Positions 1 to 64,000 of a stretch of DNA of 64,000 nucleotides are shown here, one piece after another; the stretch's first letter is position 1; each line of letters starts with the position of its first letter. Location: IMG/VR virus record IMGVR_UViG_3300009011_000001, positions 1 to 64,000 of that record, one strand, 5' to 3'. Origin of the DNA: a virus. The notes below the pieces were generated by a model. That model had not been told where the DNA came from and searched no databases. It saw only the letters and a list, made by a program, of their open reading frames with translations. Position numbers and translations under genes: made by a program.

Positions 1-1240
1 CGTTACGGATCACACGGTTAAAGCCGGCAGGAACGCCGGAGTTCACTGTCATCTCTTCAGCGTGCATCAACATCGGGTCGAGGATGGTGTTGATCCAGAC
101 ACGAGTTTTTTGATTCATCATGCCGAAGTCAATGTGAGTAGTCGGTACGTTCATGAAGTCAGGGAAGACCTCGTTGAGTACGTCCAGACCATCACGGTTC
201 TCAGGACCACCTACCACAGCCAGCATCAGAGAGCGGAACTGAGAAGGGACCGAAGAGATCACTTCATCGATGTGTGCGTTGTTATACTTCACGCCCTGGC
301 AGGTTTGGTAGCACATCGCTCGAGCGATCTTGTGCTGAGTGATACCGGAGAAAGTGCCGGTCTGGCGATCGCCACCCGGAACGGCCGGCAGGTGCCACAT
401 CGGGGTGATGATGAACTCAGTCGACGTGAAGATGTCCGGGAAGATCTCAGCCCACTCATCGCGAGTATGCGTCGAGTTACCGGGCTTCAAGATGTAATCG
501 CGCAGCGCTTCTTTAACGGCGTCCAGGTTGTTGCCAGCAGCGCCGTAAACCAGAGTCACCCAGTCGGTGTCGATCTTGAGCGCATGGTTGTCAGCTTGCT
601 GCCAGGTGAAGATATCGGAACGCTGGTAGGTTTCTGGATAAACGCCACGCGCCGTCTGGATGCGTGCAAAAAGCTCAGACTGCTGAAGGTTGTCGATCAG
701 CCCTTTCACGGTGTCGTAGTCGTTGAAGAACTGGTCCAGAGGAATCAGTGGAACGACAGGAACGATTTCGAACTCGTCGTATTCGTTGAAGAACGAATCG
801 TCGGCGAACCAGATACGCCAGCTTTCGGAGATCGACTGATCCTTCGGAGCGATGACGATGTACTCAGGTGCCCAGTAGGACTGGAACTGAATCATCACGC
901 CGGAATCGATCAGGTCAAAGGTGTCGCCGAAGAACGTGATGAACTTCTGTTGGAAGACGTCTTTGATTTCGGTGAAGCTGCCGAGCTTGGCTTGGATATA
1001 GATCCAGTTGATGGCTTTGAGCGAGCTGTAGGCCGTCGCAGCAGGAACGGGTTTGACGACATCGTCTTCTTTATAGCTGAAGCCCACCAGGGTTTCTTCG
1101 GGGAAATCAGCCGACACATGGAGCGTGTTCTCTTTGACAAATGTCAGAGACAACTTCGAAAGCTCGCCCACAGGTGCCACGACGCCGGGCGCGTTATCGG
1201 ACAGTGCCCCGATATGGGCAAAAGCCTTAAAGATATTCAC
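1..1240 (-). CDS. Virion-type protein, partial (runs off left edge)
   Basis: The minus strand is open from a GTG at 1240 to base 1, at least 413 codons, with no stop. The GTG is preceded by GAGGTG about 6 nt upstream, a good ribosome site. The start reads MNIFKAFAHIGALSDNAPG, and the protein has an ordinary soluble composition rich in aromatic residues and beta-type stretches (for example SFTEIKDVFQQKFITFFGD), with no membrane segment. I do not recognise the family. Size and style resemble large structural proteins of phiKZ-like phages, which is inference. It is divergent from the spanin-like pair on the plus strand, so the 110-nt gap should hold promoters in both directions. The long plus-strand ORF over the same bases is a shadow. 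Confidence 0.7.
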   Translation of the reverse strand, partial: MNIFKAFAHIGALSDNAPGVVAPVGELSKLSLTFVKENTLHVSADFPEETLVGFSYKEDDVVKPVPAATAYSSLKAINWIYIQAKLGSFTEIKDVFQQKFITFFGDTFDLIDSGVMIQFQSYWAPEYIVIAPKDQSISESWRIWFADDSFFNEYDEFEIVPVVPLIPLDQFFNDYDTVKGLIDNLQQSELFARIQTARGVYPETYQRSDIFTWQQADNHALKIDTDWVTLVYGAAGNNLDAVKEALRDYILKPGNSTHTRDEWAEIFPDIFTSTEFIITPMWHLPAVPGGDRQTGTFSGITQHKIARAMCYQTCQGVKYNNAHIDEVISSVPSQFRSLMLAVVGGPENRDGLDVLNEVFPDFMNVPTTHIDFGMMNQKTRVWINTILDPMLMHAEEMTVNSGVPAGFNRVIRN

Positions 1241-1285
1241 AGATGACACCTCGGGTGTTTTAGCGATAAAGGTATGCGTCTCTAA

Positions 1286-1301
1286 GGTGTAAAAATACAC
1301 C
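1286..1301. repeat. Short perfect inverted repeat in divergent promoter gap
   Basis: GGTGTA-AAAA-TACACC is a perfect 6-bp inverted repeat with a 4-base loop between the two divergent starts at 1240 and 1351. It could be an operator or a small hairpin in one of the leaders. It has no U-tract, so a terminator is unlikely. Confidence 0.4.
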
Positions 1302-1350
1302 CCGTGTAGGTCTGAAACTATACTATTTCCAAAAATAGAGGGTGGTCGTT

Positions 1351-1845
1351 GTGACGTTTCTCTTAATACTCAAATCCCTCTTCCCTTTTCTGCGGGAATG
1401 GTTTCTCAAAGAGAAGGCCTTACAGGAGATCGTTGCACAGAATAAACTGGCCTGTTTTCTCATCGCCTGTATTCTGGTGGTCTTCCTCATTTTCGTCAAA
1501 GTCAGCGAAAACGCTGACAAAGCCTATGACGATCTCACCACAGCTAATCAACAATTGGGTTACGACAAAACCGTAATCGATGACCTGCGTGAGCGCGTAG
1601 CGACACTAGAAGGAGAGAAGAAACAGTTAATGGAGCATGCCTTTGGAAAGGGAAATCCACCACCCAAGGATGTAACACCCCCTCCATCGGATCAAGTCCC
1701 ACCAACGTTGACTATTCAACCTGATCCGCAAAAGAGTCCTCCTAAGGACCCCGTGAAAACGCCTGTTCCCGCCGATCGCCCACGTCGACACACTCCCGAC
1801 AAGTCCCTCAAAGACTACGTGGAAGATCAGCTTAAGAACCTTTGA
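1351..1845 (+). CDS. Putative inner-membrane spanin (i-spanin-like)
   Basis: A 164-residue protein from GTG 1351. This start is chosen over the in-frame GTG at 1342 because GAGG at 1338-1341 is 9 nt away. One clear transmembrane segment lies at about residues 33-49 (LACFLIACILVVFLIFV). It is followed by a charged, coiled-coil-like stretch (about 51-95) and a proline-rich tail. This is the plan of Rz-type spanin subunits: N-terminal anchor with periplasmic coiled coil. The next gene starts 14 nt downstream and encodes a small lipoprotein, the expected o-spanin partner. In that model the pair fuses inner and outer membranes at lysis. The proline-rich C-terminus in the i-subunit is less usual. 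No endolysin gene is adjacent in the window. The assignment is by architecture, not by homology search. Confidence 0.6.
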   Translation: MTFLLILKSLFPFLREWFLKEKALQEIVAQNKLACFLIACILVVFLIFVKVSENADKAYDDLTTANQQLGYDKTVIDDLRERVATLEGEKKQLMEHAFGKGNPPPKDVTPPPSDQVPPTLTIQPDPQKSPPKDPVKTPVPADRPRRHTPDKSLKDYVEDQLKNL

Positions 1846-1859
1846 CTCCGGACACGACC

Positions 1860-2270
1860 ATGGCCAAACTCAACCCACGTCTCTTGATCCAAATTCCATT
1901 GCTGTTACTGGGGTCTTGCACCCCAGTCGTTCCCTCCACCAGCATTGTCATTTACACCACAGCGGGCGGCAGCCCCTACGAAGCTTCGGGATCGACACAC
2001 ACCGAAGTCAAGCAAGCTGCCGACATCCCGCATCCTAAAACTGCAACGCCTATCCGCGACTGCGTTGTAGCTCTCGACAAGGCCGATGAAGATCCTGCCG
2101 AGATTGGTTTGCCCGATCTCTCCAAGATTGATGGCAAGACAAAAGATGAGTTGAACAAAGCTGTTGTCGACCTACTGATCGCCCACATCAGGCTACAGAA
2201 AAATGAGATAAAGCGACTGCGCACTGAGCGTAAGTGCTTTATCGGGGAGATCAAAGCAAGACGTCCTTGA
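1860..2270 (+). CDS. Putative outer-membrane lipoprotein spanin (o-spanin-like)
   Basis: A 136-residue protein from ATG 1860 (MAKLNPR...). An in-frame TTG at 1842 overlaps the previous gene and would add six residues. A basic start, a hydrophobic run and a lipobox-like LLLLGSC put a lipidation cysteine at residue 20, so the mature protein is probably anchored by lipid to the outer membrane. The C-terminal part (about 95-130) is charged and helical, with two further cysteines. Directly after an i-spanin-like gene, this is best read as the Rz1-type partner. It is longer than classical Rz1 and lacks their strong proline content (prolines sit in the i-subunit instead), so a different envelope lipoprotein remains possible. 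Confidence 0.58.
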   Translation: MAKLNPRLLIQIPLLLLGSCTPVVPSTSIVIYTTAGGSPYEASGSTHTEVKQAADIPHPKTATPIRDCVVALDKADEDPAEIGLPDLSKIDGKTKDELNKAVVDLLIAHIRLQKNEIKRLRTERKCFIGEIKARRP

Positions 2271-2330
2271 TGAAAAACTACGAGATCAACCTATCATCTA
2301 GGCAGCCATTACAACTCAAGGTTTCGTGAC

Positions 2331-3830
2331 ATGACGGATACACCAACTGCAACTCACGCAGTCCTCTATTGTGACGGTGGTTTTGATCCGCACAGTAAGG
2401 TTGGTGGGCGAGGAGTCCACGGATACACCTACGTTCTTGACCCTCCGAAAAAAGGAACAGGAAACCCAAAAGCCGTACCCACCGATAAAGGGTACATGTT
2501 CGAAAGCAAAGACAAAGATATCGAAAGCTGCATCGGAAACAAGGTTACGCCGATGGCCTACCTCGACATGTGTTCGGGTCGGCCTCGTTACGAAAGCAAT
2601 AACGAAAGCGAGTTGGATGCCTTCGTGATGGCGTTGGAATGGTTGTCGCGCAATGACCAGATCAGTAACGTGCAGATCATCTCCGACAGTCGTTACGTCG
2701 TCCAGGGCTTTAACAACCACGTTCGTGGCTGGGTAACAAAAGGCTGGAAAGTGAAGTCGGGTAATCCGGTTCAGTACCAGCCTCTGTGGGAAGAGGTCTT
2801 GCGTTACGCCGATGCCGGCATTGCTCGAGGCCTCGTACTCAAAGTCAGCTGGGCTAAAGGCCACAGCGGCGAAATGGGCAACACCCGTGCGGATGACCTG
2901 GCTACACGAGGGAAGGTGCTGGGTCAAAGCCGTAACTCCACTCTGGTTGAAACCTTCAAGGAGGCCCAGGGGTATTGGAACAACAAGGACATTCAGGCAC
3001 CTCGACTTCTGCAGGCGCCTCGCTGGTACTTCGCAACAACTGACGCAGAATACAAACGTGAAGATGGATCTCACATTTACTACGTCGGTGCACATGGTAC
3101 GAAGGACAAGGAAGACGATCTCTTTGGCAAACCATACGCAGACAATTTCATGGGGGTTGTCCGGGTCAAGGAACACGATCCGGTCATGGAGTGTCTCCGA
3201 CTCAATGCGATGAGTAAAGACGTCAATCGAGTCGGGTACATCATCATCGGGCATTTGGATGCGATCTTTTCACCGAAGACGTACAAGGAGCTGACCCAAC
3301 ATGGGACGACTTTCTTGTACACGAATCCAAAGCGCTTCGATGTGATCGACGCGAATAAGAAATCAATACTTGCACAACTGCGTCCTGCAGGCCTTGGCTT
3401 TCGTGGCGTGCGTCAATGGGAGAGCTTGACCCGTGTTCTGGACAGGGTCGTAGAGGGCGATCCGTACTATCGGCTGACCGATCTTACGGACGTACTTTAT
3501 GAGGATCACGGAACCAAAAAGGTAGTCCGTAAGCTCAAGTCAATCATCACCCCTGTTACCAAGCATCTTGATGTCGATGTAGAGTTTAACCTTGAGCGCT
3601 CGAAGGATGAGCCAAAGTTGTTCAAGGATAAGGTGCGGTTGATCCTAGGTGGCGACATCCTGAGTCGAAACCAACTAGCGGCCTTAGCAGAGGATGTCAA
3701 ATCTGTCAAGGTCGTTACGTGGCGAGATTCAGACGTAGTGGGTCGTTACGCAACATTGGTTGAACTGAACTCGGGCGACATTGGACTTTGGGCGAGGACT
3801 GAAGCTAACATTTACTACGCGGTCAAATAA
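2331..3830 (+). CDS. Ribonuclease H-like nuclease with long C-terminal extension
   Basis: A 499-residue protein starting at ATG 2331 after AAGG. Residues 1-200 carry the RNase HI pattern: D15 in YCDGG, E94 in NNESEL, D119 in ISDSRY, and H178 with D188 in WAKGHSGEMGNTRADDLA. All four acidic residues of the two-metal site plus the histidine are present, so an active enzyme cutting the RNA of RNA:DNA hybrids is expected, for example primer removal in phage replication. The remaining ~300 residues are not RNase H. They contain mixed alpha/beta segments I do not recognise. RNase H genes occur in phiKZ relatives (from memory). The gene sits near a RecA-like gene, which fits a DNA-metabolism neighbourhood. 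Confidence 0.88.
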   Translation: MTDTPTATHAVLYCDGGFDPHSKVGGRGVHGYTYVLDPPKKGTGNPKAVPTDKGYMFESKDKDIESCIGNKVTPMAYLDMCSGRPRYESNNESELDAFVMALEWLSRNDQISNVQIISDSRYVVQGFNNHVRGWVTKGWKVKSGNPVQYQPLWEEVLRYADAGIARGLVLKVSWAKGHSGEMGNTRADDLATRGKVLGQSRNSTLVETFKEAQGYWNNKDIQAPRLLQAPRWYFATTDAEYKREDGSHIYYVGAHGTKDKEDDLFGKPYADNFMGVVRVKEHDPVMECLRLNAMSKDVNRVGYIIIGHLDAIFSPKTYKELTQHGTTFLYTNPKRFDVIDANKKSILAQLRPAGLGFRGVRQWESLTRVLDRVVEGDPYYRLTDLTDVLYEDHGTKKVVRKLKSIITPVTKHLDVDVEFNLERSKDEPKLFKDKVRLILGGDILSRNQLAALAEDVKSVKVVTWRDSDVVGRYATLVELNSGDIGLWARTEANIYYAVK

Positions 3831-3852
3831 CATTGGCCGCAGAGGTCTCGTT

Positions 3853-4251
3853 ATGAGTGCTAAAGCGTTGAAAAGCGAAAGTTTCGGAGCAGCCGCTTTT
3901 CCTCAGGTTAAACAACTGAGCATGAAGCGACTGATCTTTCTTTCGTCGTTATATTTCAAACTCCGCGGCATCAAGAGTCCTACCAAGGAACAGCTCGTTC
4001 AGCTGAACGATAAGTTCGGTTTGGCTCACCGAGAAAATGCGCTGAAACTGCCGGCTGCCATGAGCAGCATCCTGTGGGGTAAAACGAATGCAGTACAGGC
4101 ATTCGAAACCTTCCTTTCCGACGAGAAGCAGTTGCCTGAACTCGCTTGCGACCTTGTGAATGGTTGCCCCGACTGGGCCAGGTACGACGATCAATCTGAA
4201 CTGGTTCGTGATGCAAAAGCAGTGTTCTGCTACGCGCGTTCACAAATGTAA
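3853..4251 (+). CDS. Hypothetical small helical protein
   Basis: A 132-residue protein from ATG 3853, with AGAGGT at 3841-3846 as ribosome site. An upstream in-frame GTG at 3781 lies inside the RNase H gene and is rejected. The sequence is mostly helical and basic in the first third (SMKRLIFLSSLYFKLRGIKSPTKEQL) and ends with a cysteine-containing DWARYDDQSELVRDAKAVFCYARSQM segment. I recognise no family. It lies 22 nt after the RNase H gene, probably in the same transcript, and is closed by the hairpin at 4257-4289. Confidence 0.72.
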   Translation: MSAKALKSESFGAAAFPQVKQLSMKRLIFLSSLYFKLRGIKSPTKEQLVQLNDKFGLAHRENALKLPAAMSSILWGKTNAVQAFETFLSDEKQLPELACDLVNGCPDWARYDDQSELVRDAKAVFCYARSQM

Positions 4252-4256
4252 GACAG

Positions 4257-4289
4257 CATATACGCCCGGCATTGAGCCGGGCGTATATG
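4257..4289. terminator. Bidirectional hairpin between convergent genes
   Basis: CATATACGCCCGGC pairs with GCCGGGCGTATATG (14 bp, loop ATTGA). It lies 6 nt after the plus-strand stop at 4251 and 11 nt before the minus-strand stop at 4301, so it can serve both units. It belongs to the family whose outer stem ends in a CATA/TATG pair. Confidence 0.75.
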
Positions 4290-4300
4290 TCGCAATCAGA

Positions 4301-5158
4301 TCAGGCAGCTTTCTTTTCCAGCAACTGCATGTTCTTCTGCATGGCCTCAACGTGTTGTGGCAAAACGTCCAAAAGGACGGCAGCAGCACTCACGGTAACG
4401 CCCAGCACGTAGAACAGATCGGACAGTTGGCTACCGACTTTACCGGACACTGCATCGTCGTGCTTCGCCAGATGTTCCTTGAAGCTCTTGGCGAGATCGG
4501 CGAAACGATTGACCATGGCATCGATACCCGACAGATTGGCTTTCGCCAGACGGTCGTTCAGTTCGTTGGTCAGTTTGAATGCAGTTTCCAGATCGGCGTT
4601 ACGCTCGATCAGTTTGGAAGCCTGCACTTCCGGTGCGGACGAAGTACCGAAGAACTCCTTGATTTTGTTCAGGTGTGCAACGGTGATCCAAGGAATGGTG
4701 TTCTTCAGTTCCTTGATGCCGCTTTGTGCAGCCATGCGATCAGGCTCGTTCAGAATCTGAGCCAGACGGGTGTTGCTTTTCTTCAGAGTGGCTTCCAGCG
4801 GCTCGACCACCGGCAGGATTTCATTGACGAGGTATTCGAGGAAAGGAACCCACTTACCGCTGAAACCCGGCGCTACGTGAAGAGCCAACATCCGGTTAGC
4901 GGAATAAGGCGTTTTGTTGAACGCCGTCACGGCGTCCGCATAGTGCAGGTGGTTGGAGCGGTAGTTTCCTACCTTCAAACCGTTCAGGAAGGTGGAAGAG
5001 CGATCAACGAATTCGTTGAACTTGGACTTGACGGTATCGATAAACGGCAGCGATAAGGATTCAGTAGAAAGGTCCGAACCCATGCGGCAAATGTTTTCGA
5101 GGGAATTGAGCTCGACATTAGCCAGCTCGTTCATGATGTTCGGGTTGATCTTCGGCAT
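4301..5158 (-). CDS. Hypothetical helical protein (possible virion protein)
   Basis: A 285-residue minus-strand protein, ATG at 5158, with GGAG 12 nt upstream. It is almost entirely helical with heptad-like stretches (for example RNADLETAFKLTNELNDRLAK) and a hydrophobic segment near residues 245-265 (LSDLFYVLGVTVSAAAVLLDVL) that could be a membrane helix or buried packing. It stands alone on the minus strand between convergent and divergent plus-strand units. In style it resembles the internal head proteins at 30.0-32.9 kb, also helical with small-residue runs, but I could not align them convincingly. Function unknown. Confidence 0.75.
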   Translation of the reverse strand: MPKINPNIMNELANVELNSLENICRMGSDLSTESLSLPFIDTVKSKFNEFVDRSSTFLNGLKVGNYRSNHLHYADAVTAFNKTPYSANRMLALHVAPGFSGKWVPFLEYLVNEILPVVEPLEATLKKSNTRLAQILNEPDRMAAQSGIKELKNTIPWITVAHLNKIKEFFGTSSAPEVQASKLIERNADLETAFKLTNELNDRLAKANLSGIDAMVNRFADLAKSFKEHLAKHDDAVSGKVGSQLSDLFYVLGVTVSAAAVLLDVLPQHVEAMQKNMQLLEKKAA

Positions 5159-5230
5159 GAAGGTATAGACTCCGGCTAATTCAGGGGTAAAGATTCCATA
5201 TCAGAACTATTAAGTTACTACCATTCCCTA

Positions 5231-5244
5231 TACTGTGTAATTAA
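5231..5244 (+). promoter_or_regulatory. Promoter-like motif TACTGTGTAATTAA
   Basis: TACTGTGTAATTAA lies 20 nt before the GTG start at 5265. Nearly the same word occurs at 59891-59905 before the start of the right-end gene array. Both are followed by GAGCATTTA in the leader. Two independent copies at starts of plus-strand units suggest a promoter with a shared 5' leader. Confidence 0.45.
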
Positions 5245-5264
5245 ATTCAGCGGAGCATTTAAAC

Positions 5265-6740
5265 GTGCCAGTCCCTTTCGGAAACCAGTACCAAAAGAAG
5301 GCAAGACCCTTTTATCCGATGCCCAACATTGGCTTGATTCTCGACATCTCGGCCGGTACTTGGGTACGGGGTCACAGAGGTCAGTGGATCTGTAATGGTG
5401 GGTTCGCGCAGTTCTGGGGCATCATCGCTGAACCGAACATGTTTAAGTCCACGCTGGCAGCCGGTTGTGCAGGCGCTGTGATGCGCGCCTTTGACGATTC
5501 GGCCATGCATGCTCATGACACTGAGTCCAGCATGCAAGCGCGTCGTGTAGAGCGTCTGGTGCGCGAAGCAATGATGATTGACCTTCCGGGCATTCACGTC
5601 CCTGAAGATCTCATCGAAGCAGGCCGCCTGTTCTTTACCAGTTCCGTCGATATGGACGGTACTGAAATGATCAACAACTTGAAACAGTTCGCCAAGGACC
5701 GTTTCAAGAACGAAAAGCAAGTTGCCTACGAAATCATCGACCCGACTACCGGCAAGCCGTACATGTACTTCACTCCAGTTATCGAGTTCACTGACTCGTT
5801 CTCTGGTCTGAAGACTGAAGGCGCCACTGAAATGCTCGAGAAGAACGATGTGGGTTCTTCCGATAACAACATGTTGGCAATGAAGGTCAACAGCGGTAAG
5901 AGCCAGATCATCGACCAAGCACCTGACTTGGTTGCGAAGCATGGCATCTACTGGCTGACCACCGGCCATATCGGCCAGACCTACCAGCTCGACCCGCGTA
6001 AGCCTACAGTCAAACTGCTGAAGGCAATGAAGGGCGATCTGAAGATCAAGCGTATTCCTGAGAACTACTCGTTCCAGACCGGCAACTGCTACGCCATTAC
6101 CTACTTCAGTACGCTGATGGGCGACGACAAACGTGCCGAGTTCCCATGGTCGCCTGAGTCGGTTGACACCACCACCGACTTGATCGAAATCCGCGTAACG
6201 AACTTCCGTGGCAAGTTCGGTATCGACAACATCCCTCTGCCTTTGATCATCTCGAAGAAAGAAGGTTTGCTGCCGTACATGTCCAACTTCTACTACCTGC
6301 TGCGTAACGCCAACCGTTACGGTCTGGTAGGCAACAACCTGAACTACGCGCTGGCTCTGCGCCCTGAAGTATCGCTCGGCCGAACCAAAGTGCGCATGAA
6401 GCTGCGCGAGTCCTATGCGTTGCAGCGCGCTGCTCACATCCTGATGGAAATGCACTGGGATATGACAGCTGCATTGAACTTCCCGGAAGAGCTGCGCTGC
6501 GAACCAACGCAACTGTATGAAGAAATCAAGGCCATGGGGTACGATTGGGATCTTCTCCTGAATACTCGGTACTGGCACAGTACTGTGGAACAAGGCGAAC
6601 GCACCCCGTTCCTCTCGACTCGAGATCTTCTGCTGATGCGGGTGAACGAATACCACCCGTACTGGTACCCAAAAACCCGTAAAGAAATGGGCCTACCCGA
6701 GATCGAAACTCAAGGGAGTGAGCCAACAGCAACCGCATAA
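5265..6740 (+). CDS. RecA/UvsX-like recombinase-type ATPase
   Basis: A 491-residue protein starting at GTG 5265 with GGAG 9 nt upstream. Residues 29-63 read like a RecA-fold entry: GTWVRGHRGQWICNGG, then GIIAEPNMFKST, a Walker A in which phenylalanine (F60) replaces the usual glycine before K61-S62-T63. The same substitution is known in the T4 UvsX group. HAHDTESS at 82-89 fits the beta-strand with the acidic residue that follows Walker A in this family. The rest is a long alpha/beta domain without recognisable motifs. Expected role: ATP-dependent strand exchange or repair during phage replication. An alternative is another RecA-fold ATPase such as a DnaB-type or packaging helper. The gene heads a plus-strand run of small genes. 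Confidence 0.68.
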   Translation: MPVPFGNQYQKKARPFYPMPNIGLILDISAGTWVRGHRGQWICNGGFAQFWGIIAEPNMFKSTLAAGCAGAVMRAFDDSAMHAHDTESSMQARRVERLVREAMMIDLPGIHVPEDLIEAGRLFFTSSVDMDGTEMINNLKQFAKDRFKNEKQVAYEIIDPTTGKPYMYFTPVIEFTDSFSGLKTEGATEMLEKNDVGSSDNNMLAMKVNSGKSQIIDQAPDLVAKHGIYWLTTGHIGQTYQLDPRKPTVKLLKAMKGDLKIKRIPENYSFQTGNCYAITYFSTLMGDDKRAEFPWSPESVDTTTDLIEIRVTNFRGKFGIDNIPLPLIISKKEGLLPYMSNFYYLLRNANRYGLVGNNLNYALALRPEVSLGRTKVRMKLRESYALQRAAHILMEMHWDMTAALNFPEELRCEPTQLYEEIKAMGYDWDLLLNTRYWHSTVEQGERTPFLSTRDLLLMRVNEYHPYWYPKTRKEMGLPEIETQGSEPTATA

Positions 6741-6752
6741 GGAACGTAAGTC

Positions 6753-7034
6753 ATGAGTGAACCCTCCCTGATCGACAAAGTTGCCGATCTGCTTGGCAAC
6801 AGCAACGCCGCGCGCAAGGATGCTTTCAAGCGCAGTTTCAAAGCACCCAAAGCTGGTGGTGATGAAGTCAAGTCGCTCAACGACTACTTCCGGGTAGAGC
6901 TGAGCAAAGTGGAAGCGTCCACGATTGACGAACGCGGCTGCCTCATCGACGGCATCCCTCCAGCTAAATGGCTTCAGTATTTCGAAGTCCACGTTCTCCC
7001 AACCCTCGTTCGGTTTGAATTGCCGAAGGATTGA
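6753..7034 (+). CDS. Hypothetical 93-residue protein
   Basis: ATG 6753 has AAGGA upstream and lies 12 nt after the RecA-like gene, so it is probably co-transcribed. The N-terminus is basic and helical (AARKDAFKRSFKAPKA), followed by an acidic, aromatic C-terminal half (PPAKWLQYFEVHVLPTLVRFELPKD). There is no membrane segment or metal site. No family recognised. Its position suggests an accessory to the ATPase or to the next gene. Confidence 0.7.
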   Translation: MSEPSLIDKVADLLGNSNAARKDAFKRSFKAPKAGGDEVKSLNDYFRVELSKVEASTIDERGCLIDGIPPAKWLQYFEVHVLPTLVRFELPKD

Positions 7035-7037
7035 GTC

Positions 7038-7772
7038 ATGAACGATAAGCGCCGTAAAGTTACCGATTTCATCTGCAGCAACTTCGACAAGATTTTGCCT
7101 GGAGATACCACGAACTCGGAACGGATACGGGCTGATCTCGATTCGCTGTCCGATGCTGACTTTGAAGCAATGGTTAAACGCTTCAAGCCGGCACGGACTC
7201 CGGACGAAATCAAGCAACGTTTGTTTCTTCCGTTCTATGTTCCAAACCTGCGTAAGAATGGCGTGCGTCTTTCGATTGCTCGCAATTATCAAATCGCTCG
7301 TGATCTGGGCCGCAGCATTGAAGAACGTCTGATCATGACCGATGGTGCAACGGGTCTCAAATACGTTACGCCTCATGTCTACCCGATCTACGATTTGATC
7401 GTCCGTCGGCAGGCACAGACCGGTTCCAAGAAACGGTCGATTCCAGAACACCACCAACGGTTGGATGATCTCACCGATCAGCCGACTGTCGATTCGAAGG
7501 GTAGTCGTATCTCGTCCCCTGAGTTTGGTGCGTTGATCCAGAAACGTTTGGACAACACCGTCATCGAACTGACTCACGTCCGGGGCGGTAATGCATTGGC
7601 TGCGCGAGAGTTCACACGGGCTCTTGTAGAGGAAGGTGAAGTCAACTTGTCGCAACTGGAAGGCTTGGGCATTGCCCGGTCTACCAAGACGTTGTCGACG
7701 TTCCTTAACACCATGCTGATCGGCAACAACCTTGATCCAGCGACTAAGGTTCCAGATGATGCCAGAAAATAA
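7038..7772 (+). CDS. Hypothetical protein, 244 residues
   Basis: ATG 7038 lies 4 nt after the previous stop. The protein is mixed alpha/beta with a strongly charged N-terminal half (ERIRADLDSLSDADFEAMVKRFKPA), a basic central loop (RRQAQTGSKKRS) and a helical C-terminus. The basic loop could contact nucleic acid, but no known motif is present. It overlaps the next gene by 17 nt, typical of tight translational coupling. Function unknown. Confidence 0.75.
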   Translation: MNDKRRKVTDFICSNFDKILPGDTTNSERIRADLDSLSDADFEAMVKRFKPARTPDEIKQRLFLPFYVPNLRKNGVRLSIARNYQIARDLGRSIEERLIMTDGATGLKYVTPHVYPIYDLIVRRQAQTGSKKRSIPEHHQRLDDLTDQPTVDSKGSRISSPEFGALIQKRLDNTVIELTHVRGGNALAAREFTRALVEEGEVNLSQLEGLGIARSTKTLSTFLNTMLIGNNLDPATKVPDDARK

Positions 7773-8250
7773 ATCGAATGAGTTTTTTGTGGACTTAGCA
7801 CGCGACGTAGCCTTGCGCTACGTCATCCACGAAGAATCAGAGAAGCAAATCAGCGGCCTGTTTATCCAAGCTGCCAAAAGCATCAATTGGCAAACGGTCA
7901 TGAACTCCGAAACTGCGGCTGAGGAGGTTCTGAACCATTTGGAGCTGCACGGGAAGATTGCTGGGCTGTTGATCACGCTCACCAGCTCGTTCATGTTCCG
8001 TGCAGATTTGGGTAGTGTTGAAGCGCGTTACGACTTGGCTAGCAAACTGGCCATGAGCGTTACCTGGCCACGCGATGCCAAAGAGATGCGGGACATGGTC
8101 CCAAGACTTACGGCTACGTCCGAGAATGCCCGCAACACGTTTGTAGGGTGTCCTTGGATGATGTTCCTGTATCTGCTGACGATGTCCAACATCGTTACCA
8201 TGCTGGATCAGGCACGCGCTCCAAAAGCACCGGCGCCCAAACCCGCTTGA
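7756..8250 (+). CDS. Hypothetical helical protein
   Basis: A 164-residue protein. ATG 7756 or the adjacent ATG 7759 is the likely start, with AAGG at 7746-7749. The upstream TTG at 7732 is less likely. It overlaps the 3' end of the previous gene. The sequence is helical with two moderately hydrophobic stretches (HGKIAGLLITLTSSFMF and WMMFLYLLTMSNIVTML) that could be membrane-associated helices, and an Ala/Pro/Lys tail (APKAPAPKPA). No family recognised. Confidence 0.72.
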   Translation: MMPENKSNEFFVDLARDVALRYVIHEESEKQISGLFIQAAKSINWQTVMNSETAAEEVLNHLELHGKIAGLLITLTSSFMFRADLGSVEARYDLASKLAMSVTWPRDAKEMRDMVPRLTATSENARNTFVGCPWMMFLYLLTMSNIVTMLDQARAPKAPAPKPA

Positions 8251-8258
8251 GGTAATCC

Positions 8259-9023
8259 ATGAAACAACATGCGATCATTGATGTGAACATGTTGACGGAT
8301 GCACGGTACGGCGCACTACGCCGCATTGACGAAGCAATCGCCAATGCGGTCGTAGCGTCCGGGGTTTATCGTGAACGGCATCATGACAACTTCGATCTCC
8401 TGACAAATGGTCAAATTGACCGTCAGGAGTATCAAAACCTTTATGCCAGCATGGAGGCAGATACGATCGGTGCGTCGAAAATGACGGACTTCGTTTACTT
8501 CCTTCGCAAGGACATGATTGATGCAAGCAACAGGATGGAGCGAGGCGCTGGCATTACGTCAGTGACCATCGACATCAACCTGTGGCCTTATGAAGACCTG
8601 ACTCCCAATGAGATCAAGATCTTTGTTCGTGCAGTGCGTCGTTATTTCCCGTACAACATCACGGTTAATGCTCTCAGCATACCGTGGGCTGAACTGACGC
8701 CGACGATCGTGGGTAAAACCTACGACATGATAGCGATCTACAACCATGAAGATTGGCTCACCCCCAATCAGGAAGCGCTCATTGAAAGACCGCTCCCTAA
8801 CGTGGTGATGATCACGCCAACGATTGCCTCAAGCGGAACACTGCCCGAGAAAGAAGAAGGTGTGGAAAACCCGTTCAGTGCGAGATCGCTCGTCCTCGTC
8901 AAATTCATTGCGCTGACGTACATCCCGACTGGTTGGGTCTGCCACAACCCGCTTATTCATCTTGAGATACAAAATCGGAAACGTCAAGCATCGCTTCGCC
9001 CTGATCCCGCTCCCCCGGTTTAA
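8259..9023 (+). CDS. Hypothetical protein, 254 residues, overlapping a convergent gene
   Basis: ATG 8259 follows GAGGT. The protein is mixed alpha/beta with motifs such as TSVTIDINLWPYEDLTPNE and PYNITVNALSIPW, and looks like a genuine soluble protein. The last ~24 codons (8953-9023) are antisense to the 3' end of a convergent gene, and the tail RKRQASLRPDPAPPV has a different character from the rest. The shared 71 bp means one of the two C-termini probably tolerates loose constraint. No family recognised. Confidence 0.72.
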   Translation: MKQHAIIDVNMLTDARYGALRRIDEAIANAVVASGVYRERHHDNFDLLTNGQIDRQEYQNLYASMEADTIGASKMTDFVYFLRKDMIDASNRMERGAGITSVTIDINLWPYEDLTPNEIKIFVRAVRRYFPYNITVNALSIPWAELTPTIVGKTYDMIAIYNHEDWLTPNQEALIERPLPNVVMITPTIASSGTLPEKEEGVENPFSARSLVLVKFIALTYIPTGWVCHNPLIHLEIQNRKRQASLRPDPAPPV

Positions 9024-9432
9024 ACTCAACAGGAGGTGGGACGTAGCCTTCAGGGAGAATGGAGTTGATCCGTTGTCCGGTGACTTCGCGTTCTTGCCCA
9101 ACAGCGAGGAATGGATCTCGGCCGGCGAACATTTCGCGGATGCCACGAACGGCGTCGATGGCATTGCGGCCGTTGTCGGTCGCCTTCTCTTCGATGTCGA
9201 GTTTACGGGTGGTGAGTGCTGATTGATCCATGCCGTTGAGGATCTGAATCAGGTCGCCGGGTTTGTCAGGCATCTGCGTACCGCCGACCGTCAGGACGTC
9301 GGCAGCAAAGTAACGCATTTTCTGAGTAAACCGTACAACGGCCATCGGGTCAGTGTCGCGTTCAAGTAAGCCTTGCACTGGCTCTACTCGGTTTGGTCCT
9401 GGCGTTGCTGGGAACGGATCATGATCTTCCAT
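8953..9432 (-). CDS. Hypothetical protein, 159 residues, minus strand
   Basis: ATG 9432 is preceded on the minus strand by GAGGT 8 nt upstream, which favours it over GTG 9435. The sequence looks strongly coding: PNRVEPVQGLLERDTDPMAVVRF, then a charged helical centre (TTRKLDIEEKATDNGRNAIDAVRG) and a proline-rich acidic C-terminus. It is the only minus-strand gene in this plus-strand run, is divergent from 9466 with a 33-nt gap, and overlaps its convergent neighbour by 71 bp. Function unknown. A small packaging or structural adaptor is possible but unsupported. Confidence 0.75.
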   Translation of the reverse strand: MEDHDPFPATPGPNRVEPVQGLLERDTDPMAVVRFTQKMRYFAADVLTVGGTQMPDKPGDLIQILNGMDQSALTTRKLDIEEKATDNGRNAIDAVRGIREMFAGRDPFLAVGQEREVTGQRINSILPEGYVPPPVEFKPGERDQGEAMLDVSDFVSQDE

Positions 9433-9465
9433 CACTGCTTACCTCTTTCCCTCTAAGGAGGGGAC

Positions 9466-9984
9466 ATGTTAAAACAATGGTTAATGAAACTGCTTCGCCG
9501 ACCAGCGGCAGTGGAACCTGAACCTGAACCAGAGCCATTGTCTGATGATCCATGGAAAAGGAGCCAACAGCTTTCTGCTCCTGCTTACATGCTGATGCTG
9601 GATGAGCTTAGCGTCGATCATTTTGACTACTCGGTCAATGTCTGTAGCGATAACATTTACGAGTTATTGGCGTGGCTCGAAATCTCTATACGATGCATTG
9701 AAACCGAGGGTTCGGTCACGGAAGAATGGAAACTGGACCAAAGGCTACGTGAACCGATGACGATTGTGGATTACTACTTCCACGACAAGACGGGTTACTG
9801 GCATCCTCAGGAAGTGTGGATTCAGGTGCTCGAAAAGATCCGAATCATACATCATCTACTTGACGTGAAGGAGATTACTCCTAACCACGTTTACTACGCT
9901 TACATGCGCAAATACTTGACCGTAGTTGTCAGGGACGTTGTGCAGGTATTGGAAACCACTCTCGCTTTCAGCAACAAATCCTAA
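9466..9984 (+). CDS. Hypothetical acidic protein, 172 residues
   Basis: ATG 9466 has a perfect AAGGAGG upstream. A basic start (MLKQWLMKLLRRP) is followed by a Glu-Pro repeat (EPEPEPEP, about residues 17-24) that probably acts as a stiff linker, then a helical domain rich in Tyr and Trp (TIVDYYFHDKTGYWHPQEVW). No catalytic motif seen. The basic amphipathic N-terminus followed by a linker could tether the protein to a membrane or partner, which is inference. Confidence 0.75.
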   Translation: MLKQWLMKLLRRPAAVEPEPEPEPLSDDPWKRSQQLSAPAYMLMLDELSVDHFDYSVNVCSDNIYELLAWLEISIRCIETEGSVTEEWKLDQRLREPMTIVDYYFHDKTGYWHPQEVWIQVLEKIRIIHHLLDVKEITPNHVYYAYMRKYLTVVVRDVVQVLETTLAFSNKS

Positions 9985-10038
9985 AGTCAGACCATCGCTT
10001 ATGCGTAAGCCTGCACACGTTTAAAGGATATTACCGCC

Positions 10039-10476
10039 ATGACGACTCGCAAGAGATCACAACGGTCCACGTTTCGTGAACTGCTGCTTGATCACACGAA
10101 GAAACTTGACCTCAGCGAAAACGAGCTCGCCACTCTACTTCGCGACATGCTGCTCACCCATGGGATCTCACCGTCGCAGTGGGACAAAATGGCCGACCTG
10201 TATTACAGAAGGCTCAACACTAACTCGAAAGGGGAAGTGGATCTTCTGAAGGTCACGCACGATAAGAGTAACATGGCCAAGGCTCTGGCTAAGGACTCCA
10301 TCCCCTGGCGTCGATTCACTGCAGCAATTAACATCCTCGGTGTTAAGAGCTACAAGATCGCCGTGGAACTTGAGTTCCCGAATGACGTCACCTACAAACA
10401 TGAAGTACTGGTAAGGAACCGGACGTATGGCCAGCCCGCACTCGATGAAGACGAGGACGATGACAATGGCGAATGA
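10039..10476 (+). CDS. Hypothetical basic protein, 145 residues
   Basis: ATG 10039 follows AAGGA. The N-terminus is basic (TTRKRSQRSTFRELL), the middle helical, and the C-terminus ends in a run of acidic residues (DEDEDDDNGE). An HTH-like arrangement around residues 25-60 (SENELATLLRDMLLTHGISPSQWDKMADLYYRRL) is suggestive but not diagnostic. The acidic tail overlaps the start of the next gene by 11 nt. Function unknown. Confidence 0.73.
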   Translation: MTTRKRSQRSTFRELLLDHTKKLDLSENELATLLRDMLLTHGISPSQWDKMADLYYRRLNTNSKGEVDLLKVTHDKSNMAKALAKDSIPWRRFTAAINILGVKSYKIAVELEFPNDVTYKHEVLVRNRTYGQPALDEDEDDDNGE

Positions 10477-10951
10477 GCTGCCCGATCCGAAAATGGATAA
10501 CAAAGATCATATTCGAATCGATCTAAACGCAGCCACTCGTCTTGGGCGCCTCCTGCCGTTGTTGGCGGACGTCAAAGTCAGCCACCCTACTCTCGGTGTC
10601 TTTCGAACCGGACAAGGGCTGTGGGAATACCTCAAGATCGATCAGGATGTAGTCGAACGAGACATTGAGGAGCTTCGAGTCGCCAGCGGCTTCGACGCAA
10701 AGAAGATCAGCGATAAGTATCAGCCCAAGTGGAACAAAGCGCTCAGGAATGAAATCAAGTTGGCCATGCGATCCAAGATCGAGGACAACGAAGAGATCTA
10801 CAAAGCTTTCGTTGAGAGCGTACTTCCATTCCGCTATTACCACATGTTGCGCAACAAGAAAGTGATTGAACCGAAAGAAACAGTTTGGGTAGCCGAATGG
10901 CTTAACGAACTACGAAAAGAGTTGAAAGAAAAAGTTAGCAAGACGAAGTGA
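10466..10951 (+). CDS. Hypothetical protein, 161 residues
   Basis: ATG 10466 is chosen because GAGG at 10453-10456 is 9 nt away. An earlier in-frame ATG at 10427 lies deep in the previous gene. The sequence resembles the previous protein in length and charge pattern, and the two are translationally coupled. The second half is helical and highly charged (KWNKALRNEIKLAMRSKIEDNEEIY; ending ELRKELKEKVSKTK). It is closed by the strong terminator at 10956-10985. Function unknown. Confidence 0.73.
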   Translation: MANELPDPKMDNKDHIRIDLNAATRLGRLLPLLADVKVSHPTLGVFRTGQGLWEYLKIDQDVVERDIEELRVASGFDAKKISDKYQPKWNKALRNEIKLAMRSKIEDNEEIYKAFVESVLPFRYYHMLRNKKVIEPKETVWVAEWLNELRKELKEKVSKTK

Positions 10952-10955
10952 TCAA

Positions 10956-11005
10956 ATACAGCAGAGGCGAAAGCCTCTGCTGTATGCCCTTCTTTCTTTT
11001 TTTTT
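10956..11005 (+). terminator. Rho-independent-type terminator
   Basis: ATACAGCAGAGGC / GCCTCTGCTGTAT (13-bp stem, GAAA tetraloop, 10956-10985) is followed by a long T-rich tract to about 11005. It is 5 nt after the stop at 10951. The outer pairs ATACAG/CTGTAT are those shared by the hairpin family in this window. Confidence 0.88.
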
Positions 11006-11039
11006 GTTTATCATGTGAACCAAACTGAGGGTGGGGTCA

Positions 11040-12047
11040 ATGAGTAGTCGTCTTTCAAACACGATCTTCCAAACCAACGGTCGTGACGCAATGATCGTTG
11101 AGGATGCCTACCGCATCTCGAACGACGCACCAAAGAACACCGTCTTTGATTCCCTTAAAGGGGTTTACTCTGACGGCATTGAGGGACTGAAGACTAACAC
11201 CAGTTCCGTTAAAGAATTAACCAACCTTATTCTGAGTGCTAAGCGTGGCACAGTGGATAAGGCAGATATGTTCGAACGCGCATTGAGTGCGATGGGTTCG
11301 TCCCTTCCATCTCTGCTGGGTTCGATCGGTGGTGCGCTTAAGAACCAACTGGCCTCTGTCGCCGGTACTCTCATCGGACCTGATGCTGAGAAGAACGTTA
11401 ACATCATTTACGGAAACCTTGACAAGATCATCAAGGTGGCTGGTGTTAACGACATCGATGGTCTCGCTGAGATTGTCAATGAGCTGACTGGCAATAGCGA
11501 CCTGATGAAGGTCATCAACATCGAGGCCGAAGCCGCCATCCTTGGTGGTATCACGCAACAGTTGCTGCGGTATGGCATTCCTGATCTTGTCGACGACGTC
11601 ATGGCGCAGTCGGCCAGCGACGAGGCAATCAAGAAGGCTTACCAGTTCGTCTCCACCGATTCCATTGTGGGCACGGACCTTGCAACCATCAACCGAGTGC
11701 TCGACAAGATTGGTCTGGCTGCGTATTTGGAAGTCAATCCGAATCCGATCAAGAACATCTTGGGCAGTTTCTATTTCGGTACCGATGACACGATCGATAA
11801 GTGGCCTGCAAAACGAGCGCTGTTGCTCAGCACCCTGAACCGGATCGACCCACATTGGGAAGAGTACAATCGTAACGGGACCTACGTGAAAGATCTGAAT
11901 GCCTTCACGACAGCATCAACCGATGCGAAGAAGCTGCTGAACATGGCAGATCCTGAAGCACTACTTACACTGATCGGTCCGTCATTCTTGTCGACTGGTG
12001 TGAGTTCGGTCATGAAAACCCTCTACCCTGAAGCCTACATCACCTAA
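11040..12047 (+). CDS. Hypothetical protein, 335 residues (virion-like)
   Basis: ATG 11040 (MSSRLSNTIF...) with GAGG 9 nt upstream. The upstream GTG at 11031 overlaps that site. The protein is helical and Ala/Gly/Leu-rich, with glycine-spaced hydrophobic stretches (SLPSLLGSIGGALKNQLASVAGTLIG) that could be a hydrophobic hairpin. Such segments also occur in the internal head-type proteins at 30-33 kb. It forms a single-gene unit between two hairpins. Function unknown. Confidence 0.75.
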   Translation: MSSRLSNTIFQTNGRDAMIVEDAYRISNDAPKNTVFDSLKGVYSDGIEGLKTNTSSVKELTNLILSAKRGTVDKADMFERALSAMGSSLPSLLGSIGGALKNQLASVAGTLIGPDAEKNVNIIYGNLDKIIKVAGVNDIDGLAEIVNELTGNSDLMKVINIEAEAAILGGITQQLLRYGIPDLVDDVMAQSASDEAIKKAYQFVSTDSIVGTDLATINRVLDKIGLAAYLEVNPNPIKNILGSFYFGTDDTIDKWPAKRALLLSTLNRIDPHWEEYNRNGTYVKDLNAFTTASTDAKKLLNMADPEALLTLIGPSFLSTGVSSVMKTLYPEAYIT

Positions 12048-12050
12048 CAG

Positions 12051-12082
12051 CATACAGCCAGCCCTTGCGGGCTGGCTGTATG
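12051..12082. terminator. Bidirectional hairpin between convergent genes
   Basis: CATACAGCCAGCCC / GGGCTGGCTGTATG, a perfect 14-bp stem with a TTGC loop, fills the 39-nt gap between convergent stops at 12047 and 12087. Same outer-stem family. Confidence 0.8.
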
Positions 12083-12086
12083 TCGG

Positions 12087-14045
12087 CTATGGCCGGTCTG
12101 TGGGTCTTGATACAGCTTTGATAATGTCACCGGGTAGGCTGTTCATCAAACCGCTTACAACGCGGTCTGGCGACTTCCACTGGTTATACGCTGCTCGACT
12201 CTGAGCCATGTTCAGCTGCCACTTACGCGTACTGTTGATCATGGTGTTCAAAGGCAAGCCGCCCAGCGTCGCCATCCAGTCAGTCCATTTGTTGTCTTCA
12301 CTGTACGTCGACTTGTTCAAAGCAGTCGCAGCAGTAACGCCCGCGCTACCTGCAACAACTTCAGCACCGGCCGTAAGAGCACCGGACAAACCGCTGAAGG
12401 CTGGGTTGATTGGCATCGACATGATGGTAGACAAGTCCACGATCGTGATGTGTACGTCGATACCCAATACCTGCCCGCCACGTTTCCAGCCCACATCGCC
12501 CACACCCCGCTCGATGGTCAGCGATTCCACCATGCCTTCACGAATCAACGTGTGACCTTGGTTGAACACTTCGAGCAGAGGAGGGCCATCGTAGGACGCC
12601 ATACCCGTAGCACGAGGCAAGGACATTGCCAAGATACCACCCAAAGGAATCATCAGGTTCTTCAATCGAACCCAATCATCGCCTGCCCACGAACGAAGAG
12701 GAATGGTAAACGTAGTCCGGTTCAAGTCTGCAGATGACGATTCGTACATCTTCTGAATGTCAGCAAACGAGTTACCGGCCAGCGCTACCAGACCTTCGAG
12801 CTGTGCAGATTCAAGGATACCCTTGGCGACGTTAGAGACCACCTCAACGGCTTTACCAACAAACCCTGCCACGTTACCATCCGCCAGGTTAAAACGCGCC
12901 ATACGAGCTTTGGAGCTCATTGCGTTGATCTCTGTCTTGATGGATGGCTCTGTCGCTTGGTTGTTGAAAGAGTCGCTGTTGGTTGGGGTGAAGTTTACAC
13001 GCAGAGTAACGAAGTCCGCACCCATGTGACGTTCGGATGTGTACGCGTTACCCGCTTTTGTCCACCAGCCTTGGTCGTCGTTTTCGTCTGGATACTTCTC
13101 GGAGTTATACGAATCCTTCTCGTTGTACTTACCGAGGAATGCAAGGTACGCAGACTCGTAGTCGGCCAGAGAGGCGCCAGGATCGTCAAGATCCATCAAC
13201 GAGTTATCCACACCGTCGTAGAGGATGCGGTTGAACTCGTCAGCGCGTTTTGCTGGGTCACCGGTCAGGTTAGCCAGAGCATCGTCCATCTTCTCGCGAT
13301 AGCGGTTAGCCAGACGTTGCGCTTTGGTCGACATACGGAACACGTCGATCCCGCCATCCGTCATCACGATACCGTCGTTCAGCACACGGTTCATGGACCC
13401 AATGTCTGCAGTCCCCGGAATGGTCAGTGGATCGAAGTAACGTTTTTGAGCATCGTTCGTGAAGTGAGGGGAAAGACCCATGTTCACAAACATCCCGTTC
13501 ACAAAACCACTGTACGCCAGCCAGTACGAGTACATGGCAGGTTTCAAGTAGTAGTACTTCGAACGAGGCATGCCTACGAAGAACTTAAACATCGAGCCGG
13601 CCAGAATGAACGGCTGCAGAGGAAGCGTACCAATAAAGCCCGCTACCTTACCGATGCTAAACCACAGATCAGGCGCACGGCCCGTACGGGCCATGGAACC
13701 TGCGTGAACGTTGTAGAAGTTACCGAAGAAGTTCGTCAGCGAGTTGAACTGAGGAACGCCACAGCGGATGTGAACCAGCTGAGCGTTATCGTCCAAGATC
13801 TCGCTATACCACCGACCCATGGGTTCAGCACTGGAGAAGATCGATGGGTGGCTGATATCGCAGTTCTCTGTGAATTGCGATAGCGGGTTAATTGCCCAAT
13901 GCCCGCCCATTGTTGTATCGATAAACTTGCGAGACGAAGATGTGCGAAAACGCCGATTGTTGTCCACCGAGTCAGACAAAGAACTGGGTGGAGCCAGAAA
14001 CGCGTGTCCAGCCCAGCTCTTGTCTAGCACGTACTTACGCGCCAT
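12087..14045 (-). CDS. Large virion structural protein (tail/baseplate candidate)
   Basis: A 652-residue protein. ATG 14045 (MARKYVLDKSW) is favoured by AAGGGG 8 nt upstream; a GTG at 14052-14054 is the alternative. The sequence is rich in aromatic residues and glycine (YYYLKPAMYSYWLAYSGF, NFFGNFYNVHAGSM). A C-terminal segment, GVGDVGWKRGGQVLGIDVHI, reads like a beta-rich structural repeat followed by STIMSMPINPAFSG. It lies directly downstream of the giant transglycosylase gene on the same strand, 60 nt away, as expected for a tail-associated gene. Exact role not recognised; the virion location is inferred from size, composition and neighbour. Confidence 0.72.
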   Translation of the reverse strand: MARKYVLDKSWAGHAFLAPPSSLSDSVDNNRRFRTSSSRKFIDTTMGGHWAINPLSQFTENCDISHPSIFSSAEPMGRWYSEILDDNAQLVHIRCGVPQFNSLTNFFGNFYNVHAGSMARTGRAPDLWFSIGKVAGFIGTLPLQPFILAGSMFKFFVGMPRSKYYYLKPAMYSYWLAYSGFVNGMFVNMGLSPHFTNDAQKRYFDPLTIPGTADIGSMNRVLNDGIVMTDGGIDVFRMSTKAQRLANRYREKMDDALANLTGDPAKRADEFNRILYDGVDNSLMDLDDPGASLADYESAYLAFLGKYNEKDSYNSEKYPDENDDQGWWTKAGNAYTSERHMGADFVTLRVNFTPTNSDSFNNQATEPSIKTEINAMSSKARMARFNLADGNVAGFVGKAVEVVSNVAKGILESAQLEGLVALAGNSFADIQKMYESSSADLNRTTFTIPLRSWAGDDWVRLKNLMIPLGGILAMSLPRATGMASYDGPPLLEVFNQGHTLIREGMVESLTIERGVGDVGWKRGGQVLGIDVHITIVDLSTIMSMPINPAFSGLSGALTAGAEVVAGSAGVTAATALNKSTYSEDNKWTDWMATLGGLPLNTMINSTRKWQLNMAQSRAAYNQWKSPDRVVSGLMNSLPGDIIKAVSRPTDRP

Positions 14046-14078
14046 AACGAACACCCCTTGGAGTTAAACAAAAGAGGC

Positions 14079-14098
14079 GGAGGCGGTTTCCCGCCTCC
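14079..14098 (-). terminator. Hairpin between two minus-strand virion genes
   Basis: GGAGGCGG/CCGCCTCC with a 4-base loop, followed on the minus strand by a T-rich stretch. It sits just after the stop of the giant gene (14105) and before the start of the next. It may attenuate or process the transcript. Confidence 0.65.
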
Positions 14099-14104
14099 TT
14101 ATCC

Positions 14105-17100
14105 TCAGGTCACTGCCTGTCCACGTTGGGTCTGTACAGGAGATTTCCGAGCAGGTTCCATCTGTCTCGGAGCAGGAGTTGGAGCGGGTTGTCCCGGACT
14201 ACCGCCACCGGTGCCTTTATTCACGAGCTGCATGATCGCTTGGCGGATTGCCAGGATGTTGCCATCCATCGATTGAGCCACCAGCAGATGTTGCTGCAAG
14301 AGTCCGTTTATGTCGCTGGACGCTTGAGCTTGCTGCTCATAATTTTTAGCAACAGTGTCAGCAGCGGCTGCACGAGAGGCCGTCGGTTGCGCACCCACCT
14401 TAGGAGCAGGAGGAGGCACAAACGCTGGAGCGGCGCCAGTATCAGCAACCGGAGTTGCAGCACCGCCGCCAGTCGGAGCAGTCCCGTTGACTTCCTGAGC
14501 GATGTCAGCCGTCATTGGAGCGCTTGGACGCGGCGTCACTTGTGTAGCGCTAGGCGTGCCGGCTGCAGCACCGTTAGCAGCGTTGGCCGCATCCAGTGCC
14601 GAAACAGCCGCACCAGCCCCAGTTGTGTTTTGACCATCTTCTTCAGCACCACCGGTATTAAACGCCGGAGCCGCACCAGACTTGTCGATCGCCACACCGC
14701 CTTTCGGCCCTTGAGCTGCACCCATCCCTGCTTTCTTCTTCCCGATCTGAATACGACGATCGAGTTCCTGCTTCACCTCACCTACCGAGCGCAATCCATT
14801 TGGACCGTAGAAAACAGACTTGTTGTTTTCAATAGCCGCTGAGCTCACGTAGTTACCGGACGATTCATTGTTCGGAGCTGCCAAGAACTTCTTAGCGCCG
14901 CCAAGACCAAGGAAGTGAGCTGCGTAGAGATCGACATCGCTGACGTTTCCGCCGAGGATAGGCGAGAGCCCTTCGTAGTTTTCCTTGAGGTAGCATGCAC
15001 CGAGAATCGCGTTCGCCCGTGGGTCAGATGGTGGGGTATTAGGAGCAATGCCGTAGGTAGCGCCGTACTTCCTAATCATGTCCGCCCATGTCCCTTTAAC
15101 AAACTGGAACAGACCGAAAGCAATCCCGGAGGATGCATTAGGGTCAAGGCCGGATTCCACAGCTGCCACGTTCAGAGCAATGTTCGGATCGAACCCCACC
15201 ATCTTGGCCGCAGCCGTAATGATCGGACCCATCGCGTCAATGCCCTTACCGGTATTGTTCGGCAGGGAGTTGATGTCACCGCCTGTACCACCACCAGGGT
15301 GCTGTACCTGCGTACCAGACGGACCAGACATCAGCATTGCGCCAGTGCCGTATCCAACGGATTGACCTTTAGCACCGCCCGCTACTGCACCTTGCCCGTA
15401 GATCTTCGCGTAGTTCGAGAGCGTTGGGCCAGATTGGTTTACCCCGGAACCTGAGGCGTTTGCACGCTGGTTACCGAGAGCAGTGTTGAGCAGAGTCTTT
15501 CCGTAATCATTCGGGTCTTGGTTCTTTTGGGCTTCCATCCCCTTGACATCAAGAACCTTCGCATTGTCACCACGGTCCAGTGCATCAATGTAGGACTTAG
15601 TGGAACCCGCCATCTCTTCCAGCAGTTCGCCCGGCCATGGAGAGTTTGCAATCTTCCACACGCTGGTCTGCCCCATTGGGGTATCCGCAACGGCTCGAGT
15701 TGTCTCGTCCAATACCTCGCGCATCAGCACGCCGGTCAGGTTACCTGGAGCATTCTTCGCATCACCGTTGTAACGACGACGAACGGAAATAGCGTACTGC
15801 AAGAATGTTGGGATGAAACGGAAGCGAACCCACTTCTGAACGTCGGCACGCATTACTTCGTTTGCAGGCTTGAAGATGTCGATGGCGCGATTTTCCAGAT
15901 CGTCCATGTTGCCGTTCAAGGTCGCCTTACTTGTCCCGACGTAAGACACCGCAGGCCAGTAGATTTCTTCAACCTTCTGGAGCTGGATGCACTTATCGAG
16001 CTTCATCTCCTTCAGACCGTACGTCTTGTAACGCACAGCTGTTGGGATGTCGAGGCTAGTCTGGATCTTCATCCCTGCCGCAACGCCTGCTACCGTGGTA
16101 GGCAAACGTCCACTGCGTACAGATTGCTGAATGATCAGACCCTTAGCGATCTGTGAAGAATCGCCAAAACCATTCGCAGCCACACCTACAGTCGCTGCAG
16201 CAGCGACCGCATCAACGTTGCCAGTGGCGACAGCGTTGTCCATCTTCATTTTCTTCTGTTCGCCGCCCAGCTTACGGCGACCACGCACCATCTTAATTGC
16301 CGACGCAACGTCACCGGAATCTTCAGTCAACTTCCCATCAAAAGGAGACGTCGCTAGATCGTCGTAGACTTTCTGCATCCCTGGAGCATCGACAGTGCTG
16401 AGGAAGGTCTCGATGTCACCATCGCCAATGCCATCGTCAGCACTGGAAAGATCGGTGGTGTTTCGGATCTTCTGCATGGCGCTACAGTGGGCCAGGAAAA
16501 CCGGTTTGAATCGGTTCTGGATCCACATGAACAACTGGTTGCGGCGTTCCGGATCTTGCGCATCAAATAGATCGAGCACCGACCCCAGTTCCATCTTGCC
16601 TGGATCGATACTTGCCTGGCCATCCTTGGTGACGGTAACGCCTCTCCGGACCATGCCTTCGAGTTGCACCATCATGTTGACGCGTTTTTCATCAGTAGGG
16701 TTCACACCGTACTGAGTCATCCGCAGATAAAGGAGAGGGAATTTCTCAGCTTCGCTGGCCTTGTACATCCGGTAGCCGACATACGCCGCACCACCAACTG
16801 CAAGCGCACCAATTACAACTGGAGCACTCAGCACAGACCCGAGAGCAACGGCGCCCTCAAGAAGCATTGGAGCTGCCCATGTAGCTGCAGCCAATGCACC
16901 GCGACCGGCCCAGCTGCCGAATCGTGCGAGCATACCGCCACCCGGCACTTTCCTGACAAGCTTGCCGCCCTTCTCCATCATCTTGCCGCCGGTGCGGCGC
17001 AGCCATCCTTTCTTACCGCCACCCCGAGCACCACGTCCGCCACGGCCTTTACGACCACCGTGATCTGCGATGTCAGACAAGTCAGCAGCATCTTCCAGCA

Positions 17101-20100
17101 GGCTGCTTTCTCCGGCTTCCTCGGTTGTTTCTTTAAGCTCTTCCAACTTCTTGTCGAGGTGTTTGTCCATTTCCTTAATGGCTTCGACAACCTTCTCGGA
17201 ACCAGTACCATCGCCACCTGCCCCGCCTTCCTTAGCAGCCAGTTTTTCTTTGCGGCGTCTGATAATGTCCTGCCACGACCAGTCACGAGTTCCGTCACCG
17301 TCCGTGTCTCCATGAACTTTCTCCTGATCCCAGCGAGACTTCATGAATTGCAGGATTTCCATTTGGACCTGAAGCTGCTGCCCACTGATCTCTACAGCGG
17401 CAAGTGACATCTCGTCATCGAGCATGCCAACAGCGCCGTTCTTGAACTTGCCCATCACAAAGTTCTTGAGGCCACGTCCTGCCGCCCCAATCATCTTGCC
17501 CAAGCCCTTATAGAACGCCATGGTTTTCTGACCGTACCACTTAGCGGCTTTACCCGCCATCTCAAGAGCACGTCCAGTTCCGTGGATGACCTTACCGCCA
17601 ACCGTGTACAGCAGGGAACCGTTTACGGTGTAGAACGATTTGTATTGATCGATCTCCTTTTGGGAAACGACCTCTACGCGGTTACCATCGGCATCCATCT
17701 CGTAGACTGGGCCTTTGATATCCTTGAGTGATGTGATGACCGCACCTTCAGCTGTACGGTACGCGCCCTTCTTCATGAGAACGGATCGAATCCTTGGTTC
17801 CGTATCCCCTGGCAGGTATGCGTCGAACTGCGTGAATTGATCGAGTACAGCACGACCAACAATCTTCGCAGCGCCCCACATTACGCCGTAAGTACCACGC
17901 ATGTAAGCCTTGGTACCTTTGGCCAACAAACCGCCCATCTTCAAACCAGCGCGTGAGAAGAACCCAGCAAGCGACTCACCTGTACCGCTGAACAGCCCTT
18001 GGTCAATGTCTTCTTGCGTCAACACGACTTCGTTCGTTCTTACGTCCTTAACGGGACCGGTGATGTCTTTAAGTTTCTCAACCGTTTTCTTGCTGTTGAT
18101 ATCGAAGTAGTAACCCTTACGAATATCGCGTGCCAACAGAGTCGGCTCTTCCTCCCCCGCTTTGTGTACGTCGGAAATACCAAACCCATCAAGCGCTTTG
18201 AATGGAAACTTTGCAGCTCCAACCGCAGACTTGATGCCAAACTTTGAAGCACTGAAGATCGAACCGTACGACCACTTGAGATACGTGCCAAGCATCTTGC
18301 CAGCGCTAAACAAGCCGCCTTTAAGTTTCTTCGCAGCACCGCCCGCACCCTCACGGATACTGGCATCGTACCAACGACGCTTGATCTCAGCGATTTGTTC
18401 CTGAATAGCTGAATCGAGATCGCCACTTGGACGACCAGGAGTTGGCGACCCATCTGGACCCGGAGGGCCCTCACCGGCGCTACCAGGGTTATTCGCACCA
18501 GCACTCGGAATCAGCTGAGCGATCAGACCGAGGAGTTCGCCATTTTGAGAGGACGAGCCAATCAGACGATCGAGCCGCAGATGCGTTTGCTCATCATGCG
18601 CTTTGATAACGTCTGGCCATTCGATCTGAGCCTGAACGGTTTGACTTGGAGTTGGGGAAGGACCACTCGGACCAGCGCCATCGGGACGGACAATGGAACG
18701 ACCGAGGTTACGGTTCAGGCCACGTTTAAAGATATCGACGCTATCGTTATTCGCGCCACGTTCAATGGCAGCCTGACGCTCTTCCTCCTTCTTGCGCTTA
18801 TCGACCATCAACTGTCGCCACTGTTCAGGCGACAGAGATTTCTTGAGCTTCTCTTCATCCTTCGGATCGAAGTCATCGCCGGAGTTCACGATCAGGTCGT
18901 AAACTTTATCCAGGTCAATGATGTCACCGCTGCTACCGTTGTAACGAGACAGACCAAGGTCACGCCAAACACGACGACCAGTAACGCCAGACAACAGATT
19001 CATCCGCGCACCGAATTCAGGTAGGCGGCTCTGCACTTCAGAGAACTTGTCGGCCACATCGAGACGATGGGTTTTGATTTCCTCTGAGTTGTCCATCTGT
19101 TCGCCTGTTGGAGACAGGCCAAACTTGGTAGCGAAGAATTCGATCAGCTCGTTTGCAATGTCTTCTGGTTCATCGCGCCAAGTATCAATCTTGACGTAAC
19201 GAGAAGGATTGAAACGATTAGCGCCTGCCATGTCCTTCATCAAGTGTCGACGAAGAGCACGTTTTGCTTGAAGCGAAATGTCGCCAGCGCCCATCTGACG
19301 GAGCAGGCTATCCACGCTATTACGCAGGGCTTCGCCGTTACTGTCGAGGAGCGCCATTTTGACGTGTTGCTTGTTCAGCGTGGAGCGATCAACGAAACCA
19401 CCGCTATAATGGCTCCATGCAGCCTCTTCGTGATCTTCACCGGTAACCAGGACTTTAAGCGAGCGGTCAATGCTAGCCATGTAGCCAGGCATGATGCTGG
19501 TAACCGATTCGTAGAACAGGTTATCCATGTACGCAGGCTTGTCGAGATCTTCCAGATCCTTACCGCGAATCGAACTGGTCGCACTGTAGGTGTCGAGCAT
19601 GCCTTTAAGGGCTTCTTCACCAAGACCCAAAATACCAGTACGAGTACCTTCCGATTTAGCGTATTCGTTCAATCGTTGAGGGATGGACGTCAACGCATCA
19701 CGAAGAACGTTATTGCCTTTGCTGAAGAACTTGTTACCGGCGATGTTCTTGCCGTAACGGTCAGACAGCATACTGATCAGATATTCAACGCCCTGAGCAG
19801 CAGCATCACCGGCAAAGCTACCCAGCATATCGCCAACCATGTGGCTACGCGACATACCCGGGCCGGACATTTGGTTGATCTGACCAAACACATCCAGACC
19901 AGCGCCCAATGCTTCACTGATGTTGCCTTTCAGCCCACTGAAATAATTCGAGGTGAACTTGTTAACAGTGTTGAGCGCGCCGTTTGCCAACTTGTTCGAC
20001 AGCTGTTGTTTTACAACGTCAGCATGCGTCATCTTGACAAAGTCAGGAAGCGCAGTGTTATCGAGGATGTTGTTGAGTGTTTGTTCGCTGCGTGCAAAGT

Positions 20101-20812
20101 GCTCACGCTGCAGACCAAACATCTTGATGCCAACATCCAGTTGACGGTACCCGATTTCCAGACTCTTCTGATGGTACTTGATCAGGATGTTATCCTGATA
20201 ACCGACCAGTCGACCAATGCCACGGCCGATAGAGCTGGACACCTGCATTTCTATTGCGAAGCGTTTCTGGTCACGAATGTCTCGAGCAGCTTCGGTGTAC
20301 GTGTCCTGCATCCGCTCAGCGGCTTGAGCCTTGAAGATCTCAGCCATACCGGCCAAGTTACCGTCAAGCTCAGACTGACGGCCGCTACCGCTGTACGAGG
20401 AGCTATTGCCCGAATCGCCAATGGCGTCTCGAACGCTCTTCGGCAGAAAGCGCAACAGGCTGCTTGCAGACCTGTCTTGACCGCCCTTCAATCGGCGCAG
20501 ATACGGATCGAGTTCTGCCTTGTTATCTTTAATGATATCGGCAATGCCGCGATCCAAGGCATCGTATGTATTGAGCGCCTGAGTGTAACCTTTCGGAAGC
20601 ACACCAGACAGCATACGGCGTACAAAGTCCCGGTTGATCAGCCGGTCTTTACCCGCCTTAACAAAACTTTCTGCCGCAGCGTGATAAGGCGTGCGGTCTC
20701 CCTTTTTCTTCTTGCCGCCCATATTGCCGGAGAAGTCAAAGTCGGCGTCCCCGAAGTCGAGGTCGTCGAAATCAGACAACTCGGGGAGGTCGTGATCGTC
20801 TTTTTTAGCCAT
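14105..20812 (-). CDS. Giant virion protein with soluble lytic transglycosylase (SLT) domain, phiKZ gp181-like
   Basis: A 2,235-residue protein. ATG 20812 (MAKKDDHDLPEL) has GAGAG upstream. A longer frame reaches 20953 but overlaps the divergent gene. An SLT domain spans about residues 1870-1990: AAVESGLDPNASSG with catalytic-type E1886, then AFGLFQFVKGTW and a YAAHFLGLGGAKKF segment. It should cleave peptidoglycan, letting the tail cross the wall at infection. Other parts are a Lys/Gly-rich N-terminus, long helical regions, a basic Gly/Arg stretch followed by a hydrophobic segment (around residues 1280-1350), and an Ala/Pro/Gly/Thr-rich C-terminal tail. Length, SLT domain and position next to RNA polymerase genes match phiKZ gp181 (from memory), a tail-associated transglycosylase. 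The hydrophobic segments recall tape-measure proteins. Confidence 0.86.
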   Translation of the reverse strand: MAKKDDHDLPELSDFDDLDFGDADFDFSGNMGGKKKKGDRTPYHAAAESFVKAGKDRLINRDFVRRMLSGVLPKGYTQALNTYDALDRGIADIIKDNKAELDPYLRRLKGGQDRSASSLLRFLPKSVRDAIGDSGNSSSYSGSGRQSELDGNLAGMAEIFKAQAAERMQDTYTEAARDIRDQKRFAIEMQVSSSIGRGIGRLVGYQDNILIKYHQKSLEIGYRQLDVGIKMFGLQREHFARSEQTLNNILDNTALPDFVKMTHADVVKQQLSNKLANGALNTVNKFTSNYFSGLKGNISEALGAGLDVFGQINQMSGPGMSRSHMVGDMLGSFAGDAAAQGVEYLISMLSDRYGKNIAGNKFFSKGNNVLRDALTSIPQRLNEYAKSEGTRTGILGLGEEALKGMLDTYSATSSIRGKDLEDLDKPAYMDNLFYESVTSIMPGYMASIDRSLKVLVTGEDHEEAAWSHYSGGFVDRSTLNKQHVKMALLDSNGEALRNSVDSLLRQMGAGDISLQAKRALRRHLMKDMAGANRFNPSRYVKIDTWRDEPEDIANELIEFFATKFGLSPTGEQMDNSEEIKTHRLDVADKFSEVQSRLPEFGARMNLLSGVTGRRVWRDLGLSRYNGSSGDIIDLDKVYDLIVNSGDDFDPKDEEKLKKSLSPEQWRQLMVDKRKKEEERQAAIERGANNDSVDIFKRGLNRNLGRSIVRPDGAGPSGPSPTPSQTVQAQIEWPDVIKAHDEQTHLRLDRLIGSSSQNGELLGLIAQLIPSAGANNPGSAGEGPPGPDGSPTPGRPSGDLDSAIQEQIAEIKRRWYDASIREGAGGAAKKLKGGLFSAGKMLGTYLKWSYGSIFSASKFGIKSAVGAAKFPFKALDGFGISDVHKAGEEEPTLLARDIRKGYYFDINSKKTVEKLKDITGPVKDVRTNEVVLTQEDIDQGLFSGTGESLAGFFSRAGLKMGGLLAKGTKAYMRGTYGVMWGAAKIVGRAVLDQFTQFDAYLPGDTEPRIRSVLMKKGAYRTAEGAVITSLKDIKGPVYEMDADGNRVEVVSQKEIDQYKSFYTVNGSLLYTVGGKVIHGTGRALEMAGKAAKWYGQKTMAFYKGLGKMIGAAGRGLKNFVMGKFKNGAVGMLDDEMSLAAVEISGQQLQVQMEILQFMKSRWDQEKVHGDTDGDGTRDWSWQDIIRRRKEKLAAKEGGAGGDGTGSEKVVEAIKEMDKHLDKKLEELKETTEEAGESSLLEDAADLSDIADHGGRKGRGGRGARGGGKKGWLRRTGGKMMEKGGKLVRKVPGGGMLARFGSWAGRGALAAATWAAPMLLEGAVALGSVLSAPVVIGALAVGGAAYVGYRMYKASEAEKFPLLYLRMTQYGVNPTDEKRVNMMVQLEGMVRRGVTVTKDGQASIDPGKMELGSVLDLFDAQDPERRNQLFMWIQNRFKPVFLAHCSAMQKIRNTTDLSSADDGIGDGDIETFLSTVDAPGMQKVYDDLATSPFDGKLTEDSGDVASAIKMVRGRRKLGGEQKKMKMDNAVATGNVDAVAAAATVGVAANGFGDSSQIAKGLIIQQSVRSGRLPTTVAGVAAGMKIQTSLDIPTAVRYKTYGLKEMKLDKCIQLQKVEEIYWPAVSYVGTSKATLNGNMDDLENRAIDIFKPANEVMRADVQKWVRFRFIPTFLQYAISVRRRYNGDAKNAPGNLTGVLMREVLDETTRAVADTPMGQTSVWKIANSPWPGELLEEMAGSTKSYIDALDRGDNAKVLDVKGMEAQKNQDPNDYGKTLLNTALGNQRANASGSGVNQSGPTLSNYAKIYGQGAVAGGAKGQSVGYGTGAMLMSGPSGTQVQHPGGGTGGDINSLPNNTGKGIDAMGPIITAAAKMVGFDPNIALNVAAVESGLDPNASSGIAFGLFQFVKGTWADMIRKYGATYGIAPNTPPSDPRANAILGACYLKENYEGLSPILGGNVSDVDLYAAHFLGLGGAKKFLAAPNNESSGNYVSSAAIENNKSVFYGPNGLRSVGEVKQELDRRIQIGKKKAGMGAAQGPKGGVAIDKSGAAPAFNTGGAEEDGQNTTGAGAAVSALDAANAANGAAAGTPSATQVTPRPSAPMTADIAQEVNGTAPTGGGAATPVADTGAAPAFVPPPAPKVGAQPTASRAAAADTVAKNYEQQAQASSDINGLLQQHLLVAQSMDGNILAIRQAIMQLVNKGTGGGSPGQPAPTPAPRQMEPARKSPVQTQRGQAVT

Positions 20813-20877
20813 TACGTTTCTCTCAACATAAAGGGTGGCTATATGGTTCATACCACTTCGACACAGGGACATTGTCC

Positions 20878-22548
20878 ATGAAAACCGATGTCTTGCCCGC
20901 GCTTCTTTGGATTCTTCATACGGAAGATGACGATCTAAGGCATCTAGCGCCAATCACTCGCCTCGACATTACGGAAGGCGCAAGCACCAACTTCCATGAT
21001 GACGGGCTGTTCTCGACTCGCATCTTCGGACCTGTGGGTTCGGTTGAGCGCGATGAGGTGTTTGCGAAGATCAAGTTGAACGTTCGGGTTCTTCACCCGA
21101 AGATCTATCGCGACCTGATTAACCTCAAGGCTCTTTATAAGGAAATCCTTGAGGGGACTCGAACAGCGAAGTTCGATGAAGCGGAAGGTGACTTTGTCCC
21201 GAGTGTCGATGCAGATGCCGAAACCGGCTATGCTTTCTTCATGAAGCATTTGGACAAGTTACAGTTCAAACGCACCGCATCTCCTGCACGTAACGAGCGT
21301 ATCGATTTCCTTGAGCGTTGGCGTCATCGCTTCACGCTCACCAACCTTCCCGTTATGCCTGCTGGTCTTCGAGACATTGAGATCGGCGAAGATGGCCGTT
21401 GGACGAAACACGAAATCAACGACTACTATTTCCGTGTGATGTACACCGCGCTGAACTTGCCGGCTAACCGGGATTCGGAGAACGTCATTTACGACGGTCC
21501 TCGACTGCTGCTGAACAAAGCGATCTACGACATCTATTGCTACGTCGAGCGAATCATCGGCGGCAAGAACGGGTTCATCCGGGACAAGTGGACTTCGCGT
21601 CGTGTTCTTTACGGAACCCGAAACGTACTGACCTCGATGGAAACGTCAGGTTATAGCCTCGATTCTCCAAACGTACCTGCATTCGACTCAACTGTACTCG
21701 GGACATTCCAGGCAGCGGTTGCTCTGGCTCCTGTGGTCGTGTTCTGGATGCGTACGGGTTACCTGTCGAAGATCATGTCGGCTGGTGAAGGCGACGTCAT
21801 GCTGGTCAACACGAAGACGCTCAAACCTGAATGGGTTGGGCTGACTCCGACCACGCGTGACCGCTGGACAACGTTTGATGGTTTGCGTGAAGTAATCAAC
21901 AGCCTTGTAGATATTGAAGCCCGTCATCGCCCGGTGATGATTGGCGATCACTACTTGTCGTTGGTTTATAATGGCGAGGGTACCTTTAAAGTATTCGACG
22001 ACATTGAAGATCTTCCGCAAGGCTTCGATCGCAAAGACGTTCACCCGATGACGCTCATTGAGCTTGTCTATCTGTCCGGCTATTCGAAATGGATCAAGTA
22101 CTTTATCGATGTGGTTCGTTATCCGATTAACGGTGACGACTCGACGTATCCTTCACGGATGCACGTTAAGACCACTTCGGTTGGTGAGATCCGTCGTGAG
22201 CTGGATAGTGGTTGGGAGCCCCTCCCGGGCGATGAGTTCTTGGCGGTTGAATATCCGAACTACAACCTTCGTGGTTACCATGACTCCGAGTCTCCTGCGC
22301 CATCTCGTCTGACCGGCCTTGGTGCCGACTTTGACGGTGACACCGGTTCGGGTACCGCAGTTATGACCAACGACGCGCTTGCAGAGACTGAAAAGTATCT
22401 CTCGACTCGCGAAGCATGGGTTAAGCCTTCTGGCGATCCTCGTGCACAAATCGACTACGACACTGCTGACTTCGTGATCAAGAACCTGACCGGCCGGTTC
22501 AATCACATCAAGCAGGTAAACCACAAGGCTAAAACTGAGAAGGGGTAA
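20878..22548 (+). CDS. Phage RNA polymerase beta-prime N-terminal fragment (virion polymerase-like)
   Basis: A 556-residue protein from ATG 20878; an in-frame TTG at 20872 is the alternative. Residues 482-488 read GADFDGD, the metal-binding loop of the RNA polymerase beta-prime subunit. The three catalytic aspartates (D484, D486, D488) are intact, while the usual Asn before ADFDGD is Gly. The protein ends about 70 residues later, so the bridge helix and trigger loop must be in another gene outside this window. Beta-prime is split this way in phiKZ-like polymerases. Adjacency to the giant transglycosylase and to the beta gene matches the virion-packaged enzyme (phiKZ gp180 region, from memory). 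The role would be early transcription after injection. Confidence 0.93.
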   Translation: MKTDVLPALLWILHTEDDDLRHLAPITRLDITEGASTNFHDDGLFSTRIFGPVGSVERDEVFAKIKLNVRVLHPKIYRDLINLKALYKEILEGTRTAKFDEAEGDFVPSVDADAETGYAFFMKHLDKLQFKRTASPARNERIDFLERWRHRFTLTNLPVMPAGLRDIEIGEDGRWTKHEINDYYFRVMYTALNLPANRDSENVIYDGPRLLLNKAIYDIYCYVERIIGGKNGFIRDKWTSRRVLYGTRNVLTSMETSGYSLDSPNVPAFDSTVLGTFQAAVALAPVVVFWMRTGYLSKIMSAGEGDVMLVNTKTLKPEWVGLTPTTRDRWTTFDGLREVINSLVDIEARHRPVMIGDHYLSLVYNGEGTFKVFDDIEDLPQGFDRKDVHPMTLIELVYLSGYSKWIKYFIDVVRYPINGDDSTYPSRMHVKTTSVGEIRRELDSGWEPLPGDEFLAVEYPNYNLRGYHDSESPAPSRLTGLGADFDGDTGSGTAVMTNDALAETEKYLSTREAWVKPSGDPRAQIDYDTADFVIKNLTGRFNHIKQVNHKAKTEKG

Positions 22549-22554
22549 CGGTCC

Positions 22555-25500
22555 ATGGCCGAGCTACTCAATTACGACCGGTATCGGTTGCGCTACATGT
22601 TGTTCAAGAGCAGCCAGTTTACAGCGCCGGTTGTTTACCCTATCCTGAAACTCACGCTTCCGAAGTTCTCCATCCTGCACTACGCTCCAGCCGACGGCGT
22701 AACCGTAGGTCCGCAAATCAGCGATCCGTTGATGCGGTCTGTGCCTGGCGTGATCTACATCGATCATGTCAAGCAGTACACGGCACCTGAAGGTAATCCG
22801 ATCCGGACGTTCACTTCGCCTGACACGATGATCACGGCATTCCGTCAAAGGAACCGTGCATTCCGTCCGCTGCGTAAGCTCGAACGTCTGGAGACGGATG
22901 ATCGGACTGTAATTGTTTTCAACTACAGCATGCTCAGCCACATGGTTCGTTATGCGACGTCGTTCCGTGCTGGCTGGTACATGTGGCGTAACGTCTACGC
23001 AGAAGTGCTGGACAATGTGAACAAGCTGGCTGCTGTCAGTAAGCGTCATCAGTTCATCGAGCTGAACCTGCCTGAAATCATGCCGGGCCTCGGTACGCTG
23101 CGTGAGTTCACCACTCGGCAAACGGCAGACACACTGAACTCGCTGCGCGATGACGGTTCGAAGCAAATCGCTGACCTGTTTGTTTGGGCCGGCAAGATGC
23201 GTGAAAACAGTCTGCTGAATCACATCCATCCCGATAACTACGATAAGGTGAACTTGATTGTTCGCCGCCTCAATGGCTTTATCGTGGTCAATCTGGGCTG
23301 GCTGAATCGGATGCGTCTTGATCCAGCGAATAAGTCGAAGGGCGTGACCTACGATCCTGCGATGTTCCAGCTCATGCTGCTGAAGTTCTTGATGGTTATC
23401 CATCAGGCAACTACTCCGATCGAAACGCAGACCCGAACCGAGGTTCTCGAACCCCTCGTCGAAATCGAGGGTGATGCTGGCGGTCTGGATGACGTTGAAC
23501 TGAACATCGGTTACGAGGAGCACGAGGAGTCGGAAGAGCTGCTTGACGATAAGGTCTCGATCGCAGCACTTGAGAAAGAGCTGGAAGAGCTTGACGAGAT
23601 CCGTAAGCGTGCTGCTGAAGATGCTGTCGAATACACCGAAGATGGCGAGAAGCTTGAAGTCAAGGCAATCGACGTCAACGTGTTGGCATCTGACCGTGCT
23701 GCTAAATCGTCTGGCTCGGCCATTGTCGACAAGGCAACTGAACTGGTTGGCAAGGGCGTCATTCTGACGGCTGCTGACTACAAGCGTATCGTTCGAGTAT
23801 CGGAAGCTTTCAATAATCTTCCGGACCCTTACGGTGGCGATGAAAAGCTGGTGGATGCGATCAAGATTCCAGATGAGGATATCGAGATCAAACCCACGGT
23901 GCTCGGTGATGCAAGTGAGGTCACTGACCCATCGCTGATTGTGTCCAAGACCGATACCTTTGAGCGTCAGTACATCGAGAAGGTGTTGAAGAAAGACATC
24001 ATCCGTTGTGTGTCCGCTATCCAGAAAGCGCCTCTGGCGATCACTGGATACAGCATCGACCGCATGACTGATGCCAGTAACGATCAGGAAATCCACACCG
24101 TCAAGATCACTCCAGCCGTGGGCGAGCCTTCGACGATCAAGTTCCCCATCCCGGTCGTTAAGTCCGATGGTTCGTTCCTTTATAACGGCACGCGTTACCG
24201 GATGCGTAAGCAACGTTCCGATTTGCCTATCCGTAAGTTGAGCCCGACTCAGGTTGGTCTTAACAGCTATTACGGCAAGGTCTTCATCGAGCGGTCTGAG
24301 CGCAAGCACTTCAACTACGAAAAGTGGTTCATGGGTCAGCTGATCATCAAGGCGCTGAATCCAGAAGACCCGGACATCAGCAAAGCGATGCTCAGCTCGG
24401 TGGCCGATTACACGGCTGACGTGCCTCGTCTGTACACCTCGATCTCTGAACGGATCATGTCGTTGGTGTGCGGTAAGAACACGCTGTGGTTTGACCACAA
24501 GCGGCGCTTCGAGAAGTTCGAGTACACCGATGCCGATAAAGCCTTTGAAAAGAAAGGCTGGGTGCTGATTGGCTGGAATGACCAAAAGCAAGCGCTGATC
24601 ATGGACCACAACAACATGATCTACCGAATTGTTCCTGACGCCAATGGCGGTAATTTGGAAGAAGTCGGTACGTTGTTTGAGCTGCTGGGTGTTCCTGCTG
24701 ACACAACCACACCGATCAGTGCAATCGAAGTAAAGGTCTATTCGAAGAACATTCCGATGGGCCTGGTGCTTGCTTATCTTCTCGGTTTCAGAAAGCTGTT
24801 GGAACTGTTGAAGGTAAGGCCTCGTCGCGTGCTTGCCGGCGCTCGCCTCAACCTTGAGCCTGACGAATACGCCATTCGCTTTGTCGATGAGTCGCTCGTC
24901 TTCAGTCGCAAGGATGTGGTGCCGACGCTGATCCTCTCTGGCTTTAACTTGGCCAAGGATTCGATCCGCAACTACGGCAGTCAGATGTTTGAAGGCAAGG
25001 ATGTCTACAGCGCTATCTTTGATCGGTCTGGCATTGGTGCTCGTTTCCTGCGCGAGCTGGATTCTCTCGACACCATGTTTGTTGACCCGATCACGGAAGA
25101 CCTGCTCAAGTGGATGAAAGAGCCGACTACCTTCACCGGCCTGCTGGTTCGTGCTGCGGAGATGCTGGTTACCTCCAAGGTTGACGAAACCCGCAAAGAT
25201 AAGGACGGTGTTGTCGAGCTTCTGGAGCGTGTGCGCGGCTACGAGCGTATCGCCGGTATGGTTTATGAAAACCTGTCCAAGCGTGTGCGTGAGTACAACG
25301 CAAGAGCACCGGGTGGTCGAGCCAGTGTGAAGATGAACCCCACTGACCCGATCAACATGTTGATCAAAGATCCAACAACCTCGCCTGTCAACAATATCAA
25401 CCCGATCCATGCACTGCGGGAACGGGAAGTGATCACCTTCGGTGGTCGCGGTGGTCGAAGTCGTCGAGCGATGGTTGCAAGAACGCGGCTCTTCAAAAGA

Positions 25501-26817
25501 ACCGACATGGGCTTGATCTCTGAAGGTACAGTGGACAGTGGTGACGTGGGCATTATTGCCTACATGCCGCAGAACGCAAACCTGACGACGGTCCGTGGTA
25601 CTGTTCGCCAGTTCAACGCAAAAACAGATGGCGCTACATCGATCATGTCGACTCCGGCTCTGCTGGGTGTTGGCGCGGACGGTGACGATCCTAAACGGAT
25701 TGGTTTCTCTGCCATTCAGCACGGTCACGGTATCGCAACAGAAAACTACGAATCAGCACCAGGCCGCACTGGCATGGAATCCATGATCGCTGCTCGATCT
25801 GGTCCTGAGTTTGCTCAGGTTGCTGCTCGGAAGGGTAAGGTCATTGAAGTCGGCAACCACCACATCGCTGTGGAATATGAAGACGGTGAAGTTTTCCGTG
25901 CTCCATTGGGTATGTTGCACACCAACGCGGAAGGTACGCTGTATCCGAACACGTTGGTAACGGGTCTGAAAGTTGGCGATACCGTCGATCAGTTCGACGT
26001 GTTGAGTTACAACACAGGCTTCTTCAAACCTAGTCCTTTCAATGCTCGTCGTGTTGACTACACCCCTGGCTGTGTAGCCCGGGTAGCGATCCGTGAAGCC
26101 ACGTACACGTTGGAAGACTCCTGCTCTCTTTCCGAATCGTTTGCTGCTCGAATGAAGACGAAAGTAACGAAACCTAAACCGATCAATGTGGACTTCCATG
26201 ACTCTGTCTTGGGGCTCGTAAAGGTCGGCCAACGGGTGGACTTGGATACAACTCTATGTAGTATCGAGGGCGCGGTGTCGTCGGCAGCTGGACTGTTCGA
26301 TGACTCTAACGTGGACACGCTGAAACTGTTTACCCCGTCGTCTCCAAAAGCCAAAGTTGTAGGGGTCGTGTCCAAGATCGAAGTTCTCTACAACGGGGAC
26401 ATCGAGGACATGTCCGAATCCCTGCAAGTCATCGTCGCCGAGTCTGAAAAGAATCGTCGCCGTATGGCCAAAGCACTGGGCGAGGAATACACCACGGGGC
26501 TCATTGGTCGGAACGTGCGCACCGAGGGCGTCAACCTCGAACCGCATCGTGCGATGATCTTGGTTTACATCGACGCCGAAGTTCCAATGGGTATCGCTGA
26601 CAAGCTGGTGATTGGTAATCAGATGAAGTCTGTGGTGGGTGCGGTTCTGTTTGGTGACAACTTCACAGAATCGAACGAACCAGTCGACATCATCTTCGGT
26701 GCTCTCTCTGCGGTGAACCGTATCGTTACCGGGCTATTTACGGGTGGCTCGTTGAACACAGTGGTACGGATTATCGGAGAAGAGGCGTACAAGATGTATT
26801 TTGAAGATGCAGCATAA
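22555..26817 (+). CDS. Phage RNA polymerase beta subunit (virion polymerase-like)
   Basis: A 1,420-residue protein, ATG 22555, 6 nt after the beta-prime fragment. It carries the whole beta order in one chain. An N-terminal part has NGTRYRM-like and KAPLAITGY segments. NNINPIHALRERE...GGRGG (about 946-967) corresponds to the rifampicin/fork-loop region. Near the C-terminus, DKLVIGNQMKSVVG has K1350 and K1358 spaced by 8, matching the two invariant catalytic lysines of bacterial beta (GDKMAGRHGNKG). A Glu/Asp-rich insert at about 300-360 is phage-specific. With the previous gene and a beta-prime C-terminal fragment encoded elsewhere it should form the polymerase core. Position suggests the phiKZ gp178 equivalent, from memory. 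Confidence 0.93.
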   Translation: MAELLNYDRYRLRYMLFKSSQFTAPVVYPILKLTLPKFSILHYAPADGVTVGPQISDPLMRSVPGVIYIDHVKQYTAPEGNPIRTFTSPDTMITAFRQRNRAFRPLRKLERLETDDRTVIVFNYSMLSHMVRYATSFRAGWYMWRNVYAEVLDNVNKLAAVSKRHQFIELNLPEIMPGLGTLREFTTRQTADTLNSLRDDGSKQIADLFVWAGKMRENSLLNHIHPDNYDKVNLIVRRLNGFIVVNLGWLNRMRLDPANKSKGVTYDPAMFQLMLLKFLMVIHQATTPIETQTRTEVLEPLVEIEGDAGGLDDVELNIGYEEHEESEELLDDKVSIAALEKELEELDEIRKRAAEDAVEYTEDGEKLEVKAIDVNVLASDRAAKSSGSAIVDKATELVGKGVILTAADYKRIVRVSEAFNNLPDPYGGDEKLVDAIKIPDEDIEIKPTVLGDASEVTDPSLIVSKTDTFERQYIEKVLKKDIIRCVSAIQKAPLAITGYSIDRMTDASNDQEIHTVKITPAVGEPSTIKFPIPVVKSDGSFLYNGTRYRMRKQRSDLPIRKLSPTQVGLNSYYGKVFIERSERKHFNYEKWFMGQLIIKALNPEDPDISKAMLSSVADYTADVPRLYTSISERIMSLVCGKNTLWFDHKRRFEKFEYTDADKAFEKKGWVLIGWNDQKQALIMDHNNMIYRIVPDANGGNLEEVGTLFELLGVPADTTTPISAIEVKVYSKNIPMGLVLAYLLGFRKLLELLKVRPRRVLAGARLNLEPDEYAIRFVDESLVFSRKDVVPTLILSGFNLAKDSIRNYGSQMFEGKDVYSAIFDRSGIGARFLRELDSLDTMFVDPITEDLLKWMKEPTTFTGLLVRAAEMLVTSKVDETRKDKDGVVELLERVRGYERIAGMVYENLSKRVREYNARAPGGRASVKMNPTDPINMLIKDPTTSPVNNINPIHALREREVITFGGRGGRSRRAMVARTRLFKRTDMGLISEGTVDSGDVGIIAYMPQNANLTTVRGTVRQFNAKTDGATSIMSTPALLGVGADGDDPKRIGFSAIQHGHGIATENYESAPGRTGMESMIAARSGPEFAQVAARKGKVIEVGNHHIAVEYEDGEVFRAPLGMLHTNAEGTLYPNTLVTGLKVGDTVDQFDVLSYNTGFFKPSPFNARRVDYTPGCVARVAIREATYTLEDSCSLSESFAARMKTKVTKPKPINVDFHDSVLGLVKVGQRVDLDTTLCSIEGAVSSAAGLFDDSNVDTLKLFTPSSPKAKVVGVVSKIEVLYNGDIEDMSESLQVIVAESEKNRRRMAKALGEEYTTGLIGRNVRTEGVNLEPHRAMILVYIDAEVPMGIADKLVIGNQMKSVVGAVLFGDNFTESNEPVDIIFGALSAVNRIVTGLFTGGSLNTVVRIIGEEAYKMYFEDAA

Positions 26818-26829
26818 TTAACCCCGTGC

Positions 26830-26856
26830 CCCACTCCTGGTTATGCCGGGGGTGGG
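26830..26856 (+). terminator. Hairpin after RNA polymerase beta gene
   Basis: CCCACTCCTGG pairs with CCGGGGGTGGG (two G-U pairs, loop TTATG), 13 nt after the beta stop and before the next ribosome site. There is no U-run, so it may be a processing or pausing hairpin. Confidence 0.55.
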
Positions 26857-26881
26857 TGTATGTACACTTGAGGAACTATCG

Positions 26882-27076
26882 ATGACACCCACCGAGTTGA
26901 ATAACCTGCCAATCATTGCCACGGCCGTCCAGCTGATCAGCGAAATCGCACTGAACGTGATCGGCAACGACGTCGCTGCAGAAGTTGGTGGCCAGAAGAT
27001 CACTCAGTCTTCTGTTAAAGTCCTGGCTACTGCGCAGCTGAACAAAACCCTGACCGAGAAGACCCAATATGCTTGA
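26882..27076 (+). CDS. Hypothetical 64-residue protein
   Basis: ATG 26882 has GAGGA upstream; earlier in-frame codons fall in the hairpin. A small helical protein (TPTELNNLPIIATAVQLISEIALNVIGND...) ending NKTLTEKTQYA. It overlaps the next start by 8 nt. The hydrophobic helix at residues 9-28 is amphipathic rather than a clear membrane segment. It lies in the conserved structural block, so a virion or assembly role is possible. Confidence 0.75.
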   Translation: MTPTELNNLPIIATAVQLISEIALNVIGNDVAAEVGGQKITQSSVKVLATAQLNKTLTEKTQYA

Positions 27077-28496
27077 TCCAAATGCCGTCACAGCCGCGAT
27101 CGCAGTGAATCAGTCGATCTCTGCCAAGGGTATTCATCTCGTTACTCTGCCGGATACTGCACTGGCGCTGCTCGTACGCGAGATGCCAACCACCACCATC
27201 AATGCCGGCGAGAGCGACTACGCCGCCGTCTCCACCATTCTGACCGACCTCTCCCGCGGTGAGGCGCACGCCGATGTACTGCAGCGTGTAGTTGGCCTGG
27301 GTAGCGATTCGATTCGTCGCACTCTGTCCTACGCCCGCAACACCGTGATGCCGCACGTCTACCGTGTGGTTGAAGCCTACACCAAGGAAATGGAAGCGAA
27401 CCAAAACGCTCCAATGCCGTTTGATCTCGAACGCCATTTCCAACACGACGCAGTGAAGACCACTGTTGCTCGTGAGTTCCTGGAACGCTGGGAAAGCGCC
27501 CCGGCCGTTTCGCCTGCTCGTGGCCTGAACCTCGGTAACTACGAGCCTGCTGAAATCCTGGATCTCGTCAAGATCAGTAATGACGGCGAGTACAACGAGC
27601 ATGTCGAAGCCCTGCTGAACGAAGATGGCGGCAAGGGTCTGAAGGACATTTCGGAAATGCTCAAGGGCAACCTTGAACTGACCGCACTGGAAAACAAATT
27701 CCAGCTCGCTGCCGCCGTGATCTTGCAAGGCATCTCCACTACGCCGAAGCCAGGCGTGGCCATGACTCTGTCCGCGTACACCGCTGCCGTGAGTTCGATG
27801 GCCAACTACGCTGCGAAGAACGCCCTGCGCACCCTGAGCCGTATGCTCGATGAGCGTAAGACCCAGACCCTGTACTACGGCATCTTCCAGAACAACGCGA
27901 AAGTCATTCCGGTGGTCGGTGAGGTTTACAACGACCTGCTGGATAAGGGCTTCACTGTCGACATGTTGTTCGGTAACGAACTGCTGGGTCGTAAGTACCA
28001 CGGCGCCGACCTGCTGAACCCTGAAGCCATGAAGGCCATGACCGAAGCCTACGAGATCGATCGCGTGACTCGTCAGGAAGCGCACAACCTGGATCGTCAG
28101 CGCATGAGCCGTCAGGCTATTCTGGACGTGCTGCGCAATGACCAGCGTCAGATCGCCGAGTCTGGCGAATACCCAGTCGCCGAAGACAGCGCTGAGCGTT
28201 CGTGGCAGCGTCTGAAAGGCTTCATCGACAGCGTGACCGCTACGAATGCTTGGTACCACTACGAGCCTTCGGCGCTGATCGCAGCGACCATTTGCGGCGT
28301 TTGGTACGCTCACTGTGATGCGTATCGAATCCTGGACAACATGATCGCGCTCGAGAAGACCAACCCGGGCGTAGCCGTTTCCGAACTCAGCACTCTGGCC
28401 ACTCTGAAATACATCAGCGAGTGGGTGGTTTCGCAGATCGGTATCGGTAAGTTCTCTGAAGGTGGCGTGAATGAACTCATCGGCGTACAGGCGTGA
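27069..28496 (+). CDS. Conserved-looking virion-type protein, 475 residues
   Basis: ATG 27069 overlaps the previous gene by 8 nt. The protein is soluble and mainly helical (for example KLQ-type segments GNLELTALENKFQLAAAVI and DRVTRQEAHNLDRQRMSR), without recognised motifs. Codon use is strongly C-ending (CTG, ACC, AAC), typical of highly expressed genes here. It lies between the virion polymerase beta gene and the prohead protease. In phiKZ-like genomes that interval holds conserved structural or head genes (from memory). Function not assigned. Confidence 0.72.
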   Translation: MLDPNAVTAAIAVNQSISAKGIHLVTLPDTALALLVREMPTTTINAGESDYAAVSTILTDLSRGEAHADVLQRVVGLGSDSIRRTLSYARNTVMPHVYRVVEAYTKEMEANQNAPMPFDLERHFQHDAVKTTVAREFLERWESAPAVSPARGLNLGNYEPAEILDLVKISNDGEYNEHVEALLNEDGGKGLKDISEMLKGNLELTALENKFQLAAAVILQGISTTPKPGVAMTLSAYTAAVSSMANYAAKNALRTLSRMLDERKTQTLYYGIFQNNAKVIPVVGEVYNDLLDKGFTVDMLFGNELLGRKYHGADLLNPEAMKAMTEAYEIDRVTRQEAHNLDRQRMSRQAILDVLRNDQRQIAESGEYPVAEDSAERSWQRLKGFIDSVTATNAWYHYEPSALIAATICGVWYAHCDAYRILDNMIALEKTNPGVAVSELSTLATLKYISEWVVSQIGIGKFSEGGVNELIGVQA

Positions 28497-29193
28497 CAAG
28501 AAACGTGTGGACTCCTGCCTTAAAAAGGTAGGAACCACCCTGGTCGCTTTGGAGCCGTTACGCATCCAGATCCCTGAACGTTTTACGGAACGGGATCTGG
28601 CTATCATCGAGGATGTCTCGTACATCCTCGGTTTCCTTGCGATCATCACTGAAGACAACGTTTACGCATCGTCGACAGTGACGGGCATGCTTCGTACAGC
28701 ACCGGACCGTATCGGTGGCGTCATCGTCGATGATGTCCCGTACATCGAGCTGTTCTACGATAAAGGGTCGTCGGTTTTCAGCAGCACCAAAGTCGTTACC
28801 GTGGACAACCTTGTGCACCCCGTTTATACGGAGACCCTGGGTAAGGGCAACATCGCCTGGTATCACGGTTACGAAGACATCATGCAGATGTTCTACGACA
28901 CCAACAAGTACAACGGCGTAACGCTGGGTGCTGACTTGGCGCTGTGGGAATACCTGGGTGCATGTCTGTGCCGCGATCCAGATAACCCTCGCCAGTATTA
29001 CCGTCACCGCAAGAATGTGAAAGAGTCGCTGAAGACGATTGAACCTTACATCGTCTCTTTGCGTAACGTTGCATTCGGTGCGACCAACTTTACTTCGAAG
29101 CTCGGCGGCTCTTACTTCGATCCGGGTATGACCAGTCTTCTGGCCCATCCATCTGAACGTGAAGAGCGTGTAGAGAAATTCCTCCGACAATGA
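28471..29193 (+). CDS. Hypothetical protein, 240 residues
   Basis: ATG 28471 lies 26 nt inside the previous gene, with GAAGG upstream. The N-terminus is basic (SAYRRDKKRVDSCLKK), followed by an alpha/beta domain with hydrophobic strands (LRIQIPERFTERDLAIIEDV; VIVDDVPYIELFYDKG) and a basic centre (RQYYRHRKNVKESLK). Coupled translation with neighbours on both sides suggests a role in the same head-assembly block. No family recognised. Confidence 0.73.
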   Translation: MNSSAYRRDKKRVDSCLKKVGTTLVALEPLRIQIPERFTERDLAIIEDVSYILGFLAIITEDNVYASSTVTGMLRTAPDRIGGVIVDDVPYIELFYDKGSSVFSSTKVVTVDNLVHPVYTETLGKGNIAWYHGYEDIMQMFYDTNKYNGVTLGADLALWEYLGACLCRDPDNPRQYYRHRKNVKESLKTIEPYIVSLRNVAFGATNFTSKLGGSYFDPGMTSLLAHPSEREERVEKFLRQ

Positions 29194-29205
29194 GGCTTTG
29201 CAATC

Positions 29206-30000
29206 ATGGCACAACCTGCCTTGCAACAACCCTTTGCCTCTTACAGCAACATCGTTCTGAGCGGCAGTGGTAAAAACGGCATTCTGAAAAAATGTGGCAA
29301 CGGTTATTACGAGATCCTGCTCGGTGCTCTGGCTGCCTACGGTAACGGCAACTGGATGTACGACGAGAACTCCGGTCGGAACTACATCGAGAACGATCGT
29401 GAGTTCCTTGCTGAACTGCAAGGTGGTCGTCTCAAAGGTGAGTGGGGTCATCCTCGTCGTCCGGCTGGCATGTCGGATCAGGAATGGTTCATCCGCATCA
29501 ACGAGATTTACGAAGACAACACCTGCTGCACCTTCGGCGGTATTGATTTGTCGATGGATCTGATCAAGGACGATAAAGGTCGTCGTGTGGTCGGCATCGT
29601 CGGTAAGGTCAAACCGTCGGGTAAACAGGCTGCGTCTTTCCGCGACATGTTGGAAAACCCGGAAGAAGACGTACCGTTCTCGATCCGTTGCTTTGCGCGC
29701 AAAGATTTCAACAGCATGCGCAAGCACATCAACAAGATCGTGACCTGGGACTACGTGACCACTCCTGGTATCCAAGTGGCGTCGAAGTACAACACGCCAA
29801 GCCTCGAGTCCAAGCTGAACGTTTCTCAAATGCTGGATGAAGCTGAGTTCAGTCTGAATGGTCTGAAAGAAGGCTTCCAGAACGCAGCCAACGATGCCAG
29901 CATGGAAAGCAACGTCAAACACATCCAGCTGATCGACCGCATGATCGAAACCGAGCGCACTGCCGGCAAGATCTGGGTACCGGCCTCCCTCAAGTGGTAA
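29206..30000 (+). CDS. Prohead protease-like protein (phiKZ gp175 / peptidase S80-like)
   Basis: A 264-residue protein, ATG 29206. It contains GEWGHPRRP, matching the GELGHP signature of T4 gp21/phiKZ gp175-type prohead proteases, with H82 as the likely catalytic histidine. Then VPFSIRCFA places a nucleophile-type serine at S159, with the expected spacing. In this family the enzyme cleaves scaffold and internal proteins after S/A/G-X-E during head maturation. It is followed directly by two internal-head-type genes that carry SGE sites near their N-termini, consistent with being substrates. Assigned by motif, without a search. Confidence 0.76.
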   Translation: MAQPALQQPFASYSNIVLSGSGKNGILKKCGNGYYEILLGALAAYGNGNWMYDENSGRNYIENDREFLAELQGGRLKGEWGHPRRPAGMSDQEWFIRINEIYEDNTCCTFGGIDLSMDLIKDDKGRRVVGIVGKVKPSGKQAASFRDMLENPEEDVPFSIRCFARKDFNSMRKHINKIVTWDYVTTPGIQVASKYNTPSLESKLNVSQMLDEAEFSLNGLKEGFQNAANDASMESNVKHIQLIDRMIETERTAGKIWVPASLKW

Positions 30001-30027
30001 TAAACGTCTAACAAGGACAAAGCCAAC

Positions 30028-31419
30028 ATGTCTACCCAAACTGCGATCGCTCGAGCGCTGAGTCAAATTGCCACTGAGTCCGGTGAAGTCACTCCGGATG
30101 CTCAGGAGTTTCACGAAGATCTGAATGAGCTTCTGTTGTCGGAAGCCCAGGTTGCCAAAGAGCCAACCATTACCGATCAGGTTGAAGAAGCCAGCAAGGC
30201 GAGTGACGTTACCGCCCAGCTGGACGAACTGGCTGATCGTGCTGATCAGGTCGAGAACATCGACAACCCGGCCGTTGCCGAAGTTGCCGTTGAATCGCTG
30301 CATCGCGAATTCCAGACCATCATGCGTGCCAACAAGCTGCCATTCAATGCCAGCTCGTTTGAATCGACCATGGTGACCATGGCGCAAGCCAAAGGTCTGG
30401 CATCCGACGCTCGCCGCGTATCTGGCTATAGTCGCCAGGTGACCAAAGACCTTCTGGGCTACAGCGAAGAAGCTGGCAGTATCATGCAGTTCCTTCGCCG
30501 TGACAAGGACCGTCTGGCTGCTGCGCAGGCTGTTCTGAGCAAAGCCATTCCGGCTGTTCAGCGCGCAAGCGAACGTCTGAAAGAAAACCCAGTGCACATC
30601 AGCCACGCTGGCTCCGCGCGCTTCCTGACCGTGGCCGACAAACCTGCTCTGAATTTCAAAGCAGCCGTTGAAGCCGAAGCGGCACAAATGCACAAGCTGC
30701 ATGACGCCGTTGCTCAAGCGGCCAGCAATCTGTTGAACGCAGCTCATGGTCTCGTGTCGAATCCTCAAGCCTCGGTCGAAAGCCTCCTGCCGGCTGGTCA
30801 TTTTGCTCATCTGAACGAGTTTGCAACTGGCCACCACTTCATGGGCAACTACACCATCATCGGCACTGCAGACAAGCATTCTCCGGTTGTGGAGTTCCGG
30901 CGCATCAACGAAAACAAGCTGCAAGGCTGGAGCGCTGTTAAGTCGATTGCCTGGACTCCTTTGGCTACGCTCGGTTGGGCTTTCACCACCGGTCTCGCGT
31001 TGTACATTGGCGGTATGGTCACCGGCGGTCTGATTCCAGCCGTTGTGGCCGGTACTGCGCTCGGTAGCGCGGCTTTGAAAGTGGGCGTTGTTGGCCGGGG
31101 CATCAAGTCCGGTGTCGACAACTATAACAACCACGTCAATACTACCGACGTTAAGTCGGCTGCCGGTGCCTTCGACTTCCTCACTGCGTTGAGCGAGCTG
31201 TCGACCATCGGCAAGATGACCGCTTTGGATTTTGATGGCGTCAAGGTTGCTGAGCTGCTCGACATGGCTCACAAGGCTGGCGCTCCAAAGTCGACCCTGG
31301 CTATCTTCGAAGATACGCTCGGCAACATCGGTGCTGCGGCCGACTGTCTGTACGAGCAAGCGATCTACGACGTAGTCGAAGGCGCCAAACTGGCTGCTCA
31401 GGTCACCAAGCACTTCTAA
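30028..31419 (+). CDS. Putative internal head (inner body-type) protein, paralog A
   Basis: A 463-residue protein, ATG 30028 with AAGGA. It is a paralog of the next gene. Shared in order: an ESGE at the N-terminus, an RxF(Q/R)T helix (LHREFQTIMRANKLPF), a YSEE...LRRD helix, and a C-terminal glycine/alanine hydrophobic segment (GGMVTGGLIPAVVAGTALGSAALKVG). S18-G19-E20 fits the S/A/G-X-E site of the phiKZ head protease, encoded immediately upstream. Pairs or sets of such paralogs form the internal body of phiKZ-type heads and are injected with DNA (from memory). That role is inferred from paralogy, cleavage site and position. Confidence 0.66.
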   Translation: MSTQTAIARALSQIATESGEVTPDAQEFHEDLNELLLSEAQVAKEPTITDQVEEASKASDVTAQLDELADRADQVENIDNPAVAEVAVESLHREFQTIMRANKLPFNASSFESTMVTMAQAKGLASDARRVSGYSRQVTKDLLGYSEEAGSIMQFLRRDKDRLAAAQAVLSKAIPAVQRASERLKENPVHISHAGSARFLTVADKPALNFKAAVEAEAAQMHKLHDAVAQAASNLLNAAHGLVSNPQASVESLLPAGHFAHLNEFATGHHFMGNYTIIGTADKHSPVVEFRRINENKLQGWSAVKSIAWTPLATLGWAFTTGLALYIGGMVTGGLIPAVVAGTALGSAALKVGVVGRGIKSGVDNYNNHVNTTDVKSAAGAFDFLTALSELSTIGKMTALDFDGVKVAELLDMAHKAGAPKSTLAIFEDTLGNIGAAADCLYEQAIYDVVEGAKLAAQVTKHF

Positions 31420-31434
31420 CTGCTGGAGGTTGTC

Positions 31435-32871
31435 ATGTCCTCAATGGAACGGCTGATGCGTGAACTCGCTCTTGAAAGTGGCGAGGCTCAAGTAGAAGTT
31501 CCTGACGGACGTGAATCGTACGAACTCGTCGAGGTGTTGTCGGAAGATAATACCTCTGACTTGGGTGGCCGTATTGCTGGAGCCGAAGAAGTCAAGAGCG
31601 TGGCAGATTTGATTGATGAAATCTCTCTGTCCGCCGAACAACCTGACTTGTCCGCCGAAGCAAAACAGTATCTGTACGACTCCGCACGTCGCCAGTTCCG
31701 TACGGTGGCTTTGGCTTATGGCCTACAAGCCTCTGAAACGTCGCTGGAAGCAAAGATCGATTCGCACCTGCCCAACGAGCTGTCTTTGATGGCAAGCAAC
31801 CTCAGACGCACTGCTGAGGCTGAGTTGGATTATTCGTCTGAAGGTCTGCTGAGCTGGTTGCGCCGCGATGCGGTTAAGCTCGAACGCGCTTATCAGGTTC
31901 TGGAAAGCGCTACCAAGAAGATCAAGAAACGTCTTGGTAAAGATCCTCTGCCTACGAACGATGGTGACCATGAATTCCGTGGTGCTCCGTCTACCCGTAA
32001 AGCCGATGACTTGATCGTGATCACTCAGGGATCTCTTCGCGAGTTCCTGTTTAAAGGTCAGGGTCAGTTGCAGGATCTTGAGAAAGCGATCAAAGACGAA
32101 TCTGCTGACCTGCACGCACTTCATGCTGCCGCGGATAATGCGCTGGGTACTTTGGCAGCTCATGCTAAAGCTCTGGCGGAAGATCCCGACAAGTACATGG
32201 AGTTTGCGAACAACAAATGGGCCAAGGGCATCAACTCTGCCAAGACCAACAAAGCTGCCTTGATGGGTAACTTCTCGATTCGGGCAACCGAACCGGGCGG
32301 TAATCCAAACATGGTAGACAAGATGACTCGGCAGAACGATACGCCGTCGAACATCTGGAAAGAGCTGAAGAAGTCTTTCGGTTCGATGTCTCCAGAAATG
32401 ATCACGCTCATTGGCGCTGGGACCTTGGCGATTGGTTCGATTGCAATGAAACATCCGATCGCTCCTCACCTGGCTCCGCGCATGGGCGTCCTTGCCGCTG
32501 GCACTGCTGGCAAGATGGCGGTCGGTGCATTGGCTGGCTCGAAGACTCCTAACGTTCTGAAGAAACCTGTGACGATTTCCAACGAATCGTTTAAGGCTAC
32601 TTTGGATACGATCCTCGGCACATACGCGCGCTTCACCAGTTACGAGCACGATGGAGATGGGATTGTTGACAATCTCAAGAAAGCTCTCCAGAAGGGCAAG
32701 GAGCAGCGTATGGACCCAGAGGACTACAAGTCTCTGCAAGAGGTCGTAAAATCGCACCGCGAGTCTCTGACGCGCTTGGCGGTTATCTCCGAGGCGGTCT
32801 TCGCGCAGGCAAGTTACACCGTTCACCAAATGGCTGCTGTTGCCATCAGTGTTCTGGGCAAGTTAAGCTGA
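31435..32871 (+). CDS. Putative internal head (inner body-type) protein, paralog B
   Basis: A 478-residue protein, ATG 31435 with GGAGG. It aligns with the preceding gene over its length: RELALESGE, ARRQFRTVALAYGLQ, LDYSSEGLLSWLRRD, HALHAAADNA, and a hydrophobic Gly/Ala stretch (LIGAGTLAIGSIAMKHPIAP). S15-G16-E17 and S-A-E and S-S-E triplets are possible head-protease sites. It ends the large structural block and is closed by the hairpin at 32875-32906. Same inferred role as paralog A; the two have clearly diverged, so they may have distinct partners or packing positions. Confidence 0.66.
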   Translation: MSSMERLMRELALESGEAQVEVPDGRESYELVEVLSEDNTSDLGGRIAGAEEVKSVADLIDEISLSAEQPDLSAEAKQYLYDSARRQFRTVALAYGLQASETSLEAKIDSHLPNELSLMASNLRRTAEAELDYSSEGLLSWLRRDAVKLERAYQVLESATKKIKKRLGKDPLPTNDGDHEFRGAPSTRKADDLIVITQGSLREFLFKGQGQLQDLEKAIKDESADLHALHAAADNALGTLAAHAKALAEDPDKYMEFANNKWAKGINSAKTNKAALMGNFSIRATEPGGNPNMVDKMTRQNDTPSNIWKELKKSFGSMSPEMITLIGAGTLAIGSIAMKHPIAPHLAPRMGVLAAGTAGKMAVGALAGSKTPNVLKKPVTISNESFKATLDTILGTYARFTSYEHDGDGIVDNLKKALQKGKEQRMDPEDYKSLQEVVKSHRESLTRLAVISEAVFAQASYTVHQMAAVAISVLGKLS

Positions 32872-32874
32872 CAA

Positions 32875-32906
32875 CATACAGGCAGGGCACACGCCCTGCC
32901 TGTATG
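32875..32906 (+). terminator. Hairpin terminator of the structural block
   Basis: CATACAGGCAGGGC / GCCCTGCCTGTATG, a perfect 14-bp stem with loop ACAC, 3 nt after the stop at 32871. The outer CATACAG/CTGTATG pairs match the recurring family. It separates the block from the promoter-like motif at 32937. Confidence 0.8.
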
Positions 32907-32918
32907 CCGTTTACGTTC

Positions 32919-32948
32919 GATTTAACTTTTTTACAGTCACACATAACT
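32919..32948 (+). promoter_or_regulatory. Promoter-like motif, TCACACAT family (copy 1)
   Basis: TTTAAC, then 10 nt, then TCACACATAACT (32937-32948), 40 nt before the ATG at 32988. The same bipartite pattern precedes the next small units and 48013. It lies just after a terminator, where a new promoter is needed. Confidence 0.6.
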
Positions 32949-32987
32949 GACTCGAATCAATCGCATACTGTCCTTGGAGGACTCACC

Positions 32988-33266
32988 ATGCAATTTGAAA
33001 ACTTGGCTAAACTTGCTGGCATCTGTATTGGCGTGTACGCGACTTACAAAGTCACGCACATGATCCTGGAATCCACTGCCAAAGCCCGTCGTCGTGAAAT
33101 GGAAAAGCGTGAAGAAAAGCTTCCGGCTGTCACTCGCTTGATCGACAATCTCGAACTGTACGGTGAGCACGTTGCCAAACGTGTTGCCATCTTAAAGATG
33201 CGCCTTAACCGTAAAGAGATAACGCTCGAAGAGTACAACGTAGAACTGCTCGCGCTGACTCACTAA
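32988..33266 (+). CDS. Small membrane protein with SHOCT-like C-terminus
   Basis: A 92-residue protein, ATG 32988 with GGAGG 7 nt upstream; a longer frame from 32904 crosses the terminator and promoter and is rejected. A transmembrane helix at about residues 6-26 (LAGICIGVYATYKVTHMIL) is followed by a charged helix (KARRREMEKREEK). The C-terminus, LNRKEITLEEYNVELL, resembles the SHOCT short helical motif (...GEIxxEEYxxLL). The next gene has the same plan, so they are probably paralogs. Likely inner-membrane protein facing the cytoplasm; role unknown. Confidence 0.78.
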   Translation: MQFENLAKLAGICIGVYATYKVTHMILESTAKARRREMEKREEKLPAVTRLIDNLELYGEHVAKRVAILKMRLNRKEITLEEYNVELLALTH

Positions 33267-33280
33267 CTGGAGATGTAGAA

Positions 33281-33643
33281 ATGACTTTCAATAAAGACTT
33301 GGCTCTGACCGTTGGCGTTGCTGCTGTTGGCGTTATCGTCGGCTGGCGTTTCGGAAGCCAACTGGCTCGCACCATGAACAAGATGAAGCTGGATATCCTC
33401 AAGCTCGAGAACTCCATCATCGAGCTGGAAGGTAAAGAAGAACTGCGTGCCGCTAAAGAAGCGCACGCAGAGAAGATGGGCGTATGGGCGAAGAAGATTG
33501 CCGATACTCAAGCCCATCTCGCCACCTTGACCGAGCAGACTGAAAAGGATCTGGCCGAGCAAGCGAAATGGAAAGAGATGTTCGAGAAGAACGAACTCAC
33601 TCCAGAACAGTACGCTGAGAAGCTGCTGATGTACGTACCGTAA
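33281..33643 (+). CDS. Small membrane coiled-coil protein with SHOCT-like C-terminus
   Basis: A 120-residue protein, ATG 33281 with GGAG, 14 nt after the previous gene. A transmembrane helix at about residues 9-25 (LTVGVAAVGVIVGWRFG) is followed by a long coiled-coil stretch (about 30-100, rich in Lys/Glu/Leu) and a SHOCT-like end, FEKNELTPEQYAEKLL. Architecture is shared with the preceding gene. An i-spanin role is conceivable for a TM plus coiled-coil protein, but no lipoprotein partner follows and the SHOCT-like end argues against it. Confidence 0.78.
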   Translation: MTFNKDLALTVGVAAVGVIVGWRFGSQLARTMNKMKLDILKLENSIIELEGKEELRAAKEAHAEKMGVWAKKIADTQAHLATLTEQTEKDLAEQAKWKEMFEKNELTPEQYAEKLLMYVP

Positions 33644-33648
33644 ACCGG

Positions 33649-33677
33649 ATTTAAAAATCCTTTAGTCACACATTGCT
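33649..33677 (+). promoter_or_regulatory. Promoter-like motif, TCACACAT family (copy 2)
   Basis: TTTAAA, 10 nt, TCACACATTGCT (33666-33677), 41 nt before ATG 33719. The upstream half overlaps a small inverted repeat GGATTT/AAATCC (33647-33660). The gene it precedes has its own strong ribosome site AAGGAGG. Confidence 0.6.
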
Positions 33678-33718
33678 GTAACGAACACATACCCCAATGT
33701 CCTAAGGAGGACTGTAAC

Positions 33719-34207
33719 ATGACTTTCAATCACACTACCAAACAAGCTTTCGATGCCGCTCACGCTTTCATCTCCACTCAAGGCAAGGAACGCGATCACA
33801 TCATCGAGTTCAAAGAAGAGTGGAACAATGGCACTGGCTACTTCGACCACCTGGTCAAAGAAGATCTCGGTCTGGCGATCGGCCATCGCTTCGTCACTCA
33901 GACCCCTGGCGAACACCCACGCCGCATTGTCGGCGTGGTCACTCCAGTTGGTAACGTAGTGTTCTTCGAACGTTACAGCAACAAAGACAGCGAAGTGATC
34001 ACCGTCAACACCCCGCACTGCTTGTCGGCTCTCGTACCTTCCGGCCAGCAAGAGCAAGGAATCTTTGAACGCGCTATCGGTGCGGTTCAAGGCTTCAACG
34101 AGAACATCGGCCAGACTGTGCACAAGATTGCCCTGAAGGCATACGACGCCCACAAACTGGGGGAAACGCTCAACGGTAAAGCCGCACCTGCAGAAAACGA
34201 AATCTGA
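33719..34207 (+). CDS. Hypothetical protein, 162 residues
   Basis: ATG 33719 follows AAGGAGG. A soluble alpha/beta protein starting MTFNHTTKQAFDAAHAFI with a beta-rich centre (HPRRIVGVVTPVGNVVFFERY) and an Ala/Lys C-terminal helix. It starts with MTFN like the gene at 33281, but the bodies do not align. It has its own promoter-like motif, so it is probably a separately controlled, well-expressed unit. No family recognised. Confidence 0.77.
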   Translation: MTFNHTTKQAFDAAHAFISTQGKERDHIIEFKEEWNNGTGYFDHLVKEDLGLAIGHRFVTQTPGEHPRRIVGVVTPVGNVVFFERYSNKDSEVITVNTPHCLSALVPSGQQEQGIFERAIGAVQGFNENIGQTVHKIALKAYDAHKLGETLNGKAAPAENEI

Positions 34208-34223
34208 TCCAAACAAAATTTAG

Positions 34224-34235
34224 CAACACATTGCA
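34224..34235 (+). promoter_or_regulatory. Promoter-like motif, TCACACAT family (copy 3, variant)
   Basis: CAACACATTGCA at 34224-34235, with GATCCAAAC upstream in place of TTTAA, 47 nt before ATG 34283. The copy at 57510 has the same GATCCAAGC upstream element, so these two may form a subtype. Confidence 0.5.
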
Positions 34236-34282
34236 GTATCGATCCACACCCCTCATTTCAAAAATCTGATTGGAGTTACAAC

Positions 34283-34513
34283 ATGTCTGGTGAAATCGCA
34301 GTAGTAGTTGGTGAAGCTGTCAAGAACGCTTCGGTCGTTACCAAGATCAAAGACATCGCAAGCGCAAACCCGATCGCCGCCGCCAGCGTCGGTGTCGTGG
34401 TTCTGGGCCTGGCCACCTGGGGTAGCTACAAGCTCCTCAGTAGCCTGATCGCCAAGCCGGAAAAGGTTGTCGTGATCCAAGCCGTTCCAGCCGCTCCGTC
34501 GGTTGAAGGCTAG
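34283..34513 (+). CDS. Small membrane protein, 76 residues
   Basis: ATG 34283 with GGAG. One transmembrane helix at about residues 30-52 (PIAAASVGVVVLGLATWGSYKLL), an N-terminal helical region and a short Ala/Pro/Val tail. It is a single-gene unit with its own promoter-like motif and the strong terminator at 34521, so it is probably expressed at high level. Membrane location is clear; function is not. Confidence 0.78.
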   Translation: MSGEIAVVVGEAVKNASVVTKIKDIASANPIAAASVGVVVLGLATWGSYKLLSSLIAKPEKVVVIQAVPAAPSVEG

Positions 34514-34520
34514 GTCACAC

Positions 34521-34561
34521 GAGTGAGCCCTTCGGGGCTCACTCACTTCCTTTCTTTTTTT
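34521..34561 (+). terminator. Rho-independent terminator
   Basis: GAGTGAGCCC-TTCG-GGGCTCACTC (34521-34544) with a UUCG-type loop, followed by a T-rich tract to about 34561. A textbook intrinsic terminator 8 nt after the stop. Confidence 0.9.
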
Positions 34562-34565
34562 TGTA

Positions 34566-34593
34566 TTAAACATTCAGATAACCACACATTACC
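34566..34593 (+). promoter_or_regulatory. Promoter-like motif, TCACACAT family (copy 4)
   Basis: ATTAAA, 11 nt, CCACACATTACC (34582-34593). The next ATG (34698) is 104 nt downstream, farther than for other copies. The leader between contains GTAACAACTTACAC and GTTCACACCC, so a second start point is possible. Confidence 0.5.
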
Positions 34594-34697
34594 ACCTTGC
34601 TAACAGCTGTACTAATCAGGCCAACTGAGTAACAACTTACACGGGCTACATGTTCTGTGTTCACACCCACCCCACTTAAGCAAGAAGGATTCACCGA

Positions 34698-35159
34698 ATG
34701 TCGACCAAAGAAATTTCCCCACGTACTCGTGAAATTGCTGATGCACTGAAAGTAGGCGGTTCCGTCAACGCTACCACCGGTCAAACCGACCTGCCGGCCC
34801 ACGCCGACGTCTTCGACAAATACCTGGCCAGCGGCGTAACCATGGACCTCGTTCTGAGCGTTCAAGACGCCACGATCGAATACGCTGAAGCGACCACCCT
34901 GGCCGTCGGCGAGCTGCAGCAAGAAGCCATGGAACAAAACCCTGAGCTGCAGAAAGGCCAGGCTACCGTGAAGTTCGGCCACAGCAGCATCGAAACCAGC
35001 TACCGCCGCAAAGCCTCCGGCACCGCCATGGGCAAAGAGTGGGCCAAATACGGCATCGCCACCACCGACGTGCTGATCGCTTCCGGCCGCAAGAAAGGCG
35101 GTTACAACACCGTCGTCTCCTACCTGGGCGATGAAGCCGCGAAGGTTTTCGCGAACTAA
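34698..35159 (+). CDS. Hypothetical protein, 153 residues, probably highly expressed
   Basis: ATG 34698 with AAGGA. Codons are almost exclusively C- or G-ending (ACC, GGC, CTG, GCC), more biased than most genes nearby, which suggests high expression. The protein is soluble and ends in a basic Gly/Lys segment (SGRKKGGYNTVVSYLGD). A charged centre (NPELQKGQATVKFGHSSIETSYRRKASG) could contact nucleic acid or a partner. There is a long leader and its own terminator. No family recognised. Confidence 0.78.
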   Translation: MSTKEISPRTREIADALKVGGSVNATTGQTDLPAHADVFDKYLASGVTMDLVLSVQDATIEYAEATTLAVGELQQEAMEQNPELQKGQATVKFGHSSIETSYRRKASGTAMGKEWAKYGIATTDVLIASGRKKGGYNTVVSYLGDEAAKVFAN

Positions 35160-35171
35160 GCGAAACGTTCA

Positions 35172-35200
35172 ATACAGCTGGGGGCCAACCCCAGCTGTAT
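35172..35200 (+). terminator. Hairpin of the CTGTAT outer-stem family
   Basis: ATACAGCTGGGG / CCCCAGCTGTAT (12 bp, 5-base loop), 12 nt after the stop at 35159, followed by GCCGCAAGGTTTCTTTTT. Terminator, or pausing hairpin ahead of the next gene. Confidence 0.78.
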
Positions 35201-35230
35201 GCCGCAAGGTTTCTTTTTAAGGAATGCCAC

Positions 35231-35569
35231 ATGTCTAACATGCTGATTGTTACTGATGACCTGCCGCTTGCTCACATGTGGGCCAGACCTTACGTCAAAG
35301 AAGGTAAGCAGATCATCATGGTGGACAAGGACACACAGGTAACCTGTGAGGAGAAAGATGAAGTCTTTCTGATTCAAGTGTCCGGGCCACAAAGCAAAAT
35401 GTTCGCCGGAACTTATCTGTCAGAGGAACGGAAACAGAAATGGTTCCATGCCTGCGTGTTCTCTGAGAAAGGTCCTGTTTACACTCAATTCAAATCGGTA
35501 GCTATTCCGCAATTTGAGACCGTGCAAGTAATCGCCGGCGGTCACTCAGTGCAGCTTACCGAACTGTAG
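35231..35569 (+). CDS. Hypothetical protein, 112 residues
   Basis: ATG 35231 with AAGGA. A small beta-rich protein: MLIVTDDLPLAHMWARPYVKEGKQIIMV, then EVFLIQVSG and a C-terminal strand pair (ETVQVIAGGHSVQLTEL). It contains two cysteines but no metal-site pattern. It lies 9 nt before the next gene, so the two are co-transcribed. Function unknown. Confidence 0.75.
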   Translation: MSNMLIVTDDLPLAHMWARPYVKEGKQIIMVDKDTQVTCEEKDEVFLIQVSGPQSKMFAGTYLSEERKQKWFHACVFSEKGPVYTQFKSVAIPQFETVQVIAGGHSVQLTEL

Positions 35570-35578
35570 GAGAAATTC

Positions 35579-35953
35579 ATGTCTACCGCTTACTCTCGTG
35601 GTGGCGCTCATGTCATCAAACGTCCTCGCCCTGGGATTCAAACTTCTGGTATTGGTTTCGTTACTCAGCTGGAAGACGCTATCTTCAAATCCACGAACGT
35701 GCGTGTCATCATCCGTGTGCCTGGCATGGCGTTGATGAACAAACAGGTCGGTCGGATCTTGAATGAATCGCTGGATCTGAATGCGACCGTTGCTGTCTTT
35801 CGCGATGTACTCAAGAAGATCCTGAAAGACAACGTGATCGACGGTGAAGAAAACAATTACGAGCTGACCAACAAAGATTTCACGTTCCTGTTACCCAATG
35901 GCTGTGTAGCCGACGGGCGCGTTGCGATCAAGAACGCCCAGTGGGGCAAATAG
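35579..35953 (+). CDS. Hypothetical protein, 124 residues
   Basis: ATG 35579 with GGAG. Basic and glycine-rich N-terminus (STAYSRGGAHVIKRPRPGIQTSG), then an alpha/beta core (NVRVIIRVPGMALMNKQVG; KDFTFLLPNGCVADG). No motif recognised. It is the last gene of the small-gene cluster, closed by two hairpins in the convergent gap. Confidence 0.75.
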   Translation: MSTAYSRGGAHVIKRPRPGIQTSGIGFVTQLEDAIFKSTNVRVIIRVPGMALMNKQVGRILNESLDLNATVAVFRDVLKKILKDNVIDGEENNYELTNKDFTFLLPNGCVADGRVAIKNAQWGK

Positions 35954-35962
35954 CAATACCTG

Positions 35963-35999
35963 TCTGGAGCTTCGGCTCCAGATGTCCAACATTCTTTTT
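35963..35999 (+). terminator. Rho-independent terminator (plus strand)
   Basis: TCTGGAGC-TTCG-GCTCCAGA (35963-35982) followed by a T-run just before 36000. It ends the plus-strand cluster 10 nt after the stop at 35953. Confidence 0.85.
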
Positions 36000-36014
36000 T
36001 TTTGTCATGAAACG

Positions 36015-36047
36015 GCATACAGCCCGGCATTGCGCCGGGCTGTATGC
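36015..36047. terminator. Bidirectional hairpin before the tail tube stop
   Basis: GCATACAGCCCGGC / GCCGGGCTGTATGC (14 bp, loop ATTGC) directly after the minus-strand tube gene stop (36055). Nearly the same stem is used at 46650-46682, downstream of the terminase gene. Confidence 0.8.
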
Positions 36048-36054
36048 TTTGTTG

Positions 36055-36918
36055 TTACGGTGTAACCTGGGTACGCTTGAGCTGGTTGATTTGCTCGTGG
36101 AAACCAGTTTGAATCGAACTGATGTTCGAGTCGACAGCCTTGACGAAGTTCGGCTGGTACTGAGGATCGATGTTGCCAACCCGAGCAGCGTCCATGAAAC
36201 CCTTCGCCAGAACGTCCACCGAGTAACCGACCTTCTGGAAACCAGTCCAGGTGAGGTTGTAGGTCACGGTCTCACCGTCGCCCTGCAGGACTTTCTGCGA
36301 GGTGTTCTCGCCGATGTCGTCGCGTGGCCAGAAGTTGGTGATCAGGTAGGAGTTCTGCGGAGTCTGCCACAGGCGATCCGGTTCGTAGAACAGGATGGTA
36401 CCGCCGTACATGTCGGCCAGGTGATCGCTGAACTCGTTGTTGATACCCGACAACAGTGGGTGGATCACGTCCGGGTCGCCGATGGTGTAGCGAACCATGT
36501 CTTCCAGGAAGCGGATGACAGGCTTGCCGTACTTCTCGACGATGGTCGAAGTGACCTGCGAACGCGCACGCGATACACGGGATGGAGTCGAGAAGACCTC
36601 GCCCGAGTTGCCGATTTGCGTGTCCTGTGCAGAGACGTTCAGGGTGCGGTTCAGGCCACCCCAGCCCTGCATCCAGGTTTCGATCAACATCTTGTACGCA
36701 GCGACGTAGGCAGCACCGTTCGGCATCAAAGCCAAAGCAGTCGGCGCCTGAATAACCTTGGCGATGACGTTTGGTTTGATGTAGTCCGTCATCGACGGAT
36801 AGAACTGCATGTCGTCCAGGTACCCGTTAGGGCCCTGTACGGCAAGGTTCGTGACGGGGGCCTGGGCACGCTGACCGTAAGCTTTGTTCGTCAATGTATC
36901 CTTATAGCGAGTGCCCAT
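36055..36918 (-). CDS. Tail tube protein (phiKZ gp30-like)
   Basis: A 287-residue minus-strand protein. ATG 36918 overlaps the sheath stop (TAATG) and GAGG lies just upstream. It directly follows the tail sheath gene, the usual sheath-tube order in contractile phages, and its length is close to known tubes of this group. The sequence is beta-rich in the C-terminal half (TVTYNLTWTGFQKVGYSVDVL) with a typical tube-like EKYGKPVIRFLEDMVRYTIGDP segment. The identity rests on order, size and composition. It forms the inner tube through which DNA and proteins pass. Confidence 0.78.
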   Translation of the reverse strand: MGTRYKDTLTNKAYGQRAQAPVTNLAVQGPNGYLDDMQFYPSMTDYIKPNVIAKVIQAPTALALMPNGAAYVAAYKMLIETWMQGWGGLNRTLNVSAQDTQIGNSGEVFSTPSRVSRARSQVTSTIVEKYGKPVIRFLEDMVRYTIGDPDVIHPLLSGINNEFSDHLADMYGGTILFYEPDRLWQTPQNSYLITNFWPRDDIGENTSQKVLQGDGETVTYNLTWTGFQKVGYSVDVLAKGFMDAARVGNIDPQYQPNFVKAVDSNISSIQTGFHEQINQLKRTQVTP

Positions 36919-38987
36919 TACTCAGCCTCCTCGTTACGGCGGCGTTGCGCGATGATCGTGAGTTTTTCCACGGTCTTCATGTTTTGGCCAGCCATGTTGA
37001 TATCAAGGTGCCACGAGAAGCCACCGGCGTCTTCAGCGTTGTAGTAGGCGTTTGGAGTTACGTCCACACGACCGTCGTACTTGCCGGTAGTTTTGGCGGT
37101 CACCTTGTCGTTCACGTCGTCCAGGAACACGTCGTCTGGAGTCTGGTCATCACCAGCCTGCTCACGCCACACGATGTTGCCGATACGGGTCAGGTTGGCT
37201 GCGATGCAGACGTTCAGGTACGAGTGCAGGATGGAGGTGTGGTTCTCGTGAATCGATTGCACACCAGGCCAGAACAGACGGCTCATGTCGAAACCGATCG
37301 CCAAGTTCAGACCGTTGTTCCAGTCTGGGTAACGCGCCTCGTCGGTACGGAACCGAACGTTGTGATCGCGATAACGAGTGATGACGGTTTTCTCACCTTT
37401 GCCGAAAGCTGCGGTAGCTTTCATCTCACCATCTTCCGCACCCATGTACTTGGCACCCAGAATCAGCAGGTACTCCAGGAACGGAACCATGCCATCGTAG
37501 TCGTCATTGATCAGGTAACCTGCGTTACCGACCAGCGCGAAACGAGTGGATGGGGTGCCGAAGTTGGCGCTTTCCTGCAGACTGCGGAAAGTCGAGCGCA
37601 GAGTGATCGCGATCGAGCTATCTTCTTCCGGCGTGTTCAGGCGCTTGGTCACGTCCTGAGTGCAGACGTGAGGAACTACGTCCGGACGGATGTTGTGGAA
37701 CGCCTTGAACTTCAGCTTGGTGTCGACCGGGAAGCCCGAGTCCCAGACCGAGTCGTACGGCATCAGAGCGATCGATGCAAACGGCACATCGGAAGCGCTG
37801 AGGTCGGTCAGCAGGGTGTCGACAGCGGTGTTGTAGGCCGCTACGCTGGTGTCGCCGTCGGAACCGCCAACCATGTAGTGGTTCGAAGCTTCGCCGAACA
37901 GCAGGCCGCCTTTGTCCGGACCTTCAATCACGAGGCTGTGGTACGGATGGCCGTTGATGTCCACACCGGTCAGGAAGTTGAACATGTTGATGTCGCTGAA
38001 CGCGTTACCGGTGTGAGCGGTTTCGGCAGCGGTCAACAGTTCCAGCAGCTCGGTGATCGAGTCGTTGTAAACGTGCAGGTCTTTCAGCGGACCGAAACCG
38101 GTGAAGGTTGCCGGATCGCGCGACTCGTACGAAGGCAGCACCACTTTGTCGGCCGAGTACTGGACGTTGGTCGATTTGTTGATGGTGCCTTTCTTGAACG
38201 TGAAGTCCAAGGTCGGCGCACTGTTGGTGGTGCGAATCAGAGTCGGAGTCGACAGCGCATCAGCGCGCTGCACGAACTGCAGGGTGTACACGAAAGACTG
38301 AATGGCCTCGTGAACGGATTCGTCGGCAGGGTTGCTCGAGTTGATGGTACGTGCCATCAGGCGAGTGCCCAGGTTGCTACCTTTCTCGCCTTCGAAGCGA
38401 GCCAGCTGATCCAGCACTGGATACAGATCCGAAGCAGCACCATCGATCGACGATACCAGAGCGCCTTCAGATTTCGAAGCAGCACCAAAAGTCGATTCAC
38501 CGGTAGTGCCGTCAACGGTCACTTCGGTTTTACGCCATTGCAGGCGGAAGCCTTTAATGGTGTCGCCAGTCGGGATCTTGTTACCGGCCTGGTCGAGCTT
38601 CAGGCTGTTATCCGCGTTACGCTCGTACAGCGGAATATCGTCCGCGACGACGTCAGCACCGAAACGGCTGGAGGCTTGCTTGGCGCCCGGCATCTTGATG
38701 CGGACGGTCAGAGCCTTACCAGTGTTCTGCAGTTGAGCACGCAGGAACTGAGACTGGTGGTTGAAATACTTCGACAACGGCTGGAGCGTTTGATCGCCGT
38801 AATAAGTTGCAACAGCAGCGGCGTCAACGTAACGCGCACGGTCGTATTCGCCCCACGGAGCATTCACCAGAAACAGTGGCAAACGGATCGGGAGGCTTTC
38901 AGCTGGAGCGACAATGGGTACCGGCGAATCGTCTTTGATACCCTGGTTGATTACACGAGGCAACGAGCTACTCGTTGGTACAGTCAT
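36918..38987 (-). CDS. Contractile tail sheath protein (phiKZ gp29-like)
   Basis: A 689-residue protein. ATG 38987 (MTVPTSSSLPRVI) is chosen because GGGAG lies 8 nt upstream; the frame is open to 39029 without a better start. Length fits phiKZ-type sheaths. A serine/proline N-terminus ends RVINQGIKDDSP. The C-terminal region contains the conserved-looking DHNVRFRTDEARYPDWNNG followed by NLAIGFDMSRLFWPGVQSIHEN and a helical end with R-rich tail (IIAQRRRNEE), as in sheath subunits where the C-terminus reaches the tube. It is the outer contractile layer of the tail. Divergent from 39134, with a palindrome in the gap. Confidence 0.9.
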   Translation of the reverse strand: MTVPTSSSLPRVINQGIKDDSPVPIVAPAESLPIRLPLFLVNAPWGEYDRARYVDAAAVATYYGDQTLQPLSKYFNHQSQFLRAQLQNTGKALTVRIKMPGAKQASSRFGADVVADDIPLYERNADNSLKLDQAGNKIPTGDTIKGFRLQWRKTEVTVDGTTGESTFGAASKSEGALVSSIDGAASDLYPVLDQLARFEGEKGSNLGTRLMARTINSSNPADESVHEAIQSFVYTLQFVQRADALSTPTLIRTTNSAPTLDFTFKKGTINKSTNVQYSADKVVLPSYESRDPATFTGFGPLKDLHVYNDSITELLELLTAAETAHTGNAFSDINMFNFLTGVDINGHPYHSLVIEGPDKGGLLFGEASNHYMVGGSDGDTSVAAYNTAVDTLLTDLSASDVPFASIALMPYDSVWDSGFPVDTKLKFKAFHNIRPDVVPHVCTQDVTKRLNTPEEDSSIAITLRSTFRSLQESANFGTPSTRFALVGNAGYLINDDYDGMVPFLEYLLILGAKYMGAEDGEMKATAAFGKGEKTVITRYRDHNVRFRTDEARYPDWNNGLNLAIGFDMSRLFWPGVQSIHENHTSILHSYLNVCIAANLTRIGNIVWREQAGDDQTPDDVFLDDVNDKVTAKTTGKYDGRVDVTPNAYYNAEDAGGFSWHLDINMAGQNMKTVEKLTIIAQRRRNEEAE

Positions 38988-39008
38988 GGATGTTACTCCC
39001 GAGAGTGA

Positions 39009-39022
39009 GTTCTGCGCAGAAC
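39009..39022. promoter_or_regulatory. Perfect 14-bp palindrome between sheath and divergent virion genes
   Basis: GTTCTGCGCAGAAC is a perfect palindrome in the 146-nt gap between the divergent starts at 38987 and 39134. No loop and no U-tract: it looks like a dimer-protein binding site rather than a terminator. Confidence 0.5.
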
Positions 39023-39133
39023 CTTTCAAGGATGGTATGGTCAGCTGCCTCCAGAAGGAGTCAGCATACTATTTTATTTTCCACATGGTGCATTTGGTAA
39101 CTATTTATAACGCGTACGCAGGAGACGAGAGCT

Positions 39134-40033
39134 ATGTTCGAAACCCCATACCAGACGACCCCATGTGCAAGGTTCGTCATGGAAAAAACCAATGCGGGTA
39201 TTCGCCGTTTGGAAATCGAGGATAAACTGCTCACACTGGAGGGTTCTTTAACTGGTGTTAAAGCTGTACCTCCTGGCGAGCAGGGATTCCCTCCCTTCGG
39301 CCAACCCATTACCTCCAAGCAGATTCCAACGCTTGAGGCACCATGTGTTATCGATGGCCGTCAACTGTTTCGTGCCGACGGAAGACCCGTCCTGCAGAAC
39401 GTTGTAGACCACGCAATCCTGAACGCTGACCTTACCAACCTTTGGTTCCGTGACGGTGCGCCATTTCGGAAAGACCTGTTGAACCTAGGTCAGTTCCCCA
39501 TCAAAGTATTCACCAATTGGATCGGCAATCGGATCTCCCTTGGCCTGACATTGGACTTCGGCCAGACCAGCATCGTCAAAGCGATGCTGAGTGTTTACTA
39601 CATCCAATTGTGTACACCTCTGTCAGACCATCCTACTTCTGAAGAGTTGGAGCGCCTGATTATCCGTGCGGCTCGCTCGGTTCCAGGGGTGGATGCAACA
39701 ACACTGGAAAACGTACTCGGTGAAATTCCGAAGCTTACGGATCTGAAGAGTTTCACTGACTGGGTACACGCCCGTCTGGACACTCCTCGTTCCGAACAGC
39801 TGAACGTCGGCTTCCTTTATACGGCTCTTGGCTTCAGCTGGGGTGTGCAGTACCGCGAGATGGTGGCGATCGCTTTGGAGTATCCGCCTACCTTTATCGC
39901 TCTTCTTTTCTCCTCGGTTAATGACCGTGGGTTCAAGAAGACGAGTCTCGGCAAGACTGTTGAAACACTCACCTCCCGCAACGAAGACCATGAATTCATC
40001 AAGAACGTGAATCACCTTATCGGCCGGAGATAA
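39134..40033 (+). CDS. Virion-type protein, 299 residues (phiKZ gp28-position)
   Basis: ATG 39134 with AGGAG. Soluble protein with an N-terminal Pro/Gly region (VPPGEQGFPPFGQPITSK), a beta-rich middle (NWIGNRISLGLTLDFGQTS) and helical C-terminus. It is divergent from the sheath and heads a plus-strand run of two large proteins and terminase. The order terminase - three structural genes - sheath - tube matches the phiKZ gp25-gp30 region from memory, so it is probably a tail or neck component. Exact role unknown. Confidence 0.72.
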   Translation: MFETPYQTTPCARFVMEKTNAGIRRLEIEDKLLTLEGSLTGVKAVPPGEQGFPPFGQPITSKQIPTLEAPCVIDGRQLFRADGRPVLQNVVDHAILNADLTNLWFRDGAPFRKDLLNLGQFPIKVFTNWIGNRISLGLTLDFGQTSIVKAMLSVYYIQLCTPLSDHPTSEELERLIIRAARSVPGVDATTLENVLGEIPKLTDLKSFTDWVHARLDTPRSEQLNVGFLYTALGFSWGVQYREMVAIALEYPPTFIALLFSSVNDRGFKKTSLGKTVETLTSRNEDHEFIKNVNHLIGRR

Positions 40034-40036
40034 CCA

Positions 40037-42661
40037 ATGGTCAGTTCAACCGACTTCCTGGTGGACGACGCCTATCGTCGAGTCTGGTGCAGTCCTGAAC
40101 AGGATCGTCAGAAGATCGTAGGTCCAACCAGGATCAGCAAACGCCAAGGCGCGATCGGCAACACCAAGATCGGCATGCGACAGTACAACATGCCTACGAC
40201 TGGCGAGTGGTACCACCTGTTCATGATCGGCGATCTGCTTCCTGAGCAAGTCGGGATGAACAACATTGTTGACAAGTGGGTGTCGGTGGAAGCGCACTGC
40301 AATTCCACCTCCCTGCTGATTGACGTGTACATCGATAAGGGTCTGCGCGTTCCGGCCAGTCGGGCGTATTTCCTTTACACCGGCAATGGCGCACTGATCC
40401 TTGCGATCCTCGATACTCAGAAGATCGCTCACTTCGGCCTTGTTCAACCATGGATCCGGTGGCGCAGCAACGCGTGGTTCGATGGCGATCAGGTTCCAAA
40501 GAATGGCGGCATTGAGATCTCGGGCATCACGCCAAAGACCGAAGCCGAGTTCTACACGTATCAGGCTAAGTGGCGTGCAGCCAAAGCCAAGCTGGGTTAT
40601 ACGTGGGCATTTGTAAACGGAGTTCGTGCCAGAGACCTGAACCTCACCACGCTGACTCTTGGCGATCACCTGGAGTACGTGCGCGATGCCTCAGTTAAGG
40701 AAGTCCTGGAAATCCCTGTCAAAGACCTCAAAAGCTTCGACAGCATTTTGGATAATAAAGGAAAGTATTTACTACCTCGTCCTGGGCTCGGCACTGTTAT
40801 CGATTTTTCTGATGACATCGACATCTACGTCCTGAACTATCTGCAGCCTGCTCGCTACATCGGCTACTACTACAACCAGAACCAAATCGATGCCGTTCGC
40901 AACGTTACTCATCGTGACTACGCGATTGGTCAGATGTACCTGAGAAAAGGCATCGAGGAATACTGGCAGTGGAGCTACCTCAAGGACCTGCGGATTGAAG
41001 TGATCGTTCGCCATTCCGGCTGGATCCGTGAATTGGCAGATGAAGCGCATCGAATCAAAGAGCTGTTCAAGCTTGATGAAGACAAGCGTATCGATGTCAT
41101 GCTGCGGACCAGTGATGGCGTGGATGTGTGGCGTGCCGCTAACCTTGAAGCCAGTGCATATCCTGAACTGATGCGTGCAGAGCAAGGCGATATCACTCGG
41201 CAGATGGTGGAAGATGCCTACGGCTATAACGCCATCAGTCGCCTCATTGGCGATACGCCGGTCAAGATCACCGCGAGCCAGAAGTGGATCCCTCTGCCGT
41301 TTGGTTTGATCGGTTTGTCTACGGTCTACGAGTACGATCAGGCTGGTTTGATGATCGGCTGGTACATCCACGATAACTCGATTGAATATCCGGTGCGCAG
41401 TGATCGTTGCCGCTACATCGAAGCATACGTGGGGGTTGGTGGTGTCGGTCTGTCTACTGTTTACAATCAGAAGACTGTGCCATTGGATCCGGCAGTTGAT
41501 TACCGCTTCTACATTTCCAACATCGTCAACGGCGTTCCTCTGAACAACTGGAGTGACTGCACTGGCGATCTGTCGAAGTACTCAATCGCTAACGGTGTGC
41601 TCACCTGGGCTGTGGATCTTCGAACCCACAACGTTGCCGTGAAGAACAACAAGGACTTCCTGTCGTACTCGTTCGATGTCAACTATCGTGACGACTTGTT
41701 GGCTTTCTCGATCAACGTCGATGAGATCAAAGTGGGCACCACGCCCGCCCCGGGTATCATGGATATCCCGCCGGGCGAGTTCGATCTGTTCATGAACGAA
41801 TACGGTTTGGTTGAAGGTATTGACTATTACGTTGACTGGCCGATGATTTGCGTCTGCGCCAAGAACTACATGGTTGATGGCCCTATCCAGAAGTTCACCG
41901 CTCGTGGACGTGGCTTCCCGCACAAAGACCTGTCTCGCTATCCAGCCAAGGACTTTGGGTTCGTGAAGTACGGTGAGCTGAGCCACAACAGCCGATTCAA
42001 CGTACGCGATGACAAGGTCACTCGTATCGAGATCGGTGGGCGTTTGTATAGCCGTGATGAGGTGGGCTTTACTGAGGATGGAACGAAGGTGTCTGTGGAC
42101 GTGCGAAACGGTACGCCTTACAAGATCACTCACCCGGTTATCCCGATGATGGGACTGACGGTGAAGGACACCTACACGTTGCTGGCTGAGGCTGAGGCTA
42201 CGGATAAGGCGGTGGAAGATTATCTCACCATCGGTATTCCTGAACCCGTTGAGCCAAACCCCGATGCCATCGTCAACGGCTGGTATCCGGTCTTCAGCCC
42301 ATTCGCTACCAAGCTCATCTTCGACATGCTTAACGGCATCTTGCTGATGGACGAGTTCAAGGACGAATACTCCAAGGACTGGCTGAAGCAGCGTCTGGTT
42401 GGTTACACCTGGATCCTGCCTTTCGATCCAACGCTCAAAAATGTGGATAAGGAATATGTCATCATCCATCCGCATCCAGAGAATGATGTGATCGAATTGA
42501 CCGTCTATCAGTACCGGCTGTTGCAGCGGGCGATTGATGTTTTCCTTGGTGGGGGTATCGAACTCAACCGTCGACTGGTCATTGTCGAGGAAGGGTTTGA
42601 GCACTATCAAGAAGATCACCCGCATCCTCACCGCACTTGGGAAGAGCTGGGTCTTTCTTAA
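40037..42661 (+). CDS. Large virion structural protein, 874 residues
   Basis: ATG 40037 with GGAG, 3 nt after the previous gene. A large soluble protein dominated by beta-type segments and aromatic residues (ARYIGYYYNQNQIDAVRNV, YRFYISNIVNGVPLNNW), typical of tail or baseplate structural proteins. No enzymatic motif. The last residues are His-rich (HYQEDHPHPHRTW). It lies between the sheath and terminase genes in the conserved structural block. Assignment as virion component is by size, composition and synteny. Confidence 0.74.
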   Translation: MVSSTDFLVDDAYRRVWCSPEQDRQKIVGPTRISKRQGAIGNTKIGMRQYNMPTTGEWYHLFMIGDLLPEQVGMNNIVDKWVSVEAHCNSTSLLIDVYIDKGLRVPASRAYFLYTGNGALILAILDTQKIAHFGLVQPWIRWRSNAWFDGDQVPKNGGIEISGITPKTEAEFYTYQAKWRAAKAKLGYTWAFVNGVRARDLNLTTLTLGDHLEYVRDASVKEVLEIPVKDLKSFDSILDNKGKYLLPRPGLGTVIDFSDDIDIYVLNYLQPARYIGYYYNQNQIDAVRNVTHRDYAIGQMYLRKGIEEYWQWSYLKDLRIEVIVRHSGWIRELADEAHRIKELFKLDEDKRIDVMLRTSDGVDVWRAANLEASAYPELMRAEQGDITRQMVEDAYGYNAISRLIGDTPVKITASQKWIPLPFGLIGLSTVYEYDQAGLMIGWYIHDNSIEYPVRSDRCRYIEAYVGVGGVGLSTVYNQKTVPLDPAVDYRFYISNIVNGVPLNNWSDCTGDLSKYSIANGVLTWAVDLRTHNVAVKNNKDFLSYSFDVNYRDDLLAFSINVDEIKVGTTPAPGIMDIPPGEFDLFMNEYGLVEGIDYYVDWPMICVCAKNYMVDGPIQKFTARGRGFPHKDLSRYPAKDFGFVKYGELSHNSRFNVRDDKVTRIEIGGRLYSRDEVGFTEDGTKVSVDVRNGTPYKITHPVIPMMGLTVKDTYTLLAEAEATDKAVEDYLTIGIPEPVEPNPDAIVNGWYPVFSPFATKLIFDMLNGILLMDEFKDEYSKDWLKQRLVGYTWILPFDPTLKNVDKEYVIIHPHPENDVIELTVYQYRLLQRAIDVFLGGGIELNRRLVIVEEGFEHYQEDHPHPHRTWEELGLS

Positions 42662-42667
42662 ATCCAC

Positions 42668-42687
42668 ATGGGGGTGAAAGCCCCCAT
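42668..42687 (+). terminator. Hairpin between structural genes
   Basis: ATGGGGG-TGAAAG-CCCCCAT (7-bp stem), 7 nt after the stop at 42661. No U-run. Its position argues that the in-frame ATG inside it (42668) is not the start of the next gene. Confidence 0.6.
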
Positions 42688-42706
42688 CGTACCGAGTCAA
42701 ATAGAC

Positions 42707-44425
42707 ATGGCCGATAAAGAAATCAGATTGAGTAACGGCGACACGGTCATCGTTGCCGATCGCCGCAATGACACGCTGAACCTCAAAGACGTCTACAAAT
42801 ACCGCTTGACCGATAGCAGCAGTGAAATCGTTCGGGGTGAAGGTAAATACGTCCCTAAAGTCGACGACATGATTTACTCGTTCGACATCGGTTGGATGCG
42901 TGTTGCCCGTCTGGACGAATCCGATTATCACGTCGATCTGGTAATTTGGAAACTCCCAACCAACGATGACGACGTCGACAACCGTGATGAGTTGCTGGGG
43001 ATTGGCCCAGGTTCAACAAGCGAAAGCTACCGTGTCTACATCGACAGTCGTGTGTTCCCTCACCGTCTGGACATCAACTCCCGACTGCGGGCCTATTCCG
43101 ATACGGCTAAGGAAGTCCGTGTCTTTAAAGGCGACGACCCTTCTCCAACCGGCGAAGTGATTTCCGCAAACTACGATCCTGCAACCAAAGAGTATTTGGG
43201 CGACGCAATCCCAATGAAACTGGTTGCTACCGTTGAGGTGAACAACCTCGGCATCATGGCGCCGGCTTCCGGCTACACCACGGCCAATCTGAAGAACGGT
43301 GCTCCAGTTACTGTTGTGACTTACAACACGGCCGGTGCTCCAATCGATATCGCCCGCATGCTGGTGCACAACACCAACGTGATCCGTCACCCTGAGGATT
43401 ACGCCAAGCGCGTGAAGTCGATCGAACTGATCAGCCCGTACTTGTCGAAGACCGAGCCGAACACGCTGGAAGTGCCGATCAACGCCACTGTAGCGACGCT
43501 GTCGCTGCGTGCGAAGGTCACGTACACCAACGGCCTCACCAGTATCCAGGACGTCGTAGACGAGACCGCAAACGGCAAGTTCAAGCTGTTCGGTTTGATC
43601 TACTGGTCTCCTCAGATTCCTGGAGACGAGCAAGATCTGGAACTGTCGTACGCGTTGTCCGAAGGCGAGGAGTATTCCTACCTGCAGGGCGAAACTGCAA
43701 ACGGCATGGTGCAGGTCTCGTACAAGATCCGAGCGAAAGCTCTCGATCCTGCATTCACTCTGAAACTGTTCTCTTTCCCAGTGTGGAAGAACAACGTCCA
43801 GGGTTATGTACTGGAACACTGGATCTGCGACCTGGCTCGTCAAGTGACTCGTCGTGCTCCAGCGGCTGCCATTCAGCTGATCGATGGCTTCTCGGCATTC
43901 GATGGTCTGGATTACCTGACCAACCAGCGCATCCGTTTCGGTGTGGATCTGTCGGTAGTCGATCCTGCCTACGGCGGTCACACGTTTGCTCAGCTGGTTC
44001 AAATCTCCTTGCTGCGTGATGGCGGCATTGCAGGCTTGAGCAACTGGAAAGTCAAGTTCTCTGGCAACCAGGCTGAGTGGTACGGCGATCACCTGCAGGC
44101 TTCTGTTCGGGCAACCTTCAGTGGGCTGTCGACGATCAACATCGGCAACAACCTTGGCGACAAGCAAACCTTCCTCGACAAGGTGTACTACAACGCTGCG
44201 CCTCTGTACGACATCCAGACGGAAAACAAGGCTCCAGAACCTACGCACTTCATCATCTGCACGAAGACGCGTGAGTTCGAATTTCCACTGTCTCAGTGGA
44301 ATCAGGACCTGACCTTCGTCAATGATCTGACCGAGGGCCAGACGATTTACGTTAAGTGGATCAAACGCATGATCAATGCGGATCTTCAACTTGGCGTGAG
44401 TGGTTTGATCTTGCACGCAGTCTGA
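42707..44425 (+). CDS. Virion-type structural protein, 572 residues
   Basis: Start placed at ATG 42707 (MADKEIRLSNGDTVIV); the in-frame ATG at 42668 sits in a hairpin and has no ribosome site. Site strength before 42707 is weak too (CGAG). The body alternates beta-strand segments (YRVYIDSRVFPHRLDINSR) with Ig-like linkers, and ends in a beta-rich domain (FEFPLSQWNQDLTF... ADLQLGVSGLIL). Likely a tail fibre, baseplate or decoration protein. The next gene is terminase, separated by a hairpin. No specific family recognised. Confidence 0.72.
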   Translation: MADKEIRLSNGDTVIVADRRNDTLNLKDVYKYRLTDSSSEIVRGEGKYVPKVDDMIYSFDIGWMRVARLDESDYHVDLVIWKLPTNDDDVDNRDELLGIGPGSTSESYRVYIDSRVFPHRLDINSRLRAYSDTAKEVRVFKGDDPSPTGEVISANYDPATKEYLGDAIPMKLVATVEVNNLGIMAPASGYTTANLKNGAPVTVVTYNTAGAPIDIARMLVHNTNVIRHPEDYAKRVKSIELISPYLSKTEPNTLEVPINATVATLSLRAKVTYTNGLTSIQDVVDETANGKFKLFGLIYWSPQIPGDEQDLELSYALSEGEEYSYLQGETANGMVQVSYKIRAKALDPAFTLKLFSFPVWKNNVQGYVLEHWICDLARQVTRRAPAAAIQLIDGFSAFDGLDYLTNQRIRFGVDLSVVDPAYGGHTFAQLVQISLLRDGGIAGLSNWKVKFSGNQAEWYGDHLQASVRATFSGLSTINIGNNLGDKQTFLDKVYYNAAPLYDIQTENKAPEPTHFIICTKTREFEFPLSQWNQDLTFVNDLTEGQTIYVKWIKRMINADLQLGVSGLILHAV

Positions 44426-44434
44426 CGTAAGCCA

Positions 44435-44458
44435 CCATGGGAGGGCAACCTCCCATGG
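44435..44458 (+). terminator. Hairpin before terminase gene
   Basis: CCATGGGAGG-GCAA-CCTCCCATGG, a 10-bp perfect stem, 10 nt after the stop at 44425 and 26 nt before the terminase ATG. No strong U-tract, so it may act as a partial terminator or processing site. Confidence 0.7.
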
Positions 44459-44483
44459 TTGTTACTATGCCGTAGGAGCAAAC

Positions 44484-46646
44484 ATGGCTATTTTGTATAA
44501 GAAGGATTGGGAGAAATACCCAACTGCAATCGCTAACGTCTACTCGCCCAATGAGTCCTGGGTGCAGATGGCGTTCAAATTAAAAGAGATGGGTGTAAAC
44601 AACTGGGAGTGGCCTCTCACTCTGATCCAGCCTCAATTGGTGGGCGTCGATATCTGGTCTCCTGACCTGACACTCAACCAGCAGATCATGATTCTGAACG
44701 AATGCGAATGGAACCCGTGGTACGTTCTTCGTGAAGTAATGCGTGTGCCAGCAAAGTCTGGTGGTGGTTTTAACTACCTTGGGGCTAACCGAGGCAACCT
44801 TGCGTTGTTCTGGTGTTTCTTCAACTCGTTCATGGTTTACCTGCAGCAGATCCGTCAGACAGGTAAGTCACTTAACGTTCGCATCCTCGTTGTTGCGTGG
44901 CACACGTTCTGGGCGCGTGGCGCTCAGCACATCCTCTTCACCAAGTCTGACCTGCGTGTTGAAGAGATTAAGGAATACAAGCTGATCCGCAGCCTGATTC
45001 CTGAGTGGATGTGGGAGCCGCACTACAAAGACTCGGACAACCAAACTGCGTTCACCACCCTGTCTCGTGGCAACACCACCAAGACCTACATTCCTGCAAC
45101 CGATGAGGAAGGTGCGAACAAAGTGGGGCGCGGTACAACCCCTACTCTGGTGACGGGTGACGAAGGTCCCTTCTTGAAGCACGCTCGGATTTCGATTGTG
45201 GCACTGTTGTCTGCAACCGGTGCATCGTTCCGTGAAGCTGAAGCGAAGGGCGCAATGTTTGGCGTTATCTTCACCACTACCGCAGGCGACTTGTCGACGG
45301 AGTCCGGTAAGTACTTCTACAACAAGATCAAACGCATGTCGATGCACTTCGCAGAGTTCCTCTACGACTGTGCCAACCGGGATGAGGCAATCGCCACCAT
45401 TCTGGCTAACGGGGCTAAAGAAGAACCTCGTGTCGACATTACATTCAGCCACAGACAGCTGGGTATCTTGGACAGTGATCTTCGCAAGATGATTGCGCGT
45501 TCGTCCGGTGAAGTGGACCAGGTGAAGCGAGACTATCTGAACCAATGGACGTTCGGTAGTGCCGCTTGCCCTATTCCTCAGGACATCCTCGACAAGATCC
45601 GTAAAGGGATCAACGACCAGCCGCTGAACGACCGTAACGGCAAGAACCAGTTCATCATTCGCTATCACTTGCCGATTGCTCAGGTTATCGCGCGTCGCAC
45701 CATTCTGGGCATGGATACCTCGAACGCTATCGGTCGAGATGCTATTTCCGGGATCCTGTCCGATGTGGAAACTGGCGAGACATTGGCAGCGTTTACTGTC
45801 AGCGAATCGAACCTCAGTATCTTCACCATGTGGCTGGCTGACTTGTTTGAACTCTGGCCTTTGATGACCTTGGTTCCAGAAGCCAAATCGTCGTGGGACG
45901 GTATTCGGGATCGTTTGCTGATCGAACTGCCTTCTCGCGGTATCGACCCAGGTCGTCGTATCTACAGCCGCGTTGTCGATGATGCTGAAAGCAGTGAATC
46001 GGATCGCCGTCGTTATCGAGAGTATTCGCAAGGTGTTCCGAGCGAACGTAAGTACGCACCGCACCGTAACCAATTCGGTTTCCCAACCAGCGGCACACTT
46101 CGTGAGTCGATGTACGGCGAAATCCTGCGTGAAGCTACCAAGAATGGACCAGGTCTGATTCGTGACCAAATCCTGATCGATGAATTGTCGAGTCTTGTAA
46201 TGAAACGTGGCCGTATTGACCACGCTGCATCTGGACACGATGACCACGTAATCTCTTGGCTGATGAACCAGTGGTTCCTGCGGTATGCGCGTAACTACGA
46301 TCACTACGGCATTCCTTCTCAGTCGGTACTGTCCCGTCTGCGTCATGCTGCTGTGGCTGATGATCCAAAAGAAACTTCAAGGATGATGAAGCAGGAAAAG
46401 CTCAAGCGTCAGGTTGCCGAGCTGGAAGCCCGGATCGAGAATGCGAAATCCGCAATGGAAATCGCGTACTACCAAACCCGTGTGAACTCTCTGCGGTCGG
46501 AAATGACTGAGGAAGACAACAGTCAGATCGACAGTGTGGATCGCGCATCCGAACGGAGTCGCGAAGTACGGCAGAACTATGCCAAAGAGAAATACCGCAA
46601 CACCTCAATCGCAGAGCAAATTCGCCCTACTTGGTTGAGAAGGTAA
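44484..46646 (+). CDS. Terminase large subunit (TerL)
   Basis: A 720-residue protein, ATG 44484 with GGAG. Walker A QIRQTGKS (K128), Walker B TLVTGDEGPF (D226 with E227 as catalytic carboxylate), and a coupling segment TGAS. The nuclease half has D411 in ILGMDTSNAIG, acidic residues in VPEAKSSWDG, and a final aspartate pair in GHDDHVISWLMNQW: the RNase H-fold nuclease that cuts concatemers. The C-terminal ~90 residues are a charged coiled coil (KLKRQVAELEARIENAKSAME). It pumps DNA into the prohead. A small-subunit gene is not identified nearby. The gene corresponds to phiKZ gp25 by position, from memory. Confidence 0.93.
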   Translation: MAILYKKDWEKYPTAIANVYSPNESWVQMAFKLKEMGVNNWEWPLTLIQPQLVGVDIWSPDLTLNQQIMILNECEWNPWYVLREVMRVPAKSGGGFNYLGANRGNLALFWCFFNSFMVYLQQIRQTGKSLNVRILVVAWHTFWARGAQHILFTKSDLRVEEIKEYKLIRSLIPEWMWEPHYKDSDNQTAFTTLSRGNTTKTYIPATDEEGANKVGRGTTPTLVTGDEGPFLKHARISIVALLSATGASFREAEAKGAMFGVIFTTTAGDLSTESGKYFYNKIKRMSMHFAEFLYDCANRDEAIATILANGAKEEPRVDITFSHRQLGILDSDLRKMIARSSGEVDQVKRDYLNQWTFGSAACPIPQDILDKIRKGINDQPLNDRNGKNQFIIRYHLPIAQVIARRTILGMDTSNAIGRDAISGILSDVETGETLAAFTVSESNLSIFTMWLADLFELWPLMTLVPEAKSSWDGIRDRLLIELPSRGIDPGRRIYSRVVDDAESSESDRRRYREYSQGVPSERKYAPHRNQFGFPTSGTLRESMYGEILREATKNGPGLIRDQILIDELSSLVMKRGRIDHAASGHDDHVISWLMNQWFLRYARNYDHYGIPSQSVLSRLRHAAVADDPKETSRMMKQEKLKRQVAELEARIENAKSAMEIAYYQTRVNSLRSEMTEEDNSQIDSVDRASERSREVRQNYAKEKYRNTSIAEQIRPTWLRR

Positions 46647-46649
46647 CGA

Positions 46650-46682
46650 CATACAGCCCGGCCGCAATGGCCGGGCTGTATG
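46650..46682. terminator. Bidirectional hairpin after terminase
   Basis: CATACAGCCCGGCC / GGCCGGGCTGTATG (14 bp, loop GCAAT) fills the gap between convergent stops at 46646 and 46686. Almost identical to the hairpin at 36015. Confidence 0.82.
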
Positions 46683-46685
46683 CTG

Positions 46686-47906
46686 TCAGGCTCTCCAGCG
46701 GTGCATTGTCCATGCCCGCATCAACACGTAAAGCAGTACTGCGTTTCGAACAGATGCGATGAGTACGGCGTTCTTCGATCGGATGGCATTGGATACAACA
46801 CCCTCGGTCAATTCGCGCAGCTCAAGGATCATTGGGTTGGTTGTCCGACTTGCCTGATACAGCGCTCGCATTTTACGCAGAAGTCCCGGCACGTCGCTTT
46901 GAGATTGCATCGTGGTAGGGTTCTTTGCCAGATAGTCGAACGCATGTTGCAGAACCAGCTCACAGATGCGCTGTATGCGCTTGTCAGCTCGAACAGACGA
47001 GTTCTCGGACATGTACGTCAATGTGGTAACGAGCGCGCTACGCGGCATTGTAGTGACTGCGCTGGAAATCAGGTCCACCATCTCAGGAACGATGAAGCTG
47101 TTCTTATCTGGGACAGTGTCCAGGATGTAGCGCACGTATTTACTGGTCAGCCGGCTCTTGTCCCGAACCTTCAGCTCGCCATCCAGCTCAATGGTTGAGC
47201 TGGCATTACGCATCTGCATTGATGGATCGTTCTTCACCATTTCGAACACGTCACGCACATTCTTGATGATGTCCTTGATTCGACCTTGGATGTCGTTCGA
47301 CATGTAGTCAATCTTGTCCGTGAAGTCAATCAGGTTCTTGTAGTGCAGACCACCTTTGCGCACGATGTCTTCAGACCGTTGTCTCAGCAGTGCGCCCCAG
47401 CTACCAGCAACCTTCAGACCGAAGCGTTTGTTCAACGCAGCGTAAGTGGCCTCAGCAATAGCAGGGTCGGCATCGTACTTGAAGAAGTGGGTCATGATCG
47501 AAGTCGTGTGTTTGTACTGCAGAACCAGTGCGCATTCAAAGGCGCCGTGATGCCGCTCGTCTTCGTTGAGCTTATCGCTCGTCAGGAACCGGTGGATCAT
47601 GTATAGACAAGACATGTTGAAAACGTCGGAGGAGACGTGGCGATGGGTCACAACCTCTGGAAGTTCATGCAGCTCATCTTCCAGGTAATGTTCATCCACC
47701 TCCATGATCTCTTGGAACCAGCGGTGTCTATCCTCGTCTTTAAATCGAATCGGGTGAACGCCCATCAAGTTACCGCCAAAGAAAGCGATGTGGGATTCGT
47801 TCTTCGTTGCAAAGCGCTGCTCGTACTCCTCGACTCGCTTGAGAAGTTTCTTGTCAAAGACAAGATGCGAGCAGTGACTATCAAATACGCTCTTGATGTT
47901 GTTCAT
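46686..47906 (-). CDS. Conserved-looking protein of unknown function, 406 residues
   Basis: ATG 47906 on the minus strand with GAG upstream. A helical protein with a His-rich central region (ELPEVVTHRHVSSDVF; LNEDERHHGAFECALVLQYKH) and long helices (IQGRIKDIIKNVRDVFEMVKND). It ends ARTWM-type: VLMRAWTMHRWRA. No catalytic motif recognised; the histidines do not form a known metal site. It lies alone on the minus strand, convergent to terminase and divergent from the double-CxxC gene. A virion or packaging-related role is possible from position only. Confidence 0.76.
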   Translation of the reverse strand: MNNIKSVFDSHCSHLVFDKKLLKRVEEYEQRFATKNESHIAFFGGNLMGVHPIRFKDEDRHRWFQEIMEVDEHYLEDELHELPEVVTHRHVSSDVFNMSCLYMIHRFLTSDKLNEDERHHGAFECALVLQYKHTTSIMTHFFKYDADPAIAEATYAALNKRFGLKVAGSWGALLRQRSEDIVRKGGLHYKNLIDFTDKIDYMSNDIQGRIKDIIKNVRDVFEMVKNDPSMQMRNASSTIELDGELKVRDKSRLTSKYVRYILDTVPDKNSFIVPEMVDLISSAVTTMPRSALVTTLTYMSENSSVRADKRIQRICELVLQHAFDYLAKNPTTMQSQSDVPGLLRKMRALYQASRTTNPMILELRELTEGVVSNAIRSKNAVLIASVRNAVLLYVLMRAWTMHRWRA

Positions 47907-47953
47907 TAGAATCTCGGCTAAAGAAGAGGCCTAGTTGTGTTCACAAGATAGAG

Positions 47954-47980
47954 TTAAAAGTAACTGAATCACACATAACT
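47954..47980 (+). promoter_or_regulatory. Promoter-like motif, TCACACAT family (copy 5)
   Basis: GTTAAA, 10 nt, TCACACATAACT (47969-47980), 32 nt before the ATG at 48013. It heads the whole plus-strand small-gene region after a strand switch. Spacing and both halves match copies 1 and 2 well. Confidence 0.62.
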
Positions 47981-48012
47981 ACCGAGACAAACCAACGTAG
48001 GGGGATTGTTAC

Positions 48013-48180
48013 ATGATGGTAATCAACAAGCCTGTAGGTACGCAACAAAGGCTGCGAAACGGGGAGGAAGAAGATTGCGACACCTGCAATCGTAAAGCCT
48101 CTGTAAAGCTGACAGAAGAAACTGGTAACGGTTTCTACTGCGAAGACTGTTTGGAAAAGGCAGTCGAAAAACAGAAGTAA
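48013..48180 (+). CDS. 55-residue double-CxxC (zinc-ribbon-like) protein
   Basis: ATG 48013 (or the next codon) follows AGGGGG. The protein begins MMVINKPVGTQQ and carries CDTC at residues 22-25 and CEDC at 43-46, with a Lys-rich tail. CxxC-x17-CxxC is the spacing of a small zinc-binding ribbon; a phage-host interaction or transcription-modulating role is possible. Its own promoter-like motif and strong ribosome site support expression. Too short for many gene-calling cutoffs. Function unknown. Confidence 0.78.
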   Translation: MMVINKPVGTQQRLRNGEEEDCDTCNRKASVKLTEETGNGFYCEDCLEKAVEKQK

Positions 48181-48209
48181 TCATCAACAAAATACGGGAA
48201 GTAACATCC

Positions 48210-48854
48210 ATGATTGGTGTAAACGAAAGTAAAGGCTCGATCCAGGTTCAGAGCGCGTTTTCCATCGTCAAACACATGTTGTCCGATCCAGAAGAATTTG
48301 ACCGGGAGTTCCGCACAGCACCAACCGAACAGTACGACACCAGCTTTCTCGATTACCCCGTCCCTGATTTCCAGATCAGCGAGGACGAGTTCGCCAGCAT
48401 CATGCGCGGCGAGCGCCAAGAGGTTCAGGAACCTGCCCCAATTTTCATGGGCTTATCTGAACCACGCATCATCGCAGTAGAAAAACGACCAGAAATCGAG
48501 TGCAATGATTACCGGACTCGAGTGGTCGATAGTAAAGGTCGGGTTTCGGTGGGGCTTCATTACCGCCACAACCAGACCTGGAGTATGGTCGACTCCCTCA
48601 TCACCTACTTCGACATTCTCGACAAGATGCCGGGCGAAGAGTTCGTTGAAGAAAAGCGTTGTGATTTTTACAAACTCATGCTCAGTAAGGCGACTGAGTT
48701 GTTCATCCTCGAAGACCTGGGTTTTATCCTGGCTCTCAAAAAGGCTGAGTACCGGGCTAACTGGCTAGTTCAGTCCCACGAAGAAGAAAACGAAGCAGAC
48801 GACATGGCAGTAGTACTGCCGAGCGGTAAACGAATCATTTTTGACGATTTCTAA
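48210..48854 (+). CDS. Hypothetical acidic protein, 214 residues
   Basis: ATG 48210 with GGAAG. An acidic N-terminal half (SDPEEFDREFRTAPTEQYDTSFLDYPVP; SEDEFASIMRGERQEVQEPAP), then a helical domain (WSMVDSLITYFDILDKM) and an acidic tail. Looks soluble. It is translated just ahead of 48865, probably in one transcript. No family recognised. Confidence 0.75.
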   Translation: MIGVNESKGSIQVQSAFSIVKHMLSDPEEFDREFRTAPTEQYDTSFLDYPVPDFQISEDEFASIMRGERQEVQEPAPIFMGLSEPRIIAVEKRPEIECNDYRTRVVDSKGRVSVGLHYRHNQTWSMVDSLITYFDILDKMPGEEFVEEKRCDFYKLMLSKATELFILEDLGFILALKKAEYRANWLVQSHEEENEADDMAVVLPSGKRIIFDDF

Positions 48855-48864
48855 GGACGCATCC

Positions 48865-49326
48865 ATGAGTGCTTTCAATATTGCAGGCTTCTCTCTGGCG
48901 CAACAACTGGTTGGCGAAGCTGTCGATCCGACTGTGTTGTCCAAACCTGGTGTCATCGTGGTGCAAGACATTAACACCGAAAAGTTTGCAGTCTCTGACA
49001 CGCCGGACCTGTTCGGCTCGTTGAGTCTGCTGGCTCAAGGTTTGAACTTCAACAAGGTCTTTGAGAACCTCTATCACAAAGCCACTGCCGAGAATGTCCG
49101 CATTTTCTATCGGCAGATTCCAACACTCGGCCAAGCCTCGGAGTTTGAACTCACCCGAGCGCATTGCCGTTTGGCGCTGATGGGTGAACTCGCTCCTCCT
49201 GGTCAGGACGAGGCTGCCTACACGAAGATGAAGCAGTTGTCTGAACGCAACACAAAGTACTTCGAGTACCTGTGTCAGAAAATTCCTTCGCTGCGTGAGC
49301 GCATGGAGAAGTTCAATGTCCGCTAA
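48865..49326 (+). CDS. Hypothetical protein, 153 residues
   Basis: ATG 48865 with AAGGA, 10 nt after the previous stop; the frame is open from 48841. Mixed alpha/beta N-terminal part (GVIVVQDINTEKFAVSD) then helices (FELTRAHCRLALMGELAPPG) and a charged end. It overlaps the next gene by 11 nt. Function unknown. Confidence 0.75.
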   Translation: MSAFNIAGFSLAQQLVGEAVDPTVLSKPGVIVVQDINTEKFAVSDTPDLFGSLSLLAQGLNFNKVFENLYHKATAENVRIFYRQIPTLGQASEFELTRAHCRLALMGELAPPGQDEAAYTKMKQLSERNTKYFEYLCQKIPSLRERMEKFNVR

Positions 49327-49660
49327 TCAAACGGATATCCTGGTCTTTCCTCGAAACCTGGACAGTGGCCGGCTGAAATCTGAGGAGGGTACGCTTGGCG
49401 TGTTCTCCAAAGAACAACAGTCGGTCATCTTGAAGTTCTTGGAGTTCTTCAAAGGGAAGACTTACATTCCCGAGACTGTACTCCACCGCTGGCTAGAAGA
49501 GCTTCAAGAAGCGCTCCCGTCTGCCGATCGTCGTGGTCTCCGCCGCATTGCCGGCGAAGGCCTTGGCTATCGCGGATGGCGCCCTTTGCTGAATCGTCGC
49601 TGTACGCTTGAAATGCATCAAACTCGTCGCCGTAAGCTGCAGAAAGCAGCACAACGCTAA
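49316..49660 (+). CDS. Hypothetical basic protein, 114 residues
   Basis: ATG 49316 overlaps the previous gene, with GGAG upstream. The C-terminal half is strongly basic (ADRRGLRRIAGEGLGYRGWR, then RRRKLQKAAQR), which fits nucleic-acid binding. The middle (FSKEQQSVILKFLEFFKGKTYIPETVLHRWLEEL) looks like a small helical domain. Closed by the hairpin at 49663. A DNA- or RNA-binding role is inference from charge only. Confidence 0.74.
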   Translation: MSANQTDILVFPRNLDSGRLKSEEGTLGVFSKEQQSVILKFLEFFKGKTYIPETVLHRWLEELQEALPSADRRGLRRIAGEGLGYRGWRPLLNRRCTLEMHQTRRRKLQKAAQR

Positions 49661-49662
49661 AT

Positions 49663-49684
49663 GCCGGGCGGAGATCCGCCCGGC
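49663..49684 (+). terminator. Compact hairpin after basic gene
   Basis: GCCGGGCGGA and TCCGCCCGGC form a perfect stem with a minimal loop, 2 nt after the stop at 49660, followed by TTCTTATCCC. Possible terminator. Confidence 0.65.
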
Positions 49685-49709
49685 TTCTTATCCCATTCTG
49701 GAGATTACA

Positions 49710-50480
49710 ATGAACTATCTGTCGACCGCTGAACAACAAGTTTATAAAGCCTTTACCAACTGGACACCGCGCCCTTTCAGCAAAGCCGATGAACTGGTCG
49801 CCGATATCGTTCAGGCTAACGAAGATTTTGTCAACGTTGCCGTCGTTGGCTCACCTTTCAAGAAGGAAGAAATCGAAAAGCTGGGCGTTCGTCGCGCTCA
49901 ACTGGTTGCTCGAATCGCTATCGTGTTCGGCTATTCGGAAGAGCGGAACAAGTTGGCGCTCGCCGCACTGACCGAAGCCCACGCCGTTCGTCGCCTGCTG
50001 GACATGTATCCGAACGTTCGGGTAAACCGTCTGGCTGCCGAAAAACCAACCAAGGGCCAGTTGGCCTTTGCTCTGGCCGGTCGTCCAGAGACCGAACTTC
50101 TGGGCGCCAAGGCCTGGTTCGGCGATATCGTGAAGGCACTGAAGCAAATCCACAAACTGCCAGACTATTACCTGGTCTACAGCGGTGTGGGTCCGACCAA
50201 AGCCATCATCCATCGCGCAGCTATCGAAACCAAGAACCCGCTGCTTTACGGCATGGCGGTTCCGGCCGCTGCGCAGAAAGCGATCATTGCGCTGTTCAAT
50301 GTTCGTGAACTGCGCCATCTGCGCACCATCCTGGAGTGGGATCTGCATCTGGACGAAACCTTCAACGGTGGTGAAACCGTGGCCATTGCCAGTCGCACAC
50401 TGGAAGGCTTCCTGCAAAACCACCGTCTGCTAGATTTCGATCACTGCGGACACAAGGCCACCTTCTTCACGAAGCTGTAA
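49710..50480 (+). CDS. Hypothetical protein, 256 residues
   Basis: ATG 49710 (MNYLSTAEQQVYKAF) with GGAG; the upstream open frame passes through the hairpin and is rejected. Helix-rich protein with leucine/alanine repeats (RRLLDMYPNVRVNRL; AKAWFGDIVKALKQIHKL) and a C-terminal HCGHKATFFTKL segment. Codon use is strongly biased as in well-expressed genes. No family recognised. Confidence 0.77.
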   Translation: MNYLSTAEQQVYKAFTNWTPRPFSKADELVADIVQANEDFVNVAVVGSPFKKEEIEKLGVRRAQLVARIAIVFGYSEERNKLALAALTEAHAVRRLLDMYPNVRVNRLAAEKPTKGQLAFALAGRPETELLGAKAWFGDIVKALKQIHKLPDYYLVYSGVGPTKAIIHRAAIETKNPLLYGMAVPAAAQKAIIALFNVRELRHLRTILEWDLHLDETFNGGETVAIASRTLEGFLQNHRLLDFDHCGHKATFFTKL

Positions 50481-50483
50481 GCC

Positions 50484-50714
50484 ATGAAATACATCCTGCT
50501 TAGCATTATCCAGACCCTGTCTTCAGAAGGTAGTTCCACTTCTCAAGAGCATATGGTTCTGGACAGCCCAATGGCCTGCAAGCAAATGCAGCAGATCATG
50601 ATTCCAACCCCAACGTCCTCGACGGACACAACCGTTATCAAAGTATCGAAGTCCTCGGTTTCCGGACAAAACTTTGAAACGACTCACACTTTAATTTGCT
50701 CTCCTCAGGGCTAA
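50484..50714 (+). CDS. Small hypothetical protein, 76 residues
   Basis: ATG 50484 lies 3 nt after the previous stop with only a weak ribosome site, so it is probably translated by coupling. The sequence is Ser/Thr-rich (TLSSEGSSTSQEHMV; IPTPTSSTDTTVIKV) with a hydrophobic start. It ends 9 nt before the next gene. Function unknown; coding status moderate. Confidence 0.6.
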   Translation: MKYILLSIIQTLSSEGSSTSQEHMVLDSPMACKQMQQIMIPTPTSSTDTTVIKVSKSSVSGQNFETTHTLICSPQG

Positions 50715-50722
50715 GGATTTAC

Positions 50723-51781
50723 ATGTACGCTATTGGCGAAATCAAACAAGGCGGTCTCTTTGCAGTTGCAGGGGCCATGCACCGGGCGGTCAAGGATTTC
50801 AACTTCTACGTGGAGTATGAAAACTTCATGTCCGGTCGCAGCACCGTGGAGAAGGAAGAAGTTCTGGCCTTCATGGATGCACTCGGCACTCCTGTTGCAC
50901 AGACCCCCGAAGCTGAGGCCGAATACCTCGCGCTGAGCCACAAAGAACAGCAGGCGATCGACTTCCAATTCACCGGCGACGCAATGCCTTCGCAAGCCGG
51001 TCTGGAATTCCTCCGTCAGCGCTTCCCAAACATCGCCGACCTCACCGACCATTATTCGCTGGTCACTCTGTCGGCAAACCTGAACTTCGAAACCAGCCTC
51101 GGTCAGGTGCACGAGATCCTGGAAACTCTGGGCCAGCGTTCTGAAGAGCCGGGTGTCCGTGGCGCTCTGGCCGAACTGGTCGTGGCAATCAACATCCCGA
51201 AAGCCAAGGCCGAGCAAGAACGCATCATCGCTGAACACGGCTACGCCATCTCGCCGGTCTATGCCGACAGCGAGCAAGGCATGAACCGTGTGTACACCAT
51301 TTCCGGTCGTACCAAGTTCGGCTTCGAACTGTTCTGCGTTCAAGGCCATGCTGATCTGGACCTGTTGTGCAGTCTGCTGAGTTGTGTCATTGCGCTCCAT
51401 GAAGAAGGCACTCCGATTCTGGAAGTCAACGGCAAGATCGCCACCATGGCCGACGGCACTGCAATGCAGTATCAGGTCATCGAAGCCGATCCGGTTGCTG
51501 CTCAGGTTCTCGGTCACTTCGGTGATTTCCAACCGGGCGATCGCCTGATTCAAGTTGTCTTCGCCGACAACAAGAACCTGCTGCCGCATGAAGAAGGCTA
51601 CAACGTCGAGCACTTCAAGCAGCCTCTGTTTCCGCTGGCCGCCGCGCCGACGGCTGCGGAACTGGCTGAAGCGTTCGAAGCCAGCGATGCTGAACTCGTT
51701 CTGTCGACCAAGAACGTTGATGCCGCTGATGTTGTAATGCCGATTGGTTTCGAAACTGGCGAGGAGAAGAAAGATGTCTGA
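50723..51781 (+). CDS. Hypothetical acidic protein, 352 residues, probably highly expressed
   Basis: ATG 50723 (MYAIGEIKQGGLF) with AAGGA; the open frame from 50696 is upstream of it. Large, acidic, soluble protein with C- and G-ending codons. Segments such as DFNFYVEYENFMSGRSTVE and LLCSLLSCVIALHEEG show mixed alpha/beta structure. The C-terminal part is Ala/Glu-rich (APTAAELAEAFEASDAELV). Overlaps the next gene by 8 nt. No family recognised. Confidence 0.77.
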   Translation: MYAIGEIKQGGLFAVAGAMHRAVKDFNFYVEYENFMSGRSTVEKEEVLAFMDALGTPVAQTPEAEAEYLALSHKEQQAIDFQFTGDAMPSQAGLEFLRQRFPNIADLTDHYSLVTLSANLNFETSLGQVHEILETLGQRSEEPGVRGALAELVVAINIPKAKAEQERIIAEHGYAISPVYADSEQGMNRVYTISGRTKFGFELFCVQGHADLDLLCSLLSCVIALHEEGTPILEVNGKIATMADGTAMQYQVIEADPVAAQVLGHFGDFQPGDRLIQVVFADNKNLLPHEEGYNVEHFKQPLFPLAAAPTAAELAEAFEASDAELVLSTKNVDAADVVMPIGFETGEEKKDV

Positions 51782-52010
51782 AGAAAAAAGCAAATACCCG
51801 ATCGCCGACATGGGCGAAAACTTCCAGCCTGATGCGATGGAAGACTGGGATCGCCGGGTGGCTTCCGGTGAGTTCGACAACTTGTCCATGGAGCAGATCC
51901 GTGCCAAGTACGTCCAGGAAGAAGCGGACTTCGTCGAACAGCAAGAGGAAGCCGAGATGTACGAAGAACTGAACCGTCGCGAAGAACGCGAAGCGGATCA
52001 GGACGACTAA
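51774..52010 (+). CDS. Small acidic helical protein, 78 residues
   Basis: ATG 51774 overlaps the previous stop (ATGTCTGA) with GGAG upstream. Highly acidic and helical (EEADFVEQQEEAEMYEELNR, ending EREADQDD). Its coupling to the 352-residue protein suggests a small partner or stoichiometric accessory. The strong acidity could also mimic nucleic acid, which is speculation. Terminator follows. Confidence 0.74.
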   Translation: MSEEKSKYPIADMGENFQPDAMEDWDRRVASGEFDNLSMEQIRAKYVQEEADFVEQQEEAEMYEELNRREEREADQDD

Positions 52011-52023
52011 CCACAACCTACCA

Positions 52024-52062
52024 GCAGGTGCCTTCGGGCACCTGCTTTTATTTTTCTTTTCA
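52024..52062 (+). terminator. Rho-independent terminator
   Basis: GCAGGTGCC-TTCG-GGCACCTGC (52024-52045) followed by TTTTATTTTTC and more T. A textbook intrinsic terminator after the stop at 52010. Confidence 0.9.
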
Positions 52063-52080
52063 TTTTAAGGATAGGTTTTA

Positions 52081-52914
52081 ATGAAGTTTTTCAATCAAGA
52101 ACAGCTGAACGAATTTTTGCGCAATGCTCCTCGCGACAATAGCCAGACCATCCGTTACTTCATCACTGCTGCCGTACTGGACGCTACTCTGAAGAATAGT
52201 TTTCCAAACGGTGTAAAACTGATCCCTCGTCGCGAAGATCGGAAATGCCTCACGGCCAATGGCTTCGGCGCTCTGGTGGCACCTAAAGAAGATCGGCACA
52301 GCGCCGCTCCGTCTATCGGTGTTCACGTAAATGAGACTGATGTTGAAGGTGAACTCACCATTATTGATCACAACAAGCGCCGTGAAGGCGCCATCCAGGT
52401 TTGGTGTGAGCCATCGCCACAGCCTGAAGAAGAAATCGCCCACCGAAGTCGAAATGGCTCCGATTACTTCTTACTCGAGGGCGACCGCATTGTCTTTGCT
52501 TCGGCCCTCATGGACCTGGAAGAGATGTTTGCCACCTACGATTTCTCTTTAGTGCAAGAAATCAAAGGAAGCAAAAAGCTTGAGCCTGGAACCATGTACT
52601 TCACGCATTCAGGGCAGCGTGAAGATATCCAACCGTGGTCTCTCGGGAAGGCTGTAAAACTTCGTCATCAGCTGTCTGAGCCGACTATTAGCGATAAGGG
52701 TGAGATGGTCGACTGCTACTGTTTCGTGGTGGATGATTGCCTTCAGGTGCGTCAGGAATGGTATCACAGTTCCAATCTGTTCACTCAGCCAGAGTTGGTG
52801 CAGATGGCGACGGAAGTAAGGAACTCCAGCCCTCACCGCCCTCAGCACCTGTACTCGGATTACCTTCAAGGCATTGTCGACGCCATGAAGTATCAGTTCG
52901 TTGACAAAAACTAA
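52081..52914 (+). CDS. Hypothetical protein, 277 residues
   Basis: ATG 52081 with AAGGA. Soluble alpha/beta protein; a beta-rich middle (GVHVNETDVEGELTIIDHNKR) and an acidic centre. It opens a run of small genes of ordinary codon use (52.1-56.5 kb), less biased than the genes just before. No motif recognised. Confidence 0.74.
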   Translation: MKFFNQEQLNEFLRNAPRDNSQTIRYFITAAVLDATLKNSFPNGVKLIPRREDRKCLTANGFGALVAPKEDRHSAAPSIGVHVNETDVEGELTIIDHNKRREGAIQVWCEPSPQPEEEIAHRSRNGSDYFLLEGDRIVFASALMDLEEMFATYDFSLVQEIKGSKKLEPGTMYFTHSGQREDIQPWSLGKAVKLRHQLSEPTISDKGEMVDCYCFVVDDCLQVRQEWYHSSNLFTQPELVQMATEVRNSSPHRPQHLYSDYLQGIVDAMKYQFVDKN

Positions 52915-52929
52915 TTTGGAGCCTTTAGC

Positions 52930-53511
52930 ATGTCGAATATTGTTAAGCATCCTGTAAGTGTTGAAAACAATGATGGCGAGTTCCTCCAGGCTCTTCAAGA
53001 ATTTCGGGATATGGTTTCCCGAAAGGTTGATGGTGGGTGTCTTGTATCGGAGTTGTATAGCGCTTTTGTTCGCGATCTCCATATCGACCGGAATCTGGAA
53101 GCATTCCGCCGAGCGGCGCGATTCACCGAACTGGAAACCATCGACAACGGCGTTTGGAAGTTTACCGTCACTTCTAACTTCGCTGAGTATGAGGGGGATT
53201 TCATTCGCATAGAGCGCATCATCCCTTCGGCTGAAGACAAAACTCTCGAATACAGCCGTGCGGCTGATCTCCATTTCAGCCTCAGCCTGCAAGAGATGTT
53301 CAGTAGCCCGGACTTGATGTCTGGTCCTACATCGTTCTTGGTCCAACCGATGGTCAGCATCTTACTCACGCGTAAGCCGCGTGTCATTATCAAATCCACC
53401 CGGGACACATTCCTTGAAGCGGTTTTCAAGGAAGATGACCAACACCATGTCAAAGTGACAATTGGCGGCTGGTTCGAAACGCGCCTGGGGTTACCTGAGA
53501 GCATTCACTGA
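52930..53511 (+). CDS. Hypothetical protein, 193 residues
   Basis: ATG 52930 with GGAG, 15 nt after the previous stop. N-terminal helices (FLQALQEFRDMVSRKVDGG) and a C-terminal beta-rich region (VKVTIGGWFETRLGLPESIH). It overlaps the next gene by one base (TGATG). No family recognised. Confidence 0.73.
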   Translation: MSNIVKHPVSVENNDGEFLQALQEFRDMVSRKVDGGCLVSELYSAFVRDLHIDRNLEAFRRAARFTELETIDNGVWKFTVTSNFAEYEGDFIRIERIIPSAEDKTLEYSRAADLHFSLSLQEMFSSPDLMSGPTSFLVQPMVSILLTRKPRVIIKSTRDTFLEAVFKEDDQHHVKVTIGGWFETRLGLPESIH

Positions 53512-53894
53512 TGAAACTACGCCACTACCACCTCATCCGTGTTTCGGATGGGGAGGTGTTGGGAGGATCGGGTAGTCAACCGGTTCCGATCGGCACCGAA
53601 GAAGAGTACAAGGCAGACGCCCCATGTCTGACGGGTCCTGGTCCAGCAAGGGCGATCGCCTCTCTTGAGCAATTGCTTTTGAGCACCGTAGCTCGTGCAC
53701 GGTCCGACGGTAAGCGTTACATGTTGGAGTTATCCGACGGTGATGCCGATCCGTTTGAACACGGGGTCTTTTCCGGTCTGTGTCGCAACTTGATTGAAGC
53801 CTCCGTTGAACTGGAGCCCGGATTTCTCGAAGCGAACAAATACGACTACTGCCTGTACATCGGTCATGCGCCTGTAAAAAGAACCCTTCACTAA
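53511..53894 (+). CDS. Hypothetical protein, 127 residues
   Basis: ATG 53511 overlaps the previous stop. The start is basic (MKLRHYHLIRVSDGEVLGG); the middle has an acidic, Gly/Pro-rich stretch (VPIGTEEEYKADAPCLTGPGPARAI). The C-terminal domain is alpha/beta (PGFLEANKYDYCLYIGHAPVK). No motif recognised. Translationally coupled to its neighbour. Confidence 0.72.
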   Translation: MKLRHYHLIRVSDGEVLGGSGSQPVPIGTEEEYKADAPCLTGPGPARAIASLEQLLLSTVARARSDGKRYMLELSDGDADPFEHGVFSGLCRNLIEASVELEPGFLEANKYDYCLYIGHAPVKRTLH

Positions 53895-53912
53895 GACCTT
53901 AGGAGGTCTGTC

Positions 53913-54014
53913 ATGTTGAAAGCAATCGGTTTCGTCGTTGTTGTCATTCTCGTGGCTCGTGGTCTGGCAGCCATCATCAACGATTACAAGAAATCCAAAG
54001 GAGGGAAAGGGTAA
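53913..54014 (+). CDS. 33-residue membrane microprotein
   Basis: ATG 53913 follows a perfect AGGAGG. The product is a hydrophobic segment (residues 5-21, IGFVVVVILVARGLAAI) and a basic Lys/Gly tail ending KKSKGGKG. Its stop (TAATG) overlaps the next start at 54014. Strong ribosome site, one transmembrane helix and tight coupling make it a real gene despite its length. Such peptides often adjust host membrane proteins or assembly; that is inference. Confidence 0.72.
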   Translation: MLKAIGFVVVVILVARGLAAIINDYKKSKGGKG

Positions 54015-54913
54015 TGGGTTGGTTGTCGAAGCCGGGATGGTTCACCCGCTGGATGAACCAGCGGGCCTTTAATCTCGAGCTGCAGAAAAAAGAACTTGCT
54101 GCCCGAGAGCGAGAAGCGATGGTCGCTATGGATATCTATCGGGCCGGCGCTTATCTCTGTGGTGGGTTGCCAGATGATGGGTACATCTTCGTTACCGCGA
54201 CTAAGGATGGCGTTACGGAACAGGGCCTTCTGACTAACTGCGGGAGGTCCAGCTATGACGTCATGTTCTTGACCGAAGATGGCACCATGGTCATGCGTCC
54301 GTTTCTGCTGCTGGACTCTTACGAATTTCATCTACACGCTCGTTTCCGATACAAATCCGACAAGGAGATCGATAAGGACGATCTCCACGACTACGAGGTG
54401 CTCGCTAAAGACATTGTGGAGCGCAATCCAAAGTTCATCCCCCAGTTGTTTGCAACGTACAATGACGAGCCGCTGGAAGTCATGCCCCACTTTAAGCGGG
54501 ATGGCGATTATCATGACGATGTTCGCATGTCTGCTGACAAATTGTTTTTGCTGGGGTATAACGCAAAACTGCTCCTGACGTTCGCTGAACTTAAGAAGCT
54601 GTCGTCGGCTATACGCCGTGACGAAATGCAGTACGTTGAGCGCTGGTTCAACAATGGTGCGATTTTGCGTAACCCTATCGAAGTCGGCAATTACATCAAA
54701 CTCGGCAACGAGCTGGTGGGCGAGGCTGATCGCGAAACGGAATGGTTGGTCATCGAAACTTTTGACCCTCCACTCATGCGGGATCAACATCTGGTTAACA
54801 TCTTGGCCTACAATCTTGAAGACAAGTGTTTCCAGGGATTGCTGTCGTACAACTTCCACATAACGGGCTGTGTCGTCGATAGAGCAAGTTTATTTACTGG
54901 AGAGCACGATTAA
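54014..54913 (+). CDS. Hypothetical protein, 299 residues
   Basis: ATG 54014 overlaps the microprotein stop. N-terminal Trp-rich stretch (GWLSKPGWFTRWMNQRAF) then a charged alpha/beta body (KSDKEIDKDDLHDYEVLAKDIV). A KRDGDYHDDVRM segment and repeated aspartates stand out but match no catalytic pattern I know. The microprotein upstream may work with it at the membrane. Function unknown. Confidence 0.74.
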   Translation: MGWLSKPGWFTRWMNQRAFNLELQKKELAAREREAMVAMDIYRAGAYLCGGLPDDGYIFVTATKDGVTEQGLLTNCGRSSYDVMFLTEDGTMVMRPFLLLDSYEFHLHARFRYKSDKEIDKDDLHDYEVLAKDIVERNPKFIPQLFATYNDEPLEVMPHFKRDGDYHDDVRMSADKLFLLGYNAKLLLTFAELKKLSSAIRRDEMQYVERWFNNGAILRNPIEVGNYIKLGNELVGEADRETEWLVIETFDPPLMRDQHLVNILAYNLEDKCFQGLLSYNFHITGCVVDRASLFTGEHD

Positions 54914-55242
54914 TGGCCCAAGCAAGAGAACTCTTGATTGTCGCCAAATGTCAGGCCGACCTTGACAGATATCTGAAGCTGTTCCAGATAACAGACGTCC
55001 AAGACGTCACTGACTGTATCGATATCCGACAATACCCGCATCTGACGCGAAGCGGCATCGGCGAAGTCTTGGGCGCCTCAATGCCTGCGACAACCCATCA
55101 ACGGATCTGTGTCGTTCTTCCAAAGCTGGAAGACGAAACCGATGATGAGTGGGAAATGCGTGCTAAGCGCCATTGTGTGCTGAGCATTCTTTCTTCAGCC
55201 TATCGCGACAACTTCTACATTCAACAAACCGGTGAGTTCTAA
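54913..55242 (+). CDS. Hypothetical protein, 109 residues
   Basis: ATG 54913 overlaps the previous stop with GGAG upstream. Hydrophobic start and mixed content (RELLIVAKCQADLDRYLKLF) with four cysteines without pairing pattern. The N-terminal hydrophobic strand pattern loosely recalls the right-end paralog array, but the C-terminal hairpin of that family is absent, so I leave it out of the family. Confidence 0.7.
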   Translation: MAQARELLIVAKCQADLDRYLKLFQITDVQDVTDCIDIRQYPHLTRSGIGEVLGASMPATTHQRICVVLPKLEDETDDEWEMRAKRHCVLSILSSAYRDNFYIQQTGEF

Positions 55243-55253
55243 GGGAGGGGTAG

Positions 55254-55784
55254 ATGTCATTCGAAATGATTGAACTTGTGGACTATCTTGAAGAAGCCGA
55301 CTTCGTTGAGAAGTTCAGTGCGGGCGACACTGGTGAACCGGTTACGGAGGAGTACGCTCTTCGTTTGCTGAGCGCTACCGCAAAGTTCTATCTTGAAAAC
55401 AAGATCGTTCAGGCCGCGCTTCTCGAAGTCGAAAAGTTCCAACAAAAACAGGATCTGGTTGGACATGAACCTTTCCCGGAGCCTTGGAAAAAATCTGTCG
55501 TCATTTGCGGGCGAATTGAACGCTTCTTGTATCCTGGCACAAAGATGTTGCCGTGGATGTACAGCACAGCCCATACGGCAATGGAAAAGAAGGTAATCGT
55601 CCTGCAACTTAAGGACTATGGTCCCATCGCCAAGTGTAGCTTTGCGCCATCTCGTGATGGTGTGCCGATGGATCCAAAGTTTGTTGCGGAGCGTGAGCTT
55701 CGGGTAAAGCTGAATTTTGAATCGCTTCAGGGCATTATGTATCAACGCAACAGCCATGTCGTCAGACGTCTGGCTGAAAGCTAG
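55254..55784 (+). CDS. Hypothetical protein, 176 residues
   Basis: ATG 55254 with GGGAGG. Acidic N-terminal half (VDYLEEADFVEKFSAGDTGEPV), helical middle, basic C-terminal part (FVAERELRVKLNFESLQ). Ends the run before the hairpin at 55793. No motif recognised. Confidence 0.73.
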   Translation: MSFEMIELVDYLEEADFVEKFSAGDTGEPVTEEYALRLLSATAKFYLENKIVQAALLEVEKFQQKQDLVGHEPFPEPWKKSVVICGRIERFLYPGTKMLPWMYSTAHTAMEKKVIVLQLKDYGPIAKCSFAPSRDGVPMDPKFVAERELRVKLNFESLQGIMYQRNSHVVRRLAES

Positions 55785-55792
55785 AAAGAAAA

Positions 55793-55822
55793 CATAGGGC
55801 TCGGCATCGCGCCGGGCTTTAT
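55793..55822 (+). terminator. Hairpin of the CATA/TATG outer-stem family (G-U pairs)
   Basis: CATAGGGCTCGGC / GCCGGGCTTTATG pairs with several G-U bonds, 8 nt after the stop at 55784. It looks like a diverged copy of the outer-stem family. Confidence 0.6.
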
Positions 55823-55849
55823 GCCCCCCTATTGGTCCAGGTGAATAAA

Positions 55850-56488
55850 ATGATTGAGATCATGACTCTTCCTCCACAGGAAGCGCCAAAGCAACTCACT
55901 GCTCGTCAGGTTTGTGAAAGCCTTGGCGAACATTACGAAGCATTCCTCGCAGCAAACAACATCAAGGGCTGGGTCATTGACGATCACGTTCTTGACAATA
56001 GCCACATCTCTGACGTGCTCTTCAGGATTAGCGCCACTACAGGGCTTTACGTCGGTCGTCTGAGTAACGAGGGAGGTCACCTCAGAAAACTAGCCAAGGA
56101 AGCAGGCAACGATGCTCCTTTGCATTTCTGGCTAAACTGTGCCGCAAGAGCGCTTGGCTATCGAAGCTATCATTTAGCCCACTGCTGTCGCCGTGAAAAC
56201 GGCTTCGTTGAAAACCTTTGGCCAGAAGGCGCATTGATGAACCCGGATGATTTCGGGGAAGAGCTGCCAAAGGAAAGAGAGCACCGCAGAATCGTTCAGG
56301 CAATGAACAAGAACTATCGCGCCAACAGGTTGCGTGATCGTCAATACAACCAACTCAGGAGAGCTTTAGAAGCAGCGAGCAAAGAAGGCTCGCGTGTGGC
56401 TAACCATCGCTGGAAAGAATTGAAAGAGTCGAAGAAGAAAGAGCTTAAGAAGCAACGAGGCATTCCGGTACAATACCGGATCAGTTAA
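55850..56488 (+). CDS. Hypothetical basic protein, 212 residues
   Basis: ATG 55850 (MIEIMTLPPQ) with AGGT; the TTG at 55832 is too close to the hairpin. The centre has paired cysteines and basic residues (SYHLAHCCRRENGFVE). The C-terminal 60 residues are very basic and helical (NKNYRANRLRDRQYNQLRRA, then ELKESKKKELKKQRG), suggesting nucleic-acid binding. No HTH or known fold recognised. Confidence 0.75.
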   Translation: MIEIMTLPPQEAPKQLTARQVCESLGEHYEAFLAANNIKGWVIDDHVLDNSHISDVLFRISATTGLYVGRLSNEGGHLRKLAKEAGNDAPLHFWLNCAARALGYRSYHLAHCCRRENGFVENLWPEGALMNPDDFGEELPKEREHRRIVQAMNKNYRANRLRDRQYNQLRRALEAASKEGSRVANHRWKELKESKKKELKKQRGIPVQYRIS

Positions 56489-56498
56489 GTTCAGATAG

Positions 56499-56535
56499 GG
56501 TCCAGCGCAGGCTGGGCCTTACGCCTTTCTTTCTT
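56499..56535 (+). terminator. Rho-independent-type terminator
   Basis: GGTCCAGC-GCAG-GCTGGGCC (one G-U pair) is followed by TTACGCCTTTCTTTCTTTTTTG. It ends the gene at 56488 and begins the largest gene-free stretch of the window. Confidence 0.78.
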
Positions 56536-56766
56536 TTTTGTTAACTTTACACCATGCCCTTTATCTTATGTTCCACCAACAAAACTTCTTGGGAAAGGGG
56601 AAGAGGGGGTGGATTTCGAGGTACGAGAAATCCGGGGGTGATAGGGATAGGGTAAGACGCAATCCGAAGATGCGAGTGTAACGATGCTGATGAGGATTAT
56701 CTAATGCGACGAAGTCGCATAGGGAAGTTATTTTTTACAGTGTGGTCGAATGATATTCCTTAAATC

Positions 56767-56790
56767 GGACTGGGCCTAAATACCCAGTCC
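56767..56790 (+). terminator. Hairpin in gene-free stretch
   Basis: GGACTGGG-CCTAAATA-CCCAGTCC, 8-bp stem, followed by TGTATGTCGC, the same trailing word found after several outer-stem-family hairpins. A termination or processing signal. Confidence 0.6.
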
Positions 56791-56831
56791 TGTATGTCGC
56801 AATAGATCCAAAGATAAAGAGCAATAAGGAA

Positions 56832-56850
56832 GGGAGGCTGAAGGCCTCCC
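56832..56850 (+). terminator. Small hairpin upstream of 56899 gene
   Basis: GGGAGGC-TGAAG-GCCTCCC, perfect 7-bp stem, 49 nt before the next ATG. It may shape the leader of that gene rather than terminate; no U-run follows. Confidence 0.45.
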
Positions 56851-56898
56851 GTCTATAACGATGACCAATTAGATGTAAACTCCACAGGTAATCCTCAC

Positions 56899-57468
56899 AT
56901 GAAAGCTTATTCTGCATTCCTGAATTCCGTAGGTCAGTCCCGTAACCAAGCTTCGATGGAAGCAGGTAAACCGAAAGATCGTGACGACAGCAATACCTTT
57001 GACTCTGCTCAAGACGATGACAAAGGTCTGCGTCTGGCTAGCGAGCCGGGTTACCGCGAAGTGAATAACGTCATGATCGAACTGAACACTCCTCTGGATC
57101 AGTATCAGGACTCGATCACCTTCGTGACTGAATCGTTGCGTAAAGAAGGTTGGAAAGTGCGCCTGCGCTGCAAAGGCGAAGAGATCAGCGTTGAGAGTTT
57201 CAGCGATGGCATCATGCCTGGCGGCATCTCCCTCAATGGTGCCAACGAAGTCAACAACGTGATGAACGGTGTCTACGTCCCTGACTTTAAGGATGAAGAC
57301 CTGTACCGCGCTGTTAGCGTCATCCGTCCTGAGGACACCGCTCCTGATAGCAAAGAGGGCGTATTGTTCTTGGTTGATGGTAATGGTGATATTAAAGATT
57401 ACTTGGCAGGCGAAGGTTATAAGGTCGCAACCGATGCTGATACCCTGCAGGCCTTGTTGACGGCATAA
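56899..57468 (+). CDS. Hypothetical protein, 189 residues
   Basis: ATG 56899 with AGGT. Acidic and Asp-rich N-terminal part (KPKDRDDSNTFDSAQDDDKG), then an alpha/beta domain (DSITFVTESLRKEGWKVRLRCKG) and an acidic C-terminus. Starts with a basic, amphipathic MKAYSAFLNSVGQSRNQAS. It is followed by a hairpin (57473-57492). Convergent with the minus-strand gene. No family recognised. Confidence 0.74.
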   Translation: MKAYSAFLNSVGQSRNQASMEAGKPKDRDDSNTFDSAQDDDKGLRLASEPGYREVNNVMIELNTPLDQYQDSITFVTESLRKEGWKVRLRCKGEEISVESFSDGIMPGGISLNGANEVNNVMNGVYVPDFKDEDLYRAVSVIRPEDTAPDSKEGVLFLVDGNGDIKDYLAGEGYKVATDADTLQALLTA

Positions 57469-57472
57469 AGAC

Positions 57473-57492
57473 CGATGCGGTTGCCCGCATCG
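57473..57492. terminator. Hairpin at convergent junction
   Basis: CGATGCGG-TTGC-CCGCATCG, perfect 8-bp stem, 4 nt after the stop at 57468, just before a promoter-like motif (57510) and the convergent stop at 57533. No U-run. Confidence 0.6.
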
Positions 57493-57509
57493 ATCCAAGC
57501 CTGAAATAG

Positions 57510-57521
57510 TCACACATTACT
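57510..57521 (+). promoter_or_regulatory. Promoter-like motif, TCACACAT family (copy 6, antisense position)
   Basis: TCACACATTACT with GATCCAAGC upstream. It is oriented to the right although the next 850 nt hold a minus-strand gene. If active it makes an RNA antisense to that gene which would run toward the tubulin gene at 58432. Confidence 0.5.
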
Positions 57522-57532
57522 AAGGTGTACAG

Positions 57533-58369
57533 TTACATCCTTGGCTTACCGCCCATGGATAGCTTCATGACCTTACGGTACTTGTCCGGATCCATCAGGA
57601 TCGCGAGCTTCGCCCACTTGACGTCAACGAATTCGTTGTACATCGTGTTGGCATCTGCGTAGCCGTCGATAATCTCGCGGACTCGACCAAGCGTGGCACC
57701 GCCACGAATGAAGCCTTCATCCAAGTCGATAATCAAGGTATTGTAAACGTGCGCTTTAACGGCAAGCACAACCATCTCACCGAAGTCCCGGTAGTACGGT
57801 TGTTTGATGTCGTTGAAGTTGGGCTCGTGACTGACCGTACAACGCAGCGCTGCGTCACCCATCACCTGGTTCGAGTCGTTGACAAGAACGGTGTTGTGGT
57901 TTAGCAACTGAACGTAGGCAGTCCCCATCATTGCAACGCCATTCGTGGCGCGGATGATGTTCCTGACATCTTTCAAGATGCCGGAGTTACGAGAGTCAAA
58001 TCCCGTAGCGGTAGAGCCCGCCAACCCTTGAGTCAATCCGTAGATCAGCTCATGAACTGTGCTGATTTTACGATTCCCCAATGCATGAGGAGGGAACCGA
58101 TAGATAATGTTCCAAGTGTCGACGTACTCACGATCGGCATCGCGCATCGGCAACAAGATTTCCGTACCGCCGACCAAGTTGCAGTCAATGGCGACACGAC
58201 CATCGATGACGAGTTCCCGAATCTTTTCATCGAGGCTGATCGAGTCAACGTTGTCGAAGTAACGGTCTTGACGCGTCGGATCGTAACGTTTTGCAGTAAA
58301 AGCTTGTTGTAAAATCTCGCGAGGGATTTCCCTCATTACACGTTGGATAGCTACGCTGATAGGCGTCAT
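57533..58369 (-). CDS. Hypothetical protein, 278 residues, next to phage tubulin
   Basis: Minus strand, ATG 58369 (MTPISVAIQRVMRE) with AGGAG about 10 nt upstream; the frame extends to 58393 without a better start. Soluble alpha/beta protein with a basic N-terminal third (AKRYDPTRQDRYFDN) and Gly-spaced middle (GLAGSTATGFDSRNSGILKDV). Its divergent partner is the tubulin (62-nt gap), so the two may share regulation. A promoter-like motif at 57510 points antisense into its 3' end. No family recognised. Confidence 0.75.
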   Translation of the reverse strand: MTPISVAIQRVMREIPREILQQAFTAKRYDPTRQDRYFDNVDSISLDEKIRELVIDGRVAIDCNLVGGTEILLPMRDADREYVDTWNIIYRFPPHALGNRKISTVHELIYGLTQGLAGSTATGFDSRNSGILKDVRNIIRATNGVAMMGTAYVQLLNHNTVLVNDSNQVMGDAALRCTVSHEPNFNDIKQPYYRDFGEMVVLAVKAHVYNTLIIDLDEGFIRGGATLGRVREIIDGYADANTMYNEFVDVKWAKLAILMDPDKYRKVMKLSMGGKPRM

Positions 58370-58431
58370 GTCACGTACGCTCCTGACAAACAATCTATAT
58401 TCATATCAGCAAAGAAAAGGAACACAAACCA

Positions 58432-59436
58432 ATGACCTCCGGCCAATTGATTCAGTCGAAAACTCGCAGTGTGACCTTCTACGCCTGTGGCGGTCCTGGC
58501 GCCAATTTGCTGCGCACTCATCGCGAAGATCATCCTCTGGCTAACGCCTCGGCGATTGCTGATGAGAAGTACTGCTTCATCGACACCAGTATTGCCAACC
58601 TGGCTGGCGTCACTCTGGAAGACACTTACGTTCTGGAAGGTCTCGACGGCTCGGGTTCCGATCGCCCTCGTAACGCCAAAGCGATCAAGGAAGCCATGCC
58701 GGCCATCCTGAACAAGTTCAAGCCAGGCGACATCAACATCGTTCTGTTCAGCGCCGCTGGCGGTACCGGTTCGACTGCAGGTCCAATCCTGATCGAAGAA
58801 CTGCTGAAGGCCGGTAAGAAAGTGTTCGCAATCATCAGCGGTGCTCACGGCACCCTGAAGGCAACTGCAAACACCATCGCTACCCTGACCGGTCTGGAAG
58901 GCACCGTCAAACGTGTCAACCGTCCGGTGGTCATGTCGTATCGCGAAAACGATCCGACCAAGAACAATGCCGCCAACAACGTCGTTGCTCTGATGACCAT
59001 GTCGGCCCTGTCTCTGCTGTGCTCCGGCAAGAACATCCAGCTGGACGGCGCAGATATCGGCAACCTGGTCGACTATCCTGCTGTGACTCACTTCCCGGCT
59101 TCTCTGGCCATGCTCGACGTGTACGTCAACGAAGATCAACTGATCAACGAAGCCACCAGCGCTATCGCTCACCTCGCTCTGCTGAAGAACGAAGATGCGG
59201 TAATGCCGGCGATCAACCCAGCCTACGGCAAGTATGGCTACCTGCCAGCAGAAGCTGCTGAACGTTACAAAGAGTCTTTCCACTATGTGGTCAGCAACTC
59301 TCGCCTGAAAGGCGTCCTGGAAAAGCTGCTCCAGCGTCGTGAAGAGCTCGAGTCAGCTCAAGCCGTGATTGAGCGCCAAACCAGCCTGTCGACGCCGAAC
59401 GTGAAGATCGACGAAGACACCGGCCTGGTGTTCTAA
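58432..59436 (+). CDS. phuZ: Phage tubulin/FtsZ-family GTPase (PhuZ-like)
   Basis: A 334-residue protein, ATG 58432. The tubulin signature is present: CGGPGAN near the N-terminus and GGTGSTAG at residues 110-117, the phosphate-binding G-box. Further family-like segments are NNAANNVVALMTMS and the acidic C-terminal tail (VKIDEDTGLVF), which in PhuZ contacts the next subunit. In phiKZ-like phages PhuZ forms a dynamic spindle that centres the phage nucleus and carries capsids to it. Length is close to known PhuZ proteins. Codon use is strongly biased, fitting high expression. Preceded by a 62-nt divergent gap; followed by a hairpin. Confidence 0.9.
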   Translation: MTSGQLIQSKTRSVTFYACGGPGANLLRTHREDHPLANASAIADEKYCFIDTSIANLAGVTLEDTYVLEGLDGSGSDRPRNAKAIKEAMPAILNKFKPGDINIVLFSAAGGTGSTAGPILIEELLKAGKKVFAIISGAHGTLKATANTIATLTGLEGTVKRVNRPVVMSYRENDPTKNNAANNVVALMTMSALSLLCSGKNIQLDGADIGNLVDYPAVTHFPASLAMLDVYVNEDQLINEATSAIAHLALLKNEDAVMPAINPAYGKYGYLPAEAAERYKESFHYVVSNSRLKGVLEKLLQRREELESAQAVIERQTSLSTPNVKIDEDTGLVF

Positions 59437-59452
59437 TCACACCGTGACATAG

Positions 59453-59472
59453 CGAGGCGGGAAACCGCCTCG
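59453..59472 (+). terminator. Hairpin after phage tubulin gene
   Basis: CGAGGCGG-GAAA-CCGCCTCG, 8-bp stem with a GAAA loop, 16 nt after the stop at 59436, followed by TTTATGCC. The stem sequence is nearly that of the minus-strand hairpin at 14079. Confidence 0.75.
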
Positions 59473-59506
59473 TTTATGCCGTCCTATAACTGAAAGGCAA
59501 TAGAAA

Positions 59507-59740
59507 ATGGAAGCAACGTTACTGTTCAAATGTGATCGCTGCAACAACGTCGACCACATGAAAGCCACCGGTCCATCCGGCACCGGTCAGATGCTCTGCC
59601 ATCGCTGCCAGCATGGCGAGTGGCACGATCAATTCCCAGAAGAACAATACGACTCGTCGTTGCACGACGTGTTCAATGCACCAGCAGGTGCGTCGGCATC
59701 GCCATCGTTCCTCGGCGGTCCAGCCTTCCAGGTCGATTAG
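59507..59740 (+). CDS. 77-residue double-CxxC (zinc-binding-like) protein
   Basis: ATG 59507 with AAGG. CDRC at residues 9-12 and CHRC at 31-34, with a His-containing HGEWHDQFPEE after the second pair. This is a small treble-clef or ribbon-like zinc site, followed by a Gly/Ala/Ser tail. It resembles the 55-residue CxxC protein at 48013 in plan only. It is probably transcribed with or just after tubulin. A partner or regulator role is inference. Confidence 0.76.
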   Translation: MEATLLFKCDRCNNVDHMKATGPSGTGQMLCHRCQHGEWHDQFPEEQYDSSLHDVFNAPAGASASPSFLGGPAFQVD

Positions 59741-59762
59741 AACAAAAAGGACTTTGGGGGAT

Positions 59763-59784
59763 TAGGGGGCTTAAACGCCCCCTA
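59763..59784 (+). terminator. Hairpin before the right-end gene array
   Basis: TAGGGGGC-TTAAAC-GCCCCCTA (8 bp), followed by CTGCTAAATCTTTCTTTTTG. It separates the CxxC gene from the 59891 promoter-like motif and the tandem array. Confidence 0.78.
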
Positions 59785-59890
59785 CTGCTAAATCTTTCTT
59801 TTTGATGTGGTAGTGAGGGTCATTACGTTAAAGTTTGTCAGATAGCTTTGTAGACCCATTCAGATAGTATCTTATCACAGTAAGGCCAAA

Positions 59891-59905
59891 TACTGTGGTA
59901 ATTAA
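59891..59905 (+). promoter_or_regulatory. Promoter-like motif TACTGTGGTAATTAA before tandem array
   Basis: Same word as at 5231 with one extra G, 14 nt before ATG 59920, and again followed by GAGCATTTA in the leader. It lies at the head of the whole right-end array. Confidence 0.5.
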
Positions 59906-59919
59906 CCGAGAGCATTTAC

Positions 59920-60300
59920 ATGAAAGCTACTCTGATTGATGTAAATCCAATTCTGGAACGACTCAGCAAACGTGAAGGAGTTGGCTTCAATGCTCCAGTG
60001 ATGGAGAGCTGGGTTGCGCGCACTTACGGAAGGCGTTGGGATGTCCAGTGTGTTAGCAGTCGATTGCTTCACGACTTCGGTGCCTCTAAGGGCGGATCGT
60101 TCGAACAGCTCTCGTTCGCCAAGTCGATGGACACCCTGGGTTACGACCTGATCGGTGCTTTGCCCGCTCCGGGTGAGTTCAAGATGCCATTGAACGGCGG
60201 TAAGAGTCCGACGTTTTTGGTGCATTTGTCGGATGAAGGGTTTTTAGTGATCGGAGATCCAAATGAAGTTAACCGCCATCGGAGAGACCCGAGTAATTGA
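59920..60300 (+). CDS. Tandem-array paralog 1
   Basis: A 126-residue protein, ATG 59920. It begins with a strand of the form hhhD (KATLIDVNPILERL) and has near its end a PTFLVHLSDEGFLVIGD segment, the C-terminal beta-hairpin (hydrophobic strand, D/E-G turn, hydrophobic strand) found in the other members. A few extra residues (NEVNRHRRDPSN) overlap the next gene by 38 nt. Function unknown; see findings for the family pattern. Most basic and probably most expressed member. Confidence 0.76.
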   Translation: MKATLIDVNPILERLSKREGVGFNAPVMESWVARTYGRRWDVQCVSSRLLHDFGASKGGSFEQLSFAKSMDTLGYDLIGALPAPGEFKMPLNGGKSPTFLVHLSDEGFLVIGDPNEVNRHRRDPSN

Positions 60301-60706
60301 TTTCAGCGAGGTAGTTCGCTGGACCATCAAGAACATCCAGCGGAATCTTCCCGATCTACGAGTCAATGAAGATGCGGTTGAAGCGACGGTCGCTGATATT
60401 GTGGACCGTACGCTCACGATCCAGATGAAGTGGACAAAGGTCATGCGGTACGAGCCAGAAGAAGATTACATGGTGCGGATGGGTGCTCGTGCGCATCCAG
60501 AAGGCTGGCTCTTTATCCAAGACGTTATCGAAGAGACACTTGCGTTCCTACAGACGTTTCTTACATTACCGACGTGGAACATCGTGTCAATGCGCATCTC
60601 CGGTAGCTTTGCCCACATTGAACTATGTGAAGATTTCCGAATAAAAGACTGGATGGAAAAACATGCTAAGGAATATGGAGTTCATAACGCAAACAAACGG
60701 TGGTAA
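60263..60706 (+). CDS. Tandem-array paralog 2
   Basis: A 147-residue protein, ATG 60263 with GGAG, overlapping the previous gene by 38 nt. Family pattern: N-terminal strand TRVIDFSEVV, a helical centre (VNEDAVEATVADIVDRTLTI), and a C-terminal hairpin NIVSMRISGSFAHIELCED. A tail (RIKDWMEKHAKEYGVHNANKRW) runs past the hairpin into the next gene. Unknown function. Confidence 0.73.
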   Translation: MKLTAIGETRVIDFSEVVRWTIKNIQRNLPDLRVNEDAVEATVADIVDRTLTIQMKWTKVMRYEPEEDYMVRMGARAHPEGWLFIQDVIEETLAFLQTFLTLPTWNIVSMRISGSFAHIELCEDFRIKDWMEKHAKEYGVHNANKRW

Positions 60707-61268
60707 ACGGTTTGCTACGCTTGACATTGAAAGTCAAGTGAAAGAAATGAAGAAGTTCCTGACCAGCCGCTGGGATGATCCATTTCGTCCTCGGCAGTTA
60801 GCTTACAAGATGATCAAAGAAATCATCAACCACATCGTCCGTCAATCCAATGAATCTCTCCTAACCATTGCAAAGAGGTACTCTAAAGACTCAGCCGAAT
60901 ACTACTCCCTGCTGCCTTATGTAGCCCGGTTTGACCACGACTTCCGAAGCGCATTGCATGAACTCGCTGGCGACGATAACGTGATCGGTAACGTTGAGTT
61001 CTCCGAAGACAGCGCACTCATGGTTGTTGAAATATTTTCGTTGGAAACCAATCATGGACAAACCAGATTCGACCACTACATTGACGGTCTGCGAGACGAA
61101 GGAGTCTACATCCACCGAGATGTCGAAAAGCTCCTCCAAGAGTGGAAGTCCACAGACCAAAGATTTCATTTTCGACATCAGGGCACTGGACTTAGGAACC
61201 TTAGCCGACAAGCTGCTGATCTCCCCGGATCTCTTGCTGAAAGCAACATTGAACTACCTTCTCTTTGA
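60663..61268 (+). CDS. Tandem-array paralog 3, with extended overlapping tail
   Basis: A 201-residue protein, ATG 60663. Family pattern: KRFATLDIESQVKEM strand-helix start, helices, and the hairpin GNVEFSEDSALMVVEIFSLE. After about residue 130 the frame goes on for some 70 codons. Roughly the first 35-40 (TRFDHYIDGLRDEGVYIHRD) look protein-like. The last ~40 lie over the conserved N-terminal strand of the next paralog and look less constrained. Either a genuine long overlap or a frameshift near 61150-61160 is possible. Confidence 0.64.
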   Translation: MLRNMEFITQTNGGKRFATLDIESQVKEMKKFLTSRWDDPFRPRQLAYKMIKEIINHIVRQSNESLLTIAKRYSKDSAEYYSLLPYVARFDHDFRSALHELAGDDNVIGNVEFSEDSALMVVEIFSLETNHGQTRFDHYIDGLRDEGVYIHRDVEKLLQEWKSTDQRFHFRHQGTGLRNLSRQAADLPGSLAESNIELPSL

Positions 61269-61500
61269 CGATTGCACCGATTGGCAAAGAATGGGCGAGA
61301 AGTTCTCCCAGGATCCGGCTGAAATGATTCCGCTAAGCTACCATCTGGATCAGTGGTGGATGGAGAAAGCAGAAATGATGAATGATCTGTTCGCAGACCT
61401 CATCGCAGCTCGGCCGTTTAAATGGAAGCGGGTATTCGTGTGCGAAGATGAGTTCGCCAAGATTGTAGTCACATCACTCGAGAAAGATCCATGGCCCTAA
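61054..61500 (+). CDS. Tandem-array paralog 4
   Basis: A 148-residue protein. ATG 61054 with GGA about 9 nt upstream is the best start in frame; the open frame extends to 60994. The first ~35 residues are Ser/Thr/Lys-rich and overlap paralog 3. Then the family strand KDFIFDIRALDLGTLADKL, helices, and the hairpin KRVFVCEDEFAKIVVTSLEK. If a frameshift joins it to paralog 3, the true start would be lost; the paralog pattern favours separate genes. Confidence 0.66.
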   Translation: MDKPDSTTTLTVCETKESTSTEMSKSSSKSGSPQTKDFIFDIRALDLGTLADKLLISPDLLLKATLNYLLFDDCTDWQRMGEKFSQDPAEMIPLSYHLDQWWMEKAEMMNDLFADLIAARPFKWKRVFVCEDEFAKIVVTSLEKDPWP

Positions 61501-61832
61501 AGACCTTCTTAATTGATCTGGTCGAAGCAAGACTCCCCCAAGAGTTCGGTTTCCCGGATCTGGGGGTCGACGGGGAAGTCTTGTTCAACATGATGGTTAA
61601 GGCATCCATTTGGGAAGAGGACATCATCTTCGACCTACGCTCATGGCTGTGTGATCAGAATTACTTCAGCCAAGGCGATCAGATCCTCGACCAGTTCTGG
61701 ACGTTCCGGATTTTCATCTGGGACGTCATCAAGCATCAGAACAAAGGCATGCCGATTAACTTTGGCAAGCTGGATTCAACTCAGATACTGGACAATCAGT
61801 TCGGCATCATCAACATCAAACTACCGGAGTAG
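61491..61832 (+). CDS. Tandem-array paralog 5
   Basis: A 113-residue protein, ATG 61491 overlapping the previous stop by 10 nt. Strand KTFLIDLVEARLPQEF, helices rich in Trp/Phe, and a C-terminal hairpin (FGKLDSTQILDNQFGIINIKL). A compact, clean member of the family, useful as a length reference. Function unknown. Confidence 0.76.
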   Translation: MALKTFLIDLVEARLPQEFGFPDLGVDGEVLFNMMVKASIWEEDIIFDLRSWLCDQNYFSQGDQILDQFWTFRIFIWDVIKHQNKGMPINFGKLDSTQILDNQFGIINIKLPE

Positions 61833-61837
61833 CCTCA

Positions 61838-62251
61838 ATGGCAAGAGCACCAGCGCCTGAGAGGAAATCGGTTATCCTCGACGTCAGGAGCGATATCGCA
61901 GAATCAATAATCCGTCTGGGAGACTATCTTCCGCCAACGGAACGACACCACTTCATCTCTTCTTCTGTAAGCATCATGCTGGCAGGTGTCATGCTTGATG
62001 ATAACAACAGCACTGCGTTAGATGCCATGGATCGACTGGTGTCTGACACAGGGCTGGCTCAGCCATCTCAGTCCGCAGGGCTGCTTGGCGAAATGCTTGT
62101 ACTTAACAACGTATTCCGCAGTAGTTATAAGCATCACGACGGTATTCTGGACGAACTTGAGCAGCTAATGCCCAACGACCCCCGCTGCAATATCGAGGAA
62201 GTTTTCAACGTGGAGTTCTCTCCCGATGGGAATTTTCTGAGGATACGTTAG
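61838..62251 (+). CDS. Tandem-array paralog 6
   Basis: A 137-residue protein, ATG 61838 with GGAG. Short unstructured start (MARAPAPER), then KSVILDVRSDIAESIIRL, helices, and the hairpin VFNVEFSPDGNFLRIR at the very end. The hairpin ends the protein, as in most members. Overlaps the next gene by one base. Confidence 0.76.
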   Translation: MARAPAPERKSVILDVRSDIAESIIRLGDYLPPTERHHFISSSVSIMLAGVMLDDNNSTALDAMDRLVSDTGLAQPSQSAGLLGEMLVLNNVFRSSYKHHDGILDELEQLMPNDPRCNIEEVFNVEFSPDGNFLRIR

Positions 62252-62643
62252 TGCCAGCATACATCATCGACATAGACCTTCCGGCGATCAGCGACCTTGA
62301 GTTGGTCGCTGATCGTCTTATGCACCTGCAGGAATATGAGGAAGAAACTCGAGAGGTTGCGATGACCGATGTTACAGACGCTTTGTTGCATTATTGGTTG
62401 CTCGCAGACTTTGACAGACTGAACCTCTTGCTTGACGACATCAGGGCCGACCGGCCAGGATTCAGGGATCATGAGATCTTTGAAGCTTTTGAACGTCTGG
62501 CCAATCCCTTGAAAGCAGGATACCGCCAACTTAACAGTAGCTCTAAAGCCATTCAGCGCGAACTGCTTGAGGTCGATGAAATCATCACCTACGAAGTGAA
62601 AGTTGACAAGAACTTTAGAACTATTGGGTTCTCTATTTATTGA
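62251..62643 (+). CDS. Tandem-array paralog 7
   Basis: A 130-residue protein starting at GTG 62251 (TAGTG overlap), with GAGG upstream. Strand PAYIIDIDLPAISDLEL, a long acidic helix (QEYEEETREVAMTD), helices, and the C-terminal hairpin TYEVKVDKNFRTIGFSIY. Clean family member. Confidence 0.74.
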   Translation: MPAYIIDIDLPAISDLELVADRLMHLQEYEEETREVAMTDVTDALLHYWLLADFDRLNLLLDDIRADRPGFRDHEIFEAFERLANPLKAGYRQLNSSSKAIQRELLEVDEIITYEVKVDKNFRTIGFSIY

Positions 62644-62652
62644 GGAGCTGTC

Positions 62653-62973
62653 ATGGAGTCAGCGCAGAACAAGTTCATTTTCGATACGCCCAAAGATGGT
62701 GGACTTAATCTTGAAATGCTCCAAAAGACTATTGCCTTCTTCGCCACAGAGCTGAACGATCAAAACCAATTCCTCAGCGACTATCAGTATACGTTTTTGA
62801 GGGAGTCCTTCGGTGCTAATTCAAAGGCCATTGAGGACGTCTGCAACAAAGCCCTGGACATTTTGGAATATAGTGGCGTCATGAGAGAATTGATCGTGCC
62901 CGGTCAAATCCTTAATGATGTAAGCTGCGATCTGAACGAAGACTGCGGTAGAATAATCTTGGAGTGGTTATGA
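62653..62973 (+). CDS. Tandem-array paralog 8
   Basis: A 106-residue protein, ATG 62653 with GAGGAG. Strand NKFIFDTPKDGGLNLEML, helices, and the hairpin LNDVSCDLNEDCGRIILEWL at the end. The shortest member. Overlaps the next gene by 4 nt. Confidence 0.74.
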   Translation: MESAQNKFIFDTPKDGGLNLEMLQKTIAFFATELNDQNQFLSDYQYTFLRESFGANSKAIEDVCNKALDILEYSGVMRELIVPGQILNDVSCDLNEDCGRIILEWL

Positions 62974-63335
62974 ACGCATTAGCCAAGGTAGATAAAGATA
63001 CGGTGTTCCTGATCGAAGAGAACGCCTTCAACCGATTCAAGACCAAGGAAGAAATGATGGGTCATCTCGCCATCCTACGTGGCATGGCTGAACAGATCAC
63101 CGAGAGCGTACCCGTCAGTCTGGAGATTGCCATCTGGCCATCGACCGACCTGTTCCTTATGGGACACCCTGCGAAGTCCCCTGTTAGAACCTTGTACTCT
63201 GTACTTTCAGAAGTCCTCGCTTCTTCAGGATTCTCGATAGGGGTGCTCATGACCCTTGAGGTTGAGAACCATGAACCATACGACACCACCGCCATCAGGG
63301 TGGAAGGCCGCTACAGAATCTTTACCGTCCACTAA
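62970..63335 (+). CDS. Tandem-array paralog 9
   Basis: A 121-residue protein. ATG 62970 with GGAG immediately upstream is chosen over GTG 62964. N-terminal DTVFLIEENAFNRF, helices, and an end (LEVENHEPYDTTAIRVEGRY, then RIFTVH) that fits the hairpin with a longer turn. More diverged than the others. Overlaps the next gene by 65 nt. Confidence 0.72.
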   Translation: MNALAKVDKDTVFLIEENAFNRFKTKEEMMGHLAILRGMAEQITESVPVSLEIAIWPSTDLFLMGHPAKSPVRTLYSVLSEVLASSGFSIGVLMTLEVENHEPYDTTAIRVEGRYRIFTVH

Positions 63336-63765
63336 TGTCCATGTAGAGCGCTTCCTCTTTGATATCACGAAGGAGGTCAGCGCATTCGTGGACAACTCTG
63401 ACTATGGGGTAGAGGACTTAACTTACGATGTTCCGCGAATCGTAGCTTACTTCCAATTCGCCACAACCGACGTCGAGCTGTTAGCGGAGTATTTCTGGAC
63501 AAAGTACATTGCCGGTACGCCGAAGGATTCGATCATTCTTGCGTCACAGGCCGATAAGCAATTGTACCCGGATATGAACGAACAGTTTGAATCACAAGGA
63601 ATTGTGAAAGCCGACATTGTCGGCATAGACGTCGATTATACGGAGCATTCAACTAAAGGCCTTATCGAATGTTTTGTATTTGTCAGAGCCAAAGTTCGGA
63701 GTAAACCAGATGGTCTACCAGCGGGTAGTGGGCTTTTGCCCCGACTTAGTCACAAGGATCGATGA
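63271..63765 (+). CDS. Tandem-array paralog 10
   Basis: A 164-residue protein. ATG 63271 is taken because of a GAG site; the first ~28 residues overlap paralog 9. Family strand ERFLFDITKEVSAFV, helices (DVELLAEYFWTKYIAG), and the hairpin GIDVDYTEHSTKGLIECFVF with a longer turn. A basic tail follows (KVRSKPDGLPAGSG) that overlaps the next gene. Function unknown. Confidence 0.72.
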   Translation: MNHTTPPPSGWKAATESLPSTNVHVERFLFDITKEVSAFVDNSDYGVEDLTYDVPRIVAYFQFATTDVELLAEYFWTKYIAGTPKDSIILASQADKQLYPDMNEQFESQGIVKADIVGIDVDYTEHSTKGLIECFVFVRAKVRSKPDGLPAGSGLLPRLSHKDR

Positions 63766-64000
63766 GCTCGTAGCCGAGAAATTCGAATACGAGTATTTTG
63801 ATGATCCGATCAGTGATGCCAGAGCTGAGATGATTCGTGAGATGGACAGCTACTGGTACCGCCGGCAGCTTTTCGAGGCCTTTGGTGGCATCAATCACGT
63901 TGCTCTGCTCCGCAATGAATTGCAAGAGCTTGCTAAGGTCGTTGAGGGCCACGAGCTCCTTGAGGCATGTTGTCTCATGTATCGTCCATTCATCCTGCAC
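63710..64000 (+). CDS. Probable tandem-array paralog 11, partial (runs off right edge)
   Basis: An open frame of at least 97 codons from ATG 63710 with GGAG about 8 nt upstream. It starts MVYQRVVGFCPDLVTRIDEL, the family's strand-helix opening in weaker form (no Asp after the strand), followed by acidic helices. The end and the diagnostic hairpin lie outside the window. The minus-strand ORF over the same bases is a shadow. Confidence 0.65.
   Translation, partial: MVYQRVVGFCPDLVTRIDELVAEKFEYEYFDDPISDARAEMIREMDSYWYRRQLFEAFGGINHVALLRNELQELAKVVEGHELLEACCLMYRPFILH

Follow-up and report, generated by a model that had tools for sequence, protein, structure and literature searches.

An array of eleven small genes ahead of the DNA polymerase of a chimallivirus, most of them probably ancient copies of one gene

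Setting and composition of the array

The window analysed here comprises bases 1-64,000 of a 248,574-bp (248.6-kb) IMG/VR virus record, whose genome is labelled G000. The source virus is a chimallivirus, that is, a phiKZ-like, nucleus-forming phage, and carries the combination by which membership of the Chimalliviridae was judged: a divergent family-B DNA polymerase with SH3DP, the tubulin PhuZ, and a gene at the chimallin position near the polymerase. As the initial annotation had described, eleven consecutive genes occupy 59920-64000, all on the + strand. The right border of this array is genome position 64,129 (position 7129 of L002; L-numbers denote polymerase-bearing loci), the end of g11, immediately ahead of SH3DP (PF20287, E 4.8e-14) and then the divergent family-B DNA polymerase (PF20286, E 4.4e-207), both just beyond the window. 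The gene at the chimallin position (L002 11830-13791) is very divergent and matches the chimallin model PF25677 at E 0.0036, short of the cut-off. The features of the locus are as follows, "motif" referring to an N-terminal hydrophobic strand ending in Asp.

58432..59436, + strand: PhuZ tubulin, left neighbour of the array, with homologues in 191 phage records
59763..59784, + strand: terminator-like hairpin AGGGGGC-TTAAAC-GCCCCCT, with a T-rich stretch some bases downstream
59867..59898, + strand: promoter-like element of 32 nt, 21 nt before g1, aligned in relatives
59920..60300, + strand: g1, 126 aa, strand motif TLIDV
60263..60706, + strand: g2, 147 aa, homologue of the N-terminal half of PHIKZ043
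60663..61268, + strand: g3, 201 aa, motif FATLDI
61120..61500, + strand: g4, 126 aa, motif FIFDI, found in 37 loci, modelled with AF2
61491..61832, + strand: g5, 113 aa, motif FLIDL
61838..62251, + strand: g6, 137 aa, motif VILDV, found in 16 loci
62251..62643, + strand: g7, 130 aa, GTG start, motif YIIDI
62653..62973, + strand: g8, 106 aa, motif FIFDT, found in 16 loci
62964..63335, + strand: g9, 123 aa, found in 13 loci, N-terminal motif unmatched
63271..63765, + strand: g10, motif FLFDI, folded domain from about 63343, exact start uncertain
63710..64000, + strand: g11, 139 aa, cut by the window edge and ending at genome position 64,129, found in 19 loci

The overlaps between neighbouring genes are real, but the maximum of 215 nt given initially is not: with the g4 start set at 61120, the longest accepted overlap is 149 nt (g3/g4). 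Ten of the eleven array proteins carry a net negative charge. Between PhuZ and the array lies a small cysteine-rich, zinc-ribbon-like gene (59507-59740, 77 aa) with no family match above the cut-off.

The promoter-like motif and terminator hairpin first noted at the left side of the array are both kept among close relatives. The hairpin folds at -19.7 kcal/mol (z -2.05), and a hairpin plus T-rich stretch is visible at the equivalent place in most relatives. The core of the promoter-like element, AATCATGTA, occurs once per locus in L023, L027, L029, L033 and L040, each time directly before g1. A sigma-70 promoter scan gave nothing above chance, and the 32-nt element is no sigma-70 match. A second, weaker match to the element (56727-56758; score 15.7 versus 12.6 for the best of the shuffled control) lies upstream of the gene at 56899.

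Conservation, divergence and selection

A polymerase-based scan yielded 80 loci, whose upstream regions were then searched by HMM. All eleven genes are open and in the same order in L005, which has 88% polymerase identity to G000. In the wider set g1-g4 and g6-g11 were recovered in 12-55 loci each, g2 being the most widespread array family (55 loci), and about twelve additional IMG/VR relatives also have ten of the families (all but g5). These searches detected g5 in G000 and L005 only, and g7 had no match in the L036/L042/L073 group. Among close relatives the array order is constant and ten of the genes are mostly kept one-to-one. Small genes stand in a row ahead of SH3DP and the polymerase in 18 of 18 annotated phages inspected, among them phiKZ, PhiPA3, 201phi2-1, Psa21, Phabio, RAY, Eowyn, SA002, Aphrodite1 and D3, with a copy number of about 5 to 11 per phage. 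Pseudomonas phage pPa_SNUABM_DT01 (MW735835) has, in the stretch L006 6559-7104, an unannotated g4 homologue that ends near 6866 (E 3e-24); the annotated start of the overlapping CDS PA10_00138 is probably too far upstream.

Array proteins of G000 and L005 share 44-84% identity (84% for g1), compared with 88% for the polymerase, 77% for PhuZ and 75% for SH3DP; array genes thus diverge faster than the polymerase, and all but g1 also faster than PhuZ. For the five genes with an estimable dS in this comparison (g2, g3, g4, g5 and g7), dN/dS is 0.13-0.31, synonymous sites being saturated in the other six. Selection on the array is purifying where estimable, and its evolution is fast yet constrained. 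The rapid divergence recognised at the outset stands, but it accompanies an order and content that are largely kept.

The accompanying suggestion that these are accessory or host-interaction genes finds no support: all related phages checked have them at one fixed place ahead of the DNA polymerase, mostly one-to-one and with their order preserved. A rival reading of this kind takes the array as the same paralogue family, diversified by duplication, but with every copy acting on its own and binding its own host protein, for takeover or counter-defence. It would fit the low ortholog identities relative to polymerase and PhuZ, the small, mostly acidic products that lack a family match, and the gain or loss of g5 and g7. 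It fits poorly with a gene order that is largely fixed, with 1:1 retention that is almost complete across wide divergence, with purifying selection, with a family-wide fixed place beside the DNA polymerase, and with the fusion of two array genes described below. Conserved order and content and purifying selection weaken the accessory or counter-defence reading; independent host binding appears less likely than the interpretation preferred here, though it ranks next after it.

Evidence for a common origin

Most array genes are probably ancient copies of one gene, with a predicted fold that has no known relative. The initial annotation had proposed repeated duplication with rapid divergence, to be checked by profile (HMM-HMM) comparison and structure prediction. 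Compared directly, the eleven G000 families gave no significant pair (best E 0.0085 among 55 pairs); weak matches include g7 with g4 (E 0.0085 over 58 columns) and g5 with g4 (in register, E 0.059). Across 53 upstream families, 18 pairs reached E<0.001 versus 0 reversed-profile pairs, and 33 aligned over at least 70 columns at E<0.1 versus 0 of 1,378 reversed-profile pairs. Some linked pairs represent one gene in two clades and others different genes within one genome. Single array genes with profile links include g1, to c25 (DT01 clade; E 4.5e-5), and g9, to c58, a family at the same position (E 6.4e-5).

Homologous pairs within the same genome occur in relatives, namely c113-c129 (E 2.8e-10) and c113-c115 (E 5.8e-8), both neighbouring array genes, and c15-c22 (E 2.4e-4). 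Tandem homologues within one genome at this locus are present in L079, L086, L093, L094, L097 and L100; the three consecutive overlapping genes of L094 (6771-7241, 7198-7653 and 7637-8044) are mutually homologous. Within G000 itself tandem homologues were not found directly. A chain of profiles reaches the array, as g10 is linked to c27 (E 2.6e-7) and on through c62 to the group c62/c113/c115/c129. Merged superfamily profiles match only c97 and c15 strongly, with weak matches to g1 (E 0.0036), g3 (0.011) and g2 (0.018) in a search where reversed controls reached 0.0014 on short matches. The g3 family matches c15+c84 weakly, over 136 profile columns (E 0.011). Searched with the g10 profile, the genome yielded no further copies elsewhere.

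Structure prediction points the same way for the two members modelled with AlphaFold (AF2). The g10 model (pLDDT 88.6, pTM 0.80) consists of E2-7, H9-20, H30-39, H44-53, H60-83, E87-100 and E107-118, and the g4 model (pLDDT 90.3, pTM 0.83) of E4-10, H16-23, H27-40, H44-50, H63-81, H83-87, E91-99 and E103-110. By element order both have one topology, b-aaaa-b-b, with a short extra helix in g4, even though they were built from non-overlapping alignments with no sequence in common. The common topology expected from duplication is found in these two. The shared plan originally read from the sequences also recurs in the models: strand 1 closes on the Asp of FLFD in g10 (D7) and of FIFD in g4 (D10), and the C-terminal hairpin with an acidic turn appears in g4, which turns on EDE (E100-D101-E102).

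In a Foldseek search of BFVD, both models retrieve small uncharacterised chimallivirus proteins, with eight targets in common between the two top-50 lists; the E-values are modest (best 1.1e-3) and many targets are nameless. Targets could be matched to array genes by organism and length or name in Eowyn (118 and 116 aa), 201phi2-1 (gp79 and gp80), Psa21 (gp040 and gp044), PhiPA3 (044), PS119XW (264 aa) and Aphrodite1 (135 aa), a matching that provides good though not complete evidence. No PDB structure resembles the g10 model in Foldseek (best E 0.29), and against PDB sequences the g10 profile gives just low-level matches to helical designs and similar, and the g4 profile none.

The N-terminal strand motif is present in 8 of 11 array genes versus 4 of 50 other genes of the window, a count to be read in the knowledge that these same genes had suggested the motif. 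An independent test in 16 other phages finds it in 23 of 109 array genes and 6 of 109 flanking genes (Fisher p=0.001). One relative can carry it in different array families, as with VVDIS in g1 and g10 of L023. At the other end of the protein, g11 has a C-terminal LSDEGF hairpin resembling that of g1. The two genes have in common a 25-nt repeat, 88% identical, that codes for this hairpin in both; it may reflect gene conversion or a leftover of duplication.

Taken together, the topology of two models, tandem paralogues in relatives, the profile chain to g10 and common structural neighbours speak for repeated duplication with extreme divergence. A common origin of g4 and g10 is well supported, and that of g1-g3 and g5-g8 is probable. 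The genes g9 and g11 may belong as well, but with no significant direct pair among the eleven G000 families their paralogy is the least certain. That same result, together with the lack of the motif in g2, g9 and g11 of G000, would suit a shared origin confined to a subset (e.g. g4, g10 and some further genes) gathered in one operon with unrelated small genes. Such a restricted origin is improbable given that the strand motif recurs in the families of g1-g8 and g10 and across genomes, and that long profile matches greatly exceed reversed controls.

Possible role and known systems

Database searches say little about function. Pfam and PHROGs gave no match above the cut-off for g1-g10, nor Pfam for the partial g11; NCBIfam gave none for eight array proteins, and PADLOC, whose library holds defence systems and not their inhibitors, none for g1-g9 and g11. 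No conserved catalytic pattern is evident in the array alignments. The function of small uncharacterised genes is listed as an open question in a 2026 review of jumbo phages (PMC13282480).

The fusion mentioned above offers a hint. The g2 family matches the N-terminal half of PHIKZ043 (hhalign E 9.9e-21) and family c15 its C-terminal half (E 2.5e-5 over 54 columns); the two halves do not match each other. The c15 gene directly follows g2 as a separate gene in 14 other loci and is fused to it in PHIKZ043. Two neighbouring array genes thus appear as one protein in phiKZ-like phages, which may hint that their products act together.

The preferred interpretation, put forward tentatively, is that the array arose by ancient tandem expansion and that its products form a hetero-oligomer within the replication/nucleus module. 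On this view a single small protein, probably without enzymatic activity and with the predicted order b1-a1-a2-a3-a4-b2-b3, would have been duplicated anciently in tandem, leaving roughly 5-11 diverged and individually specialised copies at one constant site in Chimalliviridae genomes. The copies would be transcribed from their own promoter upstream of g1 and, to judge from the start-stop overlaps, probably translated in step. Their products might then assemble together into a hetero-oligomer that would serve the adjoining module of SH3DP, divergent DNA polymerase, chimallin and non-virion RNA polymerase. Computation supports the locus and its conservation, the element order in two models, the tandem paralogues, the promoter-like element and the PHIKZ043 fusion. 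A copy number of about 5 to 11 is awkward for a complex of fixed composition. A published phiKZ knockdown hit table does not contain the array genes; it covers 75 core and annotated genes and may have excluded them.

The hetero-oligomer is favoured over host targeting because phiKZ049, the SH3 protein encoded next to the block, is described as interacting with the polymerase and as having a strong effect when knocked down (PMC12571901). Independent host binders rank second and the smaller paralogue set third, ahead of the proposal that these are minor virion or assembly proteins. Small-gene clusters in phages often encode structural parts, which would suit this last proposal. The locus, however, sits among replication and transcription genes, and the 201phi2-1 record notes mass-spectrometric detection of gp73, gp81 and gp98, not of gp74-gp80, making a virion role very unlikely. 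It is conceivable, if a long shot, that throughout the family a multi-paralogue assembly with a fold not described before belongs to the core of the phage replisome or nucleus; it could, for example, be a hetero-oligomeric ring replacing the sliding clamp, or act at the nuclear shell as a channel or scaffold. Treating such a block of small genes as probable copies of a single fold reduces many unknowns to one question open to testing, and the place of the block beside the DNA polymerase indicates where to look for its function.

Among known systems, the closest is the PHIKZ043-PHIKZ048 block of phiKZ with its equivalents in PhiPA3, 201phi2-1, RAY, Eowyn and SA002, which likewise lie before SH3DP and the DNA polymerase. 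Besides the homology of g2 to the N-terminal half of PHIKZ043, fold-search matches fit genes of the block by organism and length. These genes are annotated merely as separate hypothetical proteins in separate PHROGs, and the literature searched yielded no paper on PHIKZ043-048 and none that treats the genes of these blocks as one family. SH3DP (PF20287; phiKZ049) adjoins the array, is of similar size and likely belongs to the same operon, but has an SH3 fold by Pfam, unlike the predicted b-aaaa-b-b of the array proteins. Bacillus phage G, with about 35 zinc-ribbon copies in a lineage-specific expansion (PMC7824862), is likewise a case of a small protein expanded in a jumbo phage. There the expansion concerns one lineage and a known fold, whereas the array combines a fold without match with a fixed locus shared across the family.
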